DNA from: Acidobacteriota bacterium
GTDB taxonomy: Bacteria; Acidobacteriota; Aminicenantia; Aminicenantales; Saccharicenantaceae
Length of the DNA stretch: 64,000 nt
Assembly (NCBI GenBank): GCA_022711665.1
Contig: JAKLEN010000002.1
Span: 1-64,000, forward strand
Direction: 5' to 3'
Position numbers and translations under genes: made by a program. Position 1 is the stretch's first letter. Every line of letters begins with the position of its first letter. The notes under the pieces were generated by a model. It was not told the DNA's origin, did not search any database, and saw nothing but the letters and a program-made list of their open reading frames with translations. This document shows positions 1 through 64,000 of this stretch, one piece after another.

Positions 1-36
1 GGCTTGCTTATGATGGTCCACGCCGATAAAATACAA
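1..36 (-). CDS. IS110-family transposase, N-terminal fragment (runs off left edge)
   Basis: Only the first 12 codons are in the window. Reading leftward from a TTG start at 36-34 gives (M)YFIGVDHHKQA. This matches the start of IS110-family DEDD transposases, whose RuvC-like domain opens with a G(I/V)DxHK motif carrying the first catalytic Asp. A strong Shine-Dalgarno AAGGAGGT lies at 50-43, six to seven bases upstream, which fixes the start. The family catalyses element excision and insertion guided by a bridge RNA made from the non-coding end. The rest of the gene and the other element end lie outside the window, so intactness cannot be judged. Confidence 0.72.
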   Translation of the reverse strand, partial: MYFIGVDHHKQA

Positions 37-39
37 CTG

Positions 40-112
40 CGCACCTCCTTTAAGAGTTTTCCCAACGGGCAATCTAGCACAGGTTACCCGTCAAGGAGGT
101 GCGTTTCGCTAT
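40..112 (-). promoter_or_regulatory. Inverted repeat sequestering the transposase ribosome-binding site
   Basis: CGCACCTCCTT at 40-50 and AAGGAGGTGCG at 102-112 are perfect 11-base inverted repeats. In the minus-strand transcript the upstream arm reads CGCACCTCCTT, an anti-Shine-Dalgarno that would pair with the AAGGAGGTGCG preceding the TTG start. A second stem lies inside the loop: ACGGGCAA at 65-72 against TTACCCGT at 84-91 with one mismatch. Such structures are known in other transposons to block translation from read-through transcripts. Here the function is inferred from the pairing alone. Confidence 0.55.
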
Positions 113-128
113 CATGCTACCTTTAGAT

Positions 129-298
129 AGCGCTTCCTCCCGATATCTCCCAGAGGTATGGCTTCGGGTCGCTCCGCCATCCTTCTGATGGTCGCTTCGG
201 CCGCTCCGCTCCCTGCCGGTCCCCTCCCAGCAACGGGGAACTGCGAGTACAATCCCCTCGCCGCTTCGAGAGGGAATCCCGGAAACGGGAGAAGAACC
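129..298. repeat. Dispersed terminal-inverted-repeat element, copy A
   Basis: The right end (263-298) carries the end motif GAGAGGGAATCCC...GGGAGAAGAACC found inverted or direct at the other two copies. The left end is diverged (CTTCCTCCCGATATCTCC, about 133-150). The interior shares TTCCCCGTTGCTGG (on the minus strand) with the copy at 37332-37526. No coding capacity is seen. It fills the space between the IS110 end and the aldo/keto reductase gene, so the gap 37-303 contains only the IS end and this element. Confidence 0.6.
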
Positions 299-303
299 TT
301 TTA

Positions 304-1383
304 TTAACCGAGGATTCCGGCCAGCCGCTCCGCCTGCTCGTCGGAAAGGGCGATCCGGCCGGCCCGGGCGTTCTCGGAAACCTGCTCCGGGGTGGAACAG
401 GCGGCGATGACCGGGCCCAGGCCAGGCATCCGGAGCATATAGGCGATCGCCAGCTGGGAAACGCTCCAGCCCCCTTCCCTCGCGACCTCGGCCAGACCCC
501 GGAGCTTTTTCAGCGCAACCGGGGTCAGCTCGCCGTCGAGCCGCTTTTCGTCCACCAGCCGGTCTCCCGGCCTGGCTTTCTCCCGGTCGAGGTAGCGCCC
601 GGAGATGAGCCCGCCGCGCAGCGGGCTCCAGGGGATGAAGGCCAGGCCCCGCCGGGCGCAAAGCTCCAGCACGCCTGCTTTTCCCGGCTCTTCGCCGCCG
701 AGGATGTCGAACCTGTTCTGAACGGACAGGAGCCGGGCCCGTGGGAAGCTCCCCGCCCCGGCCGCGCAGGCCTCGATCTGCTCGACGGTGAAGTTGGAGA
801 CCCCGAAGTAGCGGACCAGGTCGCGGGCGATAAGGTCCTCCACGGCCGCCAGGCTCTCCTCGACCGGCGTCGAGGGATCGAACTGGTGGAACTGGAGGAG
901 ATCGATGTGGTCGGTCCGGAGGCGGTCCAGGCAGGCGTAGACCCCTTCCAGGATATTCGTCCTCGAAAGCCGGCAAAAGTTGGGGGTCCGGCCGTCCATG
1001 GTCCCGAAGACCTTGGTCGCCAGCTCGACGCTCCGCCGCTGGCCCGGATGGGCGGCGAACCAGGCCCCGATCACCCGCTCCGAGTTGCCGGAGGAATCGT
1101 TGTAGCGGTTGGCCGTGTCCCAGAAGGTCAGGCCCTCCTCGAAGGCCCGGTCGAGGATCTTCAGCGACGCGGCCTCGCCGGTCCGGGAGCCGTCGCCGGT
1201 CTCCGGATAGCCGAACTTCCATGTCCCCAGCCCGATCGTCGAGACCCGGAGCCCCGAGGGCCCCAGGCGCCGGTAGGGCATGCCGGCGAAATCATCAACG
1301 GTGAACGGGAGCCCGTAGAGCTCCGGGTTCGGGGCCGCCGGCCCCCGCCCTTTTCCGCTTCCGGTCGTCCTGTCTGCCGTCAT
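304..1383 (-). CDS. Aldo/keto reductase
   Basis: This 359-residue NAD(P)H-dependent carbonyl reductase has an aldo/keto reductase (TIM-barrel) fold. The catalytic tetrad is visible: Asp89 and Tyr94 in WDTANRY, Lys124 in LATKVFG and His166 in LLQFHQFD. The C-terminal half has the cofactor-loop pattern GVSNFTVEQIEA and a late segment typical of the YajO/YghZ-like subgroup. The ATG at 1383 follows AAAGGAG at a normal distance. It lies 25 bases downstream of the KDPG aldolase gene on the same strand, probably the last gene of that operon, which suggests reduction of a sugar or uronate-derived carbonyl. The substrate cannot be told from sequence. Confidence 0.92.
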   Translation of the reverse strand: MTADRTTGSGKGRGPAAPNPELYGLPFTVDDFAGMPYRRLGPSGLRVSTIGLGTWKFGYPETGDGSRTGEAASLKILDRAFEEGLTFWDTANRYNDSSGNSERVIGAWFAAHPGQRRSVELATKVFGTMDGRTPNFCRLSRTNILEGVYACLDRLRTDHIDLLQFHQFDPSTPVEESLAAVEDLIARDLVRYFGVSNFTVEQIEACAAGAGSFPRARLLSVQNRFDILGGEEPGKAGVLELCARRGLAFIPWSPLRGGLISGRYLDREKARPGDRLVDEKRLDGELTPVALKKLRGLAEVAREGGWSVSQLAIAYMLRMPGLGPVIAACSTPEQVSENARAGRIALSDEQAERLAGILG

Positions 1384-1408
1384 CAGAGGTCTCCTTTCGC
1401 GGGGCGGC

Positions 1409-2059
1409 TTACCGGGGCCCGGCCGGGCGGGCCAGCGAGTCGACGAGCTGGCGCGCTCGCGAGGTCAGGGCTTCCCAATCCCCGCGCTTGATGATCTCCT
1501 TGTCGAGCAGGGCCGTCCCGATCCCGACGCAGCAGGCCCCGGCCTCGAGGAAGTCGGAGGCGTTGGCCATCGAGACGCCGCCCGTGGGCATGATCCGGAT
1601 TTGGGGCAGGGGGCCCCGGACGTCCTTGAAGAACTTCGGCCCCAAGGACGTCGCCGGGAAGACCTTGACCACGTCCGCCCCGAGCCGCCAGGCCGACAGG
1701 ATCTCCGTCGGCGAGAACGCGCCGGGGGCGACGAAGCGGTCGGCCTCGCGGCAGGTCCGGATCATGTCGGCGTCCAGGACCGGGGAAACCACGAATTCCG
1801 CCCCCGCCCGGATGACCTCCGCCGCGGTCGCGGCGTCGAGGACCGTGCCGGCGCCGATGAGCGACCCGGCCGGCTTCCCGGCGGCCAGCGTCCGGATGGC
1901 GTCCAGGGCCCCGGGCGTGGTCATCGTGATCTCGATGGCCCGGACGCCTCCCCGGCTGACGGCCTCCACGACCTGGCGCAGCTTGTCCGCCTCGGCCATC
2001 CGGATGACGGCGATGACCTTGGTCTCCAGGATGATCTCCAGCGCTTCGTTTCTCGTCAT
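1409..2059 (-). CDS. eda: KDPG/KHG aldolase
   Basis: This 216-residue class I aldolase cleaves 2-keto-3-deoxy-6-phosphogluconate (and often 4-hydroxy-2-ketoglutarate) to pyruvate plus an aldehyde. Glu43 in AIEITMTT and the Schiff-base Lys132 in ADVVKVFPA are both present, and GAGTV and PTGG motifs hold phosphate/pyruvate. The start chosen is MTRNEAL at 2059, preceded by CAGGAG. An in-frame ATG at 2086 would add nine residues and has poorer support. Its place after exported degradative enzymes and before an aldo/keto reductase fits the last step of uronate catabolism, where ketodeoxygluconate phosphate is split. No KDG kinase is in the window. Confidence 0.92.
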   Translation of the reverse strand: MTRNEALEIILETKVIAVIRMAEADKLRQVVEAVSRGGVRAIEITMTTPGALDAIRTLAAGKPAGSLIGAGTVLDAATAAEVIRAGAEFVVSPVLDADMIRTCREADRFVAPGAFSPTEILSAWRLGADVVKVFPATSLGPKFFKDVRGPLPQIRIMPTGGVSMANASDFLEAGACCVGIGTALLDKEIIKRGDWEALTSRARQLVDSLARPAGPR

Positions 2060-2106
2060 GATGTTCTCCTGTATCGTCGGACGCATGCGGCGCCCGGGTC
2101 CGGGCG

Positions 2107-3849
2107 CTAGTGGTCCTGCTTCTTCAACGGCGCCGGCTTGTCGATCTCTATCACGGCCTTGATCCAGCTCTCTGGATACTTCACGGATTCCGCCTTCTTC
2201 TTCTCCGTGTCATAGACGTGCAGGTGATTGTATTTGACCAGGAGCCGGTCTCCGAGGTCCCACCAGGCTTCGACGACGCGGCCGGCAGTGGAAACGCAGT
2301 AGTCGGTCAGATAGGCCGCGGCCTGCCCGGGATCCTTGCGATAGAGCTCCTGGGCGGTCTGTTCGATCTCCGGCATCTCGTCCAGGGCCGCCGTCTCCCA
2401 CTTCTGCTGGCAGGCCTTGACGTCCTCGATGGCGAAGGCATAGGCGACCTGGACGTGGAAGTCGACGTAGTCGAAGGCCCATCTCGCGGACTTCCGGTCG
2501 AACTGCCAGTGATCCCCGATCCCGAAGGACTCCGGCAGCTCCGTGACCCCGGCATAGAACGGCATATAGCAGGACGTGTCGAGCGCCCCGAAAGCCAGCC
2601 AGACCAGGCCGCCGATCGGGCCGGGCAGCCAGCTCCGGCACTGCGTCAGCGTGGTGTACTCCGAACGGTTGACGCTGATCGACCGCGTCGTGCCATAGGC
2701 TTTCCCGTCCGCCTCGAACCCGTAGGGCAGGTAGTTCGGGTTCCTGAACGGCCCTCCCTGGATGCCCTTGACGGGGTCGAAGGGGCTGCCCTGGGAGCGG
2801 TCCCGGGTGATGTCCATGACGTCCCGCGGCGAGAGCTTCCTCGCGGGCTTGACGGAAAAGGGCAGGTCCATGTTGGGCGTCGCCGGGTCGATCTTCAGGG
2901 ACGGCGCCACGAGATTGTAAAAGCGCCAGAGGCGGCTGGACCCGCCCCCGGAAGAGGCGGCGCTCCTCTCGACGGGGCTATAGGCCTTCTTCCAGTTGAA
3001 GGGCCGGCCGCTCGACGGATCATAGTAGGAATTCTCGACGGCGTAGGAAACGACGTTCGGGGAGGCCAGGAAATGTTCCCGATCGTCGAGGTCGATCTCC
3101 CCGATCCGCGACTCGTTGGCGCAAACGCTGACATGGCCGTCCGGGACCCTCTGGGCGCACCAGACGGCGCCCGGCCGGCCGCTGCGCGGCGTCCAGAGCG
3201 GCCCGACCGGCATGATCTCGAAGACCCAGACTTCGCGGGGATCAGCCAGGGCGAGCATCTCCCCCGTGTCGTAGCAGCCGAAGCCGTACTTCTCGGCCAG
3301 AGATCCCATGAGGGCGATGGCCTCCCGGGCCGTCCGGCACCTTTCCATGGCCAACATGGTCAGCATGACCATCGTGAAGGCGGGGCCCGGGGTTTCGTTC
3401 CGCATCCTGGGCCGGGTGTCGATCGTCGATTCGGCGATGGCCAGCTGATGCTCGTTCAGGTAGCCGTAGACCCCCTGGTGATAGGCGAACGTGCGCGGCA
3501 CCTGGGGGATATCGAGCCCGGCGTATTGCTCCTCGGTCGGCGGCCGCTTGGCGTGCGGCGAGATGCGGTAGATGCGGCGCATCTCGCCGGGCCGATGGTC
3601 CGCGGCCGGCACGTGCGTCCAGGTGAAATCGCAGCGGAGGCAGTCGGCGGCGTGGGTGGTCATCGTCGACCCGTCGGTGGACGCGTCCCGGCCGACCATG
3701 ACGACGGTGCAGCCGTCGGGCGAGAGAGGCGGCGCCTCCTGCCCGGCCGGCTGCCTCCCCTCCCCGGGGATGGACAGCAGGATGACGAAGAACGCGGCGG
3801 CGGCCGCCAGTCCGGCGGGCCTCAGTCGGGATTCTCTCATGGCGGTCAT
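2107..3849 (-). CDS. Exported C69-family dipeptidase
   Basis: This 580-residue peptidase family C69 (U34) protein is an N-terminal nucleophile hydrolase. A signal sequence (about residues 9-30, hydrophobic AGLAAAAAFFVILL) precedes a short proline-rich linker and the nucleophile Cys47 in DGCTVVMVGRDASTDGSTM, which would be exposed by processing. The following family pattern includes QLAIAEST and the Trp/Glu-rich region typical of bacterial dipeptidases. The ATG at 3849 overlaps the stop of the transglutaminase-like gene by four bases (ATGA), so the two are translationally coupled. The likely role is periplasmic or secreted cleavage of short peptides. A second ATG at 3840 is possible. Confidence 0.88.
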   Translation of the reverse strand: MTAMRESRLRPAGLAAAAAFFVILLSIPGEGRQPAGQEAPPLSPDGCTVVMVGRDASTDGSTMTTHAADCLRCDFTWTHVPAADHRPGEMRRIYRISPHAKRPPTEEQYAGLDIPQVPRTFAYHQGVYGYLNEHQLAIAESTIDTRPRMRNETPGPAFTMVMLTMLAMERCRTAREAIALMGSLAEKYGFGCYDTGEMLALADPREVWVFEIMPVGPLWTPRSGRPGAVWCAQRVPDGHVSVCANESRIGEIDLDDREHFLASPNVVSYAVENSYYDPSSGRPFNWKKAYSPVERSAASSGGGSSRLWRFYNLVAPSLKIDPATPNMDLPFSVKPARKLSPRDVMDITRDRSQGSPFDPVKGIQGGPFRNPNYLPYGFEADGKAYGTTRSISVNRSEYTTLTQCRSWLPGPIGGLVWLAFGALDTSCYMPFYAGVTELPESFGIGDHWQFDRKSARWAFDYVDFHVQVAYAFAIEDVKACQQKWETAALDEMPEIEQTAQELYRKDPGQAAAYLTDYCVSTAGRVVEAWWDLGDRLLVKYNHLHVYDTEKKKAESVKYPESWIKAVIEIDKPAPLKKQDH

Positions 3850-6008
3850 TCTCCCAGAGGGGTATTGGCGTGGTTGACCACGAGCCGCGAGGGGTGCCCC
3901 TTGGCCCCGAGCCTGTTCACCGCCCGGACCCGGATGACGTTCCGGCCGGGCTGCAGCAGCCAGGTGTACCTCTCCCCGGCTTCCGTCCAGCCGGCATCGT
4001 CCACGTTCACCTCGAAATGGCTGAGATTCGGGGTGTAGGTCTCGAAGCGGAGGAACAGCCGGTCGTTCCCCGCCGCCGTGGTCGCGTCCACGTGGACGGT
4101 GTTCAGGTCCGGCCAGAGGTCCCGGGGCCGGTCGGTGAAGCGGGAATGCTGGCGGAGCGGGGGCGTCTTGGCGTCGTACCAGTTGATGTAGCCGTCCCAG
4201 GGCCAGGCCGATCGGCCGCTGGCCAGGGGCCGGGGGAACGGCTTTTCGTACCAGTTGTTGCGCGGCACGAGGAATAGGAACGCGGCGTTGCCGAACCCGG
4301 CCAGCGATCCCGGGGCGGTGTCGGCGACGGAACTCCGCCGGAAGGACGGCGGCCGGTCCTTGTCCACGGGGCGGCGGCGGACCAGGTCCTTCATCCAGTC
4401 GATGGGCCGGTCGGGGAAGAAATAGTCCGTGTAGAGGCGATGGATCTCGAGCAGGCTCAGGGGCTCCAGGGTCTCGGCGTCGCAGAGGAAATGATCGACC
4501 CAGCTGGCGTCCATGTAGATCCACTTGCGATGGTCGTCGTTCCAGACCTCGCAGACCTCGTGCCCGACCAGGTTGACCAGCCGGGCCTGGTAGCCGTAGG
4601 CCAGGCAGAAGCCGCCCAGGGCGTTGTTCAGCTGGATGCACATGCCGCCGCCCCCGGCGTCGTCGATATGGTCGACGATGGACTTGGCGTCCCAGCCGGG
4701 ATATTCCGGAAGCGGCTCGTTGTTCCTCCAGCGTTTGGTGACGTAGTCGAGGAGCCGGACCTGGGCCCCGAGCTCGGTCCGGGTCCCGGCGACGACCTCG
4801 TCGAGCCCCTCGAGCTTCCGCAGCTCCGCGAATTCCGGACGGTCCCACTTCTCCCATTCCCAGTCGATCGAGGAGTACTGGATGGGGGGGTTGTCGGCCT
4901 CCAGCAGCCGGATGTTCGCGTGCCGGGGGGAGGATTGGTTCATATCGGCCGTGACCTCCGCTGCCCGGATAACCGGGCTGCGCAGGGGATCCGAAGTGGA
5001 CAGGACGGCCCGGAACTGGAGGTAGCGGCGGTTGAGCCCGGCCGCATCGAGCTCGATGACCGCCGACGGCCCCCGGCCGAACGGCTCATAGTCGCTCCAG
5101 CCCTTCGAGAAGGGGCTGGCGTCCCTCCCCTTCCGGCAATAGTACATGACGTCCGTGCCCGCGGGAACGTCGGCGGATACCGCGAGCTTCATCTTCCTCA
5201 CGGCCCGGATGGGCACGATCGGGTCCGCGGCGTCGCCTTTCCAGAGGTCGACGACCGGGCTGGCCAGCCAGCCCTCGCGGACGTAGCGGTCCAGGCTCAG
5301 GCGGACGCTGTATTCGGCCCGGGTCCGCTTCCCGGGGCCGAACGGGCTTTCCCGCCACGTCCGGCCGCCGTCCTCGGACTTGAACGAGGTCTTCCCCGCC
5401 CCGGCCGGATCGCCGCCGCCGCTCTCGAACTCGTCGGCGCGCGACAGGCAGAGGTTCCAGCCTTCCTCGTCGCTTTCCGCCTCGGGGCAGGACAATTCGA
5501 TCATGTTCGGCCCCTTCTTCAGCCATTCCGGCGGGAAGGCCACCCAGCGGTAGCCGGTATAATTCCCCGGGACGTCCCAGTTCTCGAGCTCCGCCTCGTG
5601 ACCGTTCACGGCGAACTTGAGCGGGTATTTACCGATGCCGTAGCCCGGGCGCATCTTCCCCAGGAAGCCCTTCTCGCCGTAGGGCGTGACGAAGACCACG
5701 AGATAGGCGGCCCGGGCCCGCGGATCGTCGAGGTTAAGGATCTTGCGGGCCCGGTTTTTCCCCCAGACGACGTCGGTGAAGACGCCCTTCTCGCTGTAGC
5801 CGGAGCCGGCGGCGTCGTTCTGGACGAGGTCCATGTTGAAGAGGCTCACCCCGCCCCGGCCGTCCTTCATCAGCCGGCCCATGAACCCCTGGTCGTAGAT
5901 GGCGCCGGCATCCAGCCTCCAGGCCGACGCGACCTTTTCCGCCGAGGCGGGAAGCGTCAGGAGCAGCGCCGCGAGACTTACAACCAGGTGTCGGAGGTTC
6001 TTCAGCAT
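3846..6008 (-). CDS. Exported transglutaminase-like protein
   Basis: This 720-residue protein has a signal peptide (MLKNLRHLVVSLAALLLTLPASA). Residues about 30-380 look like beta-rich domains of unknown role. A transglutaminase-like (papain-fold) core follows, with the triad Cys457 in GGGMCIQLNN, His483 in VGHEVCEVW and Asp500 in IYMDASW. The C-terminal about 120 residues resemble an Ig-like/fibronectin-like segment. Bacterial members are usually proteases or amidases rather than cross-linkers. A promoter at 6091-6119 and coupling to the C69 peptidase downstream suggest a joint role on peptides or glycopeptides outside the cytoplasm. Its exact substrate is unknown. Confidence 0.82.
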   Translation of the reverse strand: MLKNLRHLVVSLAALLLTLPASAEKVASAWRLDAGAIYDQGFMGRLMKDGRGGVSLFNMDLVQNDAAGSGYSEKGVFTDVVWGKNRARKILNLDDPRARAAYLVVFVTPYGEKGFLGKMRPGYGIGKYPLKFAVNGHEAELENWDVPGNYTGYRWVAFPPEWLKKGPNMIELSCPEAESDEEGWNLCLSRADEFESGGGDPAGAGKTSFKSEDGGRTWRESPFGPGKRTRAEYSVRLSLDRYVREGWLASPVVDLWKGDAADPIVPIRAVRKMKLAVSADVPAGTDVMYYCRKGRDASPFSKGWSDYEPFGRGPSAVIELDAAGLNRRYLQFRAVLSTSDPLRSPVIRAAEVTADMNQSSPRHANIRLLEADNPPIQYSSIDWEWEKWDRPEFAELRKLEGLDEVVAGTRTELGAQVRLLDYVTKRWRNNEPLPEYPGWDAKSIVDHIDDAGGGGMCIQLNNALGGFCLAYGYQARLVNLVGHEVCEVWNDDHRKWIYMDASWVDHFLCDAETLEPLSLLEIHRLYTDYFFPDRPIDWMKDLVRRRPVDKDRPPSFRRSSVADTAPGSLAGFGNAAFLFLVPRNNWYEKPFPRPLASGRSAWPWDGYINWYDAKTPPLRQHSRFTDRPRDLWPDLNTVHVDATTAAGNDRLFLRFETYTPNLSHFEVNVDDAGWTEAGERYTWLLQPGRNVIRVRAVNRLGAKGHPSRLVVNHANTPLGE

Positions 6009-6090
6009 GTTTTGACTCCGGATAATCGCCGATATCCGATATCAACTTCCCACCGACAGCCCTGAAAGGAGAAAGATGTCGGGAGAAATT

Positions 6091-6119
6091 AGGATATCTT
6101 CCGCCCCCGGCAATGTCAA
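6091..6119 (-). promoter_or_regulatory. Sigma70-type promoter for the transglutaminase operon
   Basis: On the minus strand TTGACA (6119-6114) is followed after 17 bases by TATCCT (6096-6091). It would give a leader of about 75 bases that contains a GATATC-rich dyad near 6020-6045. This promoter lies between the gene and repeat copy B. Confidence 0.5.
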
Positions 6120-6132
6120 GACGCAAAAATAT

Positions 6133-6391
6133 GGTTCTTCTCCCAATTCCGGGATTCCCTCTCGCGGCGGCGATGGGAGATATCGGGAGTAAGCGCTTTC
6201 CCAAGATATTTCTCAGGATCCCGGCCTCGAGAGCTCGGCCGTGATCCTGACCTCCGCTCCCAGGAGTCCGCTCCGCGCCGGCCATGAGCCTAGCCGAAGA
6301 GAGGGATCCCCCGGAGATGGGAAGTCCCGTTTTTTGGCTCGGCTCAGGTCATCGCCGCCGCGAGAGGGACCCCGGAGATGGGAGAAGAGCC
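6133..6391. repeat. Dispersed terminal-inverted-repeat element, copy B (mosaic)
   Basis: The left end 6133-6174 (GGTTCTTCTCCCAATTCCGG onward) is the near-perfect inverse of the right end 6351-6391 (ending CCGGAGATGGGAGAAGAGCC), a pair of about 41-base inverted repeats. Inside lie a copy of the A-type end (6175-6197, GGGAGATATCGGGAGTAAGC) and a C-type right end (6281-6321, GCCATGAGCCTAGCCGAAGA onward). The whole therefore looks like nested or recombined copies. It has no coding capacity and occupies most of the 393-base gap between two genes. Confidence 0.75.
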
Positions 6392-6401
6392 AAAAAGGGG
6401 C

Positions 6402-9230
6402 TTACCGGCCCGCCGGCCACGATGCCGTCCGCGGGATCCGGTACCGGACCGGCGCGTCGAAGCTCTTGTTCGGGAAGGCCAGGAACCTGCCGCCCCGGCC
6501 GCCGGCATCGAGCGCGAAACAGGGATCTTCCTTCAGGATGACGGTCGACCGGCCCTCCCCCGGCTCGATCCTTTCGATCGGGACGGAGTAAACCTCGCCC
6601 GTGGGAAAAGCCAGGTGGATGCGGTCGCCGTCGCCCTCGGCCAGCCGGCCCGAGACGACCAGGGACTTCTCGTCGACCTCGAGAACCGCGCCCTCGGGAG
6701 CCGGCGGCAGCTCGATGACGCAATCCCGGTACGCCAGGAGCGTCCCGTCGACGAGATAGGCGGTCTTGACCTTCCCGTTCTCGAGCCGGATGAAGCCGTA
6801 CCGGCCGGCCATACGGTACTTCCGGTCGCCGCCGCCCCAGAGATGGATGTCCTCGTATCGGCCGGACCTGACGACGACGGCCCGGCCGTCGCGTCCGATC
6901 CGGTCGAGGAAAGGCTTTTGGAAATACGGCTCGTAGACGGCGGTGAAGGAGCTCTCGAGCCCTCCGCCGGTCCCCGGCGCGCCCGCTTCGAGCGTCCGGC
7001 GGGCCACGATGACGGGCATCCAGAAATCCAGGGCCAGGGCCTGATCCTCGACGTATCTCCGGTTCTCCAGGCGCCTGGCCCGGCGGATCGACGGCACTTC
7101 GCCGAAGATGACCTCCGTCCCCCTGTTCCCCAGCATGGTCAGCCGCAGGGCCGAACCGTCGTCGGGCTTGACCCTGAACGTCGCCTGCCAATCCGCGTCG
7201 GTTCTGGCCGTCCGGACGTTCCGGACGAGGCCGAGGGAGTTCTTCACCTGGTCGTCGCGGCTGCCGGTCCCATTCTCGGTGTCCCACTTCACGAAGGCGC
7301 TCCCCGGCGGCAGCAGGGAGCCGGCCCGCGGCCGCAGCGGCAGCCCCGTCTCCAGGGCGCCGTCGAGATCGGCGTCGCCGTGCAGCAGCCAATCGTGCCG
7401 GGACCCCCCGGCCGCCTCGAAGATGTCGACAACGTAGCTCTTGTCCGGGGAGACGCCCACCAGGGCGACCGAGCGCTGGTACAACGAGGCCTTGGCGTAG
7501 GCCTTGTCGGACCTGACGGACATGAACTGGACGTCCGGATGCCCGGCGGCAAAGGCCAGGATCTTCCCGCCCATCGAGGAGGAACGGTCCAGCGCCTGGC
7601 TCGACTCGTCGATCATCACAAGGTTGTGGGCGAAGGTCGAGCCGGCGTAGGGCCGGAGCCAGGTGTGGGTGTAGCCGATATCCGGGAGCATCTCCCTGTC
7701 TTTGGCGAAGAGCTCGAGGCTCAGGCGGTCATAATGGAAGTGCCCGACGTGCCCCATGAACTGGAGCCGGGCCTGGACCTGGTCCCCGCCCCGGCCCCGG
7801 CCCAGCAAGCCGTGCCCGCAGGCCCACAGGAGCGCCGGCCCCGACGAGGCGGGGCGAGGCCCGAGGGGGACACGGCCGGCCCGCCCGGCGGTGTCGTAGA
7901 CGGAGGCCGGGGCGCCGTCGGGCACGACCAGGCCGCCGAGGGCCGCTCCGAGAAGCGAGATCCTCGGGACGAGCTCGCGGGGATCGAGGTTCAGATAGCG
8001 GACGCCGTCCTCGGCCCCGACGAAGCCCTCCGGATCGCTGTAGCCCTCGACCAGCCGCAGGTTCGAGAGGATGGCCTCGTAGACCCCCTGGCCGTAGCCG
8101 GGCGTCCCTTCCTTCCAGCTCCCGTCGGCGAAGAACTGGACCTCCATCCCCATCTTCGTCTGGATGATCCCGCCGTGGACGAATTCCGGCTCGCCGATGA
8201 TCCGGCCGCAGAGGAACGCGGCCTCGATGACGGCTCCGTCCATGTTCCCCAGGTAACGGGGATAGGTCCGGACGTAGTTCATGATCTGGCGGAAATAATC
8301 CTCGATCGCGGCCCGGGTGGGATCGTCGAGGACCTCGGCGATCTGGTCGTAGGCCCCGAGGAGATCGGTCGGGAACTCGTTGTAGAACCAATGCCCCGTG
8401 CTCATGCGCACGGAATGGTACGGATACGGGGTCTTGTAGCCGAGGGCGCTCTCTCCCGAGGGACGGGGAACGGGCATGACCCCGTCGGGCGGAGCGGGAA
8501 CGATGGGACAGTCGAAGAAGCAGCAGAACTCCTTCGGCCCCGAGGTGCCGTGGACGGGCATCTCCGGGTAGATCGCGGCGAAGCGCCTGATAATGACTGC
8601 GGCCTTGCGCGCGTACTCGGGCCGGCGGGTCTCGTTGTACACCCCGGCCAGGAGATAGGCGTTCTTGAGCAGCCATTCCCGTCTCTGGTTCTGCAGGCAG
8701 GCGTCCATGTAGAACGGCCGGCCGTCCTTCCCGGGATAATAGCGGTAGGTCTGGCGCGTGCCGGCCGGGGAGACGATCTCCGTCGCTTCCGTCAGCGGAT
8801 ACCGGGCGCTGGGATAGACCTCGCCGCAGTGCTTGCACCGGATCTGGTCGGGCTTGCCCGGCGTCCAGGCCAGGTTCGCGCTGGAGAACTGGATGCCGCC
8901 GCCGCAGTTCGGGCAGCCCACGTTGCTGAAGCCGGCCAGGGGGGCGTTCCAGGCGTCGAGCGTGCCGTCCGGAACGCTCATGACCTCCGCGGCCTGCCGG
9001 ATGCCGTCCTCGACCGATTCGACGTAGAGCCCGTAGTAGGGAATCCGAAACGGCGCCGTGATCGGGAAAACGGGATGCTTCACGGCGGCGGCCGGGCCGC
9101 ACGGCGCCGGCCGCGGCGAGAAAAGGCCGAGGAGAGCGATGATCGACGCGCCGGCGAAACGGCGCCGGGCGGGCGGCAGAGAGCGGTTGCGGCTGCGGCT
9201 CGGCAAAGGTGACACGGAAGGCCTCCTCAT
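6402..9230 (-). CDS. Heparinase II/III-like polysaccharide lyase (exported)
   Basis: This protein of 942 residues has an N-terminal basic stretch with ARRRFAGAS followed by a hydrophobic segment (IIALLGLF), a secretion signal that may be Tat-type. A zinc-ribbon-like pair, CPNCGG and CKHCGEVYP, sits near residues 95-135. The middle is the expected alpha-toroid of heparinase/alginate-lyase type enzymes. Residues about 490-700 carry the heparinase II/III-like C-domain pattern HYDRLSLELFAKDREML. The family cleaves uronate-containing polysaccharides by beta-elimination. Start: ATG at 9230 with AGGATC upstream; a longer frame reaching 9326 would run across the promoter. The polymer attacked (heparin-like, alginate-like or other) is not decidable. 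Confidence 0.85.
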   Translation of the reverse strand: MRRPSVSPLPSRSRNRSLPPARRRFAGASIIALLGLFSPRPAPCGPAAAVKHPVFPITAPFRIPYYGLYVESVEDGIRQAAEVMSVPDGTLDAWNAPLAGFSNVGCPNCGGGIQFSSANLAWTPGKPDQIRCKHCGEVYPSARYPLTEATEIVSPAGTRQTYRYYPGKDGRPFYMDACLQNQRREWLLKNAYLLAGVYNETRRPEYARKAAVIIRRFAAIYPEMPVHGTSGPKEFCCFFDCPIVPAPPDGVMPVPRPSGESALGYKTPYPYHSVRMSTGHWFYNEFPTDLLGAYDQIAEVLDDPTRAAIEDYFRQIMNYVRTYPRYLGNMDGAVIEAAFLCGRIIGEPEFVHGGIIQTKMGMEVQFFADGSWKEGTPGYGQGVYEAILSNLRLVEGYSDPEGFVGAEDGVRYLNLDPRELVPRISLLGAALGGLVVPDGAPASVYDTAGRAGRVPLGPRPASSGPALLWACGHGLLGRGRGGDQVQARLQFMGHVGHFHYDRLSLELFAKDREMLPDIGYTHTWLRPYAGSTFAHNLVMIDESSQALDRSSSMGGKILAFAAGHPDVQFMSVRSDKAYAKASLYQRSVALVGVSPDKSYVVDIFEAAGGSRHDWLLHGDADLDGALETGLPLRPRAGSLLPPGSAFVKWDTENGTGSRDDQVKNSLGLVRNVRTARTDADWQATFRVKPDDGSALRLTMLGNRGTEVIFGEVPSIRRARRLENRRYVEDQALALDFWMPVIVARRTLEAGAPGTGGGLESSFTAVYEPYFQKPFLDRIGRDGRAVVVRSGRYEDIHLWGGGDRKYRMAGRYGFIRLENGKVKTAYLVDGTLLAYRDCVIELPPAPEGAVLEVDEKSLVVSGRLAEGDGDRIHLAFPTGEVYSVPIERIEPGEGRSTVILKEDPCFALDAGGRGGRFLAFPNKSFDAPVRYRIPRTASWPAGR

Positions 9231-9261
9231 TGATCCTGCGGCTTGGGCCCGGGCCCGACGG

Positions 9262-9290
9262 ATTATAGGCGCAGTCCGCCGCTTGTTCAA
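9262..9290 (-). promoter_or_regulatory. Sigma70-type promoter for the heparinase-like gene
   Basis: On the minus strand TTGAAC (9290-9285), 17 bases, then a perfect TATAAT (9267-9262). The predicted start of transcription is about 25 bases upstream of the ATG at 9230, supporting that start over the longer frame. Confidence 0.65.
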
Positions 9291-9309
9291 CATTTCTTCC
9301 GCATCCGTG

Positions 9310-9340
9310 TTGACAAGTCCGGCCAAATGGACTTTATTCT
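9310..9340 (+). promoter_or_regulatory. Probable promoter for the beta-helix gene
   Basis: TTGACA at 9310-9315 is followed by TATTCT at 9335-9340 (19-base spacing, slightly long). A short A/T palindrome (CGGAAAAA...TTTTTTCCG, about 9347-9364) lies in the leader. The promoter is back to back with the heparinase promoter, so the two genes form a divergent pair. Confidence 0.45.
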
Positions 9341-9387
9341 AGGCGCCGGAAAAATTTTTTTCCGACGATCACGCAAGGAGGCAACCG

Positions 9388-10716
9388 ATGAAGAAGCTTG
9401 TGCTGGGGCTGGCCCTCGCGGCCGGCGCCCTTGTCGCTTATGGAACGGCCGGCCAGGCCGCGGCCGCGGTCGTTGACGCCAGGACGAGCGCGGCCATCCA
9501 ACAGGCCGTCGACAGGACAGCCGCGGCCGGCGGCGGAACGGTCTTCCTGCCCGCCGGCGAATACGCCCTCAGGTCGGCCATCAGGCTTCGGGACAACATC
9601 ACCCTGCGGGGAGAGGGCCGGGCGACGGTCCTGAAAAGGGTCCCCTTTGTCCAGGTCCCCCTGGCCGCGGACGCCGGGAAGGGAACCCGGGAGGTCCGGG
9701 TCAAGGACACGGCGGGCTTCGAGGCAGGGATGGAGGTCCTTTGCTGGGATACCGAGAACTTCGACGCCGTGACGATGGATCGGTCCTGGGCTCTGGTCAA
9801 GAAGGTCGAGAAGGACCGGATCATCCTGGACCGGGACCTGCGCCAGGCCTATCTCGTGGCCAAGGGCGCCATCCTGACCAACGCCTTCTACGGCGTTCAC
9901 GGGGCCGGCGTCTCCGGGGCCCGTGTCGTCGACCTGACGATCGACGGCGGCTTCCGGGACTCGGAGCGGGACTTCGTTTTCACGGAGCCGGGGGGCTACG
10001 CCGGCGGCGGGGCCTACAAGACCGGGCACCAGCAGATGGGCATCCAGTTCACCGACTGCACGGACTGTCAGGCCGTCAACTGCCGGGTCTTCCACTGCGG
10101 CGGCAACGGCATCAGCGCCTCGGGCGGCGAGAACATCCGCTTCATCGGCTGCGACAGCTTCGCCAACGGCTGGCACGGCTATCACCTGGGGCTCTCCAAG
10201 CAGGGCGCGACCCGCTGCGTCATGCAGAACTGCCGGGCCCACCATAACGCCATGGTCGGCGTCTACGTCTGCTGGAACGTGCTCGAAGGCGTCTTCACCG
10301 GGAACCACGTGACCGACAACCGGGGCGACGGGTTCCTGATCGGGCCCTACGACGAGCGCAACGTCTTCTCCGGCAACATCATCAGCCGCAACGGCGGCTG
10401 CGGCATCATCGCCGTCCGGCGCGCCTTCGCCGGGCGCTCCAACACGTTCGTCGACAACATCCTCTGCGACAACGGCGTCCCGGGCAAGACCCCGGCGATC
10501 TGGCTGCAGAGCCCCGAGGACGGGACCTACGAGTATTACAGCTTCTCGAAGAACCTGATCATCGAAACGAGGCCCGTTCCGGCCCCCGGCGCCCCGGCGC
10601 TCCGCCTCGACGAGAAGACGGATCACATCACAGTCTCCGGCAACATCCTGCAGGGGCCCTGGGCCGCCGGCGTCGAGAACCGGTCGACGGGCAAGTCCAA
10701 CAGCATAACGGATTGA
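9388..10716 (+). CDS. Exported right-handed beta-helix protein
   Basis: This 442-residue protein has a clear signal peptide (MKKLVLGLALAAGALVAYG...AAA). The start VVDARTSAAIQQAVDRTAA followed by GGGTVFLPAGEYAL is the typical opening of pectate-lyase/GH28-like beta-helix proteins. Asn-rich rungs follow (CRVFHCGGNGISASGGENI, FTGNHVTDNRGDGF, FSGNIISRNGGCGI), as in NosD/parallel beta-helix (PF13229) proteins. Such proteins are lyases, hydrolases or epimerases acting on uronate polysaccharides, or non-catalytic binders. AAGGAGG precedes the ATG. Divergence from the heparinase-like gene supports a shared polysaccharide substrate, but catalytic residues cannot be assigned. Confidence 0.8.
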   Translation: MKKLVLGLALAAGALVAYGTAGQAAAAVVDARTSAAIQQAVDRTAAAGGGTVFLPAGEYALRSAIRLRDNITLRGEGRATVLKRVPFVQVPLAADAGKGTREVRVKDTAGFEAGMEVLCWDTENFDAVTMDRSWALVKKVEKDRIILDRDLRQAYLVAKGAILTNAFYGVHGAGVSGARVVDLTIDGGFRDSERDFVFTEPGGYAGGGAYKTGHQQMGIQFTDCTDCQAVNCRVFHCGGNGISASGGENIRFIGCDSFANGWHGYHLGLSKQGATRCVMQNCRAHHNAMVGVYVCWNVLEGVFTGNHVTDNRGDGFLIGPYDERNVFSGNIISRNGGCGIIAVRRAFAGRSNTFVDNILCDNGVPGKTPAIWLQSPEDGTYEYYSFSKNLIIETRPVPAPGAPALRLDEKTDHITVSGNILQGPWAAGVENRSTGKSNSITD

Positions 10717-10751
10717 CGCCTCCGGGGGCGGCGCGCGGAGGGACCGCGTCC

Positions 10752-11495
10752 ATGGACGAGAAGATACGGCGGGCGGCCCGGATCCTGCGGGAAGCCCGGC
10801 ACGCCATCGCCTTCACCGGGGCCGGCATCAGCGTCGAGAGCGGGGTGCCGGCCTTCCGGGGGGCCCAGGGCCTGTGGACGAAGTACGATCCGAAGGTCCT
10901 GGAGATCCATTACTTCCTGGAGAACGGCGAGGAGTGCTGGCCCTCCATCAAGGAGATCTTCTACGACCACTTCGGAAAGGCCGAGCCTAACGCCGCCCAC
11001 CGGGCCCTGGCCCGGATGGAACAGGCCGACCGGCTGAAGTGCGTCGTCACGCAGAACATCGACAACCTGCACCAGCGGGCCGGCAGCCGCGCCGTCTACG
11101 AGTTCCACGGCAATTCGAGCCGCCTCCTCTGCCTCCGCTGCGGGGCCGTGGTCGCCGCCGGCCAGGTCGATTGGAACGATCTCCCGCCCCGCTGCCCCGG
11201 GGACCGGAGCATCCTCAAGCCGGACTTCGTTTTTTTCGGCGAGGCCATCCCGGCCCCGGCCGCCGAGGGGGCCTTCGAGAACGCCGACCGGTCGGACGTC
11301 TGCCTGGTGATCGGCTCGACGGGCGAGGTGACCCCGGCGGCCTACGTGCCGATCAGGGCCAAGGCCAAGGGGGCCTGCATCATCGAGGTCAATCCGGAGG
11401 AATCGAGGTTCACGGCGGAGGTGACCGACATCTTCCTCCAGGGCAAGGCCGGGGAGGTCCTGCGGGCCATCGAGCGGGAGCTCTTCGGCGATTGA
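10752..11495 (+). CDS. Sir2-family NAD-dependent protein deacylase
   Basis: A 247-residue sirtuin. The NAD-binding motifs are intact: FTGAGISVESGVPAFRG, TQNIDNLHQRAG and GSTGEVTPA. The catalytic His is in YEFHGN. The zinc module begins with CLRC, but the second pair is incomplete: PPRCPGDRSILKP has one Cys where CPxCGG is usual. Zinc binding may be altered, or another residue may serve. The start chosen is the ATG at 10752, preceded by GGAG; an alternative TTG at 10713 overlaps the previous stop. It probably removes acyl groups from lysines using NAD. It follows the beta-helix gene by 35 bases, which need not mean shared function. Confidence 0.88.
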   Translation: MDEKIRRAARILREARHAIAFTGAGISVESGVPAFRGAQGLWTKYDPKVLEIHYFLENGEECWPSIKEIFYDHFGKAEPNAAHRALARMEQADRLKCVVTQNIDNLHQRAGSRAVYEFHGNSSRLLCLRCGAVVAAGQVDWNDLPPRCPGDRSILKPDFVFFGEAIPAPAAEGAFENADRSDVCLVIGSTGEVTPAAYVPIRAKAKGACIIEVNPEESRFTAEVTDIFLQGKAGEVLRAIERELFGD

Positions 11496-11514
11496 GATCC
11501 CGCCGGCGACAGGA

Positions 11515-13026
11515 TCAGCGGCCGATTTTCCTGGCGACCAGGTAGCCGGCGCCGATGGCGCTGGGAATGCCGCCGATCTGTCCGGCCCAGCTCGAGCCGA
11601 TCCAGAGGTTCCGGACCGGCGTCGTCACCGCGGCCGCGAACGCACCGCCCTTGTAGAACGGCTTCCGGGGATTCCACGACCATCCGGACGTCGCGCCGTC
11701 GGTGTTCCCGGTGTAGCGCTCGTACGTCAGCGGCGTCGCCGCGTCCGCGAACTCGACGGCCGCGCCGAGGCCGGGGACGACCGCCTCGGCCCGGGCCACG
11801 AGCCGGTCCCTGACCCGCGCTTTCAGCGCCCGGTAGGCCCCGGGATCGCCGCGGCGCCAATCATCCTGCCAATGCCCGGGGCAGACAGACTGGATCATGA
11901 GCGACGACCGGCCCTCGGGAGCCAGCTCCGGATTGACCAGCGACGGCGAATAGAGCGAGAACCCGTCCTTGTCGAAATGGTCCGCCGCCTTGGCGTCATC
12001 CGGGTCCACGTCGCGGTCGAGCGGCATGAAGGCGACGGAATGGCTCTTCATCTTCGACAGGAGCTCGGGTCCGCTCATCCGCAGACCGAGATAGACGGTG
12101 AAGATGCCTTCGGACACGGAGGCCTCGCGGATCTTCCGCCGCTGCGCCTCCGGCACGATCGACGGGTCGTCGAGGAGGCTCAGCAACGTCTTCTTGTAGT
12201 CGCAGCCGGAGACGACCGCGTCGGCGGCGAACCGCTCGCCCTTGGAGACGACGCCGACGGCCGCCCCGCCGCTCGTCAGGATGCGCTCGACCGGCGCCGA
12301 CAGCCGCAGGTCGCCGCCCCGCTCGCGGAAGCGGTCCGCCAGCAGGTCGGCCCAGCGCTGCATGCCATCCCGGACGTGCCAGTAATCTTCTTCCATGACC
12401 AGGAACATCCCGGCCTGGGTCGAGACCTCCATCTTCGGGTACCCGAGGCCGGTGAAGAACCGGAAGACGGGCGTCCCGGGCCGGAAATACCCGGCGGCGA
12501 GCTCGTCGACCGTCATCCCCTTGACCCGGCGCTTGCTCAGGACGAACCGCGGGCCGGCGACGGCATAGGGCAGGATGGCCTTGACCCGCGCCAGGCCCGA
12601 GAACTGGGTCGGGAGCGGCCGTATGGCAAGCGGGCGCATGGCGGCTATGACCGGCTCGAGCCGGCCCAGGTAGCCGTCGATCCCGGCCCGGTCTTCGGGG
12701 AAGGCGGCGCAGAGCGCCTCTTTCAGGGCGGACCAGGAATCCATCATGAAATCGAAACGCGGCGAGACCAGCCGCATCCTCATCCGGACGAGGGGCAGGC
12801 GGCCGGCCAGGCCCAGGTCGGCCATCAGTTTCTCGAAGACCCCGCTGCTCTCGAACGACAGCGTTCCGCTCTCGAAATAATAGCCTTGGCGCCGGAAGCC
12901 GGCCGTGTACCCGCCGGGACGGGCGTAGGACTCGAAGATCGTGACCTTGTGACCGCGATCCGCCAGGAGATTGGCGGTGGTCAGCCCGCCCAGTCCGGCC
13001 CCGATGACGGCGATCGTTTTCGGCAT
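11515..13026 (-). CDS. Phytoene desaturase/isomerase-like FAD oxidoreductase
   Basis: A 503-residue flavoprotein of the CrtI/CrtISO-like amine-oxidase superfamily. The dinucleotide-binding motif IAVIGAGLGGLTTANLLADRG is at the N-terminus with the following ESYARPGGYTAGFRRQG, and the C-terminal FAD motif is LWIGSSWAGQIGGIPSAIGAG. Family members desaturate or isomerise carotenoids or saturate retinoids and similar lipids. No phytoene synthase or other crt gene is in the window, so carotenoid synthesis is only one possibility. The ATG at 13026 has GGAGGG upstream; an upstream in-frame GTG at 13038 is less likely. It is transcribed alone from a promoter at 13109-13138. Confidence 0.85.
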   Translation of the reverse strand: MPKTIAVIGAGLGGLTTANLLADRGHKVTIFESYARPGGYTAGFRRQGYYFESGTLSFESSGVFEKLMADLGLAGRLPLVRMRMRLVSPRFDFMMDSWSALKEALCAAFPEDRAGIDGYLGRLEPVIAAMRPLAIRPLPTQFSGLARVKAILPYAVAGPRFVLSKRRVKGMTVDELAAGYFRPGTPVFRFFTGLGYPKMEVSTQAGMFLVMEEDYWHVRDGMQRWADLLADRFRERGGDLRLSAPVERILTSGGAAVGVVSKGERFAADAVVSGCDYKKTLLSLLDDPSIVPEAQRRKIREASVSEGIFTVYLGLRMSGPELLSKMKSHSVAFMPLDRDVDPDDAKAADHFDKDGFSLYSPSLVNPELAPEGRSSLMIQSVCPGHWQDDWRRGDPGAYRALKARVRDRLVARAEAVVPGLGAAVEFADAATPLTYERYTGNTDGATSGWSWNPRKPFYKGGAFAAAVTTPVRNLWIGSSWAGQIGGIPSAIGAGYLVARKIGR

Positions 13027-13080
13027 GATGCCCTCCACGCGATTTCCGGCGTCCCGGCCCGGCGGCTCCGAAGGAGCCCG

Positions 13081-13099
13081 GGCGCTTGGCGCCTTTTTT
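13081..13099 (+). terminator. Small terminator-like hairpin
   Basis: GGCGC-TTG-GCGCC followed by six T residues on the plus strand. No plus-strand gene ends just before it, so it may block antisense or read-through transcription ahead of the ABC-F promoter. Short stem; weak call. Confidence 0.3.
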
Positions 13100-13108
13100 C
13101 CGAAGACG

Positions 13109-13138
13109 AGGATATTCCCGGCCCCCGGCAGGTGTCAA
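13109..13138 (-). promoter_or_regulatory. Promoter for the desaturase-like gene
   Basis: On the minus strand TTGACA (13138-13133), 18 bases, TATCCT (13114-13109). The same box pair occurs before the transglutaminase operon. Confidence 0.5.
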
Positions 13139-13154
13139 GGACGAGAGGTCCGGT

Positions 13155-13184
13155 TTGACCCGGCCCGGCGCGGTCTGCTATGCT
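13155..13184 (+). promoter_or_regulatory. Extended -10 promoter for the ABC-F gene
   Basis: TTGACC at 13155-13160, 18 bases, then TATGCT at 13179-13184 preceded by TG one base upstream (TGCTATGCT, extended -10). The predicted transcript starts near 13191, leaving a leader of about 205 bases before the ABC-F start. Confidence 0.55.
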
Positions 13185-13196
13185 GATGCCATCCAC

Positions 13197-13289
13197 GGGA
13201 GGCCGTCCATGAGGAACTGACGCAAGCATCCGCCAGCGCGCACGAATGACCGGTTCGCCGGCCGGCGAGGACGCGCGGCCCGCTTGCGT
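13197..13289 (+). promoter_or_regulatory. Leader with three-codon upstream ORF and long-range hairpin
   Basis: GGGAGG at 13197-13202 precedes ATG AGG AAC TGA at 13209-13220 (Met-Arg-Asn-stop). The last base of that stop begins a perfect eight-base inverted repeat, ACGCAAGC (13220-13227) with GCTTGCGT (13282-13289), enclosing G+C-rich pairs. Many antibiotic-resistance ABC-F genes are controlled by ribosome stalling on short leader ORFs. The same logic is possible here but is inference. The rest of the 370-base gap 13027-13396 shows two divergent promoters and nothing else I recognise. Confidence 0.4.
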
Positions 13290-13396
13290 GGGTTCCCCGG
13301 GAGCTTGGCCTCTCCTCCCCCATCCATCCTCTCGTGACCGACGCGGCCGGCGCGACGCGCCCCGATGCCGGGCCGCGGACGCTCCAGGAGGATCCC

Positions 13397-14911
13397 ATGT
13401 CATCGAGATATGTAGTTTTCGAAGATGTTTCGTTCTCTTTCGATCCGCTGCCGCAGCCGATCCTGTCCGGCTTCAGCGCCGCCTTCCCCGAGGGCTGGAG
13501 CGGCATCGTCGGCGCGAACGGCGCGGGCAAGACCACGTTCCTGAAGCTGGCCTGCGGCCTGCTCGAGCCGGCTGCGGGCCGCGTGGGGCGGCCCGGGACG
13601 GCCGTCTATTGCGCCCAGCGCACGGACGAGATCCCCGCCGATCTCGAGACGCTCCTGGGATCGGACGAGCCTCCGGCCCGCCGGATCAGGGACGAGCTCG
13701 GCCTGGAAGGCGATTGGGCCCGGCGCTGGGCCTCTCTCAGCCACGGCGAGCGGAAACGTGCCCAGATAGCCGCCGCCCTGTGGCGCCGCCCCGCCGCGCT
13801 GGCCCTCGACGAACCGACCAACCACATCGACGCCGAGGCCAGGCGGATGCTCATCGCCGCGCTCGGCCGGTACGGCGGCGTTGGCCTGCTAGTCAGCCAC
13901 GACCGGGAGCTCCTCGACGGGCTGTGCGGGCGCTGCCTGTTCCTCGATCCGCCCGACGCCGTCCTGCGGCCGGGCTCCTATGCCGACGGCCGGCGGGAGG
14001 CGGATCGGGAGGAAAGCGCCGCGGCCCGGCGCAAGGACGCGGCCCGCAAGGAGGGCGCCAGGCTCGAGGCGGAGGCCCGCCGCCGGGCGGCCCAGGCGCG
14101 GCGGGCGGCGCTTACGCACACGAAAAAGAGGCTCGACCCGGGGGACAGGGACGGACGGGGCCGCATCGACCTGGCCAGGCTGACGGGCGTGGACGGCCGG
14201 GCGGCCAAGCGGGCGGCGCGGATGAGGGACCGGTCCGAAGAGGCCCGCCGGGCCGCGGACGGCATCCGGGTCCGCAAGCGCTATGAGCTCGGCATCTGGA
14301 TCGACGGCGAGCGCTCCCGCCGCGACGCGCTTTTCACCCTGCCCGAGGGCGTCATCCCGCTCGGCGGCGGACGGTCGCTTTATCACCCGGATCTCGCCAT
14401 GGCGCCCGGCGACCGGGTCGGCCTCACCGGGCCCAACGGGAGCGGCAAGAGCACGCTCGTCCGGCGCATCCTGGACCGGATCGACCTGCCTGCCGGCCGG
14501 TTGACCTATCTCGCCCAGGAGATCGACCTGGCCTCGTCCCGCGGGGTCCTCGAGGAGATCCGGCGGCAGCCGGCCGCGGCGCTCGGCCGGATCATGACCG
14601 TGGTCAGCCGGCTGGGCTCGCGGCCGGCCGGCCTTCTGGGCACGTCCGAACCCAGCCCGGGAGAGGTGCGCAAGCTCCTCCTGGCCCTCGGCATCGCCCG
14701 GAGCCCCCACCTGATCGTCATGGACGAGCCGACCAACCATCTCGATCTACCCTCGATCGAATGCCTGGAAGAGGCGCTGGCGGATTGCCCCTGCGGGCTG
14801 CTGCTGGTCAGCCACGACGAGGGGCTGCTGGGGCGGCTGACGACGGCGCGCTGGCACATCGAGCGGCCGGAGGCCGGAGGACCCGATCAGGCCAGGTTGA
14901 CGATCCGCTGA
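13397..14911 (+). CDS. ABC-F family ATPase
   Basis: A 504-residue protein with two ABC nucleotide-binding domains and no membrane segment. NBD1 has Walker A GANGAGKTT, signature LSHGERKRAQIA and Walker B LALDEPTNHID. NBD2 has GPNGSGKST, a degenerate signature SPGEVRKL and IVMDEPTNHLD. Both carry the ABC-F catalytic Glu and switch His (LVSHD). The linker (about residues 190-300) is very rich in Arg, Ala and Lys, a charged arm as in ribosome-acting ABC-F proteins. These act on the ribosome as translation factors or protect it against antibiotics. The ATG at 13397 has CAGGAGG before it. The structured leader hints at an inducible resistance or stress role. Confidence 0.9.
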   Translation: MSSRYVVFEDVSFSFDPLPQPILSGFSAAFPEGWSGIVGANGAGKTTFLKLACGLLEPAAGRVGRPGTAVYCAQRTDEIPADLETLLGSDEPPARRIRDELGLEGDWARRWASLSHGERKRAQIAAALWRRPAALALDEPTNHIDAEARRMLIAALGRYGGVGLLVSHDRELLDGLCGRCLFLDPPDAVLRPGSYADGRREADREESAAARRKDAARKEGARLEAEARRRAAQARRAALTHTKKRLDPGDRDGRGRIDLARLTGVDGRAAKRAARMRDRSEEARRAADGIRVRKRYELGIWIDGERSRRDALFTLPEGVIPLGGGRSLYHPDLAMAPGDRVGLTGPNGSGKSTLVRRILDRIDLPAGRLTYLAQEIDLASSRGVLEEIRRQPAAALGRIMTVVSRLGSRPAGLLGTSEPSPGEVRKLLLALGIARSPHLIVMDEPTNHLDLPSIECLEEALADCPCGLLLVSHDEGLLGRLTTARWHIERPEAGGPDQARLTIR

Positions 14912-15028
14912 GCCGGTTGGCCGCGGCTTCGGCGGCCGGGACGGCCGGACGGTCCGCGGTCATGGCGGAATCCCCCCGGTTGTGCTTTAATAGATTTCTG
15001 CCCGGTACCCTGATCGGAGAAAAAAGCC

Positions 15029-16258
15029 ATGAAACAAGTCATCATCATCGGCGGCGGCGTCACGGGCGTGCTCTCAGCCTGGGAGCTGGCCCGCGCCGGC
15101 CACGCCGTCACCCTGGTCGAGGCCCGGGCCCTGGGCAACGGGTCGAGCTCCCGCTCGGCGGCCGCCATCCGGGCCCAGTTCGGCGTGCCCTCGACCGTCC
15201 GCGGCCTCGTCTATGCCGAGCGCTTCTTCCGCGATTGGACCCGGACCTTCCCGCAGAGCCAGCCCTGCTTCAAGGAGAACGGCTATCTTTTCCTCTATAA
15301 CTACGCCGCGGATCCCGAGGCCATCCGCAGGACGGTGGAGCTGCAGCGCGCCGCCGGTTTGGCCGAGGTCGAGTTCCTCGACAAGGCCGGCGTCGACGAG
15401 CGCTGGCCCTACCTCGACACCATCGGCGTGGCCTCGGCCAGCTGGTGCCCCCGCGACGGCTTCCTCTTCCCGTCCATCATCTACCAGGACGGGGCCGAGG
15501 CCGCCCGGGCCCTCGGCGCGGCCGTCGTCCAGAACGACGCGGTCGTCGGCGCGGAGACGTCCGGCGGGCGCGCCGCGGCCGTGCGGCTCGCCTCCGGCCG
15601 GCGGATCGAGGGGGACGTCTTCGTCAACGCCACCGGCTTCCTGGCCAACGCGACCTCGAAGCTTTTCGGCGGGCGGGAGCTGCCGATCAAGGTCGAGCGC
15701 CGCTACCTCTACTTCCTGGCCGGGCTCAAGGCCGACAGCGACTGGGGCCTCGGGCTCGAGGAGTTCCCGCGCCTGCCCATGATCGTCACCCCCACCGGCG
15801 CCTACTGCCGGCCCGACAACGCCCAGCTCATGACCGGCTGGCTGCAGTTCGCCCGGCCGGCCGAGGCCGCGCTGGACAACCAGGACGAGATCGAGCCCGG
15901 TTACGGCCTCGGCCTGGGAGAGTACGGGCCGGCGGTGCGCAAGGAGATCGCCCAGGTCCTGCCCGCGGTCGAGGACATGGGAAAGATCGCCGCGGCCACC
16001 TCGGGCTTTTACGACACGACGCCCGATCACAATCCCCTCTTCGGCTACGACGGCAAGGTCGAGAACCTCATCCACGCCGTCGGCCTGAGCGGCCACGGCG
16101 TCATGCACGCGCCCTTCTCGGCGCTGATCGTGGCCGAGCTCGTCGGCCGCGGCCGGGACGCGGCTTCGCTCGAGCTGCCGTCCGGCCTCGGCCCGGTCGA
16201 TCTCCGGCTCTTCGCGCTGGACCGGGCCTTCGACCGCTGCGAGGGCATGGTCATCTGA
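15029..16258 (+). CDS. FAD-dependent oxidoreductase (DAO family, sarcosine/glycine oxidase-like)
   Basis: A 409-residue soluble flavoenzyme. The N-terminal FAD motif is VIIIGGGVTGVLSAWELARAGH, ending with the ribose-binding Glu of LVEA. SSSRSAAAIRAQFG resembles the flavin-contact region of sarcosine oxidase beta subunits, and the C-terminal GLSGHGVMHAP is the family flavin-binding loop. It should oxidise a secondary or primary amine of an amino acid, with O2 or an electron carrier as acceptor. GGAGAAAAAAGCC precedes the ATG. No partner subunits of a heterotetrameric sarcosine oxidase are nearby. The exact substrate is unknown. Confidence 0.87.
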   Translation: MKQVIIIGGGVTGVLSAWELARAGHAVTLVEARALGNGSSSRSAAAIRAQFGVPSTVRGLVYAERFFRDWTRTFPQSQPCFKENGYLFLYNYAADPEAIRRTVELQRAAGLAEVEFLDKAGVDERWPYLDTIGVASASWCPRDGFLFPSIIYQDGAEAARALGAAVVQNDAVVGAETSGGRAAAVRLASGRRIEGDVFVNATGFLANATSKLFGGRELPIKVERRYLYFLAGLKADSDWGLGLEEFPRLPMIVTPTGAYCRPDNAQLMTGWLQFARPAEAALDNQDEIEPGYGLGLGEYGPAVRKEIAQVLPAVEDMGKIAAATSGFYDTTPDHNPLFGYDGKVENLIHAVGLSGHGVMHAPFSALIVAELVGRGRDAASLELPSGLGPVDLRLFALDRAFDRCEGMVI

Positions 16259-16281
16259 AGCTCCTCGTCTTGAGATCGAGC

Positions 16282-16300
16282 GCGTAAATATCCTTTACGC
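16282..16300. repeat. Perfect short inverted repeat
   Basis: GCGTAAA-TATCC-TTTACGC, a seven-base stem with a five-base loop, lies 24 bases after the oxidoreductase stop and 124 bases before the esterase start. It lacks a T-run on either strand, so it may be an operator or mRNA hairpin rather than a terminator. Confidence 0.35.
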
Positions 16301-16423
16301 CAGGGATCGGCCGGGCCTCGACTCCAGCCCGGGTTCTCCTCTTTCCCAGGCTGGCCGATTGGCACCGATTTTGCGGCTTGGGCCAAAGGGAGCGGACCAG
16401 TCAACAATAAGACGACCGGAACG

Positions 16424-17575
16424 ATGGCCCTCGCGATCCTGCTGGGGGCGTTCTGCCTGCCCGCCTGCCGGAAGGCCCAGGGCCCGGGCGACAAGATCGT
16501 CGTCGGCGAGACGATCGCTCTCCCTTCCAGGCATCTGGGGAGGACGATGATCGTCGACGTCTACCTGCCCGACGGATACGGGCGGACGTCACGAAGATAC
16601 CCCGTCCTCTTGACCTGCCAGAGCAGCGGCCGCCATGCCAGCGGCATCGCCGAGGATGCCGCCCGCAAGAACCTCGCGCCGGAGTTGATCGTGGCGAGCG
16701 TCCGGAACTATCTCGCCGACGAATTCATCCCGGAGAAGATCGAGGGCCATCCCGGCTCGGCCGGCGCCGACCGCTTCATCGCCTTCTTCGGGGACGAGCT
16801 CATCCCCCATCTGGATTCGCGCTACCGCACCCGGCCGTTCCGGCTGTTCTACTCGGGCTCTTATGGCGGAGCTTTTTGCGTCTACGCTCTCCTGACACGC
16901 CCCGAGGTCTTCAATGCCTATCTGGCCGCCACGCCCGCGATCGACTACGAGGGCGGGAGCGGCCTGATCCCGGCCCGGGCCAGGTCGTGGCTGGAAGCCC
17001 GCGCTTACGAAGACAGGTTCCTCTACATGGGTGTCGAGAACGATCCCCGGCTCGTCGCGGTGCTCGAGAGGTTCGTCGACGATCTGAAGATCGCGGCTCC
17101 GAAAGGCCTGAAATGGGAGTACCATCCCTTTCCGGACGAGGATCATGCCTCCCTGCCCAACAGGGTCATATATCACGGGCTGAAATTCGCCTTCTCGGAC
17201 TGGAACACCGTGCCAGAAGAAGTGGTCCGCAGGGGCGTCCCCGCGATCCGCGCCCGCGCCGCCGGCCTCAGGAAGGAATACGGATATGACATCGGCCCTT
17301 CCCCCTTCGCCATTTGGCAGGGAGCGGCTTTTTACCGCAAGGAGAAAAGGACCGCCGACGTCATCGATCTGTTGAGGTTCGGCCTGGAGTACGAGCCGGA
17401 TTCGGAGATGACCTGGCTCAATCTCGGCCGGGCCTATGAAGAAGCCGGCCGGCTCGATCAGGCGAAGGCCGCGCTCGAAACGGCCCGCCGGCTGGCCGTC
17501 GAAAAGGCCTCTCCCAATCTGGGGGTCGTCGTCGCCTCGCTGGACAGGGTCAAGAGGAAGCTGTCCGGGGAATAG
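16424..17575 (+). CDS. Putative lipoprotein esterase with TPR-like tail
   Basis: A 383-residue alpha/beta hydrolase of the enterochelin-esterase/esterase D type. The N-terminus ends in a lipobox-like LPAC at residues 11-14 though it lacks a basic n-region, so the signal is atypical; I found no better upstream start. The nucleophile elbow is FYSGSYGGAF and the likely catalytic His is in FPDEDHASLP. The family pattern YLPDGYG...YPVLL is at the start. Residues about 320-375 form a TPR-like pair (AAFYRKEKRTADVIDLLRFG; WLNLGRAYEEAGRLDQAKAA). It ends 10 bases from the convergent gyrA stop. The ester substrate is unknown. Confidence 0.75.
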   Translation: MALAILLGAFCLPACRKAQGPGDKIVVGETIALPSRHLGRTMIVDVYLPDGYGRTSRRYPVLLTCQSSGRHASGIAEDAARKNLAPELIVASVRNYLADEFIPEKIEGHPGSAGADRFIAFFGDELIPHLDSRYRTRPFRLFYSGSYGGAFCVYALLTRPEVFNAYLAATPAIDYEGGSGLIPARARSWLEARAYEDRFLYMGVENDPRLVAVLERFVDDLKIAAPKGLKWEYHPFPDEDHASLPNRVIYHGLKFAFSDWNTVPEEVVRRGVPAIRARAAGLRKEYGYDIGPSPFAIWQGAAFYRKEKRTADVIDLLRFGLEYEPDSEMTWLNLGRAYEEAGRLDQAKAALETARRLAVEKASPNLGVVVASLDRVKRKLSGE

Positions 17576-17585
17576 GCCGGACGGC

Positions 17586-20018
<2,433 letters not shown>

Positions 20019-20055
20019 GGGAACTCCTGCGCGGGACGGCTTCTTCGCGGCGTCG

Positions 20056-22455
<2,400 letters not shown>

Positions 22456-22463
22456 TCACTGAT

Positions 22464-22505
22464 AAAAAAATGCCGACTCCCGGAGCGTTCGCCACAGGGA
22501 GCCGG
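22464..22505 (-). terminator. Terminator-like hairpin in the gyrB leader
   Basis: On the minus strand CCGGCTCCC (22505-22497) pairs with GGGAGTCGG (22481-22473), nine positions with one mismatch. CA and seven T residues (22470-22464) follow, 14 bases before the gyrB ATG. It lies between the predicted promoter and the start codon, with no gene upstream on this strand to terminate, so it may be an attenuator. Confidence 0.5.
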
Positions 22506-22526
22506 GGGGTCATTTTTCCAAAGGAT

Positions 22527-22556
22527 ATTTTACCAAAAAAAGGGCCCCGAAAGCAA
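22527..22556 (-). promoter_or_regulatory. Candidate promoter for gyrB-gyrA
   Basis: On the minus strand TTGCTT (22556-22551), 18 bases, TAAAAT (22532-22527). The surrounding 22540-22610 is markedly A+T-rich for this genome and also holds a TTGACG at about 22577, so further promoters are possible. Confidence 0.4.
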
Positions 22557-22720
22557 GAATAATCTTCACTTTTCGTCAATTTTAATTCGTTATTAATCTA
22601 ATATTTAGACCCCCCGACCGGGGCAGGCGGCAGGCCGCCCGGCGGGGCCGTCCGCCGCGGCCTCCGCCGGCCCGGTTTTTTCTCACAGTTAGGAGGGGGG
22701 TTAAGCCGCTCCGGGCTCTT

Positions 22721-22729
22721 TGCTATAAT
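22721..22729 (+). promoter_or_regulatory. Extended -10 element placed for a leaderless mRNA
   Basis: TGCTATAAT is a perfect extended -10. The last base of TATAAT is six bases before the GTG start at 22736, so transcription should begin at or next to the start codon. There is no convincing -35, as expected for extended -10 promoters. Confidence 0.65.
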
Positions 22730-22735
22730 CCCTTC

Positions 22736-23725
22736 GTGCCGGCGAATCTGCCCCCCGAGTACCATCGCATCGAGGCCGAGCTCCGCGCGGCCAGGACGGC
22801 CGAGGAGAAGATCGACATCTACGAGCGCCTCATCGCCGTCATCCCCCACCACAAGGGCACCGACAAGCTCATCGCCATGTACCGGCAGAAGATCGCCAAG
22901 GCCCGCGAGGAGGGGGAGCGGCTGGCCTCGACGGCCAAGTGCGCCGCGACGCACAAGATCGAGCGGACCGGGGCCGGCCAGGTCTGCCTGGCGGGCCCGC
23001 CCAACGCCGGCAAGTCCAGCCTGGTCAAGGCCCTGACCGGCGCCGCGGTCGAGGTCGCCGACTATCCCTTCACCACGCGCCAGCCGGCCCCGTTCATGAT
23101 GCCCTTCGAGAACGTCAAGGTCCAGCTCGTCGATACGCCGCCGGTCACCGGCGAGCTCATGGAGACCTGGTTCCCGGAGATGGTCAAGACGGCCGACGCC
23201 CTCCTCCTCGTGGCCGACCTCGGCGACCCGGACGCGGCCGCGATCCTCGACGGCATCGCCGGGCGGCTCCGCGAGCGCAGGATCGAGCTCGTCCGGGCCG
23301 ACGCCGACGTGCCGCCGCCCTATTTTCCCTTCCGCAAGCGGACCCTGCTCGCCGCCAACAAGATCGATCTCGAGGGCGCGCCGCGGGCCTTCGAAGAGCT
23401 CGAGGCCCTGCTCGACGGCCCCTTCGAGCGGCTGGCCGTCTCGGCCTTGACGGGGCGCGGCCTCGAGCCCCTGCGCCGGGCCGTCTTCGGGCTGCTCCGG
23501 GTCGTCCGCGTCTACAGCAAGATCCCGGGCAAGAAGGCGGAGAAGGACGCGCCCTTCACCCTCAGGACCGGCAGCACGGTCATGGACATGGCCAGGGCCG
23601 TGCACAAGGATTTCGCCGAGAAGCTCCAGTACGCCCGGGTCTGGAACGCGGCCAGCCTGGACGGCCTGCGGGTCAACCGCGATTACGTCCTGGCCGACGA
23701 GGACGTCGTCGAGCTGCACATCTAA
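22736..23725 (+). CDS. Obg/DRG-type GTPase with TGS domain
   Basis: A 329-residue P-loop GTPase. An N-terminal helical region (residues 1-75) is followed by G1 GPPNAGKSS, the switch region with DYPFTTRQP, G3 DTPP (Pro instead of the usual Gly) and G4 NKID. The C-terminal about 65 residues form a TGS domain (DMARAVHKDFAEKLQYARVW, then DYVLADEDVVELHI). It resembles archaeal/eukaryotic DRG and a bacterial Obg-like subgroup, proteins linked to ribosomes. The GTG start is directly behind a TATAAT box with no ribosome-binding site, so the mRNA is probably leaderless. Divergent from gyrB. Confidence 0.88.
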   Translation: MPANLPPEYHRIEAELRAARTAEEKIDIYERLIAVIPHHKGTDKLIAMYRQKIAKAREEGERLASTAKCAATHKIERTGAGQVCLAGPPNAGKSSLVKALTGAAVEVADYPFTTRQPAPFMMPFENVKVQLVDTPPVTGELMETWFPEMVKTADALLLVADLGDPDAAAILDGIAGRLRERRIELVRADADVPPPYFPFRKRTLLAANKIDLEGAPRAFEELEALLDGPFERLAVSALTGRGLEPLRRAVFGLLRVVRVYSKIPGKKAEKDAPFTLRTGSTVMDMARAVHKDFAEKLQYARVWNAASLDGLRVNRDYVLADEDVVELHI

Positions 23726-23740
23726 GGCCGGCCGGCGGGC

Positions 23741-25615
23741 TCACAGCTGGCTCAGGAGCACGGGCGGATCGTCCGGGATGGCGTACCCCTTCACCCGGAA
23801 CAGATCCAGGCAGGCCCCAACCACCCGGGGATCATAGACGCCGCCCTGGCGGCCCTCGATCTCCTTAAGGGCCGCTTCGATGCCGAGACCGGGCCGGTAG
23901 GGACGGTGCGAGGCCATGGCCTCGACGGTGTCGGCCACGCCGATGATGCGGGCTTCGAGGAGGATGTCGTCGCCCTTGAGGCCCCGGGGATAGCCCGAGC
24001 CGTCCAGCCGCTCGTGGTGCTGATGGACGATCTCGGCCAGCGGCCAGGGTGACGGGACGTCCTTGAGGATCTCGTAGCCCTTCCGGGAATGCTCCTTGAT
24101 CAGCGAGTACTCGATCTCCGTCAGGGCCGTGGGCTTGGACAGGATCTCCGCGGGCACGGACAGCTTGCCGATGTCGTGGATGGAGCCGGCCATCCGGATG
24201 CCTTCGATCCGCTCCCTGTCCAGGCCCATTTCCAGGGCGATGGAGGCGGCCAGGTGGGCGACCCGAAGCTGGTGGCCGGACGTATAGGGATCGCGGACCT
24301 CGACGGCCGCGGCCATGACCCGGACGGTCGCGACGACGGCCCGATGAAGGCTTTCGAGGGTTTGCCGGAGCTTCTCCTCCGCCTGCCGTCGCTCGGTGAT
24401 GTCGACGATGGCCCCCCGGAACCCGACCGGCCGGCCGTCCTTCTCGACGACGCCCGTCACGGCGATCCCCGGGAAGGTCGAGCCGTCCAGTCTCCTGAAC
24501 AGGTGCTCCGTTTCCTCGATCCTTTCCCCTTTGAGAAGGTCCTGCAGGTTGTGCTCGGCGCGGTCGTGGCTCTTCGAAACTATGGCGTCCTGGTAGGCAT
24601 AGCCGTTCGCCAGGATCTTCTCCGCGCCGCCGAAGGTCCGGTAAAGAGCCTGGTTCCCGGAAACGACACGTCCCTCCAGGTCCATTTCGTAGACGGGCAG
24701 GGGCAGGAAGTCATAAAGCTCGCGGTACCTGGCCTCGCTCTGCCGGAGCCGCTCCTCCGCCTGGGTGCGCTCGGTGATATCGCGGGCGATCGAGATCAAG
24801 CCGACGATCTGGCCGTCGCGGAGGAGAGGGCTGCTGCTGACCTCGCCGCAGCGGGCCGTCCCGTCCTTGGCCACGAACCCGTAGCTGGCCGTGAACCTCT
24901 CGCCTTCGAGGATCCGGCGGGTGTTCTTCAGGACCAGCGGGAGGGACTCGGGAGCGAGGAACCTCCTCATCTCGGCGATGTTGTGGCCGATGAATTCCCG
25001 GCGTTCGTATCCGAGCACCCTCTCGATGCTCGGCGAGATGTCGATGAACTTGAGATCCCGGCCGATGACGAAGATGATTTCGTTCATGTTCTCGAAGGCC
25101 AGCCGGAAGCTCTCCTCGACGACCTGGAGATCCCGGGTCCTGGCTTCGAGGTCCCCGACCTTCTTCTCGAGCTTCTTCGACAGGACCTCGCCGTGCCGCC
25201 GGAAGAACTCCGCGTCGCCGGCGGTCCGCCGGACGGCGGGGCGGGGGCTCCGCCAGACCTCCTCCAGGATGCCCATCAGGACGTCCGGCTCCTGGGGTTT
25301 GAGGACGAACCGGTCCGCGCCGAGGCTGAGGGCGAGTTCCTCGTCCTTCGGCTCCGTATAGGTGGCGGTGTAAAAGATGAAGGGGATCGCTTTCAGCCGC
25401 TCGTCCCCGCGCCATTCCCAGCACAGGGAATAACCGTCCATGACCGGCATGAGGATGTCTGAAACGACCGCGTCCGGAGGATCGGAGCGGGCCCGGTCCA
25501 GGGCCTCGCGCCCGTTCGCCGTGACGATCACGCCGAAGCCGTGCCCCTTGAACAGGCTCTCCAGGTAATAGAGGTTCTCGGGATTGTCGTCGACGATCAG
25601 GATTTTCCGGTTCAT
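23741..25615 (-). CDS. Response regulator with PAS domains and HD-GYP phosphodiesterase
   Basis: A 624-residue cytoplasmic regulator. Receiver domain at residues 1-120 with Asp53 as phospho-acceptor in VVSDILMPVMDG. A coiled linker follows, then two PAS domains (about 180-300 and 305-425). The HD-GYP domain shows HDIGKLSVP, EHSRKGYEIL, HQHHERLDGSGYPRG and GVADTVEAM, the metal and substrate residues for cyclic-di-GMP hydrolysis. It should lower c-di-GMP in response to phosphorylation and PAS ligands. The ATG at 25615 has GAAGAGG upstream. It is divergent from a PAS histidine kinase, a plausible phosphodonor. Confidence 0.93.
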   Translation of the reverse strand: MNRKILIVDDNPENLYYLESLFKGHGFGVIVTANGREALDRARSDPPDAVVSDILMPVMDGYSLCWEWRGDERLKAIPFIFYTATYTEPKDEELALSLGADRFVLKPQEPDVLMGILEEVWRSPRPAVRRTAGDAEFFRRHGEVLSKKLEKKVGDLEARTRDLQVVEESFRLAFENMNEIIFVIGRDLKFIDISPSIERVLGYERREFIGHNIAEMRRFLAPESLPLVLKNTRRILEGERFTASYGFVAKDGTARCGEVSSSPLLRDGQIVGLISIARDITERTQAEERLRQSEARYRELYDFLPLPVYEMDLEGRVVSGNQALYRTFGGAEKILANGYAYQDAIVSKSHDRAEHNLQDLLKGERIEETEHLFRRLDGSTFPGIAVTGVVEKDGRPVGFRGAIVDITERRQAEEKLRQTLESLHRAVVATVRVMAAAVEVRDPYTSGHQLRVAHLAASIALEMGLDRERIEGIRMAGSIHDIGKLSVPAEILSKPTALTEIEYSLIKEHSRKGYEILKDVPSPWPLAEIVHQHHERLDGSGYPRGLKGDDILLEARIIGVADTVEAMASHRPYRPGLGIEAALKEIEGRQGGVYDPRVVGACLDLFRVKGYAIPDDPPVLLSQL

Positions 25616-25695
25616 CGGCCTCTTCCCTTTCCGAAATCCAGACGACCCGGCGTCGCGCCGCCCGGCCTGCGCCGTCAAGATTACGGCCGCCCCGG

Positions 25696-25725
25696 AGAAT
25701 AGACCAGGCGCCGACCGGCTGTCAA
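25696..25725 (-). promoter_or_regulatory. Promoter for the HD-GYP regulator
   Basis: On the minus strand TTGACA (25725-25720), 18 bases, TATTCT (25701-25696). It sits 12 bases from the divergent kinase promoter. Confidence 0.5.
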
Positions 25726-25736
25726 GGAATCCGGCA

Positions 25737-25766
25737 TTGACGGGGTCCGCGCGAACAGGCTATAGT
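25737..25766 (+). promoter_or_regulatory. Promoter for the PAS histidine kinase operon
   Basis: TTGACG at 25737-25742, 18 bases, TATAGT at 25761-25766. The predicted leader is about 40 bases and contains the AGAGAGGAAAG ribosome-binding site before the ATG at 25813. Confidence 0.6.
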
Positions 25767-25812
25767 GTCGTCCGTCCTTGAATTGACCGTTGGCGTCAGG
25801 GAGAGGAAAGCG

Positions 25813-27902
<2,090 letters not shown>

Positions 27903-27906
<4 letters not shown>

Positions 27907-28280
27907 AGCCGACCATTCTCATCATCGAGGACAACGAGCAGAACCTCTACCTGGCCACCTTCCTGCTCGAGCGGAGCGGCCACGCGGTGGTGGCGGCCCG
28001 GAGCGGGCCGGAAGGGCTGGCCAAGGCCCTGGAGATCCGGCCCGACCTCATCCTCCTGGATATCCAGCTGCCCGGGATGGACGGCTACGCCGTGGCCCGG
28101 GAGATGCGGAAGAACGCGGCGCTCGACGGCGTGCCTATAGTCGCCGTGACCTCATATGCCATGGTGGGCGACCGGGAGCGGGCCCTTGAAGCGGGCTGCC
28201 TGGGCTACATCGAGAAGCCGATCAACCCCGACACGTTCAGGGCCGAGATCGACAAGCTCCTGACGCCCCGTCCGGCCTGA
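27903..28280 (+). CDS. Single-domain response regulator (DivK-like)
   Basis: A 125-residue stand-alone receiver domain without an output module. It has acidic pocket ED at residues 9-10, phospho-acceptor Asp53 in LILLDIQLPGMDG, Thr in VAVTSYAM and Lys in GYIEKPINPDTF. It resembles DivK/CheY-type shuttles. The ATGA overlap with the histidine kinase gene means it is very likely the partner of that kinase. It could pass phosphate on or modulate the kinase, and the receiver of the neighbouring HD-GYP protein is another possible acceptor. Confidence 0.94.
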
Positions 28281-28283
28281 GCG

Positions 28284-28311
28284 CCGGGCCGCGGCGGGGA
28301 TCCCGGCCCGG
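28284..28311. repeat. G+C-rich hairpin between convergent genes
   Basis: CCGGGCC (28284-28290) pairs with GGCCCGG (28305-28311) in the short gap after the receiver gene and before the convergent M28 gene stop. It has no T-run, so termination by it is uncertain. Confidence 0.3.
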
Positions 28312-28359
28312 ACGCGGGGCGGCCTTGGAGGCGTGTCCCCCGCGGGCTGCCCGCCCCCC

Positions 28360-29919
28360 CTAACGGAAATCGACGGCCGGCTCGTCGCTGATGTCCATGA
28401 TGGTCATGAAAAGCAGCTGGGCGATGTCCTCCATGATCTCCGGGGTGATGAGCTCGAGCGAATCGCGGGTGTTGTGATAAGTCGGGTACGGCGGCTCCGG
28501 CCCGCCGTCCGCCCCGAAGGTCAGCGAGGGCACTCCCTTCCAGAAGAACCAGGCCGAGTCCTGCCGCGGGCGGGCCGGATAGGACGCCGGATAGGTGTTG
28601 AGGGCGCGATGGATGAAGCCGGCGTTGGCCTTCTCGACGAACTTCCAGAAACCGGGGTAGGTCGGGCCGCCCGAGGCCCCGATCCGGTCGCCGCTACCCG
28701 GCCCCTCCATGTTGATGAAGACCACCGTCTTGTCGAGAGGATAGAGGGGATGCTCGGTGTAATAGTGCGAGCCCTCCGTGCCCTGGTCCTCGCTCTGCTC
28801 CTCGCTGCCGAAGAAGAAGAACACGACCGTCCGCCTGGGCTTGACGGCGCACTTGGCCATGGCCTCGGCCAGGCCCAGCGTGACGGCCACGGCCGAGGCG
28901 TTGTCGTTGGCGCCCGGCAGGAGCTCCCACATCCGGCCCAGGTGGTCGAGGTGCCCGCCGACGATGATAACCTCGTCCTTGAGGGCCGGGTCGGACCCGG
29001 TGATCTTGCCGACGAGGTTGATGCCGATGCCGTCGGGATGGTGCTCGGTCCGGTTGCCGATGGTCATCGTCTTGCCCGTGGCGAACGACTGCGGCTTGAG
29101 TTCCTTACGGATGCGGGCGGCGACATCGGCGTGGGTCCGGCCCGTCCCGGCGAAGACGTCGGCGACGACGGCCCGGCCGACATGGTGATAGACGAAGCCC
29201 TCGACGTAGGCGTTGTTGGGATTGCCGATGGGCCCGTAGTTGTAGATCAGCCCGGCGGCCCCGTGCGCGGCGGCGTTCCTGAGCTTGTACTGGTGGAAGG
29301 AGTAGGGCCGCCATTTCTTGAACAGGTCGATGGTCTTCCCGCCCGGCCCGACGGGCACCTCGGGATCGACGAGCACGATCTTGCCCTTGACGTCGACGGC
29401 CCCGTAGTCGTCGTAGCCGAGCTCGGGCGCGGTGACGCCGTAGCCGGCGTAGACGACCTCGGCCGTGACCGTGCCCGACCCGGACGTGCCGCCGGGGATG
29501 AACTCGTCCTCGTAGCGATAGGCCTTCCTGATCGTCCCGCCCCGCCCGGCCGGGATGGCCATCTCGCAGACGCCGCCCGGGAAGACGATAGTGTAGGGAT
29601 TGGGAAAGAGCTGGCGGTAGGTGCCGCCGTCGCCGCCGGGCTCGATCCCCCAGCCCTTGAGCAGGGACTCGATCCAGGCGACGCAGGCCTCGTACTCTTT
29701 CGTCCCGGTCAGCCGGCCGCCGTACTTCCCGGATACGAGCTCGGCGACATAGTTATAGAGCGGCTGGCTCTGGATGAGGTGCATAGCGGCCAGAAGCTTG
29801 GCCTCGTCGGTCTGCGGTCCGGCGGCCGGCCGGACCGGCTGGGCCTGCAGTCCGGCGACGGCCAGCGCCAGGGCCAGCCCTGCGGCCACGGTCCAACGGC
29901 GGGAACGGGTCATGGTCAT
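28360..29919 (-). CDS. Exported M28-family metallopeptidase with PA domain
   Basis: A 519-residue aminopeptidase-type enzyme. Signal peptide at residues 1-26 (RRWTVAAGLALALAVAGLQA). A protease-associated domain insert (about 130-260) includes YDDYGAVDVKGKIVLVDPE. The di-zinc M28 core has His in VGGHLDHLG, bridging Asp in PGANDNASA, Glu-Glu in FGSEEQSED, Glu in FINMEGPG and His in TYHNTRDSLE. It should remove N-terminal residues from peptides outside the cytoplasm. The ATG at 29919 has CAGGAGG upstream. A second M28 gene lies 1 kb away in opposite orientation. Confidence 0.92.
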   Translation of the reverse strand: MTMTRSRRWTVAAGLALALAVAGLQAQPVRPAAGPQTDEAKLLAAMHLIQSQPLYNYVAELVSGKYGGRLTGTKEYEACVAWIESLLKGWGIEPGGDGGTYRQLFPNPYTIVFPGGVCEMAIPAGRGGTIRKAYRYEDEFIPGGTSGSGTVTAEVVYAGYGVTAPELGYDDYGAVDVKGKIVLVDPEVPVGPGGKTIDLFKKWRPYSFHQYKLRNAAAHGAAGLIYNYGPIGNPNNAYVEGFVYHHVGRAVVADVFAGTGRTHADVAARIRKELKPQSFATGKTMTIGNRTEHHPDGIGINLVGKITGSDPALKDEVIIVGGHLDHLGRMWELLPGANDNASAVAVTLGLAEAMAKCAVKPRRTVVFFFFGSEEQSEDQGTEGSHYYTEHPLYPLDKTVVFINMEGPGSGDRIGASGGPTYPGFWKFVEKANAGFIHRALNTYPASYPARPRQDSAWFFWKGVPSLTFGADGGPEPPYPTYHNTRDSLELITPEIMEDIAQLLFMTIMDISDEPAVDFR

Positions 29920-29953
29920 GAGCGTGCCTCCTGCGTCATCCGGCGGAAGGGCT

Positions 29954-29983
29954 ATTCTACGTGCGGCGGGCCGGCCGAGTCAA
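29954..29983 (-). promoter_or_regulatory. Promoter for the first M28 peptidase
   Basis: On the minus strand TTGACT (29983-29978), 18 bases, TAGAAT (29959-29954), about 28 bases upstream of the predicted mRNA leader. Confidence 0.55.
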
Positions 29984-30101
29984 AGCCCCATTCTCCGGAA
30001 CGGCCGCATCCTTCATGCCCGCATCCTTCCCGAAGGGGACATTTCAGCTTGGCAGTCTGCGGGGACGGTATCGCCCGGCCGCCGCAGGCGCGGGGAAGCG
30101 G

Positions 30102-30130
30102 TTGCTTCGGCCGGCCGATTCTGCTATTTT
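30102..30130 (+). promoter_or_regulatory. Promoter for the cyclophilin gene
   Basis: TTGCTT at 30102-30107, 17 bases, TATTTT at 30125-30130 with an extended TG (TGCTATTTT). AGGAGG follows before the ATG at 30163. Confidence 0.5.
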
Positions 30131-30162
30131 GGCCTTTAAAGAGCGCATCCTAGGAGGCACCC

Positions 30163-30723
30163 ATGACCCGCAACCTTCTACCCGTCCTGGCCGCCGTGCT
30201 CGTCTGCGCCGGCGGGCTGGCCCTGGCCCAGAGCCCGGCCGCCAATCCCCGGGTCCTGCTCAAGACCACCCTGGGCGACATCACCCTCGAGCTCTACCCG
30301 GCCAAGGCGCCGATCACGGTCAAGAACTTCCTGTCCTACGTCAACGAGAAGTTCTACGACGGGACGATCTTCCACCGCGTCATCCCCGGCTTCATGATCC
30401 AGGGCGGCGGCCTGACCGCCGACATGCACGAGAAGCAGTCCCGGGCGACGATCAAGAACGAGTCCGGCAACGGGTTGACGAACTCCCGCGGCTTCGTGGC
30501 CATGGCCCGGACGAGCGAGCTCGACAGCGCCACCTGCCAGTTCTACATCAACCTGGTCGACAACTTCAGCCTGGACGAGATGAAGTACTGCTCCTTCGGC
30601 AAGGTCGTGGCCGGCCTCGACGTCGTCGACGCCATCGCCAAGGTCCAGACCGGCACCCGGCGGGGGCACCGCGACGTGCCGCTCGAGCCGATCACGATCA
30701 TATCGGCCGCGGTCGTGAATTAG
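30163..30723 (+). CDS. Exported cyclophilin-type peptidyl-prolyl isomerase
   Basis: A 186-residue protein with signal peptide (MTRNLLPVLAAVLVCAGGLALAQ) and a compact bacterial cyclophilin domain. Key segments: AKAPITVKNFLSYV, FYDGTIFHRVIPGFMIQGG (catalytic Arg in FHR), GFVAMAR, TCQFYINL and FGKVVAGLDVVDAI. It accelerates cis-trans isomerisation of X-Pro bonds in periplasmic or exported proteins. Good Shine-Dalgarno. It is followed directly by a possible small membrane protein gene. Confidence 0.95.
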   Translation: MTRNLLPVLAAVLVCAGGLALAQSPAANPRVLLKTTLGDITLELYPAKAPITVKNFLSYVNEKFYDGTIFHRVIPGFMIQGGGLTADMHEKQSRATIKNESGNGLTNSRGFVAMARTSELDSATCQFYINLVDNFSLDEMKYCSFGKVVAGLDVVDAIAKVQTGTRRGHRDVPLEPITIISAAVVN

Positions 30724-30725
30724 GA

Positions 30726-30926
30726 TTGTTCAACGTCGTCTTCCCCTTCCTCCACCTGGGGGCCCTCCTGGCCGTCGTGGTGTACGCCTTCGTTTCGCTG
30801 GCCCGGGGCAACGTCCCCCGCTTCGGCGTCATCATGATCCTCCTGGGCATCTACTATGTCTTCCTCCTCCACCCCGGCGTGAAGAAAGAGATCGAGCGGC
30901 GGAAGTCCCTCAGGAACAATAAATAA
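30726..30926 (+). CDS. Small two-helix membrane protein (hypothetical)
   Basis: A 66-residue frame starting at TTG 30726, two bases after the cyclophilin stop. It has two hydrophobic stretches (VVFPFLHLGALLAVVVYAF and FGVIMILLGIYYVFLL) and a strongly basic tail (VKKEIERRKSLRNNK). AGGA abuts the TTG, so initiation may depend on coupling to the upstream gene. The composition is that of a true membrane protein, unlike chance frames here, but I do not recognise a family. Confidence 0.5.
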   Translation: MFNVVFPFLHLGALLAVVVYAFVSLARGNVPRFGVIMILLGIYYVFLLHPGVKKEIERRKSLRNNK

Positions 30927-30951
30927 GCGGTCCGCCTTCCGGCCCCGCTCA

Positions 30952-30980
30952 TTTACTTTTCGGGGGGATGCGGCTAGAAT
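30952..30980 (+). promoter_or_regulatory. Promoter placed for leaderless mRNA of the second M28 gene
   Basis: TTTACT at 30952-30957, 17 bases, TAGAAT at 30975-30980. The ATG begins six bases after the -10 box, at the expected transcription start, and no Shine-Dalgarno precedes it. Confidence 0.6.
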
Positions 30981-30986
30981 CGGGGC

Positions 30987-32459
30987 ATGAAAATCCGCCC
31001 CACGCGCTTCGCCGCTCTCCTGGCCCTGGCCGCGCTCCTCGTCCCCTCGCCCGCCGCCGCCCAGACGCTCGACCGGAACCTCCGGGACGGCCTGGCGGCC
31101 ATCAGCCCGGCCGAAGTTTACGACATCGTCAAGACCCTGGCCGGACAGGAGTTCGCCGGCCGGCTGACCGGTCATCCCGGCTACACCGCCGCCGCCCGCT
31201 GGGCGGCCGGTAAGCTGGCCGCCTGGGGCCTCAAGCCCATCTCCGGAAAGGACGGCTATCTCCAGCCGTACCCGTCGCCCTATACGGTCATCGACCAGGC
31301 GGAGATGACCGTCCTTCTCCCGTCCGGGACGGCGGCCTACCGGGAGATGCCGCTCGTCCCGGGCAAGGACTTCCTGCCCCTGCTCTATTCCGACAGCGGC
31401 GACCGCACGGCCGACGCCGTCTTCGCCGGCTGGGGCATCTCGGCCCCGGAGGCCGGCTACGACGACTACGCCGGCCTGGACGTCAAGGGCAAGTTCGTCC
31501 TCTGCTTCCGCGGCACGCCGGACGCCCGCGATCCCCGCTACCAGCGTCATGACGAACATCGGACCCGGATGAAGACGGCCCTGGACAAGGGCGCCCTGGG
31601 CCTGGTCTACGCTTACCCGGACGACGACATCGGCTCCAACCCCAACGGGGATTTCCTGGCCGGCTTCACCCCGGCCGTCATCGGCATGAAGGTCCTGGAC
31701 GCCATCCTGGCGGACACGAGCTCGACCGCCGCCGACCTGAAAAAGGCCCTGATCGCGTACAAGCGGCCGATCTCCTTTCCCGTCCGGGCCCGCATCCGCC
31801 TGGCCGTCCGGTCGCGCCATTTCCCCCAGGCCGTCGGCTATAACGTCGTCGGCTATATCGAGGGCTCCGACCCCAGGCTCCGCCGCGAATGCGTCGTCAT
31901 CGGCGGCCACTTCGACCACACCGGCGCCCACCTGGGCATCCTCTTCCCCGGCGCCGACGACAACGCCAGCGGCAGCGCCACCTCGATGGCGGCCGGCAAG
32001 GCCCTGGCCGCGCTGGCCCGCAAGCCCAGGCGGTCGATCGTCATCGCCCTTTTCGGCGGCGAGGAGATGGGCCTCCAGGGCTCGACCTGGTTCGCCGATC
32101 ACGTCCCCGGCCCGTTCGACAGGGTCGCCGGCATGCTCAACTTCGACATGACCGGCGAGGGCGACAAGCTCTGGGGCGCCGCCGGGGCCGAGCCGCCCGA
32201 ATTCCGCAAGGCCCTCGAGGAGGCCGACGCGACCGTCAAGGTCCTGCGCGGCCTGGGCGTCATCGACGGCGTCGGCGTCCGCGGCTCCGACTTCGCCCCC
32301 TTCTTCCTCAAGGGCATCCCGGCCGCCAGCCTGGGCTCCGCCGGTCCGCACCTGGCCTACCATCAGGCCGGGGACACGATCTACCGGATCAATCCCGACA
32401 TCATGGCCGACGCCGCCAAGCTGGCGTTCCTGGCCGCCTACGCCTGGGCCGACCGGTGA
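30987..32459 (+). CDS. Exported M28-family metallopeptidase
   Basis: A 490-residue enzyme with a signal peptide (MKIRPTRFAALLALAALLVPSPAAA). A PA-like insert (about 125-260, YDDYAGLDVKGKFVLCFRG) is followed by the M28 di-zinc core: His in IGGHFDHTG, bridging Asp in PGADDNASG, Glu-Glu in FGGEEMGLQ, Asp in LNFDMTGEGD and His in LAYHQAGDT. It probably acts as an aminopeptidase in the periplasm or outside. It begins at an ATG placed at the predicted transcription start. Its stop is eight bases before the psd start, so psd, pssA and the M23 gene are probably in the same transcript. Confidence 0.92.
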   Translation: MKIRPTRFAALLALAALLVPSPAAAQTLDRNLRDGLAAISPAEVYDIVKTLAGQEFAGRLTGHPGYTAAARWAAGKLAAWGLKPISGKDGYLQPYPSPYTVIDQAEMTVLLPSGTAAYREMPLVPGKDFLPLLYSDSGDRTADAVFAGWGISAPEAGYDDYAGLDVKGKFVLCFRGTPDARDPRYQRHDEHRTRMKTALDKGALGLVYAYPDDDIGSNPNGDFLAGFTPAVIGMKVLDAILADTSSTAADLKKALIAYKRPISFPVRARIRLAVRSRHFPQAVGYNVVGYIEGSDPRLRRECVVIGGHFDHTGAHLGILFPGADDNASGSATSMAAGKALAALARKPRRSIVIALFGGEEMGLQGSTWFADHVPGPFDRVAGMLNFDMTGEGDKLWGAAGAEPPEFRKALEEADATVKVLRGLGVIDGVGVRGSDFAPFFLKGIPAASLGSAGPHLAYHQAGDTIYRINPDIMADAAKLAFLAAYAWADR

Positions 32460-32467
32460 GGATGGCC

Positions 32468-33097
32468 ATGCGGATCGTCAATGAAGGCCTGCCGTTCATC
32501 CTCTCGTCGCTGGCCCTGGCCCTGGCGTTCCTCCTCCTCGGGTGGTGGCCGGCCGCGGTCCTGTTCGGCCTTTTCGCCGGCGCTTTCTCGTTCTTCTTCC
32601 GCGACCCCGAACGCCGGCCGCCCGCCGGCGAGCACCTCCTTCTCTGCCCGGCCGACGGCCTGGTCCTGGGCGTCGAAAGCCTGGCGGGACATCCGGACCT
32701 GGCCGGCCCGGCGACCAAGGTCACGATCTTCCTGTCCCTGCTCGACGTCCATCTGGTGCGGGCCCCGCTGGCGGCCACGGTGGCCCGGACCGAGTACCGG
32801 GCCGGCAAGTTCCTCAAGGCCTCCCGGCCCGAGGCCGGCGAGCTCAACGAATCCCGCACGCTCGTCCTGGCCGGCGGCCGGGCCGACGTCGTCCTGAAGA
32901 TGAGCGTCGGCGTCGCCGCCCGCCGCATCAAGGCCTTCGTCAAGGCCGGCGATCCGGTCGCCCGCGGCCAAAAGATCGGCCTGATGTACTTCGGCTCCCG
33001 GGTCGAGCTGACGCTCGCGGCGAAGGTGGCCGTCCGGGTCTCGGTCGGCGACAAGGTCCGGGGCGGCTTGACGGTCCTCGGCGAGGTCCAGCCATGA
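32468..33097 (+). CDS. psd: Phosphatidylserine decarboxylase (short, archaeal-type)
   Basis: A 209-residue proenzyme that decarboxylates phosphatidylserine to phosphatidylethanolamine. An N-terminal membrane hairpin (residues about 8-42, rich in Ala/Leu) is followed by FFRDPERRPP, PADG, FLSLLDVHLVRAP and the self-cleavage motif in LMYFGSRVEL, where Ser becomes the pyruvoyl group. The ATG at 32468 has GTGAGG at a good distance; another ATG at 32462 is possible. Its stop overlaps the pssA start (ATGA), so synthesis and use of phosphatidylserine are encoded together. Confidence 0.93.
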   Translation: MRIVNEGLPFILSSLALALAFLLLGWWPAAVLFGLFAGAFSFFFRDPERRPPAGEHLLLCPADGLVLGVESLAGHPDLAGPATKVTIFLSLLDVHLVRAPLAATVARTEYRAGKFLKASRPEAGELNESRTLVLAGGRADVVLKMSVGVAARRIKAFVKAGDPVARGQKIGLMYFGSRVELTLAAKVAVRVSVGDKVRGGLTVLGEVQP

Positions 33098-33882
33098 AAC
33101 AGTCCAAGAAACCCATCTACGGTCTCAACGTCCTGCCCAGCCTCTTCTCGCTGACCAACCTGTTCTTCGGCTTCATGAGCATCCTGCTGACTTTTCACGG
33201 CCGCTACCGTTCGGCCGCGCTGCTGATCATCATCGCCGCCCTGATGGACGGCCTCGACGGCCTGGTGGCCCGGGCCACGCACACGCCGTCCGACTTCGGC
33301 ATCGAGCTCGATTCCCTGGCGGACGCCGTCTCGTTCGGGCTGGCCACGGCCATCCTGCTCTACTATTGGGGCATGGAGATGGCCGGGCCGCCGGCCATCT
33401 TCTTCGGCTTCGTCTTCCTCTGCGCCGGCGTCCTGCGCCTGGCCCGCTACAACGTGCGCAGCCACGTGCCCTCGGACCGCAAGCATTACCAGGGCCTGAC
33501 CGTGCCCTCGGCGGCCATCTTCATGTCCTCCCTGGTCAACTTCCACCCCGTGCCGCTGGCTTCCCGCGCCTCGGGCTTCCTGGTGGCCGTCCTGACGCTC
33601 GTCGTGTCCCTGTTCATGGTCAGCACCTTCCCCTACCCGAACTTCATCAAGGCCTTCATCGGCCGGCGGGTCAACATCCGCACCGGCCTGATCGTGGCCG
33701 TCATCCTCTTCGGCGTGCTGTTCTACGCCCGCTATTTCCTGCTGCTCTTCTTCGGGCTGAACGTCCTCTCCGGGCCGGTCTCGGCCCTGGTCAAGGGCCT
33801 CAGGAAGAAGCCGCAGCGGAAGTCCCGGACCGAGGGCCTCCGCCCGGCCGCGCCGCCCGACGGAGGGGCGGCGGCCGGATGA
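33094..33882 (+). CDS. pssA: CDP-diacylglycerol--serine O-phosphatidyltransferase
   Basis: A 262-residue integral membrane enzyme making phosphatidylserine from CDP-diacylglycerol and serine. The CDP-alcohol phosphotransferase motif reads MDGLDGLVARATH, then GIELDSLADAVSFG (DGx2AR...Gx3Dx3D). Hydrophobic helices cover most of residues 12-225, with a basic cytoplasmic tail. The ATG overlaps the psd stop by four bases and its own stop overlaps the M23 gene start the same way. Confidence 0.95.
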   Translation: MKQSKKPIYGLNVLPSLFSLTNLFFGFMSILLTFHGRYRSAALLIIIAALMDGLDGLVARATHTPSDFGIELDSLADAVSFGLATAILLYYWGMEMAGPPAIFFGFVFLCAGVLRLARYNVRSHVPSDRKHYQGLTVPSAAIFMSSLVNFHPVPLASRASGFLVAVLTLVVSLFMVSTFPYPNFIKAFIGRRVNIRTGLIVAVILFGVLFYARYFLLLFFGLNVLSGPVSALVKGLRKKPQRKSRTEGLRPAAPPDGGAAAG

Positions 33883-35201
33883 CCATCCCGGCCCCGCCGG
33901 CCGGGCCGGGCCGGCCGCGCTCCCGCTTGCGCCAGGCCCGGCTCGCGGCGATCGTCGCCGCCGCGGCCGTGGTCGTGGCCGCGCTCGTCCTCCTGGCCCG
34001 GGTCGTCTTCCCGCCGCGCCCGGTCGAGCCGTTCCGCCCCCAGGCCGCCGAGGCGTCCGGACCGCCGGCCGCGCCCCAGCTGGCCATCGAAAAGATCACA
34101 GTGCCGGCCCGTTCGACCCTGGCCGACCTGCTCAAGCGGCGCGGCTTCACCGACCGCGAGATCCATGATCTCGGACAGGCGGTCAAGCCCGTCTACGACC
34201 TGGCCAAGATCAGGGCCGGCCAGGAGCTGCGCCTGGCCTCGATCCCCGACGGTTCCTGGCAGAGGCTGGAATACGACGTCGACGAGACGCGCTACCTGGT
34301 CGTGGACCGGGACGGCGCCGGAATCCGGGCGGAGATGAAGTACGTGCCCGTCGAATACAAGACGGCCTTCGTCGCCGGGGTCATCGAGGACAGCCTGATC
34401 GCCGCCCTGAACAAGGCCGGCGAGGAGGATTCGCTGGCCATAGACCTCGTCGAGCGCTGCTTCGGCTGGGACATCGACTTCAACACCGACCTGCGGCGGG
34501 GCGACGCCTTCCGCATCTGCTTCGAGCGGCGCTACCTCGGCGGCCGGCCGGCCGGCTACCGCGATATCCTGGCCGCGGAATTCGTCAACGAGGGCAAAAT
34601 CTATCGGGCCTTTCGCTTCACCTATCCCGATACCAAGGCCTGGGACTATTTCGACGAGAACGGCGGCTCGCGGCGCAAGGATTTCCTGCGCTCGCCCATC
34701 AAGCTGGCCCGCATCACCTCGCGCTTCTCGTCCGGCCGCTTCCATCCGATCCACAAGATCTACCGGCCCCACTACGGCGTCGACTACGCGGCGCCGATCG
34801 GGACGCCGGTCCAGGCCACGGCCGACGGCGAGGTGACCTCCGCCGGCCGGGAGGCGGGATCCGGCAACATCGTCCGGATGCGCCACAAGAACGCCTACCA
34901 GACCGCCTATCTCCATCTCAGCCGCTTCGGGCCCGGGGTCCGCAGGGGCGCCGTCCTCCGGGGCGGCGACGTCGTCGGCTATGTCGGCTCGACGGGCGAT
35001 TCGACCGGCCCGCACCTGGATTACCGCATCTATTTCCACGGCAGCCCGGTCAACCCGCTCGGCCACAAGTTCAAGCCGGCCGACCCCCTGCGCAAGGAAT
35101 ACCTGGAGGACTACAGGAAAGAGGCGGCCCGGCTGGGCGTGGCCCTGCGGCTGCCGGAGATCCTCCGGGCGGCGAGCCTGATCCCGGCCCTCAGTTTTTG
35201 A
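33879..35201 (+). CDS. M23-family peptidoglycan endopeptidase (membrane-anchored)
   Basis: A 440-residue protein with one N-terminal membrane segment (about residues 22-46), then an OapA/LysM-like domain (SMTLADLLK-type stretch STLADLLKRRGFTDREIHDL) and a C-terminal LytM domain. Zinc and catalytic residues appear in RPHYGVDYAAP, AYLHLSRF and GPHLDYRIYFHG. It should cut peptide cross-links in the cell wall. The start overlaps pssA by four bases. The last 11 bases overlap the end of the convergent DUF6600 gene. Confidence 0.9.
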   Translation: MTIPAPPAGPGRPRSRLRQARLAAIVAAAAVVVAALVLLARVVFPPRPVEPFRPQAAEASGPPAAPQLAIEKITVPARSTLADLLKRRGFTDREIHDLGQAVKPVYDLAKIRAGQELRLASIPDGSWQRLEYDVDETRYLVVDRDGAGIRAEMKYVPVEYKTAFVAGVIEDSLIAALNKAGEEDSLAIDLVERCFGWDIDFNTDLRRGDAFRICFERRYLGGRPAGYRDILAAEFVNEGKIYRAFRFTYPDTKAWDYFDENGGSRRKDFLRSPIKLARITSRFSSGRFHPIHKIYRPHYGVDYAAPIGTPVQATADGEVTSAGREAGSGNIVRMRHKNAYQTAYLHLSRFGPGVRRGAVLRGGDVVGYVGSTGDSTGPHLDYRIYFHGSPVNPLGHKFKPADPLRKEYLEDYRKEAARLGVALRLPEILRAASLIPALSF

Positions 35202-37188
35202 CCTTCCCGCCGCCTTCTGAGCCGCGCGACCCCTGATTCCCCGAGGATGATGTCGTCCGTTCGGCGCCGCCGCGGGCGGAGCCGGCGGAGGCCGTGGAAG
35301 ACGAGGCGCCGGAACCCGAAACGCCGGACCCGCCGCCGGACGCGGACACGGGAGCGGAGGCGACGACGCCGTGCGGGGTCAGCCGGGCCGACGGGCCGGA
35401 GATCCGGTCCCGGTCCCGCGAGGTGATCCTCAACTCGGGACAGCGGACCTCGTTCCGGAAGCTCGAGTATTCGATGCGGACCCCGAGCTCGCGGGCCACC
35501 CGGATATCGGGATTCCAGTCGCGGAAGCGGGCCGGCGCCGGGGCCGCCGCCCGGACGGCCGGAACCCGGGCCGGAGCCTGGGCGGCCGCCGCAGCCGCGC
35601 CGCCCCGGACCCGGGGCGCGGCCGGCAGGGCCTTCGGCCGGGCCGGGCCGGTCTCGCGGCCGGCGCCGCGGAAGATCAGCCCGGCTTCGCGGCGCGGATC
35701 CGCAAGACGGCGGGCCGGCGCGGCCGCGCCGGCGGCGGGGGCGCCGGCTTTCGGCACCTGGTCCCAGCGCAGGGCCTTCTCCTGGACGGCCCCGGCCGCG
35801 AGGTCCTTCCTGGCGACGAAGACCAGCTGGCCCGGGACCGCGGCGGCGCTCTCCCGGATGCGGGGATCGCCCGCCTTGTAGGCGGCGGCCACCTTCTTCA
35901 CGACGCCTTTGAGCTCGGCCGGCACGGGGAGGGAGCCCGGGGCGGGCTGCTTCAGGGCCTCACGGCGGATAACCGTCCGGTTCGGCACGGTCGTCCCGCC
36001 CGCCCGGCCGAGGAGCCAATCGTAGTTCCAGGCGCCGCCGAAGTAGCGGAAGGAGGTCATCCAGGCCGGATCGGACCCGTACATGTAGGGATCGTCAAAC
36101 CAGTCGAAAAGACCCCAGGGCCGCCAGCAGGCATAGCCGAAATAGAAGTCCCAGGCCACCCAAGCCGGGGCGAAGGTCGAGCCGGGGACCCAGAACCAGC
36201 CGCGCTTCTTGTCCCACTGCCAGACGCCGAGATGGTACGGCACCCAGCCCCAAGGCTCCTCGGGCACCCAGAACATCTGGCCAGCGGCGTAGGACCAGCG
36301 GCCGTAATAGTAGGGGCTCCAGCCCCAGGGGTAGCGGCCGTTGTCGATATAGGGGCTCCAGACGTAGCCGTAAAGATCGTCCCAGATCCATTGGCCGTAG
36401 CGGTTGCCGTAGGCCTGGGCGAAGTAGAAGACCGCCGGCGGCAGCTTCTGGATGGGTTTGGGCAGGGCCGTCAGGCCCTCGTGCAGCTCTTCGAAGCGGG
36501 CGTTGACGTCCTTGTTCCAGGTCTCGAAGGCCGACTCCTCGAGGGCCGCGGCCAGCTCGGACTGGTGGTCGGCCAGGACGATCAGGCGCTGGCCCTTCCG
36601 GACCGTGCGATCCTGGAGGCTGTCCGCCGAGGGTCCGAAGAGCAGCCCGGCCCGGCCGTACCGCACCTGGGCCTCGGTCGTACCGTCGGGGGCCGCGGAG
36701 ACGAGGGCCACGGAGTTGTGTTTCAGCTTGACCGCCGCGTTGGACGTCAGGACCTGGAACATCTCCTGGCGCCCGTACTGCTTGTACATGACATAGAGGC
36801 GGCCCCGGGCCAGGCTCAGGACCGAAAGCTCCTCCAGGCTGCTCAGGCTGCGGGCCAGGATGGTCTCGACCTTGACCTCGGTGTCGTAATCGAGCCTGAC
36901 GATGGTCCCGCTGTCGAACTGGATCTCGCAGCGCCGGCCGGGCGACGTCCGGACCGTGTCGCCCGGGCCGATGGGAACGTTGAGGCCGCCGGGCTCTGGT
37001 CCGGCGGCGGCCTGGCGCAGCACGGACGGATCCGCGCCCCCAGGCGCCGGGTCGATGTAGCTGATGTGGCCGAAGTAGAGATCCTTGGGGCCGTTGAGGA
37101 CGCGGTAATGATCGGCGGCCGTCAGGCCGGCCGCCGCGACGAGCCAAAGGAGCGCGAAAAAGACTCCGCAGACCCTTCCGTTCTTCAT
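35191..37188 (-). CDS. DUF6600/FecR-like exported protein
   Basis: A 665-residue protein with a signal peptide (VCGVFFALLWLVAAAGLTAA). Residues about 60-190 resemble a FecR-type domain (VRTSPGRRCEIQFDSGTIVR). Residues about 265-380 form a Trp/Tyr/Pro/Gly-rich segment with repeated YxWSPY, WGWSPYYYGRW, WGWVPYHLGVW and WFWVPG units, characteristic of DUF6600. The tail is rich in Ala, Pro, Gly and Ser and probably disordered. The ATG at 37188 has GGGAGGG upstream. Members are envelope proteins of unknown role; no sigma/anti-sigma genes are nearby. Confidence 0.8.
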   Translation of the reverse strand: MKNGRVCGVFFALLWLVAAAGLTAADHYRVLNGPKDLYFGHISYIDPAPGGADPSVLRQAAAGPEPGGLNVPIGPGDTVRTSPGRRCEIQFDSGTIVRLDYDTEVKVETILARSLSSLEELSVLSLARGRLYVMYKQYGRQEMFQVLTSNAAVKLKHNSVALVSAAPDGTTEAQVRYGRAGLLFGPSADSLQDRTVRKGQRLIVLADHQSELAAALEESAFETWNKDVNARFEELHEGLTALPKPIQKLPPAVFYFAQAYGNRYGQWIWDDLYGYVWSPYIDNGRYPWGWSPYYYGRWSYAAGQMFWVPEEPWGWVPYHLGVWQWDKKRGWFWVPGSTFAPAWVAWDFYFGYACWRPWGLFDWFDDPYMYGSDPAWMTSFRYFGGAWNYDWLLGRAGGTTVPNRTVIRREALKQPAPGSLPVPAELKGVVKKVAAAYKAGDPRIRESAAAVPGQLVFVARKDLAAGAVQEKALRWDQVPKAGAPAAGAAAPARRLADPRREAGLIFRGAGRETGPARPKALPAAPRVRGGAAAAAAQAPARVPAVRAAAPAPARFRDWNPDIRVARELGVRIEYSSFRNEVRCPELRITSRDRDRISGPSARLTPHGVVASAPVSASGGGSGVSGSGASSSTASAGSARGGAERTTSSSGNQGSRGSEGGGKVKN

Positions 37189-37228
37189 GGCCGCCCTCCC
37201 GTTCCCGGACAATGGATATCTTTGATAC

Positions 37229-37245
37229 AGCACATTTTGTGCCAA
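37229..37245 (-). promoter_or_regulatory. Candidate sigma54-type -24/-12 element
   Basis: On the minus strand TTGGCAC (37245-37239) then TGCT (37232-37229), with GG and GC ten bases apart as in sigma54 promoters. It is about 40 bases upstream of the DUF6600 ATG. It also contains a small dyad, GCACA-AAA-TGTGC, and could instead be an operator. No sigma54 activator gene is seen in the window. Confidence 0.3.
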
Positions 37246-37331
37246 GCCTTTCAGCCTGAGGAACCGGCCGTCCGGCCCGGAACTGTCCCCATTTGAGGAC
37301 CTGGACGGCGAAAAAAGGGGACATTACTATT

Positions 37332-37526
37332 GGTTCTTCTCCCAATTCCGGGATTCCCTCTCGCGGCGGCGATTGGCGTTGCCTCGAAGGTCCCCGTTGC
37401 TGGAGAGGGGGGCCCGCGAAGCGGGGGGGAACCGTGCAAACTGGTTCCCAGGGGGACCGGGGAGCTAGAGGCAATGCCATGAGCCAAGCCGAAGAGAGGG
37501 ATTCTCCCGGAGATGGGAGAAGAACC
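37332..37526. repeat. Dispersed terminal-inverted-repeat element, copy C (best preserved)
   Basis: A 195-base element. The left end GGTTCTTCTCCCAATTCCGG (37332 on) and the right end CCGGAGATGGGAGAAGAACC (to 37526) are inverted repeats of about 35 bases with a few mismatches. The interior is itself folded: GGCGTTGCCT with AGGCAATGCC, and CCCGCGAAGCGGG. It lies in the 410-base gap between the DUF6600 and Nudix genes; the remaining gap holds their promoters. No coding capacity, so a MITE-like or REP-like element. Confidence 0.8.
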
Positions 37527-37549
37527 GTTTATCTCCCTATTCTCATTCG

Positions 37550-37579
37550 TTGACAGGGCCCCGGGAAGGCCCCTACAAT
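37550..37579 (+). promoter_or_regulatory. Promoter for the Nudix gene
   Basis: TTGACA at 37550-37555, 18 bases, TACAAT at 37574-37579. An ATG at 37578 falls inside the -10 box, so translation must start downstream, at 37599. The promoter starts 24 bases after the end of repeat copy C. Confidence 0.65.
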
Positions 37580-37598
37580 GGCCGCGGAAGCCGACACC

Positions 37599-38117
37599 AT
37601 GGCCCGCCGCAAGTTCCGCAACCCCTTCCCCACCGTCGACATCATCATAGAGGTCAGGGAAGGCCGGAGGCGGCGGGGCATCGTGCTCATCGAGCGCCGG
37701 AACCCGCCGCCCGGCTGGGCGCTGCCCGGCGGCTTCGTCGATTACGGCGAGACGCTCGAGGCCGCCGCCGTGCGCGAGGCCCGCGAGGAGACCTCGCTCG
37801 ACGTCGAGCTCGTCGGCCAGCTCGGCGCCTACTCGGACCCGGCCCGGGACCCGCGCTGCCACACCATCTCGACGGTCTTCCTGGCCCGGGCCGAGGGACG
37901 GCCCCGGGGCGCCGACGACGCCCGGCGGGCCGTCATCGCCGACCCCCGCGACCGGAGCCGGCCGCTGGCCTTCGATCACCGCCGGATCCTCGACGACTAT
38001 CTCGCCTCCGGGAAAGGACTCTGCCCATGTCCGAGAACGACGACCGCCGCGAAGCGAAAGACGACGGCGACCTCGTCGAGGTCGCGCGCGTCAACGGCCC
38101 GTTTGAAGCGGAGCTGA
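37599..38117 (+). CDS. Nudix hydrolase
   Basis: A 172-residue pyrophosphohydrolase of nucleoside diphosphate derivatives. The Nudix box is [20 protein letters not shown] followed by TSLDV; the final conserved Gly (EETG) is Ser here. [10 protein letters not shown] precedes it, as in ADP-ribose pyrophosphatase-like members. The start is set at MARRKF because an upstream ATG lies within the promoter. The domain ends near residue 143. The last 30 residues (Thr/Ser/Arg/Lys-rich) are read out of frame from the next gene, with an overlap of 91 bases, and may be non-functional. Confidence 0.87.
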
Positions 38118-38314
38118 TCGAGAACTTCCTGGCCAGCCACGGCATCGCCTCCATCGTCCGCGGCCGGACCGCGCCGTTCGTCTACCCGCTGACGGTCGAC
38201 GGCCTGGCCGAGTTCAAGGTCCTGGTCGTGCGGGACGACGCCGAAAAGGCCCGCGATCTCATCGCCGCCAGGCCCGCGCCGGACGACGATCCGGACGCCC
38301 CCGGCCGGACCTGA
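38027..38314 (+). CDS. DUF2007-like small protein
   Basis: A 95-residue acidic protein. [20 protein letters not shown], then [12 protein letters not shown] and a C-terminal [14 protein letters not shown], match the DUF2007 (putative signal-transducing protein) pattern of alternating strand and helix. The ATG at 38027 lies within the Nudix frame and has AAAGGA upstream. Function is unknown; members occur as small cytosolic proteins or fused to zinc ribbons. Confidence 0.75.
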
Positions 38315-38414
38315 CGCCGGGAGGCTCTCTCCCCCCAACGGCTGGTATCCACCGGCCTCTTGCCGCCCACTTTTGGGGCCCCCTTAGAATCGGCCTTTTC
38401 CGGGCTTTTTTTGC

Positions 38415-38443
38415 TTGACAAGCCCCCTTATTCTTCATATATT
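38415..38443 (+). promoter_or_regulatory. Main promoter of the dcw cluster
   Basis: Perfect -35 TTGACA (38415-38420), 17 bases, TATATT (38438-38443). It is the only clear promoter before ftsZ, since the following 14 genes overlap or nearly touch. Transcription should start near 38450, inside the MraZ box array. Confidence 0.75.
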
Positions 38444-38444
38444 T

Positions 38445-38469
38445 GGGACGAAACGGGACAAAGCGGGAC
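38445..38469 (+). promoter_or_regulatory. MraZ operator: three GGGAC boxes
   Basis: GGGAC occurs at 38445-38449, 38455-38459 and 38465-38469, exactly ten bases apart, between the -10 box and the mraZ ATG. MraZ of E. coli is known to bind TGGGN direct repeats spaced by five bases upstream of its own gene. The layout here fits autorepression of the cluster. Confidence 0.75.
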
Positions 38470-38478
38470 GAAGCAGAA

Positions 38479-38946
38479 ATGGCCAATGTTCTTATCGGCA
38501 GTTACACCGCCCGCGTCGACGCCAGCGGACGCGTCAAAATCCCGGAAAAATTCCGCGAGGTCATCGAGCAGGTGTACGGCCAGGACCTGTTCGTGACCTC
38601 CATGTCCGACGAATCGATCAAGATCTATCCCCTCAGCGTCTGGCTGGCCATGACCGACCTGGCCGCCGAAGGCGCCCTGCACCTCCGCCCCGATGTCCGC
38701 AAGTTCATGCTGCGCGTCAACCGGAACGGCTCGCGCCACGAGCTCGACTCCAAGGGCCGGGTCCTGATCAGCCAGGCCCTCCGGGAGAAGGCCAAGCTTC
38801 ACGACGAGGTCGAGGTCGTCGGCCTGTCCAACCATCTGGAGATCTGGAACAAGGACGTTCTCGACGGAGCTCTCGAGGAGAAACCGCTCTCGGACGAGGA
38901 TTTCGAGAGCATTTCCCGCCTGGTCCCTCGAGGAAAGCCGGAATGA
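38479..38946 (+). CDS. mraZ: Transcriptional regulator MraZ
   Basis: A 155-residue protein with two AbrB-like (SpoVT-AbrB swapped-hairpin) domains. The paired signature is visible: TARVDASGRVKIPEKFRE near the N-terminus and RHELDSKGRVLISQALRE near residue 95. MraZ binds repeats upstream of itself and represses dcw genes. The ATG at 38479 lies ten bases after the last GGGAC box; a TTG further upstream would fall in the promoter. Its stop overlaps the rsmH start (ATGA). Confidence 0.96.
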   Translation: MANVLIGSYTARVDASGRVKIPEKFREVIEQVYGQDLFVTSMSDESIKIYPLSVWLAMTDLAAEGALHLRPDVRKFMLRVNRNGSRHELDSKGRVLISQALREKAKLHDEVEVVGLSNHLEIWNKDVLDGALEEKPLSDEDFESISRLVPRGKPE

Positions 38947-39839
38947 CGGAGAACGGACATCAGCCGGTCCTGCCCGCCGAAGTCATCGAATTCCTTGACC
39001 CGGTGCGAGCGGGCGTCTACGTCGACTGCACCCTGGGGCTGGCCGGCCACGCCCTGGCCGTCCTGAAGAAGAACCCGCGGGCCCGCCTGATCGGCATCGA
39101 CCGCGACGGCAGCTCGCTCGAGGCGGCCCGGGAGCGGCTGAAGCCGTTCGCCCGGCGGGTCACGCTCTACCAGGCCGATTTCAAGGACCTGGGCGCCCTG
39201 GACATCCCCTTCGCCGAGGTTCGCGGCTTCCTGGCCGACCTGGGCATCTCGTCCTTCCAGCTGGACGCTCCGGAGCGGGGCTTCAGCTACATGCACGAAG
39301 GGCCGCTCGACATGCGCGTCGACCGGCGGACCCGGACGACGGCCGGCAAGATCCTTCACGACTACCCCGAGCAGAAGCTGGCCGAAATGTTCGCCCGCTA
39401 CGGCGAGCTCGATCAGACCCGCCGGCTGGCCCGGGAGATCGCCCACGTGCGCAAGCTCGGCCGGCTGGAAACGACGGGCGACCTGCGCGTCCTGATCGAG
39501 CGCCTCTACCGCTGGCGGCCGCAGAAGGGGCGCATCCATCCCGCGGCCAAGGCCTTCCAGGCCCTGCGCATCGAGGTCAACGGCGAGCTGGCCGGGCTCG
39601 GCGAGTTCCTCGCGGACACGGTCCGCCGCTCCGTCCCTGGCACCCGTTTCGTCGTCATCTCCTTCCATTCGCTCGAGGACCGCATCGTCAAGCGGGCCTT
39701 CCAGGCCCTGGCCGCCCCGGACGAGGGCGGGCCTCTGGCGGCGATCCTGACCCGCAAGCCGGTCATGGCCTCGGAGGCCGAAGTGGCCGCCAATCCCCGG
39801 GCCCGCTCGGCCAAGCTGCGGGCGGCGGAGAGGATCTAG
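38943..39839 (+). CDS. rsmH: 16S rRNA (cytosine1402-N4)-methyltransferase
   Basis: A 298-residue SAM-dependent enzyme methylating N4 of C1402 in 16S rRNA. It has HQPVLPAEVIEFL at the start, SAM-binding VDCTLGLAGHA and IGIDRDGSSLEAA, ADLGISSFQLD, GFSYMHEGPLDMRVD and the C-terminal VVISFHSLEDRIVKRAF, all family hallmarks. It overlaps mraZ by four bases, and its stop TAG shares one base with the GTG of ftsL. Confidence 0.97.
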   Translation: MTENGHQPVLPAEVIEFLDPVRAGVYVDCTLGLAGHALAVLKKNPRARLIGIDRDGSSLEAARERLKPFARRVTLYQADFKDLGALDIPFAEVRGFLADLGISSFQLDAPERGFSYMHEGPLDMRVDRRTRTTAGKILHDYPEQKLAEMFARYGELDQTRRLAREIAHVRKLGRLETTGDLRVLIERLYRWRPQKGRIHPAAKAFQALRIEVNGELAGLGEFLADTVRRSVPGTRFVVISFHSLEDRIVKRAFQALAAPDEGGPLAAILTRKPVMASEAEVAANPRARSAKLRAAERI

Positions 39840-40138
39840 TGGTCCGGCACAAGTGGAACCTGAAGGGCATCGCCCTCGGCGCGGCCGTGGCCGTCACGGC
39901 CGCCGGCGTCCTGACCTTCTACGTCTGGTACCAGACCGAATCGGTCCAGCTCGGCCTCGAGATCCACAAGTGCGACGCCCGGATCCGGGAGATTGAGAAG
40001 GCCATCGAAGCCCTCAAGCTGAAGCGGGCCGCCCTGCTCGATCCCGGCCGCGTCGAAGCGATCGCCCGCGAGAAGCTGGGCCTGACCGACCCGTCCAACG
40101 CCGATGTCGTCTTCCGGACGGCGGACGCTCCCCGTTGA
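39839..40138 (+). CDS. ftsL: Cell division protein FtsL-like
   Basis: A 99-residue bitopic membrane protein. Short basic cytoplasmic start (MVRHKWNLK), one membrane helix (about residues 10-30), then a coiled coil with VQLGLEIHKCDARIREIEKA and the DPGRVEAIAREKLGL ending typical of FtsL/DivIC proteins. It forms the divisome scaffold with FtsQ and FtsB-type partners and activates FtsI-FtsW. GTG start overlapping rsmH. Sequence is divergent, so identification rests on topology and position between rsmH and ftsI. Confidence 0.85.
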   Translation: MVRHKWNLKGIALGAAVAVTAAGVLTFYVWYQTESVQLGLEIHKCDARIREIEKAIEALKLKRAALLDPGRVEAIAREKLGLTDPSNADVVFRTADAPR

Positions 40139-40148
40139 GGCCGCGACC

Positions 40149-41896
40149 ATGAGATCCTTCTACGAGAGCGACATCCGCCGGCGGATCAAGTTCCTGGCCG
40201 CCGTCCTGGCCGTCTGGTGCCTCGTCGTCGCCGGGCGGCTCGTCCAGATCCAGATCTTCGGCCACGCCCGGGCCAAGGCCATCGTCCAGCGCCAGACCCA
40301 GGACATGGTCAAGATCGAGCCCCGGCGCGGCAGCATATTCGACCGCAACGGCGAGATCCTGGCCTGCAGCCTGGACTCCCCCTCCGTGGCCATCCGCCAC
40401 ATCGACAGGGAAACGGCCGGGCAGGAGCGCGACAAGGTCCTCGAGCTGCAGCGGGCCCTGGACCTTCCGGCGAGCGAGGCCTCCCGCATCCTCGGCCGCC
40501 TGCGCGACCAGGCCAAGTACACCTACGTCAAGAAGCGCATCCCCGAGGAGGAAGCCGCCGCGGCCCTGGCCCTGAAGCTGGCCGGGGTCGAGCTCGAGCC
40601 GGCGACGCGGCGCTACTATCCCCACGGCGCCCTGGCCGCCCACATCCTCGGCGGCATGAGCCCCGAAGGCGAGAACCGGAGCGGGGTCGAGGCCCGCTAT
40701 CATGACCGCCTGAAAGGCCAGCCTGGCCAGCAGATCACCTACGAGGTCGGCGGCGGCCGCAACTACCAGGCCCAGGTCCTCAAGTCGCCCGTGCCCGGCC
40801 AGGACCTGACCCTGACGATCGACGCGACGATGCAGTACATCGTCGAGAAGGAGCTGGCCCGGGCCATCGTCGAGCACCAGGCCGCTTGGGGCTCGGTCAT
40901 CGTCATGGACCCCCCGACCGGCGAGATCCTGGCCCTGGCCAATTGGCCGGCCTACGATGTCAACCAGTATCCCTACCCCCCGGAGGCCGAAGCGAACCGG
41001 GCCGTCCAGGCCAGCTATGAGCCGGGCTCGACGTTCAAGATCGTCACCGCCGCCGCAGCCCGCGAACGGGGCCGGGTCGGCTACGGCGAGCTCTTCGACT
41101 GCTCGGCCGGCTCGATCCGGGTCGGCGGCACGGTCATCACCGACCACGAGCGCGTCGGCATCCTGAGCTTCCCCCAGGTCCTCATCCATTCCTCCAACGT
41201 CGGCACGGTCCTATTCGCCCAGCGGCTGACCGTCCCGGAGTACCTGGAAACCATCAAGGGCTTCGGGTTCGGGGCCCGGACCGGCGTCGACCTGCCCCGG
41301 GAGTCCTCGGGCCGCGTCTGGCCGGCCAACGTCTGGACGAAGAGCTCCCTGCCGCACGTGGCCATCGGCTACGAGGTCCGGGTCACGGCCCTCCAGACGC
41401 TGGTGGCCATGAACGCCTTCGCCGTCGGCGGCCGTCTCGTCCGCCCCCACGTGGTCCGCGGGGCCGAGGCGGCCGCGGCCGGCACGGCGATCGAGGACGG
41501 CGACAACGCCGGCCGGGCCGTCAGCCCCAAGACGGCCGCCGAGCTCGTCGACCGCGTCTTCGCCGAGGTCGTCGAGCAGGGCACGGCCAAGGACGGCCGG
41601 ATCGACGGCTTCGGCGCGGCCGGCAAGACCGGCACGGCCCAGAAATACGACGACGCCCTCAAGTCCTACACCAAGAAATATACGGCCTCGTTCGTCGGCT
41701 TTACGCCGCTCGAGCGGCCGCGCCTGTCCCTCATCGTCGTCCTCGACGCCCCCAAGGAAGCCTACTACGGCGGCCAGGCTTGCGCCCCCGTGTTCCGGGA
41801 CATCGCCGGCCAGATCCTGCGCTATCTCCGGGTCGCCCCGGAGCGGCCGCTGCCGCCCGACGACCCGAAGGCCGGCCGGCGGAAGGAGAAGCGCGC

Positions 41897-41900
<4 letters not shown>
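40149..41900 (+). CDS. ftsI: Septal peptidoglycan transpeptidase (PBP, FtsI)
   Basis: A 583-residue class B penicillin-binding protein. N-terminal membrane anchor (about residues 13-32), then pedestal beginning RRGSIFDRNGEILA. The transpeptidase domain has Ser294 in EPGSTFKIV, SSN in IHSSNVGT and KTG in AGKTGTAQ. It makes cross-links at the septum together with FtsW. The ATG at 40149 has GAGG upstream, ten bases after ftsL. There is no C-terminal PASTA domain. The stop overlaps the murE TTG start. Confidence 0.95.
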
Positions 41901-43363
<1,463 letters not shown>

Positions 43364-43365
43364 CC

Positions 43366-44751
43366 ATGGCCGCGCTGAAGCTCGACGCCGTCGCCCGGAT
43401 CGCGGGGGGGACGATCCTCCGGGGGGCCGCCGATCTCGTCTTCACGAGCTATGCCATCGACTCCCGGCTCTGCGGGCCGGGAAGCCTTTTCTTCGCCGTG
43501 CCGGGACGGCGGGACGGCCACGACTTCGTCGCCGCCGCGGCCGCCGCCGGAGCGGCCGGCGCGGTCGTGACCCGGCCGGTCCCGGACCTGCCGCCGGGCT
43601 TCGCCCTTGTGTCCGTCCCGGACACGGTGGCCGCCCTCCAGGCCCTGGCCCGCGGCGTCCTGGCCCGCCGGCCGGTCAAGGTCGTCGGCGTCACCGGCAG
43701 CGTCGGCAAGACGACGGCCAAGGAGTTCGCGGCCGCCCTCCTGGCGCGGCGCTTCCGGGTTCTCAGGTCCGAGGGCAACTTCAACAATCATCTCGGCCTG
43801 GCCCTGTCGCTGCTGCGCCTCGAGCCCGCCCATGAGGTCGCCGTCCTGGAGATGGGCATGAGCGCGCCGGGCGAGATCCTGGCCCTGACCCGCATCGCCC
43901 CGCCGGACGTGGCCGTGATCACCAACGTCAGCCCGGTCCACCTCGAGTTCTTCGGCGGCCTCGGGGAGATCGCCCGGGCCAAGAAGGAGATCCTCGACGG
44001 CGCCAAGCCCGGCGCGACGGCCGTCCTGAACGGCGACGATCCACTCGTCCTGGAGGCCGCCGCCGGCTTCGCCGGGCCGAAGGTCCTCTTCGGCCTGGAG
44101 CCGGGCTGCCAGGTCCGGGCCGAGGACGTCGTCTCCCGGGGCTATGACGGCTTCGACCTCCTCCTGCGCTACGGGAAGGAATCCGGCCGCGTCCTACTGC
44201 CCTGCGTCAACCGCTCCTCCGTGTCCAACCTGCTGGCCGCCGCGGCCGTCGGGCTGGTTTTCGGCCTGGGCCTGGACGAGATCCTCCCGGCCGTCCGGAA
44301 CTTCCGGCCGGCCGCGATGCGGGGCGCGATCGTCGAGGCCGGGCGGGGCCTGCGCCTCTACGACGATTCCTACAATTCGAATCCCCGGGCCCTGGAGGCC
44401 GCGCTGGCCAGCCTGGCCGTCCTGCCGGCCGCCCGCCGGGTGGCCGTGCTGGCCGACATGCTCGAGCTCGGCCCGGACGGGCCGGAGTTCCACCGCCAGG
44501 CCGGCCGGACCGTGGCCCGGACCGGCTGGGACGTTTTGATCGCGGTCGGCCCCCTGGCCGCCTCGATCGCCGACGGCGCGGCCGCCGCCGGCATGCCCGC
44601 CGCCGCCATCCACCGCTTCGCCGACGCGGCGGCCGCCGCCGCGGCCCTGCCGGACCTCGTCCGCGACGGCGACCTGGTCCTGGTCAAGGGCTCGCGGGGC
44701 ATGAGGACCGAGACCGTCGTCCAGGCCCTGCGGGCCCGAGGAAAGGAGTAG
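43366..44751 (+). CDS. murF: UDP-MurNAc-tripeptide--D-Ala-D-Ala ligase
   Basis: A 461-residue Mur ligase. N-terminal domain with TSYAIDSRLCGPGSLFFAV (uracil-binding region), ATP loop GVTGSVGKTTAKEF, EMGMSAPGEI, NVSPVHLEFFG and the C-terminal DDSYNSNPRALEAAL. It joins D-Ala-D-Ala to the tripeptide, completing the cytoplasmic pentapeptide. It begins two bases after the murE stop. No ddl gene is in the cluster, so the dipeptide is made elsewhere in the genome. Confidence 0.95.
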   Translation: MAALKLDAVARIAGGTILRGAADLVFTSYAIDSRLCGPGSLFFAVPGRRDGHDFVAAAAAAGAAGAVVTRPVPDLPPGFALVSVPDTVAALQALARGVLARRPVKVVGVTGSVGKTTAKEFAAALLARRFRVLRSEGNFNNHLGLALSLLRLEPAHEVAVLEMGMSAPGEILALTRIAPPDVAVITNVSPVHLEFFGGLGEIARAKKEILDGAKPGATAVLNGDDPLVLEAAAGFAGPKVLFGLEPGCQVRAEDVVSRGYDGFDLLLRYGKESGRVLLPCVNRSSVSNLLAAAAVGLVFGLGLDEILPAVRNFRPAAMRGAIVEAGRGLRLYDDSYNSNPRALEAALASLAVLPAARRVAVLADMLELGPDGPEFHRQAGRTVARTGWDVLIAVGPLAASIADGAAAAGMPAAAIHRFADAAAAAAALPDLVRDGDLVLVKGSRGMRTETVVQALRARGKE

Positions 44752-44754
44752 GCC

Positions 44755-45843
44755 GTGCTGTACTGGCTGCTCGTTCCGCTCAGCAAGAGCTTCTTCCTGT
44801 TCAACGTTTTCCGCTACATCACGGTCCGAACGGCCCTGGCCGGCATCACCGCCCTGGTCCTTATGTTCGCCCTGGGCCCCTGGTTCATCCGCCGCCTCGA
44901 GCGCGGCCGGATCGGCCAGGAGATCAGGAGCGACGGCCCGAAGGCCCATCTGGCCAAGAAGGGAACGCCGTCCATGGGCGGCGTCCTGATCATCTTCAGC
45001 GCCGCCGCGACGACGCTCCTCTGGGGCGACCTGGGCAACCCCTACGTCTGGGTGGCCCTGGGCTCGATGGTCCTGTTCGGGCTCATCGGGCTTCTCGACG
45101 ACGTCCTCAAGTTCCGCCGCCGGCAGTCCCTGGGCCTGCGGCCCGGGCAAAAGATGGCCCTCCAGATCGTCCTGGCGGCGGCCGTGGGGCTGGTCTTCAT
45201 CTGGCTGGGCGCCCACGGCCAGTTCCGGCTCGACCTGAGCTTCCCCTTCTTCAAGAAATGGATCCCCTACCTCGGCTGGTTCTACCTGCCGTGGATCACG
45301 TTCATCCTGGTCGGTTCCTCCAACGCCGTCAACCTGGCCGACGGCCTGGACGGCCTGGCCATCGGCCTGACCCTGATCAGCGTCACGGCCCTGACGGCCC
45401 TGACCTACGTCGCCGGCAACGTCAAGTGGTCCGGCTACCTCAACATCCCCTACGTGCCGCCGGCGGCCGAGCTGACCGTCTTCGCCGGCGCGCTGGCCGG
45501 GGCCTGCCTCGGCTTCCTGTGGTTCAACTGCCACCCGGCCCAGATCTTCATGGGCGACGTCGGCGCCCTGTCGCTCGGCGCGACCATGGCCGTCATCGCC
45601 CTGCTGATCAAGCAGGAGTTCCTGCTCTTCACCGTGGCCGGCGTGTTCATCCTGGAAGCCCTGTCGGTCCTCCTCCAGGTCTCGTACTTCAAGATCAGCG
45701 GCGGCAAGCGCATCTTCCGGATGGCCCCGCTCCACCACCATTTCGAGCTGTCCGGCTGGCCGGAGAGCCGGGTGGTCGTCCGGTTCTGGATCCTGGGCAT
45801 CATCTTCGCCCTGTTCAGCCTGTCGACCCTGAAGCTGAGATAG
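44755..45843 (+). CDS. mraY: Phospho-MurNAc-pentapeptide translocase
   Basis: A 362-residue polytopic enzyme forming lipid I from UDP-MurNAc-pentapeptide and undecaprenyl phosphate. About ten membrane helices. Catalytic motifs: GTPSMGG near residue 65, FGLIGLLDDVLK, NAVNLADGLDGLAIG, and MAPLHHHFEL. GTG start at 44755 with AAAGGAG upstream, three bases after the murF stop. Confidence 0.97.
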   Translation: MLYWLLVPLSKSFFLFNVFRYITVRTALAGITALVLMFALGPWFIRRLERGRIGQEIRSDGPKAHLAKKGTPSMGGVLIIFSAAATTLLWGDLGNPYVWVALGSMVLFGLIGLLDDVLKFRRRQSLGLRPGQKMALQIVLAAAVGLVFIWLGAHGQFRLDLSFPFFKKWIPYLGWFYLPWITFILVGSSNAVNLADGLDGLAIGLTLISVTALTALTYVAGNVKWSGYLNIPYVPPAAELTVFAGALAGACLGFLWFNCHPAQIFMGDVGALSLGATMAVIALLIKQEFLLFTVAGVFILEALSVLLQVSYFKISGGKRIFRMAPLHHHFELSGWPESRVVVRFWILGIIFALFSLSTLKLR

Positions 45844-45845
45844 AC

Positions 45846-47219
45846 ATGGAACTCCGCGGCAAGAACGTCCTGATCGTCGGCTTCGAGCGGACCGGCGAAG
45901 CCCTGGCCCGCTTCCTAGCCGGCCGCGGCGCCCGGGTCCGGGTCACGGAGAAGAAGCCGGCCGCGGCCTTCGGGCCCAGGATCGGGAAGTTCGCCGCCCT
46001 GGGGGTCGACTTCGAGACCGGCGGGCACCGGGCCGAGTCCTTCCTGGCCGCCGACCTCATCGTCCCCAGCCCCGGCGTCCCGCCCATCGCCGAGATCCGG
46101 GCCGCCCGCGACAAGGGCGTGCCGGTCCTGTCGGAGATCGAGCTGGCCTACATTTTCCTGCGGGGCCGGATCGTCGGCATCACCGGCTCGAACGGCAAGT
46201 CGACCACGACCACCCTGGTTCACGCCATCCTCAGGGACGCCGGCCTGCGGGCCCGCCTGGCCGGGAACATCGGCACCCCGCTCGTCTCGTTCGTCGACCG
46301 CAGCCGCGACGACGACATCTACGTCACCGAGATCTCGAGCTTCCAGCTCGAATACACCGAACGCTTCACCCCGGCCGTGGCCGCCCTGCTCAACGTCTCC
46401 GAGAACCATATCGACTGGCACGGCACCTTCGAGAGCTACTTCGCGGCCAAGAAGAAGCTCATCACCCGCCTGGGCCCGGAGGGCTGGGCCGTGCTCAACC
46501 GCGACGACGCCCGGGTCTGGGCCCTGCGGCCCGAGACGCGGGCCGGGATCCGCGGCTTCAGCCGCAAGCGCCCGCCGGCCCGCGGCGCCGGCGTCGAGGA
46601 CGGCTGGGTCGTCGTCCGCGACAGCGCGACCGAGCGGGTCCTGCCCGTAGCGGCGATCCGCCTGCCGGGCGCCCACAACCTGGAGAACGTCCTGGCGGCG
46701 GCGGCCATCGGCCGCCTCCTGGGCGCGGCCCCGGCCTCGATGGGCCGGACCATCCGGGCCTTCCGCGGCCTCGAGCACCGGCTGGAGGACGTCCTGGCGG
46801 TCCGCGGCGTGCGCTTCGTCAACGACTCCAAGGCCACGACCGTCGACGCCACCCTCAAGGCCCTGGCCAGCTTCGACCGCCCGGTCGTCCTCATCCTGGG
46901 CGGCCGCGGCAAGGGCGGCGACTTCGCCCCGCTCCGGACGGCCGTCCGGCGGCGGGCCCGTTCGGTCGTCCTTGTCGGCGAGGCGGCGGACCAGATCGAG
47001 AAGGCCCTCGGCGGCGTCGTCCCCGTCGATCGGGCCGCGGACTACCGCCAGGTCGTCCGGACGGCCTTCGCCCGGGCCCGCCGGGGCGACGTCGTCCTGC
47101 TGGCCCCGGCCGCCACGAGCTGGGACATGTTCAGGGACTTCGAGGAGCGCGGCCGGACCTTCAAGCGCGAGGTCCGCCGCCTGGCCGCGGCCCTGCGGCC
47201 GAAGGGAGAACGGTCATGA
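45846..47219 (+). CDS. murD: UDP-MurNAc-L-Ala--D-Glu ligase
   Basis: A 457-residue Mur ligase. Rossmann-like N-domain (NVLIVGFERTGEALARFL), SPGVPP, ATP loop GITGSNGKSTTTT, EISSFQLEY, NVSENHIDWHGTFESYFAAK, VNDSKATTVDAT, ILGGRGKGGDF and LLAPAATSWDMF, all hallmarks of MurD (with slightly divergent ends: the usual SPACASFD is APAATSWD). It adds D-Glu to UDP-MurNAc-L-Ala. It starts two bases after mraY and overlaps ftsW by four bases. Confidence 0.96.
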   Translation: MELRGKNVLIVGFERTGEALARFLAGRGARVRVTEKKPAAAFGPRIGKFAALGVDFETGGHRAESFLAADLIVPSPGVPPIAEIRAARDKGVPVLSEIELAYIFLRGRIVGITGSNGKSTTTTLVHAILRDAGLRARLAGNIGTPLVSFVDRSRDDDIYVTEISSFQLEYTERFTPAVAALLNVSENHIDWHGTFESYFAAKKKLITRLGPEGWAVLNRDDARVWALRPETRAGIRGFSRKRPPARGAGVEDGWVVVRDSATERVLPVAAIRLPGAHNLENVLAAAAIGRLLGAAPASMGRTIRAFRGLEHRLEDVLAVRGVRFVNDSKATTVDATLKALASFDRPVVLILGGRGKGGDFAPLRTAVRRRARSVVLVGEAADQIEKALGGVVPVDRAADYRQVVRTAFARARRGDVVLLAPAATSWDMFRDFEERGRTFKREVRRLAAALRPKGERS

Positions 47220-48331
47220 GCGCCCGCCGGCCGGGCTTCGACCTGCCGCTCCTGGCGGTCACGCTCGTCCTTGTCGGCCTGGGCGTCTTCTTCGTCTTCA
47301 GCTCGTCGGGCTTCATGGCCCGCGAGAAGTACAACCAGTCGTTCCACTTCATGGTCCAACAGATCATCGGCGCCGCGGCCGGCCTCCTGGTCATAGCCTT
47401 CCTGGTGAAGGTCAGGAAGTCCTTCTTCCTCCAGACGCCCTTCGTCTACGGCCTTCTCGGCCTGACCCTCGTTCTGCTGGCCCTTTGCCTGGCCATGCCG
47501 GCGGTGGCCCGGACCAACCGCTGGGTCATCCTCGGCGGGCTTCGCTTCCAGCCCTCCGAGCTGGCCAAGATCAGCCTGATCCTCTTCCTGGCCGTCTACG
47601 CCGAGGCCCGCAAGGACACGATCAACCAGCTGAAGACGCTGGCCGCGCCGGCGGCCGTCATCGCCGCCGCCGTCGCCCTGGTGCTCGTCGAGCCCGATTT
47701 CGGCACGGCCGTCCTGCTGGCCGGCCTGGCGGCCATGATCCTGTTCATGGGCGGGCTCAAGTTCCGCTATATCGCCGCCGCCGGCCTGGTGGCCCTGGCC
47801 CTGTTCGGCTTCTACCTGTTCCGGGCGGACTACCGGGTCCAGCGCCTCCAGGGCTTCCTGTCCGCCGAAAAGGACATCCTCGGCAGCGGCTACCAGGTCG
47901 ACCAGTCCAAGCTAGCCTTCGGCACGGGCGGGCTCCTCGGCGTCGGCCCCGGCCAGTCGACCCAAAAGCTCAACTTCCTGCCTTTCGCCCACACGGACTT
48001 CATCTTCGCCATCGTCGGCGAAGAGACCGGGCTCGCCGGGACCCTGGCCATCCTCGGCCTGTACGTCCTCTTCCTCTGGCGGGGGCTGCGGATCTCGCTC
48101 TCGGCCCCGAGCCCGTCCACCAAGATGATCGCCGCCGGCCTGACCCTGGCCGTCGTGGCCCAGGCCTTCATGAACATATCTATCGTCCTCGGCCTCGGTC
48201 CGGCCAAGGGCACGCCGCTGCCGCTGCTGTCCTACGGCCGGTCGTCGCTCTTCTGCACCCTGGTCGCGGTCGGCATCATCCTCCACATCAGCGGCAAGCG
48301 GGGCGACACTTGGGGAACGGTGAAGATATGA
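47216..48331 (+). CDS. ftsW: Septal peptidoglycan polymerase FtsW (SEDS)
   Basis: A 371-residue SEDS-family glycosyltransferase with about ten membrane helices. Family features: VFSSSGFMAREKYN, ARTNRWVILGGLRFQPSELA, VEPDFGTAVLL, AHTDFIFAIVGEETGLAG and KGTPLPLLSYGRSSL (Arg where Gly is common in SYGGSS). It polymerises lipid II glycan strands with FtsI at the septum. Coupled by ATGA overlaps to murD and murG. Confidence 0.95.
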   Translation: MSARRPGFDLPLLAVTLVLVGLGVFFVFSSSGFMAREKYNQSFHFMVQQIIGAAAGLLVIAFLVKVRKSFFLQTPFVYGLLGLTLVLLALCLAMPAVARTNRWVILGGLRFQPSELAKISLILFLAVYAEARKDTINQLKTLAAPAAVIAAAVALVLVEPDFGTAVLLAGLAAMILFMGGLKFRYIAAAGLVALALFGFYLFRADYRVQRLQGFLSAEKDILGSGYQVDQSKLAFGTGGLLGVGPGQSTQKLNFLPFAHTDFIFAIVGEETGLAGTLAILGLYVLFLWRGLRISLSAPSPSTKMIAAGLTLAVVAQAFMNISIVLGLGPAKGTPLPLLSYGRSSLFCTLVAVGIILHISGKRGDTWGTVKI

Positions 48332-49428
48332 AGCGCGCCCGGGTCATCATCAGCGGCGGCGGCACGGGCGGCCACCTCTACCCCGCCCTGGTCGTCGGCC
48401 GGACGCTCGCGGCCCTGGACCCGGCGATCGAGCTGACCTACGTCGGGACCGGGCGCGAGGTCGAGGGCCGGATAATGGCCAGCCACGGCGTGAGCTTCAT
48501 CCCCATGCGCATCGAGGGGCTCAAGAGCCGCGGCCTCAAGACCGTCCGCGGCCTGTTCATCCTGCCCCTCTCGTTCGTCCAGGCGCTGGGGATCCTCCTG
48601 CGGATCCGGCCGTCGCTCGTCATCGGCGTCGGCGGCTACAGCTCGGGGCCGATCGTCCTGCTGGCCTCCTGGCTGCGCGTCCCGACGCTCATCCTGGAGC
48701 AGAACGTCCGGCCGGGATTCACCAACCGCCTGCTCGTCCGCTGGGTCCGCCGGGCCGTCGCGGCCTTCCCCTCGACCCTGCCGTACCTCCGGGGCAAGGG
48801 CGTCGTCCTCGGCAACCCGGTCCGCGAGGAGTTCTACCGGCTGCCGGCCAAGACGCGCGGCCCGGTCCTCGAGGTCCTCGTCTTCGGCGGCAGCCAGGGC
48901 TCCCACGTTCTCAACACCCGCGTCGTCGAGGCCCTGCCGCTCCTGGCTGCGGCCGGGGACCGCATCCGCCTGACCCATCAGACCGGCACCGCCGACCTGG
49001 AGGCCGTGGCCGCCGCCTACAAGGCCGGCGGCTTCGCCCGGGCCGAGGTGGCCGCCTACATCCCCGACATGCCCGCTTATTTCGGCCGGGCCGACCTGGT
49101 CGTCTGCCGGGCCGGGGCGACCACCCTGGCCGAGCTCATCGCCGCCCGCAAGGCGGCCATCCTCGTCCCCTTCGCCGGGGCCGCCGAGGACCACCAGACC
49201 TTCAACGCCCGCGAGCTCGCCGCGGCCGGAGCGGCCGTCGTCCTGACCGAGGCCGAGGCCACGCCCGCAGCCCTGGCGGACCTGATCCTGCGCTTCGCCG
49301 GCGACCCCAAGGAGATCGAGGCCCTGGAGCGGAATATAGCCGGCCTCCAGCCCGAGGACCCGGCCGGCCGCATCGCCCGCCTCTGCCTGTCCCTGCTGGA
49401 ACGCCCGGCCAAGGAGACCGCGTCGTGA
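48328..49428 (+). CDS. murG: Lipid II synthase MurG
   Basis: A 366-residue GT28 glycosyltransferase transferring GlcNAc from UDP-GlcNAc to lipid I. N-terminal VIISGGGTGGHLYPAL, IGVGGYSSGP, LEQNVRPGFTNRLL, then the C-domain VLVFGGSQGSHVLN, HQTG and VCRAGATTLAELIAARK with a Gln of DHQTFNA for sugar binding. Peripheral on the inner membrane face. Start overlaps ftsW, stop overlaps the GTG of murC. Confidence 0.97.
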   Translation: MKRARVIISGGGTGGHLYPALVVGRTLAALDPAIELTYVGTGREVEGRIMASHGVSFIPMRIEGLKSRGLKTVRGLFILPLSFVQALGILLRIRPSLVIGVGGYSSGPIVLLASWLRVPTLILEQNVRPGFTNRLLVRWVRRAVAAFPSTLPYLRGKGVVLGNPVREEFYRLPAKTRGPVLEVLVFGGSQGSHVLNTRVVEALPLLAAAGDRIRLTHQTGTADLEAVAAAYKAGGFARAEVAAYIPDMPAYFGRADLVVCRAGATTLAELIAARKAAILVPFAGAAEDHQTFNARELAAAGAAVVLTEAEATPAALADLILRFAGDPKEIEALERNIAGLQPEDPAGRIARLCLSLLERPAKETAS

Positions 49429-50813
49429 CCAAGAAAGGCTATCGCAAGCTCAACCATATCCACATGGTCGGCATCGGCGGCACGGGCATGAACGGCATCG
49501 CCGAGGTCCTGCTCAACCTCGGCTACCGGGTCTCCGGCTCCGACCTCCAGGAGAACGACGCCACCCGCCGCCTCCGCGGCCTGGGCGCGACGATCTCCAT
49601 CGGTCACCGGGCCGAGAACCTCCGGGACGCCGACGTCGTCGTCATCTCCTCGGCCGTGCGCGAGGACAACGTCGAGGTCGAGAAGGCCCGGACCCGCCTC
49701 ATCCCGGTCATCCCCCGGGCCGAGATGCTGGCCGAGCTGATGCGGATGAAGAACGGCATCGCCGTAGCCGGCTCCCACGGCAAGACGACGACGACCTCGA
49801 TGACGGCCCTCGTCCTCGAGGCCGGCGGCTTCGATCCGACCATCATCGTCGGCGGCCGCCTGAACACCATAGGGGCCAACGCCAAGCTCGGCGCCGGCGA
49901 CTTCATGGTCGCCGAGGCCGACGAGAGCGACCGCTCCTTCCTCTTCCTCTCGCCGTTCATCGCCGTGCTGACCAACATCGACGAGGAGCACCTGGACCAA
50001 TACCGCGGCCTCGACGACCTCAAGACGACCTTCGTCAACTTCGCCAACAAGGTCCCCTTCTACTGCCCGGTCATCCTCTGCCTCGACGACCCCAGCCTCC
50101 AGAGCATCATCCCCCAGATCGAGCGCCGGGTCATCACCTACGGCTTCTCCGCCCAGTCCGACCTGACGGCCCGCGACTGGACCTTCGACGAGTTCCGCAG
50201 CTCCTCGACCCTGTTCTCCCGGGGCAAGCGCCTGGGGACGATGCGGCTTCAGGTCCCGGGCCTGCACAACATCCTCAACGCCATGGCCGCGGCCGCCGTC
50301 GGCCTGGACCTCGACATCCCCGCCCGGACGATCCTCGAGGCCCTGGAGAGCTACACGGGCACGGGCCGGCGCTTCGAGCTGCGCAAGGTCGTCGACGACA
50401 TCATGGTCGTCGAGGACTACGCCCACCACCCGACCGAGATCAAGGCCACCCTCGAGGCGGCCAGGCGCGGCTGGCCCCGCCGGGTCGTGGCCGTCTTCCA
50501 GCCTCACCGCTACACCCGGCTCTCGAAGCTGATGACGGTCTTCGCCACGGCCTTCAACCAGGCCGACGTCCTGGTCCTGACCGAGATCTACCCGGCCGGC
50601 GAGGACCCCATCCCCGGCGTCAGCGGCAAGGCCCTCTACGAGGAGGTCCGCCAGTTCGGGCACAAGCAGGTCCATTTCGAGCCCGACCTCAAGAACCTTC
50701 CCGGCCTGTTGCGGACGCTTCTCGCGCCCGGCGACATCCTGCTCGTCCTCGGGGCCGGCAACATCAGCCGGACCATCCCCGACATCATCGCCCGCCTGGA
50801 AGCCAAGGACTGA
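49425..50813 (+). CDS. murC: UDP-MurNAc--L-Ala ligase
   Basis: A 462-residue Mur ligase. HMVGIGGTGMNGIAEVL, SGSDLQ, ATP loop GSHGKTTTTSM, EADESDRSF, NIDEEHLDQY, EDYAHHPTEIKATL and FQPHRYTRL place it firmly in MurC. It adds L-Ala to UDP-MurNAc. GTG start overlapping murG by four bases. In many bacteria murB and ddl follow here; instead ftsQ follows directly. Confidence 0.97.
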   Translation: MTKKGYRKLNHIHMVGIGGTGMNGIAEVLLNLGYRVSGSDLQENDATRRLRGLGATISIGHRAENLRDADVVVISSAVREDNVEVEKARTRLIPVIPRAEMLAELMRMKNGIAVAGSHGKTTTTSMTALVLEAGGFDPTIIVGGRLNTIGANAKLGAGDFMVAEADESDRSFLFLSPFIAVLTNIDEEHLDQYRGLDDLKTTFVNFANKVPFYCPVILCLDDPSLQSIIPQIERRVITYGFSAQSDLTARDWTFDEFRSSSTLFSRGKRLGTMRLQVPGLHNILNAMAAAAVGLDLDIPARTILEALESYTGTGRRFELRKVVDDIMVVEDYAHHPTEIKATLEAARRGWPRRVVAVFQPHRYTRLSKLMTVFATAFNQADVLVLTEIYPAGEDPIPGVSGKALYEEVRQFGHKQVHFEPDLKNLPGLLRTLLAPGDILLVLGAGNISRTIPDIIARLEAKD

Positions 50814-50814
50814 C

Positions 50815-51681
50815 ATGGCGACCGTGATCGGCGACCTGGGACGGGAGAGAAAGCCCTCTCTCTTCGTCCGCCGCCTCGGCCTGCGCTCCGGCGAGAAGGC
50901 CCCGGCCCTGCGCAAGGGCCGGCGCCGCCGCGTCTTCGGAGTCCGCCAGGTCGTGGTCCTTCTGGCGCTCCAGGCCGCCTTCTTCGTCGCCCTCCGCGAG
51001 GCCTGGCTCTTCCTCGTCACCTGGGACGAGCTGACCATCCGCAAGGTCGCCGTGACCTGCGCCAAGCCTGAGCTCAGGCGGGCCCTGGAGGCCTACTACG
51101 CCATGCCCCGGCTGGGCAACATCCTCCTCTGCGACCTCGAGGCCGTGCGGACGCAGGTCCGGCGGCTGGCCTGGGTCAAGGACGCCGGCGTCCAGAAGGT
51201 CTTCCCCTCAGGCCTGCGCATCACCGTCGTCGAGCGGACCCCGTTCCTCCTGCTCGAGCGCGGCGGCCTGTGGCTGGCCGACGAGGAGGGGCGGCCGCTC
51301 GAGCCGGTCTACTCGCCCGACGAATACGCCCTGCCCGTCGTTTCGGACGAGACCGGCTTCGCCGCCGGCTTCGCCGAGAAATGGGAGGCCGCCCGCCGCT
51401 GCTGGCGCAGCCTGCCGCCGGGCGAACAGCGCCAGCTCGTCGGCGTCCGCTGCAGCGACTACGGCACGCTGGAGCTGGCCTTCCGCGACGACCCGGTGCG
51501 GGTCGTCGTCGCCGCCGCCGCGCCGGCCGATGGCCTGGCCGGCTTCCGGGCCGGACGGGCCGGCTGGGAAGGGCTTTTCGGGCCGCTGGCGCTGGCCAAC
51601 ATGAGCTATGACGGCCGGGTCTACCTGCGGCCCGCCGAACCCGCCGGGGACGACCTCCCCCAGCCTGACAAAGGAGACTGA
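50815..51681 (+). CDS. ftsQ: Cell division protein FtsQ-like (POTRA domain)
   Basis: A 288-residue bitopic protein. Basic cytoplasmic region (residues 1-44), one membrane helix (about 45-65, VVVLLALQAAFFVAL), a POTRA domain (LTIRKVAVTCAKPELRRALE, then LEAVRTQVRRLAWVKDAGVQ and FPSGLRITVVERTPF) and a FtsQ/DivIB beta domain with LADEEGRPL. It recruits and activates septal synthases together with FtsL-type partners. One base separates it from murC. Confidence 0.88.
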   Translation: MATVIGDLGRERKPSLFVRRLGLRSGEKAPALRKGRRRRVFGVRQVVVLLALQAAFFVALREAWLFLVTWDELTIRKVAVTCAKPELRRALEAYYAMPRLGNILLCDLEAVRTQVRRLAWVKDAGVQKVFPSGLRITVVERTPFLLLERGGLWLADEEGRPLEPVYSPDEYALPVVSDETGFAAGFAEKWEAARRCWRSLPPGEQRQLVGVRCSDYGTLELAFRDDPVRVVVAAAAPADGLAGFRAGRAGWEGLFGPLALANMSYDGRVYLRPAEPAGDDLPQPDKGD

Positions 51682-51684
51682 GGC

Positions 51685-52908
51685 ATGCCCAAGAACAGCT
51701 ACATCGTCGCATTCGACATCGGCACGCGCAAGGTCGTGGCCATCATCGGCGAGGTGACCGAGGAGCGCAAGATCGAGATCATCGGCATCGGCACGGCCGA
51801 TTCCCACGGCCTGCGCAAGGGCGTCGTCGTCGACCTCGAGGCCACGACCACGGCCCTCAAGAAGGCCCAGGAGGAGGCCGAGCTCATGGCCGGCGTCGAG
51901 ATCGACTCGGCCTTCTTCGGCATCTCCGGGGCCCACATCAAGAGCTTCAACAGCCGCGGCGTCGTGGCCGTCTCGGGCAAGAACCGGGAGATCACCCGCG
52001 AGGACGTCCGCCGCGTCGTCGACCAGTCCAAGGCCATCCCCATACCGCCGGACCGGGAGATCATCCACATCATCCCCCAGGAGTTCATCGTCGACGACCA
52101 GGACGGCATCAAGGACCCGGTCGGCATGAGCGGCATCAAGCTCGAGGTCAACGTCCACATCATCACCGCCGCCCTGACCTCGCTCCAGAACCTCAAGAGC
52201 TGCGTCGAGCGGGCCGGCATCGGCATCGAGGAGATCGTCCTCAACCAGATCGCCACGGCCCAGGCCGTCCTGACCCAGGACGAGCGCGAGCTCGGCGTCG
52301 GCCAGATCGACATCGGCGCCGGCACGACCGAGGTGGCCATCTACGAGCGCGGCAGCCTCTGGTACACGGCCACCATCCCCATCGGCGGCGACAACTTCAC
52401 CAACGACATCGCCGTCGGCCTGCGGACGCCCATCCCCGAGGCCGAGCGGATCAAGAAGAAGTACGGCTGCATCGCCGGGCCGCCCGTCGAGGAGCAGGAG
52501 ACGATCGAGGTGCCCTCGGTCGGCAAGGGCCGCAAGCCCCGGGTCCTGTCGCGCCAGCTCCTGGCCGACATCATCCAGCCCCGGGCCGAGGAGATCTTCC
52601 GGCTGGTCGACTCCGACATCAAGCGCATGGGCTACGACAAGTCCCTCAACTCCGGCATCGTGCTGACCGGCGGCACGGCCCTCCTCGAGGGTCTCGAGGA
52701 GGTGGCCGAGGAGATCTTCGACCTGCCGGTGCGGCGCGGCGACCCCGGCGGCGTCGGCGGCCTCGTCGACCGCGTCTCGACCCCCGACTTCGCCACGGCC
52801 GTTGGGCTCGTTCTCTACGGCTTCCACATCTGGCAGGACCGCGGGCTGGCCAAAGACCGCAAGAAGGGCGCCTTCGCCCGCTTCAAGGACTGGTTCAAGG
52901 AAGGATAA
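51685..52908 (+). CDS. ftsA: Cell division protein FtsA
   Basis: A 407-residue actin-like ATPase that tethers FtsZ to the membrane. [19 protein letters not shown] (phosphate 1), the 1C domain with [33 protein letters not shown] (phosphate 2), [12 protein letters not shown] and [13 protein letters not shown] (adenosine motif). The C-terminal [13 protein letters not shown] is an amphipathic membrane-targeting helix. AAAGGAG precedes the ATG, and ftsZ follows after ten bases. Confidence 0.97.
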
Positions 52909-52918
52909 GGAGGACATC

Positions 52919-54160
52919 ATGAACGACGAATCCCGGCTGAAGTTCCACCTCGTCGAAGACCAGCTCGGCGCCAAGATCAAGGTCATCGGGCTCGGCGGGG
53001 GCGGCGGCAACGCCGTCAACCGCATGATCGAGCACGGCGTCCAGGGCGTCGAGTTCATCGCCGTCAATACCGACCTCCAGGCCCTCAACGCCAACCGGGC
53101 CCGGACGAAGATCCCGATCGGGCAGAAGCTGACCAAGGGCCTCGGCTCCGGCGGCCGGCCCGAGACCGGGCGCCAGGCGGCCATGGAAGACACAGAGAGG
53201 CTCGTCGAGATCCTCCAGGGCGCCGATATGATCTTCCTGACCACGGGCCTCGGCGGCGGCACGGGCACGGGCTCGACCCCGATCATCGCCAACATCGCCG
53301 CCGAGATGGACATCCTGGTCATCGCCATCGTCACCCTGCCCTTCGGCTTCGAAGGCAAGGTCCGGATGCGCCAGGCCGAGGAAGGCCTCAAGGAGCTCAA
53401 GACGGCCGTGGACACGGTCATCGCCATCCCCAACGAGCGCCTCCTCCAGACGGTCAACATCAACACCTCAGTCCAGGACGCCTTCCGGCTGGCCGACGAC
53501 ATCCTCCGCCAGGCGGCCCAGGGCATCTCCGACCTGATCACTAAGCCCGGCCTCATCAACCTCGACTTCGCCGACGTCAAGTCGGTCATGAAGGGCATGG
53601 GCATGGCCTTCATGGGCACGGGCCTGGCCGCGGGCGAGAACCGGGCCCTGGAGGCGGCCGAGAAGGCCATCTCCTCGCCGCTGCTCGTCGACACCTCCAT
53701 CGAGGGCGCCCACGGCGTCCTCATCAACATCACCGGCGGCAAGACCATGACCCTGCACGAGGTCTCCAAGGCCTCGCAGCTCATCCACAGCATGGCCGAC
53801 CCCGACGCCAACATCATCTTCGGCACGGTCATCGACGAGAGCATGAAGGACACGGTCAAGGTCACGGTCATCGCCACCGGCTTCGACCAGCCGGCGGACA
53901 AGCCCGCCGTGGCCGCGCCGACGCCGGCCGCCCTGGAGGAGCCGGAGCGCGGTTCGGTCCGGGCCAGGACCCCGGCCCCCTTCCCCGTCCAGCAGCAGAC
54001 CCCGCCCTATTTCTTCGAGGGCCGGGGCGGCGGCAACACCGCTCCGGTCTGGGAGCCGACCACCGTGTCCGACAAGCAGTGGGAGCACCTGGAGACGCCG
54101 GCCTTCATCCGCCGGACCAAGCATTCGGCGATGAGGAAGACCCCCCATGATATCAGCTGA
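52919..54160 (+). CDS. ftsZ: Cell division GTPase FtsZ
   Basis: A 413-residue tubulin-like GTPase forming the division ring. [28 protein letters not shown] signature [17 protein letters not shown] and the T7-loop [11 protein letters not shown] are intact. A variable Pro/Ala-rich linker (about 325-385) leads to the C-terminal peptide [11 protein letters not shown], which normally binds FtsA. Some 12 further residues follow. TAAGGAGG upstream of the ATG. Its last 14 bases overlap hutI. Confidence 0.98.
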
Positions 54161-55427
54161 TCTCGTTGTCGCCGGCTGCCGCGAGCTCGTGACCTGCGCC
54201 GGGGCCCTGCCCAAGCGCGGCCCGGAGATGCGGCGGATCGGCGCCGTCGAGAACGGCTGGGTGGCCTCGTCGGGAGGCACGATCGTCTTCGCCGGGACCG
54301 AGGAGGAGTTCCAGGCCGGCGTCGCCCCCGCGCCGGGCGCGGTCACCATCGACGCCCGGGGCTTCGTCGCCCTGCCCGGCTTCGTCGACGCTCACACCCA
54401 TCTCCCCTTCGCCGGGGACCGGGCCCGCGAGTTCGGCCTGCGCATCCAGGGCTGGACCTACCAGCAGCTGGCCGAGCGCGGCATGGGCATCCAGACCACG
54501 GTCAAGGCCACGCGGGCGGCGTCGCTCGACGACATCCTGGCCCTGACGCTCAAGCGCCTCGACCGGATGCTCCTCACGGGCACGACGACGGCCGAGGCCA
54601 AGAGCGGCTACGGCCTCAACCTCGAGGACGAGCTGAAGCAGCTCGAGGCCCTGCGCCAGGCCGACATCCTCCACCCGGTGGACGTCGTCCCGACCTTCAT
54701 GGGGGCCCACGACATCGCGCCCGAATACCGCGACCGGCGCGGCGAGTACGTCCGCCTGCTCGTCGAGACCCTTATCCCCGAGGTCGGCCGGCGCGGCCTG
54801 GCCGAGTTCTTCGACGTCTTCTGCGAGCCGAGCGCCTTCAGCCTCGAGGAAACGCGGACGCTCGCGGCCGCGGCCAAGGCGGCCGGCTTCAAGATCAAGG
54901 TCCACGCCGACGAGTTCGTCAGCCTGGGCGGGGCCGAGCTGGCCGCGGAGGCCGGCGCGGTCTCGGCCGAGCATCTCATCGCCGTCTCCGAGGAAGGCAT
55001 CTCCCGCCTCGCGGCCGGCGACACGGCGGCCATCCTTCTCCCCGGCGTGTCGTTCTTCCTGATGATGGACAAGCGGGCCCCGGCCCGCCGGCTGGTCGAC
55101 GCGGGGGCGGCCGTGGCCCTGGCCTCCGATTTCAATCCCGGCAGCTCGCACATCTGCTCGATGCCGTTCGTCCTGCAGCTGGGGGTCTTCACCCTGGGGC
55201 TGACGGTCGAGGAGGCGATCTGCGCCTGCACCGCGAACGCGGCCTTTGCCATCCGGCGGCACGGCGCGGTGGGGAGCCTGGAGCCGGGAAAGAAAATGGA
55301 CCTCCTGCTGTGCGACGTCCCCGGCCACGTCTCGCTGGCGTACGAGGCCGGCCGGAACCCGGTCCGCACCGTGATCAAGAACGGGAAGGTCGTCGTCGAG
55401 GACGGCCGCCGGGTGGCGGCCCGCTGA
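54147..55427 (+). CDS. hutI: Imidazolonepropionase
   Basis: A 426-residue metal-dependent amidohydrolase opening imidazolone-5-propionate to N-formimino-L-glutamate in histidine degradation. Metal ligands in [11 protein letters not shown]; substrate region [35 protein letters not shown]; and [10 protein letters not shown] near the C-terminus. ATG within the ftsZ tail (14-base overlap), with GAGGAAG upstream. No hutH, hutU or formiminotransferase genes are seen here, so it is separated from its pathway and may ride on dcw transcription. Confidence 0.94.
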
Positions 55428-55585
55428 TGTCGCCCCGCCTCGATCCCCGCCGCTACGTCATCCGCCTGGCCTGGCTCGGCCGGCGGCCGGCCCTGGCCGC
55501 CCTGGCCCTCAATCCCCGGTTGGCTCGAGGGCCAGCCGCGTCGCCCCGCTGGCGGCGTCCCTTATCCTGCCGATATCGTCCCTGA
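55427..55585 (+). CDS. Possible short coupled ORF or gene remnant
   Basis: The hutI stop and an ATG form TGATG at 55425-55429, opening a 52-codon frame. The first 32 codons read like a natural basic N-terminus ([20 protein letters not shown]). The rest overlaps the end of the convergent PPC gene and has chance-like composition. It could be a truncated gene start or nothing. Confidence 0.2.
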   Translation: MSPRLDPRRYVIRLAWLGRRPALAALALNPRLARGPAASPRWRRPLSCRYRP

Positions 55586-55943
55586 ACCGGACCAGGGTGA
55601 TCTCGCAGGTCGCCGAGACGACCGCCTCCTTCAAATGCCCGCCCCGGACGGCGAAGGCGCCGTCGCCAAGGGCGATGTGGGCGTGGACGAAGGGCTTCCC
55701 CTCCAGGGTCGTGATGTTGCCGCAGAGCGAGACGATCTCCTGAGGCCCGGCCAGCACGGTCCAGTCGTAGGCCCGGCCGGCGGGATCGTAGTGGCCGATC
55801 TCGGCCCGCTCGACCGCGCCCAGGCCCTGGAAATGCCCGCCCCCGATGCCGTCGCGCCGGCACAGGTCCTGCAGGGTCTCGACGATCTTCTCCCCGGCGT
55901 CCAGCCGGACGACGTAGGTCGCGCCCAGGACGAAATACCTCAT
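55509..55943 (-). CDS. PPC-domain (DUF296) protein
   Basis: A 144-residue single-domain protein of the PPC/PCC (plants and prokaryotes conserved) family. Segments GGGHFQGLGAVERAEIGHYD and KPFVHAHIALGD, then GGHLKEA, show the His cluster that binds metal in bacterial structures; these form trimers. In plants the domain partners AT-hook proteins; bacterial roles are unclear. The ATG at 55943 has GGGGAG upstream. Downstream of the amino-acid permease gene by 62 bases. Confidence 0.87.
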   Translation of the reverse strand: MRYFVLGATYVVRLDAGEKIVETLQDLCRRDGIGGGHFQGLGAVERAEIGHYDPAGRAYDWTVLAGPQEIVSLCGNITTLEGKPFVHAHIALGDGAFAVRGGHLKEAVVSATCEITLVRFRDDIGRIRDAASGATRLALEPTGD

Positions 55944-56005
55944 GACGCACTCCCCTCTTCTTCCCCGGATCGTTCCCGCGGGAAACCGTCCCGTTATCCG
56001 GGCGA

Positions 56006-57391
56006 TCAGGCCGCCGGCCCGGCGGCCTTGTCCAGCTTGGCCTTCCAGTAGAGATAGGCCGGGATGCCGAGGCAGATGATCAGCAACCCGAACATGGCGT
56101 TCTTGAAGGAGCCGAGGAGCGAGCCCACCGCGACATAGACCGCCGCCAGGACGAAGAGGATCGGCGTCACGGGATAGCCCCAGGTCTTGTAGGGCCGCTC
56201 GAGGTCCGGCCTCTTCTTGCGCAGGACGATGACCGCGAAGACGGTCAGGCCGAAGAAGATCCATTCGCCGAAGATGACATAGGTGAAGAGCTGCTTGAAG
56301 GTCCCGGTCAGCGTCAGGACGATGCTCCAGAACGTGATGGCCATGATGGCGACATGCGGGGTCAGGAACTTGGGATGGCACTCGGCGATCTTCCTGAAGA
56401 ACATGCCGTCGCGGGCCATGGCGAAATAGACCCGGGGCGAGCAGAGCATGTTCTGGTTGGCCGCGCCCAGCATCGAGAACAGGATCAGGAAGGTGATGAG
56501 GGAGGCCAGGAACGGGCCGCCGATGGTCTGCATGGCGTCCAGGGCGACGCGGCCTTCGGACGCGGCGATCTGGCCGACGGGCATGACGTAGAGGTAGGCC
56601 AGGTTGGCCAGGACGTAGAGGACGATGACGGCCACCGTGCCGATGAGGATGCCGAGCGGCAGGTCCCGCTTCGGGTTCTTGACCTCGCCGGCGCTGTAGG
56701 TGGCCGCCTCCCAGCCCTTGTAGGCCCAGAGCGAGGCGACCAGGCCGACGCCGAAAGCGCCCAGCAGGCCGAAATTGAACGGCCCGGGGGACGGCTCGAC
56801 GAAGTTCCGGACGTTGCCGTGGCTCTTGGCGAAGAAGAAGACGCCGACGACGATGATGCCGATGGCGCCCGTTTTCAGGTAGGTCGTCCAGTTCTGGAGC
56901 TTCGAGCCCCAGCGCAGCCCGACGTAATTGACCGCCCCGAGGAAGACGACGAAAGCCGCGGCGACGATCTTCATCGCCAGCGGCGACATGCCGACGAAGC
57001 GGGGCAGGATGTTGTGGGAGAAGGCCACGGCCAGGGTGGCGATGGAGCCCGAATCGATGACCAGGAACAGCGTCCAGCCGAAGAGGAAGGACAGCAGCGG
57101 GCCGTAGGCCTCGCGGAGGTAGATGTAGATGCCGCCGGCCTCGGGCATGGCCGCGCCGAGCTCGGCGAAGGCCACGGCGCCGAAGAAGCTGAACATGCCG
57201 CCGACGATCCAGACGGCCAGCATCAGGAGCGGCGAGGGCACGGCCGCGGCGATCTCGGACGGGGACAGGAAGATGCCCGAGCCGATGACGCCTCCGACGA
57301 CGATCATGACGACGTCCCAGAGGGAGAGGATGCGGGGCAGGGCGATCTTGGTCTTGTCGACGGGAGCGCAGACCGGGGTGTTCTGATCCAT
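56006..57391 (-). CDS. APC-superfamily amino-acid permease
   Basis: A 461-residue transporter with 12 predicted membrane helices. Helix 1 carries the substrate-site motif GGVIGSGIFLSP and helix 3 EAGGIYIYLREAYGP. KNPKRDLPLGI and the overall pattern resemble LAT-type exchangers and YfnA/SteT-like transporters. It imports or exchanges amino acids, fitting a peptide-degrading lifestyle with several exported peptidases. The start is MDQNTPV at 57391, nine bases after AAGGAG; an ATG at 57400 touches the ribosome-binding site and is less likely. Confidence 0.92.
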   Translation of the reverse strand: MDQNTPVCAPVDKTKIALPRILSLWDVVMIVVGGVIGSGIFLSPSEIAAAVPSPLLMLAVWIVGGMFSFFGAVAFAELGAAMPEAGGIYIYLREAYGPLLSFLFGWTLFLVIDSGSIATLAVAFSHNILPRFVGMSPLAMKIVAAAFVVFLGAVNYVGLRWGSKLQNWTTYLKTGAIGIIVVGVFFFAKSHGNVRNFVEPSPGPFNFGLLGAFGVGLVASLWAYKGWEAATYSAGEVKNPKRDLPLGILIGTVAVIVLYVLANLAYLYVMPVGQIAASEGRVALDAMQTIGGPFLASLITFLILFSMLGAANQNMLCSPRVYFAMARDGMFFRKIAECHPKFLTPHVAIMAITFWSIVLTLTGTFKQLFTYVIFGEWIFFGLTVFAVIVLRKKRPDLERPYKTWGYPVTPILFVLAAVYVAVGSLLGSFKNAMFGLLIICLGIPAYLYWKAKLDKAAGPAA

Positions 57392-57432
57392 ATTGGTCAT
57401 CTCCTTCGCGAGCGGGCGTCCATAGCGCGGGG

Positions 57433-57461
57433 ATTCTATCAGCCCCTGCCGAAAAGGGCAA
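57433..57461 (-). promoter_or_regulatory. Promoter for the permease gene
   Basis: On the minus strand TTGCCC (57461-57456), 17 bases, TAGAAT (57438-57433). It lies between comM and the permease. Confidence 0.5.
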
Positions 57462-57542
57462 CAACTCCCCGACCGGGCTCCGGCGGCCCAAACGGACGCA
57501 GCCCGCCCCTCGCCGGCCGGCGCCGAACGGCGGATGCCCCGC

Positions 57543-59063
57543 TCATCTGAGTCTGTCCAGCATCCGGTACTGGACGGCCTCGGAGACATGGGCCGTGCCG
57601 ATCCCGTCGCGCTCCTCGAGGTCGGCGATCGTCCGGGCCACCTTGAGGACGCGGTCGTAGGCCCGGGCGCTGAAGCCGAGCTTGGTCACGGCCTTCTCCA
57701 GGAGCGCCTCGGCCTCGTCGGGCAGGCGGCAGAACTGTTTGACCTCCTTCGGCCCCATCCGGGCGTTGGCGAAGATGCGGCGCCCGGCGAACCGCGCCGA
57801 CTGCCTGGCCCGGGCCGCCGTCACCCGGGCCCGGATGGCCGCCGAGCTCTCGGCCGGCGTCCGGGAGACGATGTCCCGGAATTTGACTTCGGGGACCTCG
57901 AGCTGGATGTCGATGCGGTCGAGGAGCGGGCCGGAGATCTTCGAGTAGTAGCGGGCCTTCTCGCTCTCCGTGCAGTCGGTCTCGCGGCCCAGCAGGCCGC
58001 GGCGGACGTCGGCGCAGGGATTCATGGCCGCGACCAGCATGAAGGCGGCCGGGAACTCGACCGAATAGCCCGACCGGGCCACGGTGATCCGGCCGTCCTC
58101 GACCGGCTGGCGCAGGTCCTCGAGGACCTTGCGCCGGAACTCCGGCAGCTCGTCGAGGAAGAGCAGGCCGTGATGGGCCAGGCTGACCTCGCCCGGCTTG
58201 GGGACCAGCCCTCCGCCGACGAGGCCGGCGTCCGAGACGGTGTGGTGCGGGGCCCGGAACGGCCGCGTCGCCACCGTCCCAGAGCCAGCCAGCAGGCCGG
58301 CCGCGCTGTAGACGCGCGTCACCTCGAGCATCTCGTCGTAGGACAGGTCGGGCAGGATGGTCGGCAGGCGCCGGGCCAGCATGGTCTTGCCCGCGCCGGG
58401 CGGCCCGACAAGGAGGACGTTGTGGGCGCCGGCCGCGGCCACCTCGAGGGCCCGCTTGACGTGCTGCTGTCCCTTGACATCCTCGAAGTCGACCGGGTAG
58501 GCGGCCGGCCCGACCAGCTCCCGCTCGTCGAAGCGGCAGGGGGCGACCTGGTCCGGCTCGCGCAGCAGGCGGACGACGCGGACCATGTCGTCGAGGGCGA
58601 AGACGTCGATCTCGCGGACCAGGGCCGCCTCGCGGGCGTTCAGCGCGGGGACGACGAGGCCATGGAAGCCGGCCCGGCGGGCCATCAGGGCGATGGGCAG
58701 GGCGCCGCGCACCGGCTTGAGCCGGCCGTCCAGGGCCAGCTCGCCGGCGAAGAGGTAGTCCCGGAGCCGCGCCTCTGGAACAACGTCGAGGTAGGCCAGG
58801 AAGCCCAGGGCGATGGGCAGGTCGAAGGCCGAGCCCTCCTTGCGCCGGTCGGCCGGGGCCAGGTTGATGGTGATGCGCTTGGATTCGAGGTCGTAGCCGC
58901 AGTTCTTGAGGGCCGCCCGGACCCGCTCCTTGCTCTCCCGGACCGCGGCGTCCGGCAGCCCGACGGTGACGAAGCTCGGGAACCCGGCGCAGATGTCGAC
59001 CTCGACCTCGACGGGGTAGGCTTCGATGCCGTGGAGAGCGGCGCTCGTGATCCGGTACAGCAT
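57543..59063 (-). CDS. comM: YifB/ComM family Mg-chelatase-like AAA ATPase
   Basis: A 506-residue protein. N-terminal Lon-protease-like ChlI domain (residues 1-170, GFPSFVTVGLPDAAVRESKE). The AAA+ Mg-chelatase domain has Walker A LLVGPPGAGKTMLA, RPFRAPHHTVSDAGLVGGG, Walker B LLFLDELPEF and GPLLDRIDI. In naturally competent bacteria ComM is a helicase that promotes branch migration during integration of foreign DNA. Usual zinc Cys residues of NPCPCG are reduced here (NPCADV). It lies between mglA and the permease on the same strand. Confidence 0.93.
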   Translation of the reverse strand: MLYRITSAALHGIEAYPVEVEVDICAGFPSFVTVGLPDAAVRESKERVRAALKNCGYDLESKRITINLAPADRRKEGSAFDLPIALGFLAYLDVVPEARLRDYLFAGELALDGRLKPVRGALPIALMARRAGFHGLVVPALNAREAALVREIDVFALDDMVRVVRLLREPDQVAPCRFDERELVGPAAYPVDFEDVKGQQHVKRALEVAAAGAHNVLLVGPPGAGKTMLARRLPTILPDLSYDEMLEVTRVYSAAGLLAGSGTVATRPFRAPHHTVSDAGLVGGGLVPKPGEVSLAHHGLLFLDELPEFRRKVLEDLRQPVEDGRITVARSGYSVEFPAAFMLVAAMNPCADVRRGLLGRETDCTESEKARYYSKISGPLLDRIDIQLEVPEVKFRDIVSRTPAESSAAIRARVTAARARQSARFAGRRIFANARMGPKEVKQFCRLPDEAEALLEKAVTKLGFSARAYDRVLKVARTIADLEERDGIGTAHVSEAVQYRMLDRLR

Positions 59064-59115
59064 GGGGCCCGTAAAAGAAGGACGGACGGGCCCGCCGGCT
59101 GCGTCACGCCGGAGG

Positions 59116-59886
59116 CTATTTCCCGATGTATTCCTTGGACAGGCGTTCGAGCTCGGCCTCGATCTCCTTGCGGGACTTGACGGACACCCGGGTCGGGCTT
59201 AACGGGGGAACGGCCTCGGCCGCCAGGCCGGCGGGCGGCTCCGGCTCGGGCGCGGCGACGCCGGCGGCGGGGCCGGCCTCGGACCGGGTCCGGGGGCCGA
59301 AGAGCCGGTCCCGGACGACGGGCACGGTCAGCTTGGAGATCTCGCGCAGGGTCTCGAACACGCCGACGCCGTTGATGGCCACGGCCTCGACCCAGGAGGA
59401 ACGGCGGGGATTGAGGAGGCTGTTGAAGGTCTCGACGGGAATGAGGTAGCTCAGATCCCTCTTGTTGTATTGGAAGACGAGGGGGATCTTCATCAGGTCG
59501 ATGTCGTTCTGGAGGCAATTGCGGCGCAGGCCGTCGAAGCTCTCCAGGTTGGCGTCGAGCAGGGGGATCTGGGAATCGGCGACGAAGACGATGCCGTCCG
59601 CGCCGCGGAGGACGCTCTTGCGCGAGGCCTCGTAGAAGACCTGCCCGGGCGCCGACATCAGCTGGAAATGGACCTTGAAGTCGCCGATCATGCCCGCCCG
59701 GATGGGCAGGAGGTCGAAGAAGTAGGTCCGGTCGGTATCCGTCTCGAGGCAGATGAGCTCGCCGCGCGAGGCGCTGTCGAGCTTGTAGTAGATGTAGCGG
59801 AGATTGGTCGTCTTGCCGCTCAGGCCGGGACCGTAATAGACGATCTTGATGGCGATCGCCTTGGTCGCGTAGTTGATGAACGGCAT
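59116..59886 (-). CDS. mglA: MglA-type small Ras-like GTPase
   Basis: A 256-residue GTPase. Residues 1-190 match bacterial MglA: P-loop YYGPGLSGKTTNL, switch region ETDTDRTYFFDLLP, SAPGQVFYEASRK (Ser-Ala-Pro in place of the common TVPG) and NKRDL. An additional 65-residue tail, Pro/Ala-rich and then helical (KSRKEIEAELERL), is longer than in Myxococcus MglA. MglA sets cell polarity for motility in Myxococcus. No MglB GAP gene is in the window. ATG at 59886 behind GAGAGGG. Confidence 0.9.
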   Translation of the reverse strand: MPFINYATKAIAIKIVYYGPGLSGKTTNLRYIYYKLDSASRGELICLETDTDRTYFFDLLPIRAGMIGDFKVHFQLMSAPGQVFYEASRKSVLRGADGIVFVADSQIPLLDANLESFDGLRRNCLQNDIDLMKIPLVFQYNKRDLSYLIPVETFNSLLNPRRSSWVEAVAINGVGVFETLREISKLTVPVVRDRLFGPRTRSEAGPAAGVAAPEPEPPAGLAAEAVPPLSPTRVSVKSRKEIEAELERLSKEYIGK

Positions 59887-59908
59887 GGGTGACCCTCTCG
59901 GCAGGGCT

Positions 59909-59938
59909 ATTATGCCCCAACAAAGCCTGCTTCATCAA
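59909..59938 (-). promoter_or_regulatory. Promoter for mglA
   Basis: On the minus strand TTGATG (59938-59933), 18 bases, CATAAT (59914-59909), giving a leader of about 15 bases with the GAGAGGG site. Confidence 0.5.
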
Positions 59939-60012
59939 GCCCGGAGATGCGGGGATCCGCCCCGCCCCGGGGCTGTGGTAGAATGGGGCGGAAAACGCCG
60001 GGAGAGGACGCC

Positions 60013-60480
60013 ATGAAAGATCTCCGCAAAAGGATCCGCATCGCCGTCATCGGCGGCAGCCGGCCCGGCCGGCAGGCCATGGACGCGGCCTTCGAGGTCG
60101 GCCGGCTCATCGCCCGGGCCGGGGCCGTCGTCGTCTGCGGCGGGCTCGGAGGGGTCATGGAAGCCGCCTCGCGCGGCGCCCGGGAGGAAGGCGGCCTGGT
60201 CGTCGGCATCCTGCCCGGCGCCTCCCCGGCCGACGCCAATCCCTGGGTGGACGTGCCCGTCGCCACCGGCCTCGGCTACACCCGCAACGCGCTCGTGGTC
60301 ATGAACGCCGACGCGGTCATCGCCGTGGACGGCGAGTACGGCACGCTCTCCGAGATCGCCTACGGCAAGATCCACGGCAAGAAGGTCGTCGGCCTCGGCA
60401 CCTGGGAGGTCAAAGGCGTCGAACCGGCGGCCAGCCCCGGGGAGGCGGTCCGCCGGGCCCTCGAAGGCCTGGCCGGCTGA
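60013..60480 (+). CDS. LOG-family / TIGR00725-type Rossmann protein
   Basis: A 155-residue protein with the lysine-decarboxylase-like (LOG) fold: AVIGGSRPG at the start, VVCGGLGGVMEAASRGA, GILPGASPADAN, TRNALVVMNADAVIAVDGEYGTLSEI and a GKKVVGL end. PGGxGTxxE is replaced by DGEYGTLSEI, as in the TIGR00725 subfamily. The biochemical role of that subfamily is not settled; true LOG proteins hydrolyse nucleoside 5'-monophosphates. GGGAGAGG upstream of the ATG and a TAGAAT box at 59979-59984. It ends one base before truA. Confidence 0.87.
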   Translation: MKDLRKRIRIAVIGGSRPGRQAMDAAFEVGRLIARAGAVVVCGGLGGVMEAASRGAREEGGLVVGILPGASPADANPWVDVPVATGLGYTRNALVVMNADAVIAVDGEYGTLSEIAYGKIHGKKVVGLGTWEVKGVEPAASPGEAVRRALEGLAG

Positions 60481-60481
60481 C

Positions 60482-61210
60482 ATGAAGAACTATCGCATCC
60501 GGCTCGGCTACGACGGCACGGATTTCAAGGGCTGGCAGCGCCAGCCCGGCGCCCGGACTGTCCAGGGCGTCCTCGAGGAGGCCCTGTTCAAGGTCACCCG
60601 GAAGAAAACGGCCGTCCACGGCGCGGGCCGCACGGACGCCGGCGTCCACGCCCTGGGCCAGGTGGCCAGCTTCCGGGGCGCTTTCAAGCTCTCCGACCCG
60701 GTCCTTCTCCGGGCCCTCAACGCCGTGCTGCCGGAGGACGTCCGTGTCTTCTCGCTCGGCGAGGCGCCGCCGGAGTTCCACGCCCGCCGGTCCGCCCGGT
60801 CGAAGCTCTACCGCTACCGCATCGCCCGCGCGGCCCAGCCGAGTCCTCTCGACCGGCGCTACGTCCTGCACTGGCCCTATCCTCTCCGGATCGGCCGGAT
60901 GCGCCGGGCGGCCCGCCTCTTCGCCCGGACGGCCGACTTCACGGCTTTCTCTTCGAACCGGGACCGCTCCCCCGTCAGGACCGTCACCCGGTCCGAGCTG
61001 CGGGTCAGCGGCGACGAGATCCTCTACACGATCGAGGCCTCGGGCTTCCTCCGCTACATGGTCCGGACGATCGTCGGCACGCTCCTCGAGGTCGGCCGGG
61101 GCCGGCTGGAGCCGGAGGGGATCGAGGAGATCTTCCGGTGCAAGGACCGCTCGCTGGCCGGAGCGACGGCCGCCGCCAAGGGCCTGACCCTCGTTCGCGT
61201 CGATTACTGA
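60482..61210 (+). CDS. truA: tRNA pseudouridine(38-40) synthase
   Basis: A 242-residue enzyme isomerising U38-U40 in tRNA anticodon stems. LGYDGTDFKGWQRQP at the N-terminus, catalytic Asp in GAGRTDAGVHALGQV, FHARRSARSKLYRYRI, and SGFLRYMVRTIVGTLLEVG near the C-terminus are standard TruA motifs. ATG one base after the upstream stop; convergent with rimI. Confidence 0.97.
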   Translation: MKNYRIRLGYDGTDFKGWQRQPGARTVQGVLEEALFKVTRKKTAVHGAGRTDAGVHALGQVASFRGAFKLSDPVLLRALNAVLPEDVRVFSLGEAPPEFHARRSARSKLYRYRIARAAQPSPLDRRYVLHWPYPLRIGRMRRAARLFARTADFTAFSSNRDRSPVRTVTRSELRVSGDEILYTIEASGFLRYMVRTIVGTLLEVGRGRLEPEGIEEIFRCKDRSLAGATAAAKGLTLVRVDY

Positions 61211-61244
61211 TCGAGCCCGGCTTATCCGGAGATCCGCGGACGGC

Positions 61245-61721
61245 TCAGGCCAGGACGAGGGCCATGACGTAGGCGTCCTCGTCGGGCTTGGTGTAATAGT
61301 TCTTCCGGACGCCCATGACCTCGAAGCCCAGCTTCTTGTAGAGCGTCAGGGCCGGGGTGTTCGACGGCCGGACCTCCAGGGTCATGAAGGCCGCGCCGGC
61401 CTCGCGCGTCCTGGCGATGGCGTGACGCAGCAGGGCCTCGCCCAGTCCCAGGCCGCGGCAATCGGGGTGGACGGCGATGTTGTTGACCTGGACGTCGTCC
61501 CGGATCTGCCAGTAGATGATGTAGCCGACCACCGTTTCGCCGGGGCGGCGGACGACGACCAGGGGGAACGAGACCGAGGTGTTCTGGATCTCGCCGCGGA
61601 AGGTGTTGTCGCTCCAGGGATTGGAGAAGGACAGGGTCTCGATGCCCCGGACGGCGGCGAGGTCGGACTCCTTCATCCGGCGGATGAAAAACCGGTCCCC
61701 CTCCCCCGTCAGGTTCGACAT
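61245..61721 (-). CDS. rimI: Ribosomal-protein-alanine N-acetyltransferase RimI-like
   Basis: A 158-residue GNAT acetyltransferase. IRRMKESDLAAVRGIETLSF and NPWSDNTF match the RimI N-terminus; the acetyl-CoA loop is CRGLGLGEALLRHA, followed by LEVRPSNTPALTLYKKLGF. RimI acetylates ribosomal protein S18, and related enzymes act on other N-termini. Its ATG lies 13 bases inside the end of tsaB, a common tsaB-rimI arrangement. Confidence 0.93.
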   Translation of the reverse strand: MSNLTGEGDRFFIRRMKESDLAAVRGIETLSFSNPWSDNTFRGEIQNTSVSFPLVVVRRPGETVVGYIIYWQIRDDVQVNNIAVHPDCRGLGLGEALLRHAIARTREAGAAFMTLEVRPSNTPALTLYKKLGFEVMGVRKNYYTKPDEDAYVMALVLA

Positions 61722-62425
61722 GCTTCTTCGGCCTGGGACCTCCGGAAATAGAGCGGCTCGAGCGAGGCCGCGTCCAGGCCCCGGCCGGCCGCCAGGAGCG
61801 CCGCGCCGAGGCGCCCCACCTCGGCGGCGATGAACGACGAGCGGCGGGGGAAGCGGGCCAGGCTCCCGACCCGGGCCTCGAGCTCGCCGCCGTAGGCGGC
61901 CAGGCCGCTGCCGGCGAAAGCGATGGCCGCGCCGGCCGGCAGCCGGGCGAAGAACGCGCCCGGGTCATAGGCGCCCTGGGGCAGGACCTCGACAAGCCCG
62001 TCCGGCCGGGCCTCGAAGAGAGCGGCGTAGATCTCGCCCTTCTTGGCGTCGAGGAGCGGGCAGACGAGGGGCGCGGCGCCGTCCGCGGCCAGCTTCTCGG
62101 CCAGGGCCAGGAGGGTCGAGACGGGGGCGACGGGCCGGCCCGAGGCGAAGGCCAGCGACTTGACCGCGCCGAGGCCGATGCGGATGCCGGTGAACGAGCC
62201 CGGGCCGGCGGCCACGGCGTAGCCGTCGACGACCCGGATGTCCCGGCCGACGGCGCCGGCCAGGAAGTCGATCGAGCGGAAGAGCCGGGCCGAGTGGGTC
62301 GCGGCCGACTCGACGTTGACCTCGCCCAGGAGGGCACCGTTCTCGAGCAGGGCCACGGAGCCGCCCGGCGTCGTCGTATCGACCGCGAGGATGAGCACGG
62401 CCGCCGCCTGGCCCGGGCTATTCAC
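61709..62425 (-). CDS. tsaB: tRNA threonylcarbamoyladenosine synthesis protein TsaB
   Basis: A 238-residue ASKHA-fold protein. ILAVDTTTPGGSVAL at the N-terminus, HSARLFRSIDFLA, AAGPGSFTGIRIGLGAVKSLA (signature), and LDAKKGEIYAALFE. With TsaD and TsaE it completes t6A37 in tRNAs. Start: GTG at 62425 (MNSPGQ); a second GTG at 62398 would begin right before the conserved strand, and neither has a strong ribosome-binding site. tsaD and tsaE are not in the window. Confidence 0.93.
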   Translation of the reverse strand: MNSPGQAAAVLILAVDTTTPGGSVALLENGALLGEVNVESAATHSARLFRSIDFLAGAVGRDIRVVDGYAVAAGPGSFTGIRIGLGAVKSLAFASGRPVAPVSTLLALAEKLAADGAAPLVCPLLDAKKGEIYAALFEARPDGLVEVLPQGAYDPGAFFARLPAGAAIAFAGSGLAAYGGELEARVGSLARFPRRSSFIAAEVGRLGAALLAAGRGLDAASLEPLYFRRSQAEEACRT

Positions 62426-62435
62426 CGGCCGGGGC

Positions 62436-62524
62436 GGCCGCGAACGCGGCCGGGCCGGCCGGCCCGAGGGGTGAGAACGCGGGTCTTGGCTCTCCTTGTC
62501 CGGCCCGGGAAGGCGGCGTTCTCA
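62436..62524. repeat. Structured spacer between leuB-like gene and tsaB
   Basis: Perfect hairpin CGGCCGCG-AA-CGCGGCCG at 62436-62453, a GGGCCGGCCGGCCC palindrome next to it, and a perfect nine-base inverted repeat TGAGAACGC (62472-62480) with GCGTTCTCA (62516-62524). Neither strand shows a clear T-run. May be an RNA structure limiting transcription from the leu genes into tsaB. Confidence 0.4.
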
Positions 62525-62538
62525 TGGGAGCATCCCGG

Positions 62539-63654
62539 TCAGAGCTTGGCGGCGACGGCCCGGCCGACGTCGAGGCTCGTCGCCTTCCCGCCCATGTCGT
62601 AGGTCCTGACCTCCGCTTCCTTGATGACCGCGGCCACGGCGGCTTCGATGGCCGCGCCCTTGGCCGTCTCGCCGATCCAGTCGAGCATCATCTTGGCGGC
62701 CAGGATGGTGGCCAGGGGATTGACCTTGTACATCCCGGCGTATTTCGGGGCCGAGCCGTGGGTCGGCTCGAAGACGCCGTACTTGTCGCCGATGTTGCCG
62801 CTGCAGGCGAAGCCCAGACCGCCGACGAGCTGGGCCGCCAGGTCGGAGACGATGTCGCCGAAGAGGTTCTCGGCGACGAGGACATCGTAGTCGTGGGGGT
62901 TCTTGAGCAGCCACATGCAGATGGCGTCGACGTTGGCGTCCCAGAACTTGATGTCGGGATAGCCCTTGGCGACCTCGCGGGCCGTGTCGAGCATCAGGCC
63001 GCCGGTCTCGCGCAGGACGTTGGGCTTCTCGATCAGGGTGACCGACTTGCGGCCGTACTTGCGGGCGAACTCGAAGGCCGCCCGGACGATGCGGGCGCAG
63101 GCCGGCTTGGTCATGATGCGCGTCGAGATGGCGATCTCGTCGGCCGGGACGTCCTTGAAGCGCTTCATCTTGGGGTTGGTCAGCAGGGCGTCGCGGACGA
63201 CCTGGGGCAGGGGGAAGAACTCGACGCCGGCGTACAGGCCCTCGGTGTTCTCGCGGAAGATGACCAGGTCGATGCCTTCCTTATAGTTGAGGGGGTTGCC
63301 GGCGTAGGCCTTGCAGGGCCGCAGGTTCTGGTAGAGGTCGAACTCCTGGCGCAGGCGGACGATGGGGCTGAAGTAGGACAGGCCCTTGCCCCGGAGCGAC
63401 GGGTCGAGCTCGCGGTCGGCGTCCTCCCGGGGCTTCGAGGTGATGGCGCCGAAGAGGCAGGCGTCGGTCTCGCGCAGGAGCTTGAGGGTCCTGTCGGGAA
63501 GCGGGTTCCCTTCCTTGCGCCAGAACTCCCAGCCGATGTCGCCGTTGATGTACTGGGCGTCCAGGCCGATCTTATTGAGGACGATCATCGTCGCTTCGAC
63601 GACGTCCTTCCCCACCCCGTCGCCGGGGAGGATGGCGATCTTGTACTTGGGCAT
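62539..63654 (-). CDS. leuB: Isopropylmalate/isocitrate-type dehydrogenase
   Basis: A 371-residue beta-hydroxyacid oxidative decarboxylase. [16 protein letters not shown] at the start, [29 protein letters not shown] (catalytic Lys region), then [22 protein letters not shown] (metal-binding Asp) and [11 protein letters not shown] (NAD region). The leuD-like gene directly upstream favours 3-isopropylmalate dehydrogenase in leucine synthesis; isocitrate or homoisocitrate dehydrogenase remains possible. ATG at 63654 has AAAGGAG five bases upstream; a GTG at 63660 is weaker. Confidence 0.85.
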
Positions 63655-63656
63655 GG

Positions 63657-64000
63657 TCACTCCTTTGCGGTCTCGTTTTCGGCCGCGTCCAGCTTGGTTT
63701 TGGTGTATTCGATCAGGCCGCCGGCGGCGATGATGCCGAGGACGGACTCCGGCAGCGGATGGAAGCGGAAAGTGCCCTTGGCCGAGCGGATCTCGCCGCG
63801 GGCCAGGTCGACCTCGACGGCGTCGCCCGTCTCCAGCCGGTCGGCGGCCTCCTCGCTCTGGAGGACGGCCAAGCCGAGGTTGATGGCATTGCGGAAGTAG
63901 ATGCGGGCGAAGGACTTGGCCACGACGGCCTGGATCCCCGCGGCCTTGAGGCAGGCCGCGGCCTGCTCGCGCGACGAGCCGCAGCCGAAGTTCTTGCCGG
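63657..64000 (-). CDS. leuD: 3-isopropylmalate dehydratase small subunit (partial, cut by window edge)
   Basis: The last 113 codons of the swivel subunit of an aconitase-type dehydratase. The visible frame begins at the window end with GKNFGCGSSREQAAACLKAA, the family motif, and continues AVVAKSFARIYFRNAINLGL, then DAVEVDLARGEI. It is the short, archaeal-type LeuD. With its large subunit (outside the window) it isomerises 2- to 3-isopropylmalate; homologous enzymes serve other 2-oxoacid elongation paths. Its stop is two bases before the leuB start, so the two are cotranscribed. Confidence 0.9.
   Translation of the reverse strand, partial: GKNFGCGSSREQAAACLKAAGIQAVVAKSFARIYFRNAINLGLAVLQSEEAADRLETGDAVEVDLARGEIRSAKGTFRFHPLPESVLGIIAAGGLIEYTKTKLDAAENETAKE

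Follow-up and report, generated by a model that had tools for sequence, protein, structure and literature searches.

Miniature elements with ISL3-like ends and a possibly selected folded interior in Candidatus Aminicenantes

What is a non-coding stretch of 195 bp with inverted ends and a strongly folded interior doing between two genes of an uncultured bacterium, and how did it get there? The locus lies in a window of 64,000 nucleotides (positions 1 to 64,000 of contig JAKLEN010000002.1, GenBank assembly GCA_022711665.1) of a Candidatus Aminicenantes genome, here termed G000 (3.25 Mb, 13 contigs, 95% complete). A first-pass annotation had described it as one of three copies (A, B and C in the following) of a family resembling either MITEs or REP/REPIN sequences. 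We hypothesize that the copies are MITEs, that an ISL3-family transposase moved them, and that their interiors are under selection, a joint reading to which we assign a probability of roughly 0.55.

Copies in the window and extent of the family

The relevant features of the window are the following.

37332..37526, plus strand: copy C, complete type-1 MITE of 195 bp with both ends; site empty in the congener G002
37332..37353, plus strand: left inverted end of copy C, identical to the end motif
37505..37526, minus strand: right inverted end of copy C, identical to the end motif as read on that strand
37354..37502, plus strand: type-1 core of nested hairpins, covarying in a compensatory manner among copies (alignment A1, pair counts)
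37389..37464, plus strand: inner structured motif (match of 70 bits to covariance model R1, which includes copy C itself)
6133..6391, plus strand: copy B, MITE of mosaic build with ends at 6133 and 6391 and an additional right arm in its interior
6125..6132, no strand: bases to the left of copy B, AAAAATAT, probably a target-site duplication (5/8 match)
6392..6399, no strand: bases to the right of copy B, AAAAAGGG, probably a target-site duplication
119..298, minus strand: copy A, truncated MITE with its sole remaining end at 277-298 (end-motif match, fold)

Inverted ends had been ascribed to all three copies. Copies B and C possess both, and the coordinates of copy C, whose ends read GGTTCTTCTCCCAATTCCGGGA and GGTTCTTCTCCCATCTCCGGGA, are exact. 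Copy A retains the right end only, and the span of 129-298 given for it has to be extended to a start at about 119, its left side being broken at about 118/119 by a different mobile element. The strongly folded interiors likewise hold for copy C (-67.6 kcal/mol as single-stranded DNA, z = -9.6) and copy B (z = -9.8), whereas copy A folds at the level of shuffled sequence (z = -0.3). An intergenic position is borne out for B and C, which lie between genes called by an ORF caller run over the window.

The element occupying positions 1-118 of the window has matching ends at the end of contig C8 (L154) and at C2:1-113 (L037) of the same genome, and it sits inside MITE copies at similar positions of the central hairpin. 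Three contigs (C2, C6, C8) terminate in it. Its minus strand carries, behind AAGGAGG, a start LYFIGVDHHKQA that by eye looks like the N-terminus of a putative IS110-family transposase.

A family of three copies was a large undercount. BLAST finds 82 segments of G000 that match copy C, full-length copies elsewhere in the genome being 96-92% identical to it, and the 22-nt end motif, at no more than two mismatches, occurs 53 + 50 = 103 times (reversed control: 0), which corresponds to about 50 elements. The motif is found in 13/13 genomes of the genus, and 14 of the 16 stretches returned from public genomes by the end-motif pattern belong to Candidatus Aminicenantes MAGs, on which basis we assign the host to Aminicenantes. 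Outside Aminicenantes, the exact 22-nt end is present in Luteimonas granuli (NZ_CP042218, L235) and in a MAG labelled Rhizobium sp. (L244), possibly by chance, contamination or transfer. Between common arms the family carries two interior modules, type 1 in copies of 195 bp such as C, and type 2 in copies of about 260-330 bp; both have inverted ends, are non-coding and lack an internal transposase. Two adjacent pairs (G000:C11:159510-159980 and G000:C7:239257-239672), separated by few bases or none, look as if one copy had inserted beside another. Contigs C5, C9 and C12 start within MITE copies; since the assembly breaks at repeats, further copies or the driver may be hidden. A search of the literature on Aminicenantes repeats returned no relevant report.

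Insertion and the probable driver

For 30 complete copies with both ends, the flanks were compared with each other and with permuted partners. The flanking 8 bp are identical at 164/240 positions versus 90 +/- 10 after permutation (z = 7.4), a mean match of 5.5/8 versus 3.0, and the signal is maximal at exactly 8 and lower on either side. The duplicated 8-mers are A/T-rich, and two copies display perfect duplications (AAAAAAAG, TTTTTCTT). Copy C has no recognisable target duplication (2/8 flank match). In the congener G002, the gap orthologous to that of copy C holds only short filler between the common flanks, and the site of the copy at C7:387340 contains the target stretch CAAAAGAAG singly, followed directly by the common flank. 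One copy of genome G009 (L204) has an empty site in eight congeners. Because of the duplications and the empty orthologous sites, the copies are inserted elements; they are MITEs. The degeneracy of the duplications marks most insertions as old. Neither of the outcomes that the first-pass annotation had named as speaking against mobility, a family confined to three copies or a lack of empty sites, was seen. Many copies, clean ends, 8-bp duplications, empty sites and, within the order, an autonomous ISL3 element whose ends match all agree with its MITE alternative.

The ends together with 8-bp duplications led us to suspect the ISL3 family, whose published members have ends of this kind and duplicate 8 nt (PMC6305408). 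A transposase with matching ends, which had been asked for as a pointer to the driver, exists in an order-level relative; a PF01610 profile search of G000 yielded no ISL3 transposase. PF01610 matches occur in 30/94 genomes of the order. One of them, L115 in genome G069, is a complete ISL3 element with the duplication ACATTTAA on both sides, laid out as ACATTTAA, left end GGATCATCTCCCGATTAGTTGG, right end GGTTCTTCTCCCATTTAGTTGG, ACATTTAA. Its right end agrees with the most frequent type of MITE end over the 16 terminal nucleotides, and the pair of MITE end variants, CCCGATT and CCCATTT, is mirrored by the two ends of L115. The end form CTCCCATTT recurs in several other ISL3 elements of the order; the congener G006 carries an ISL3 element with a different end type. 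Homology between the MITE and L115 stops after 16 nt, so that simple internal deletion of this element does not account for the MITE.

Judged by sequence, an ISL3-family driver is very probable. Such a transposase, acting in trans, would have recognised the GGTTCTTCTCCC ends, as matching ends in relatives suggest, and would have put the elements into A/T-rich 8-mers, duplicating those 8 bp. It is absent or unassembled in G000, and the family is for this reason probably immobile there now. Mobilization by another transposase family that also produces 8-bp duplications would fit the missing ISL3 transposase in G000 and the mere 16 nt common with L115. We consider it unlikely, given that both MITE end variants are mirrored in a single ISL3 element with equal duplication length, and that an ISL3 MITE of the same logic is described in a report on Microcystis (PMC11448079). 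The choice of site could in principle be explained by insertion targeted to the T-tract of intrinsic terminators, as several copies lie in a T/A run beside a strong GC hairpin (C1:279807, C1:385307, C7:104348, C7:387340, C9:6158). A paired test on 29 copies displays no significant enrichment (-9.6 kcal/mol on the expected versus -7.7 on the other side, p = 0.22); we therefore rejected such targeting as a general rule and hold it to be improbable.

The folded interior and its inner motif

The first-pass annotation overlooked that the interiors covary and that part of one also occurs without transposon ends. In an alignment of 46 type-1 copies from 12 genomes, with the structure taken from one copy, 18/45 pairs are changed on both sides versus 8.0 +/- 1.6 in shuffled data, and pairing is lost when the partners are slid against each other; type 2 (35 copies) has 97 double-changed cells versus 32 +/- 5, these counts controlling for relatedness in part only. 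One type-2 helix of 12 pairs is 98% paired, with 9/12 pairs changed on both sides. Between G000 and G009 its stem is 40% identical and its loop 82%. Since loops are conserved while stems are exchanged, selection on the folded element is favoured; self-correction of a palindrome alone would not protect the loop. We lean towards structural selection on the interior, in which each element carries one of two modules of nested hairpins, with stems held by compensatory changes and with conserved loops. Pairing of the type-1 linker with the last hairpin loop in a pseudoknot (GTCCG/CGGAC, TTGC/GCAA) is suggestive at a permutation p of 0.017, with relatedness uncontrolled, and we do not claim it.

The inner part of type 1 is also present in other genera and families, within outer stems that are unrelated in sequence but complementary, and without recognisable ISL3 ends. 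It reads CCCC-GTAGCGGAG-GGGG-ACCC-hairpin-GGGGAACCG..CGGGACTGGTTCCC within the variable outer stem. The covariance model R1 matches at least 9/297 genomes of the phylum at E <= 1e-4, all in the family of the window, a lower bound in view of strict filters and evenly drawn genomes. Three genomes of the sister genus g4 contain tandem arrays in which 3-4 units are spaced by 144-173 nt; the arrays lie at the same position, between convergent genes. These arrays (L313, G015:C6:44687-45217; L312, G019:C36:77988-78351; L315, G018:C16:60786-61207) come from three species and have an outer stem GGGCATCCGGACTGTC...GACAGTCCGGATGCCC in common in the last unit. In genomes G049 and G054 (L294-L300) the inner motif lies within a longer repeat of 300 nt or more, of which some copies start with GGGGAAG and end with CTTCCCC, possibly a different type of element. 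Rfam 15 has no gathering-level match in the window, and permissive thresholds, applied to eleven motif loci and one further locus, return matches at chance level only. The inner motif probably predates the MITE family and became its cargo by capture, a direction that we infer.

In 20 copies of G009, the arms are 88.5% identical pairwise as opposed to 48% for the adjacent terminal repeats, and in five copies the ends differ from shuffled sequence by less than two standard deviations. The type-1 module outlasts the erosion of the transposon ends. L204, one of the copies with eroded ends, lies between two convergent stop codons at a site that is also occupied in G005; the two cores are 81% identical and belong to different subfamilies. 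As the subfamily differs at an orthologous site, gene conversion among copies has probably contributed, and it could keep cores alike without selection. The tree of copies displays clustering by species inside several older subfamilies.

Position at gene ends and comparison with known elements

Gene context was derived with a simple codon-usage ORF caller, for which the window served as a plausibility check. Placement between convergent genes applies to 15/39 copies in G000, 8/20 in G009 and 9/19 in the others, or 32/78 overall versus 7/50 window gene pairs (p = 0.0015), where the flanks of copies other than B and C were called separately and interrupted genes would go unrecognised. Type-1 copies and R1 loci combined lie between convergent genes in 24/46 cases. 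In tandem gene contexts these have no strand preference (7 same, 10 opposite), which rules against a strand-specific ncRNA. By this gene caller, the type-1 module concentrates near gene 3' ends, chiefly between convergent genes and in either strand, and may act there as a strand-symmetric hairpin at transcript ends, in termination, in 3'-end protection or as a protein-bound cruciform. This would amount to a BIME-like role for a module transported between ISL3-type ends. Given its position, symmetry and structure, we regard such a gene-end function as plausible, at somewhat less than even odds. Still more tentatively, the inner motif may be an undescribed hairpin of gene 3' ends in Aminicenantes, strand-symmetric, occurring stand-alone and in tandem, and captured between ISL3-type ends in the genus of the window, so that the mobile element would have spread ready-made gene-end signals.

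The interiors could instead be passive passengers of mobile ISL3-type MITEs, homogenised by gene conversion, with templated correction between the inverted arms keeping the stems. Long inverted repeats readily undergo such correction, and the subfamily switch at the L204 site and the species-wise clustering of copies fit this explanation. It has more difficulty with conserved loops beside exchanged stems, with the concentration between convergent genes, and with an inner motif that appears in other genera within unrelated outer stems and in tandem arrays; we think it rather unlikely. The other half of the first-pass proposal, palindromes of REP, BIME or REPIN type spread by a RAYT or another single-strand (HUH) transposase, agrees with palindromic, intergenic elements close to gene ends and between convergent genes, and with tandem arrays of the inner motif that lack recognisable ISL3 ends. 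For elements with terminal repeats it is at odds with the 8-bp target duplications, which REPINs are not known to make, and with ISL3-like terminal inverted repeats of at least 22 nt. Beside one of the tandem arrays, an HFHM string reminiscent of RAYTs lies in a frame that by eye resembles an L-fucose-isomerase-type protein and not a RAYT. This origin thus seems very improbable, and MITEs of ISL3 type with a selected interior are the reading we retain.

REP and BIME sequences of enterobacteria and pseudomonads are, as here, palindromic and situated where genes end, including the gaps of convergent pairs; the Aminicenantes elements differ from them in their ISL3-like ends, their 8-bp target duplications and a much longer nested structure. 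The closest description is that of the 187-nt ISL3-type MITE of Microcystis aeruginosa, which is likewise short and non-coding (PMC11448079), with 8-nt direct repeats, a stem-loop interior, many copies and terminal repeats (GGCTCTTCG) matching ISL3-family elements. In Microcystis the driver is in the genome and the copies are identical, whereas in Aminicenantes it is missing and the copies are old; covariation or conservation beyond the ends is not described in the passages considered (PMC11448079). ISL3 insertion sequences proper (PF01610; L115, and ISArsp7/ISPst2 of PMC6305408) likewise have GG-starting terminal repeats and 8-bp duplications, but encode a transposase, exceed 1 kb and have an interior unrelated to the MITE. 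BOX, RUP and SPRITE of Streptococcus pneumoniae (PMC10969869) are also short, intergenic and structured, with interiors that are in part terminator-like; host and ends are different, and the likeness is one of description, not of demonstrated sequence relation.

Since ISL3 MITEs are already known from Microcystis, the family alone is a modest addition. The unusual feature is the interior, with two nested-hairpin modules that covary, conserve their loops and are kept where the ends have eroded, and the inner motif adds an uncatalogued structured element in a little-studied lineage. If the interiors are truly selected, they would represent transposon cargo that outlives its ends, and it could be tested whether bacterial MITEs spread gene-end signals and bring about their domestication.
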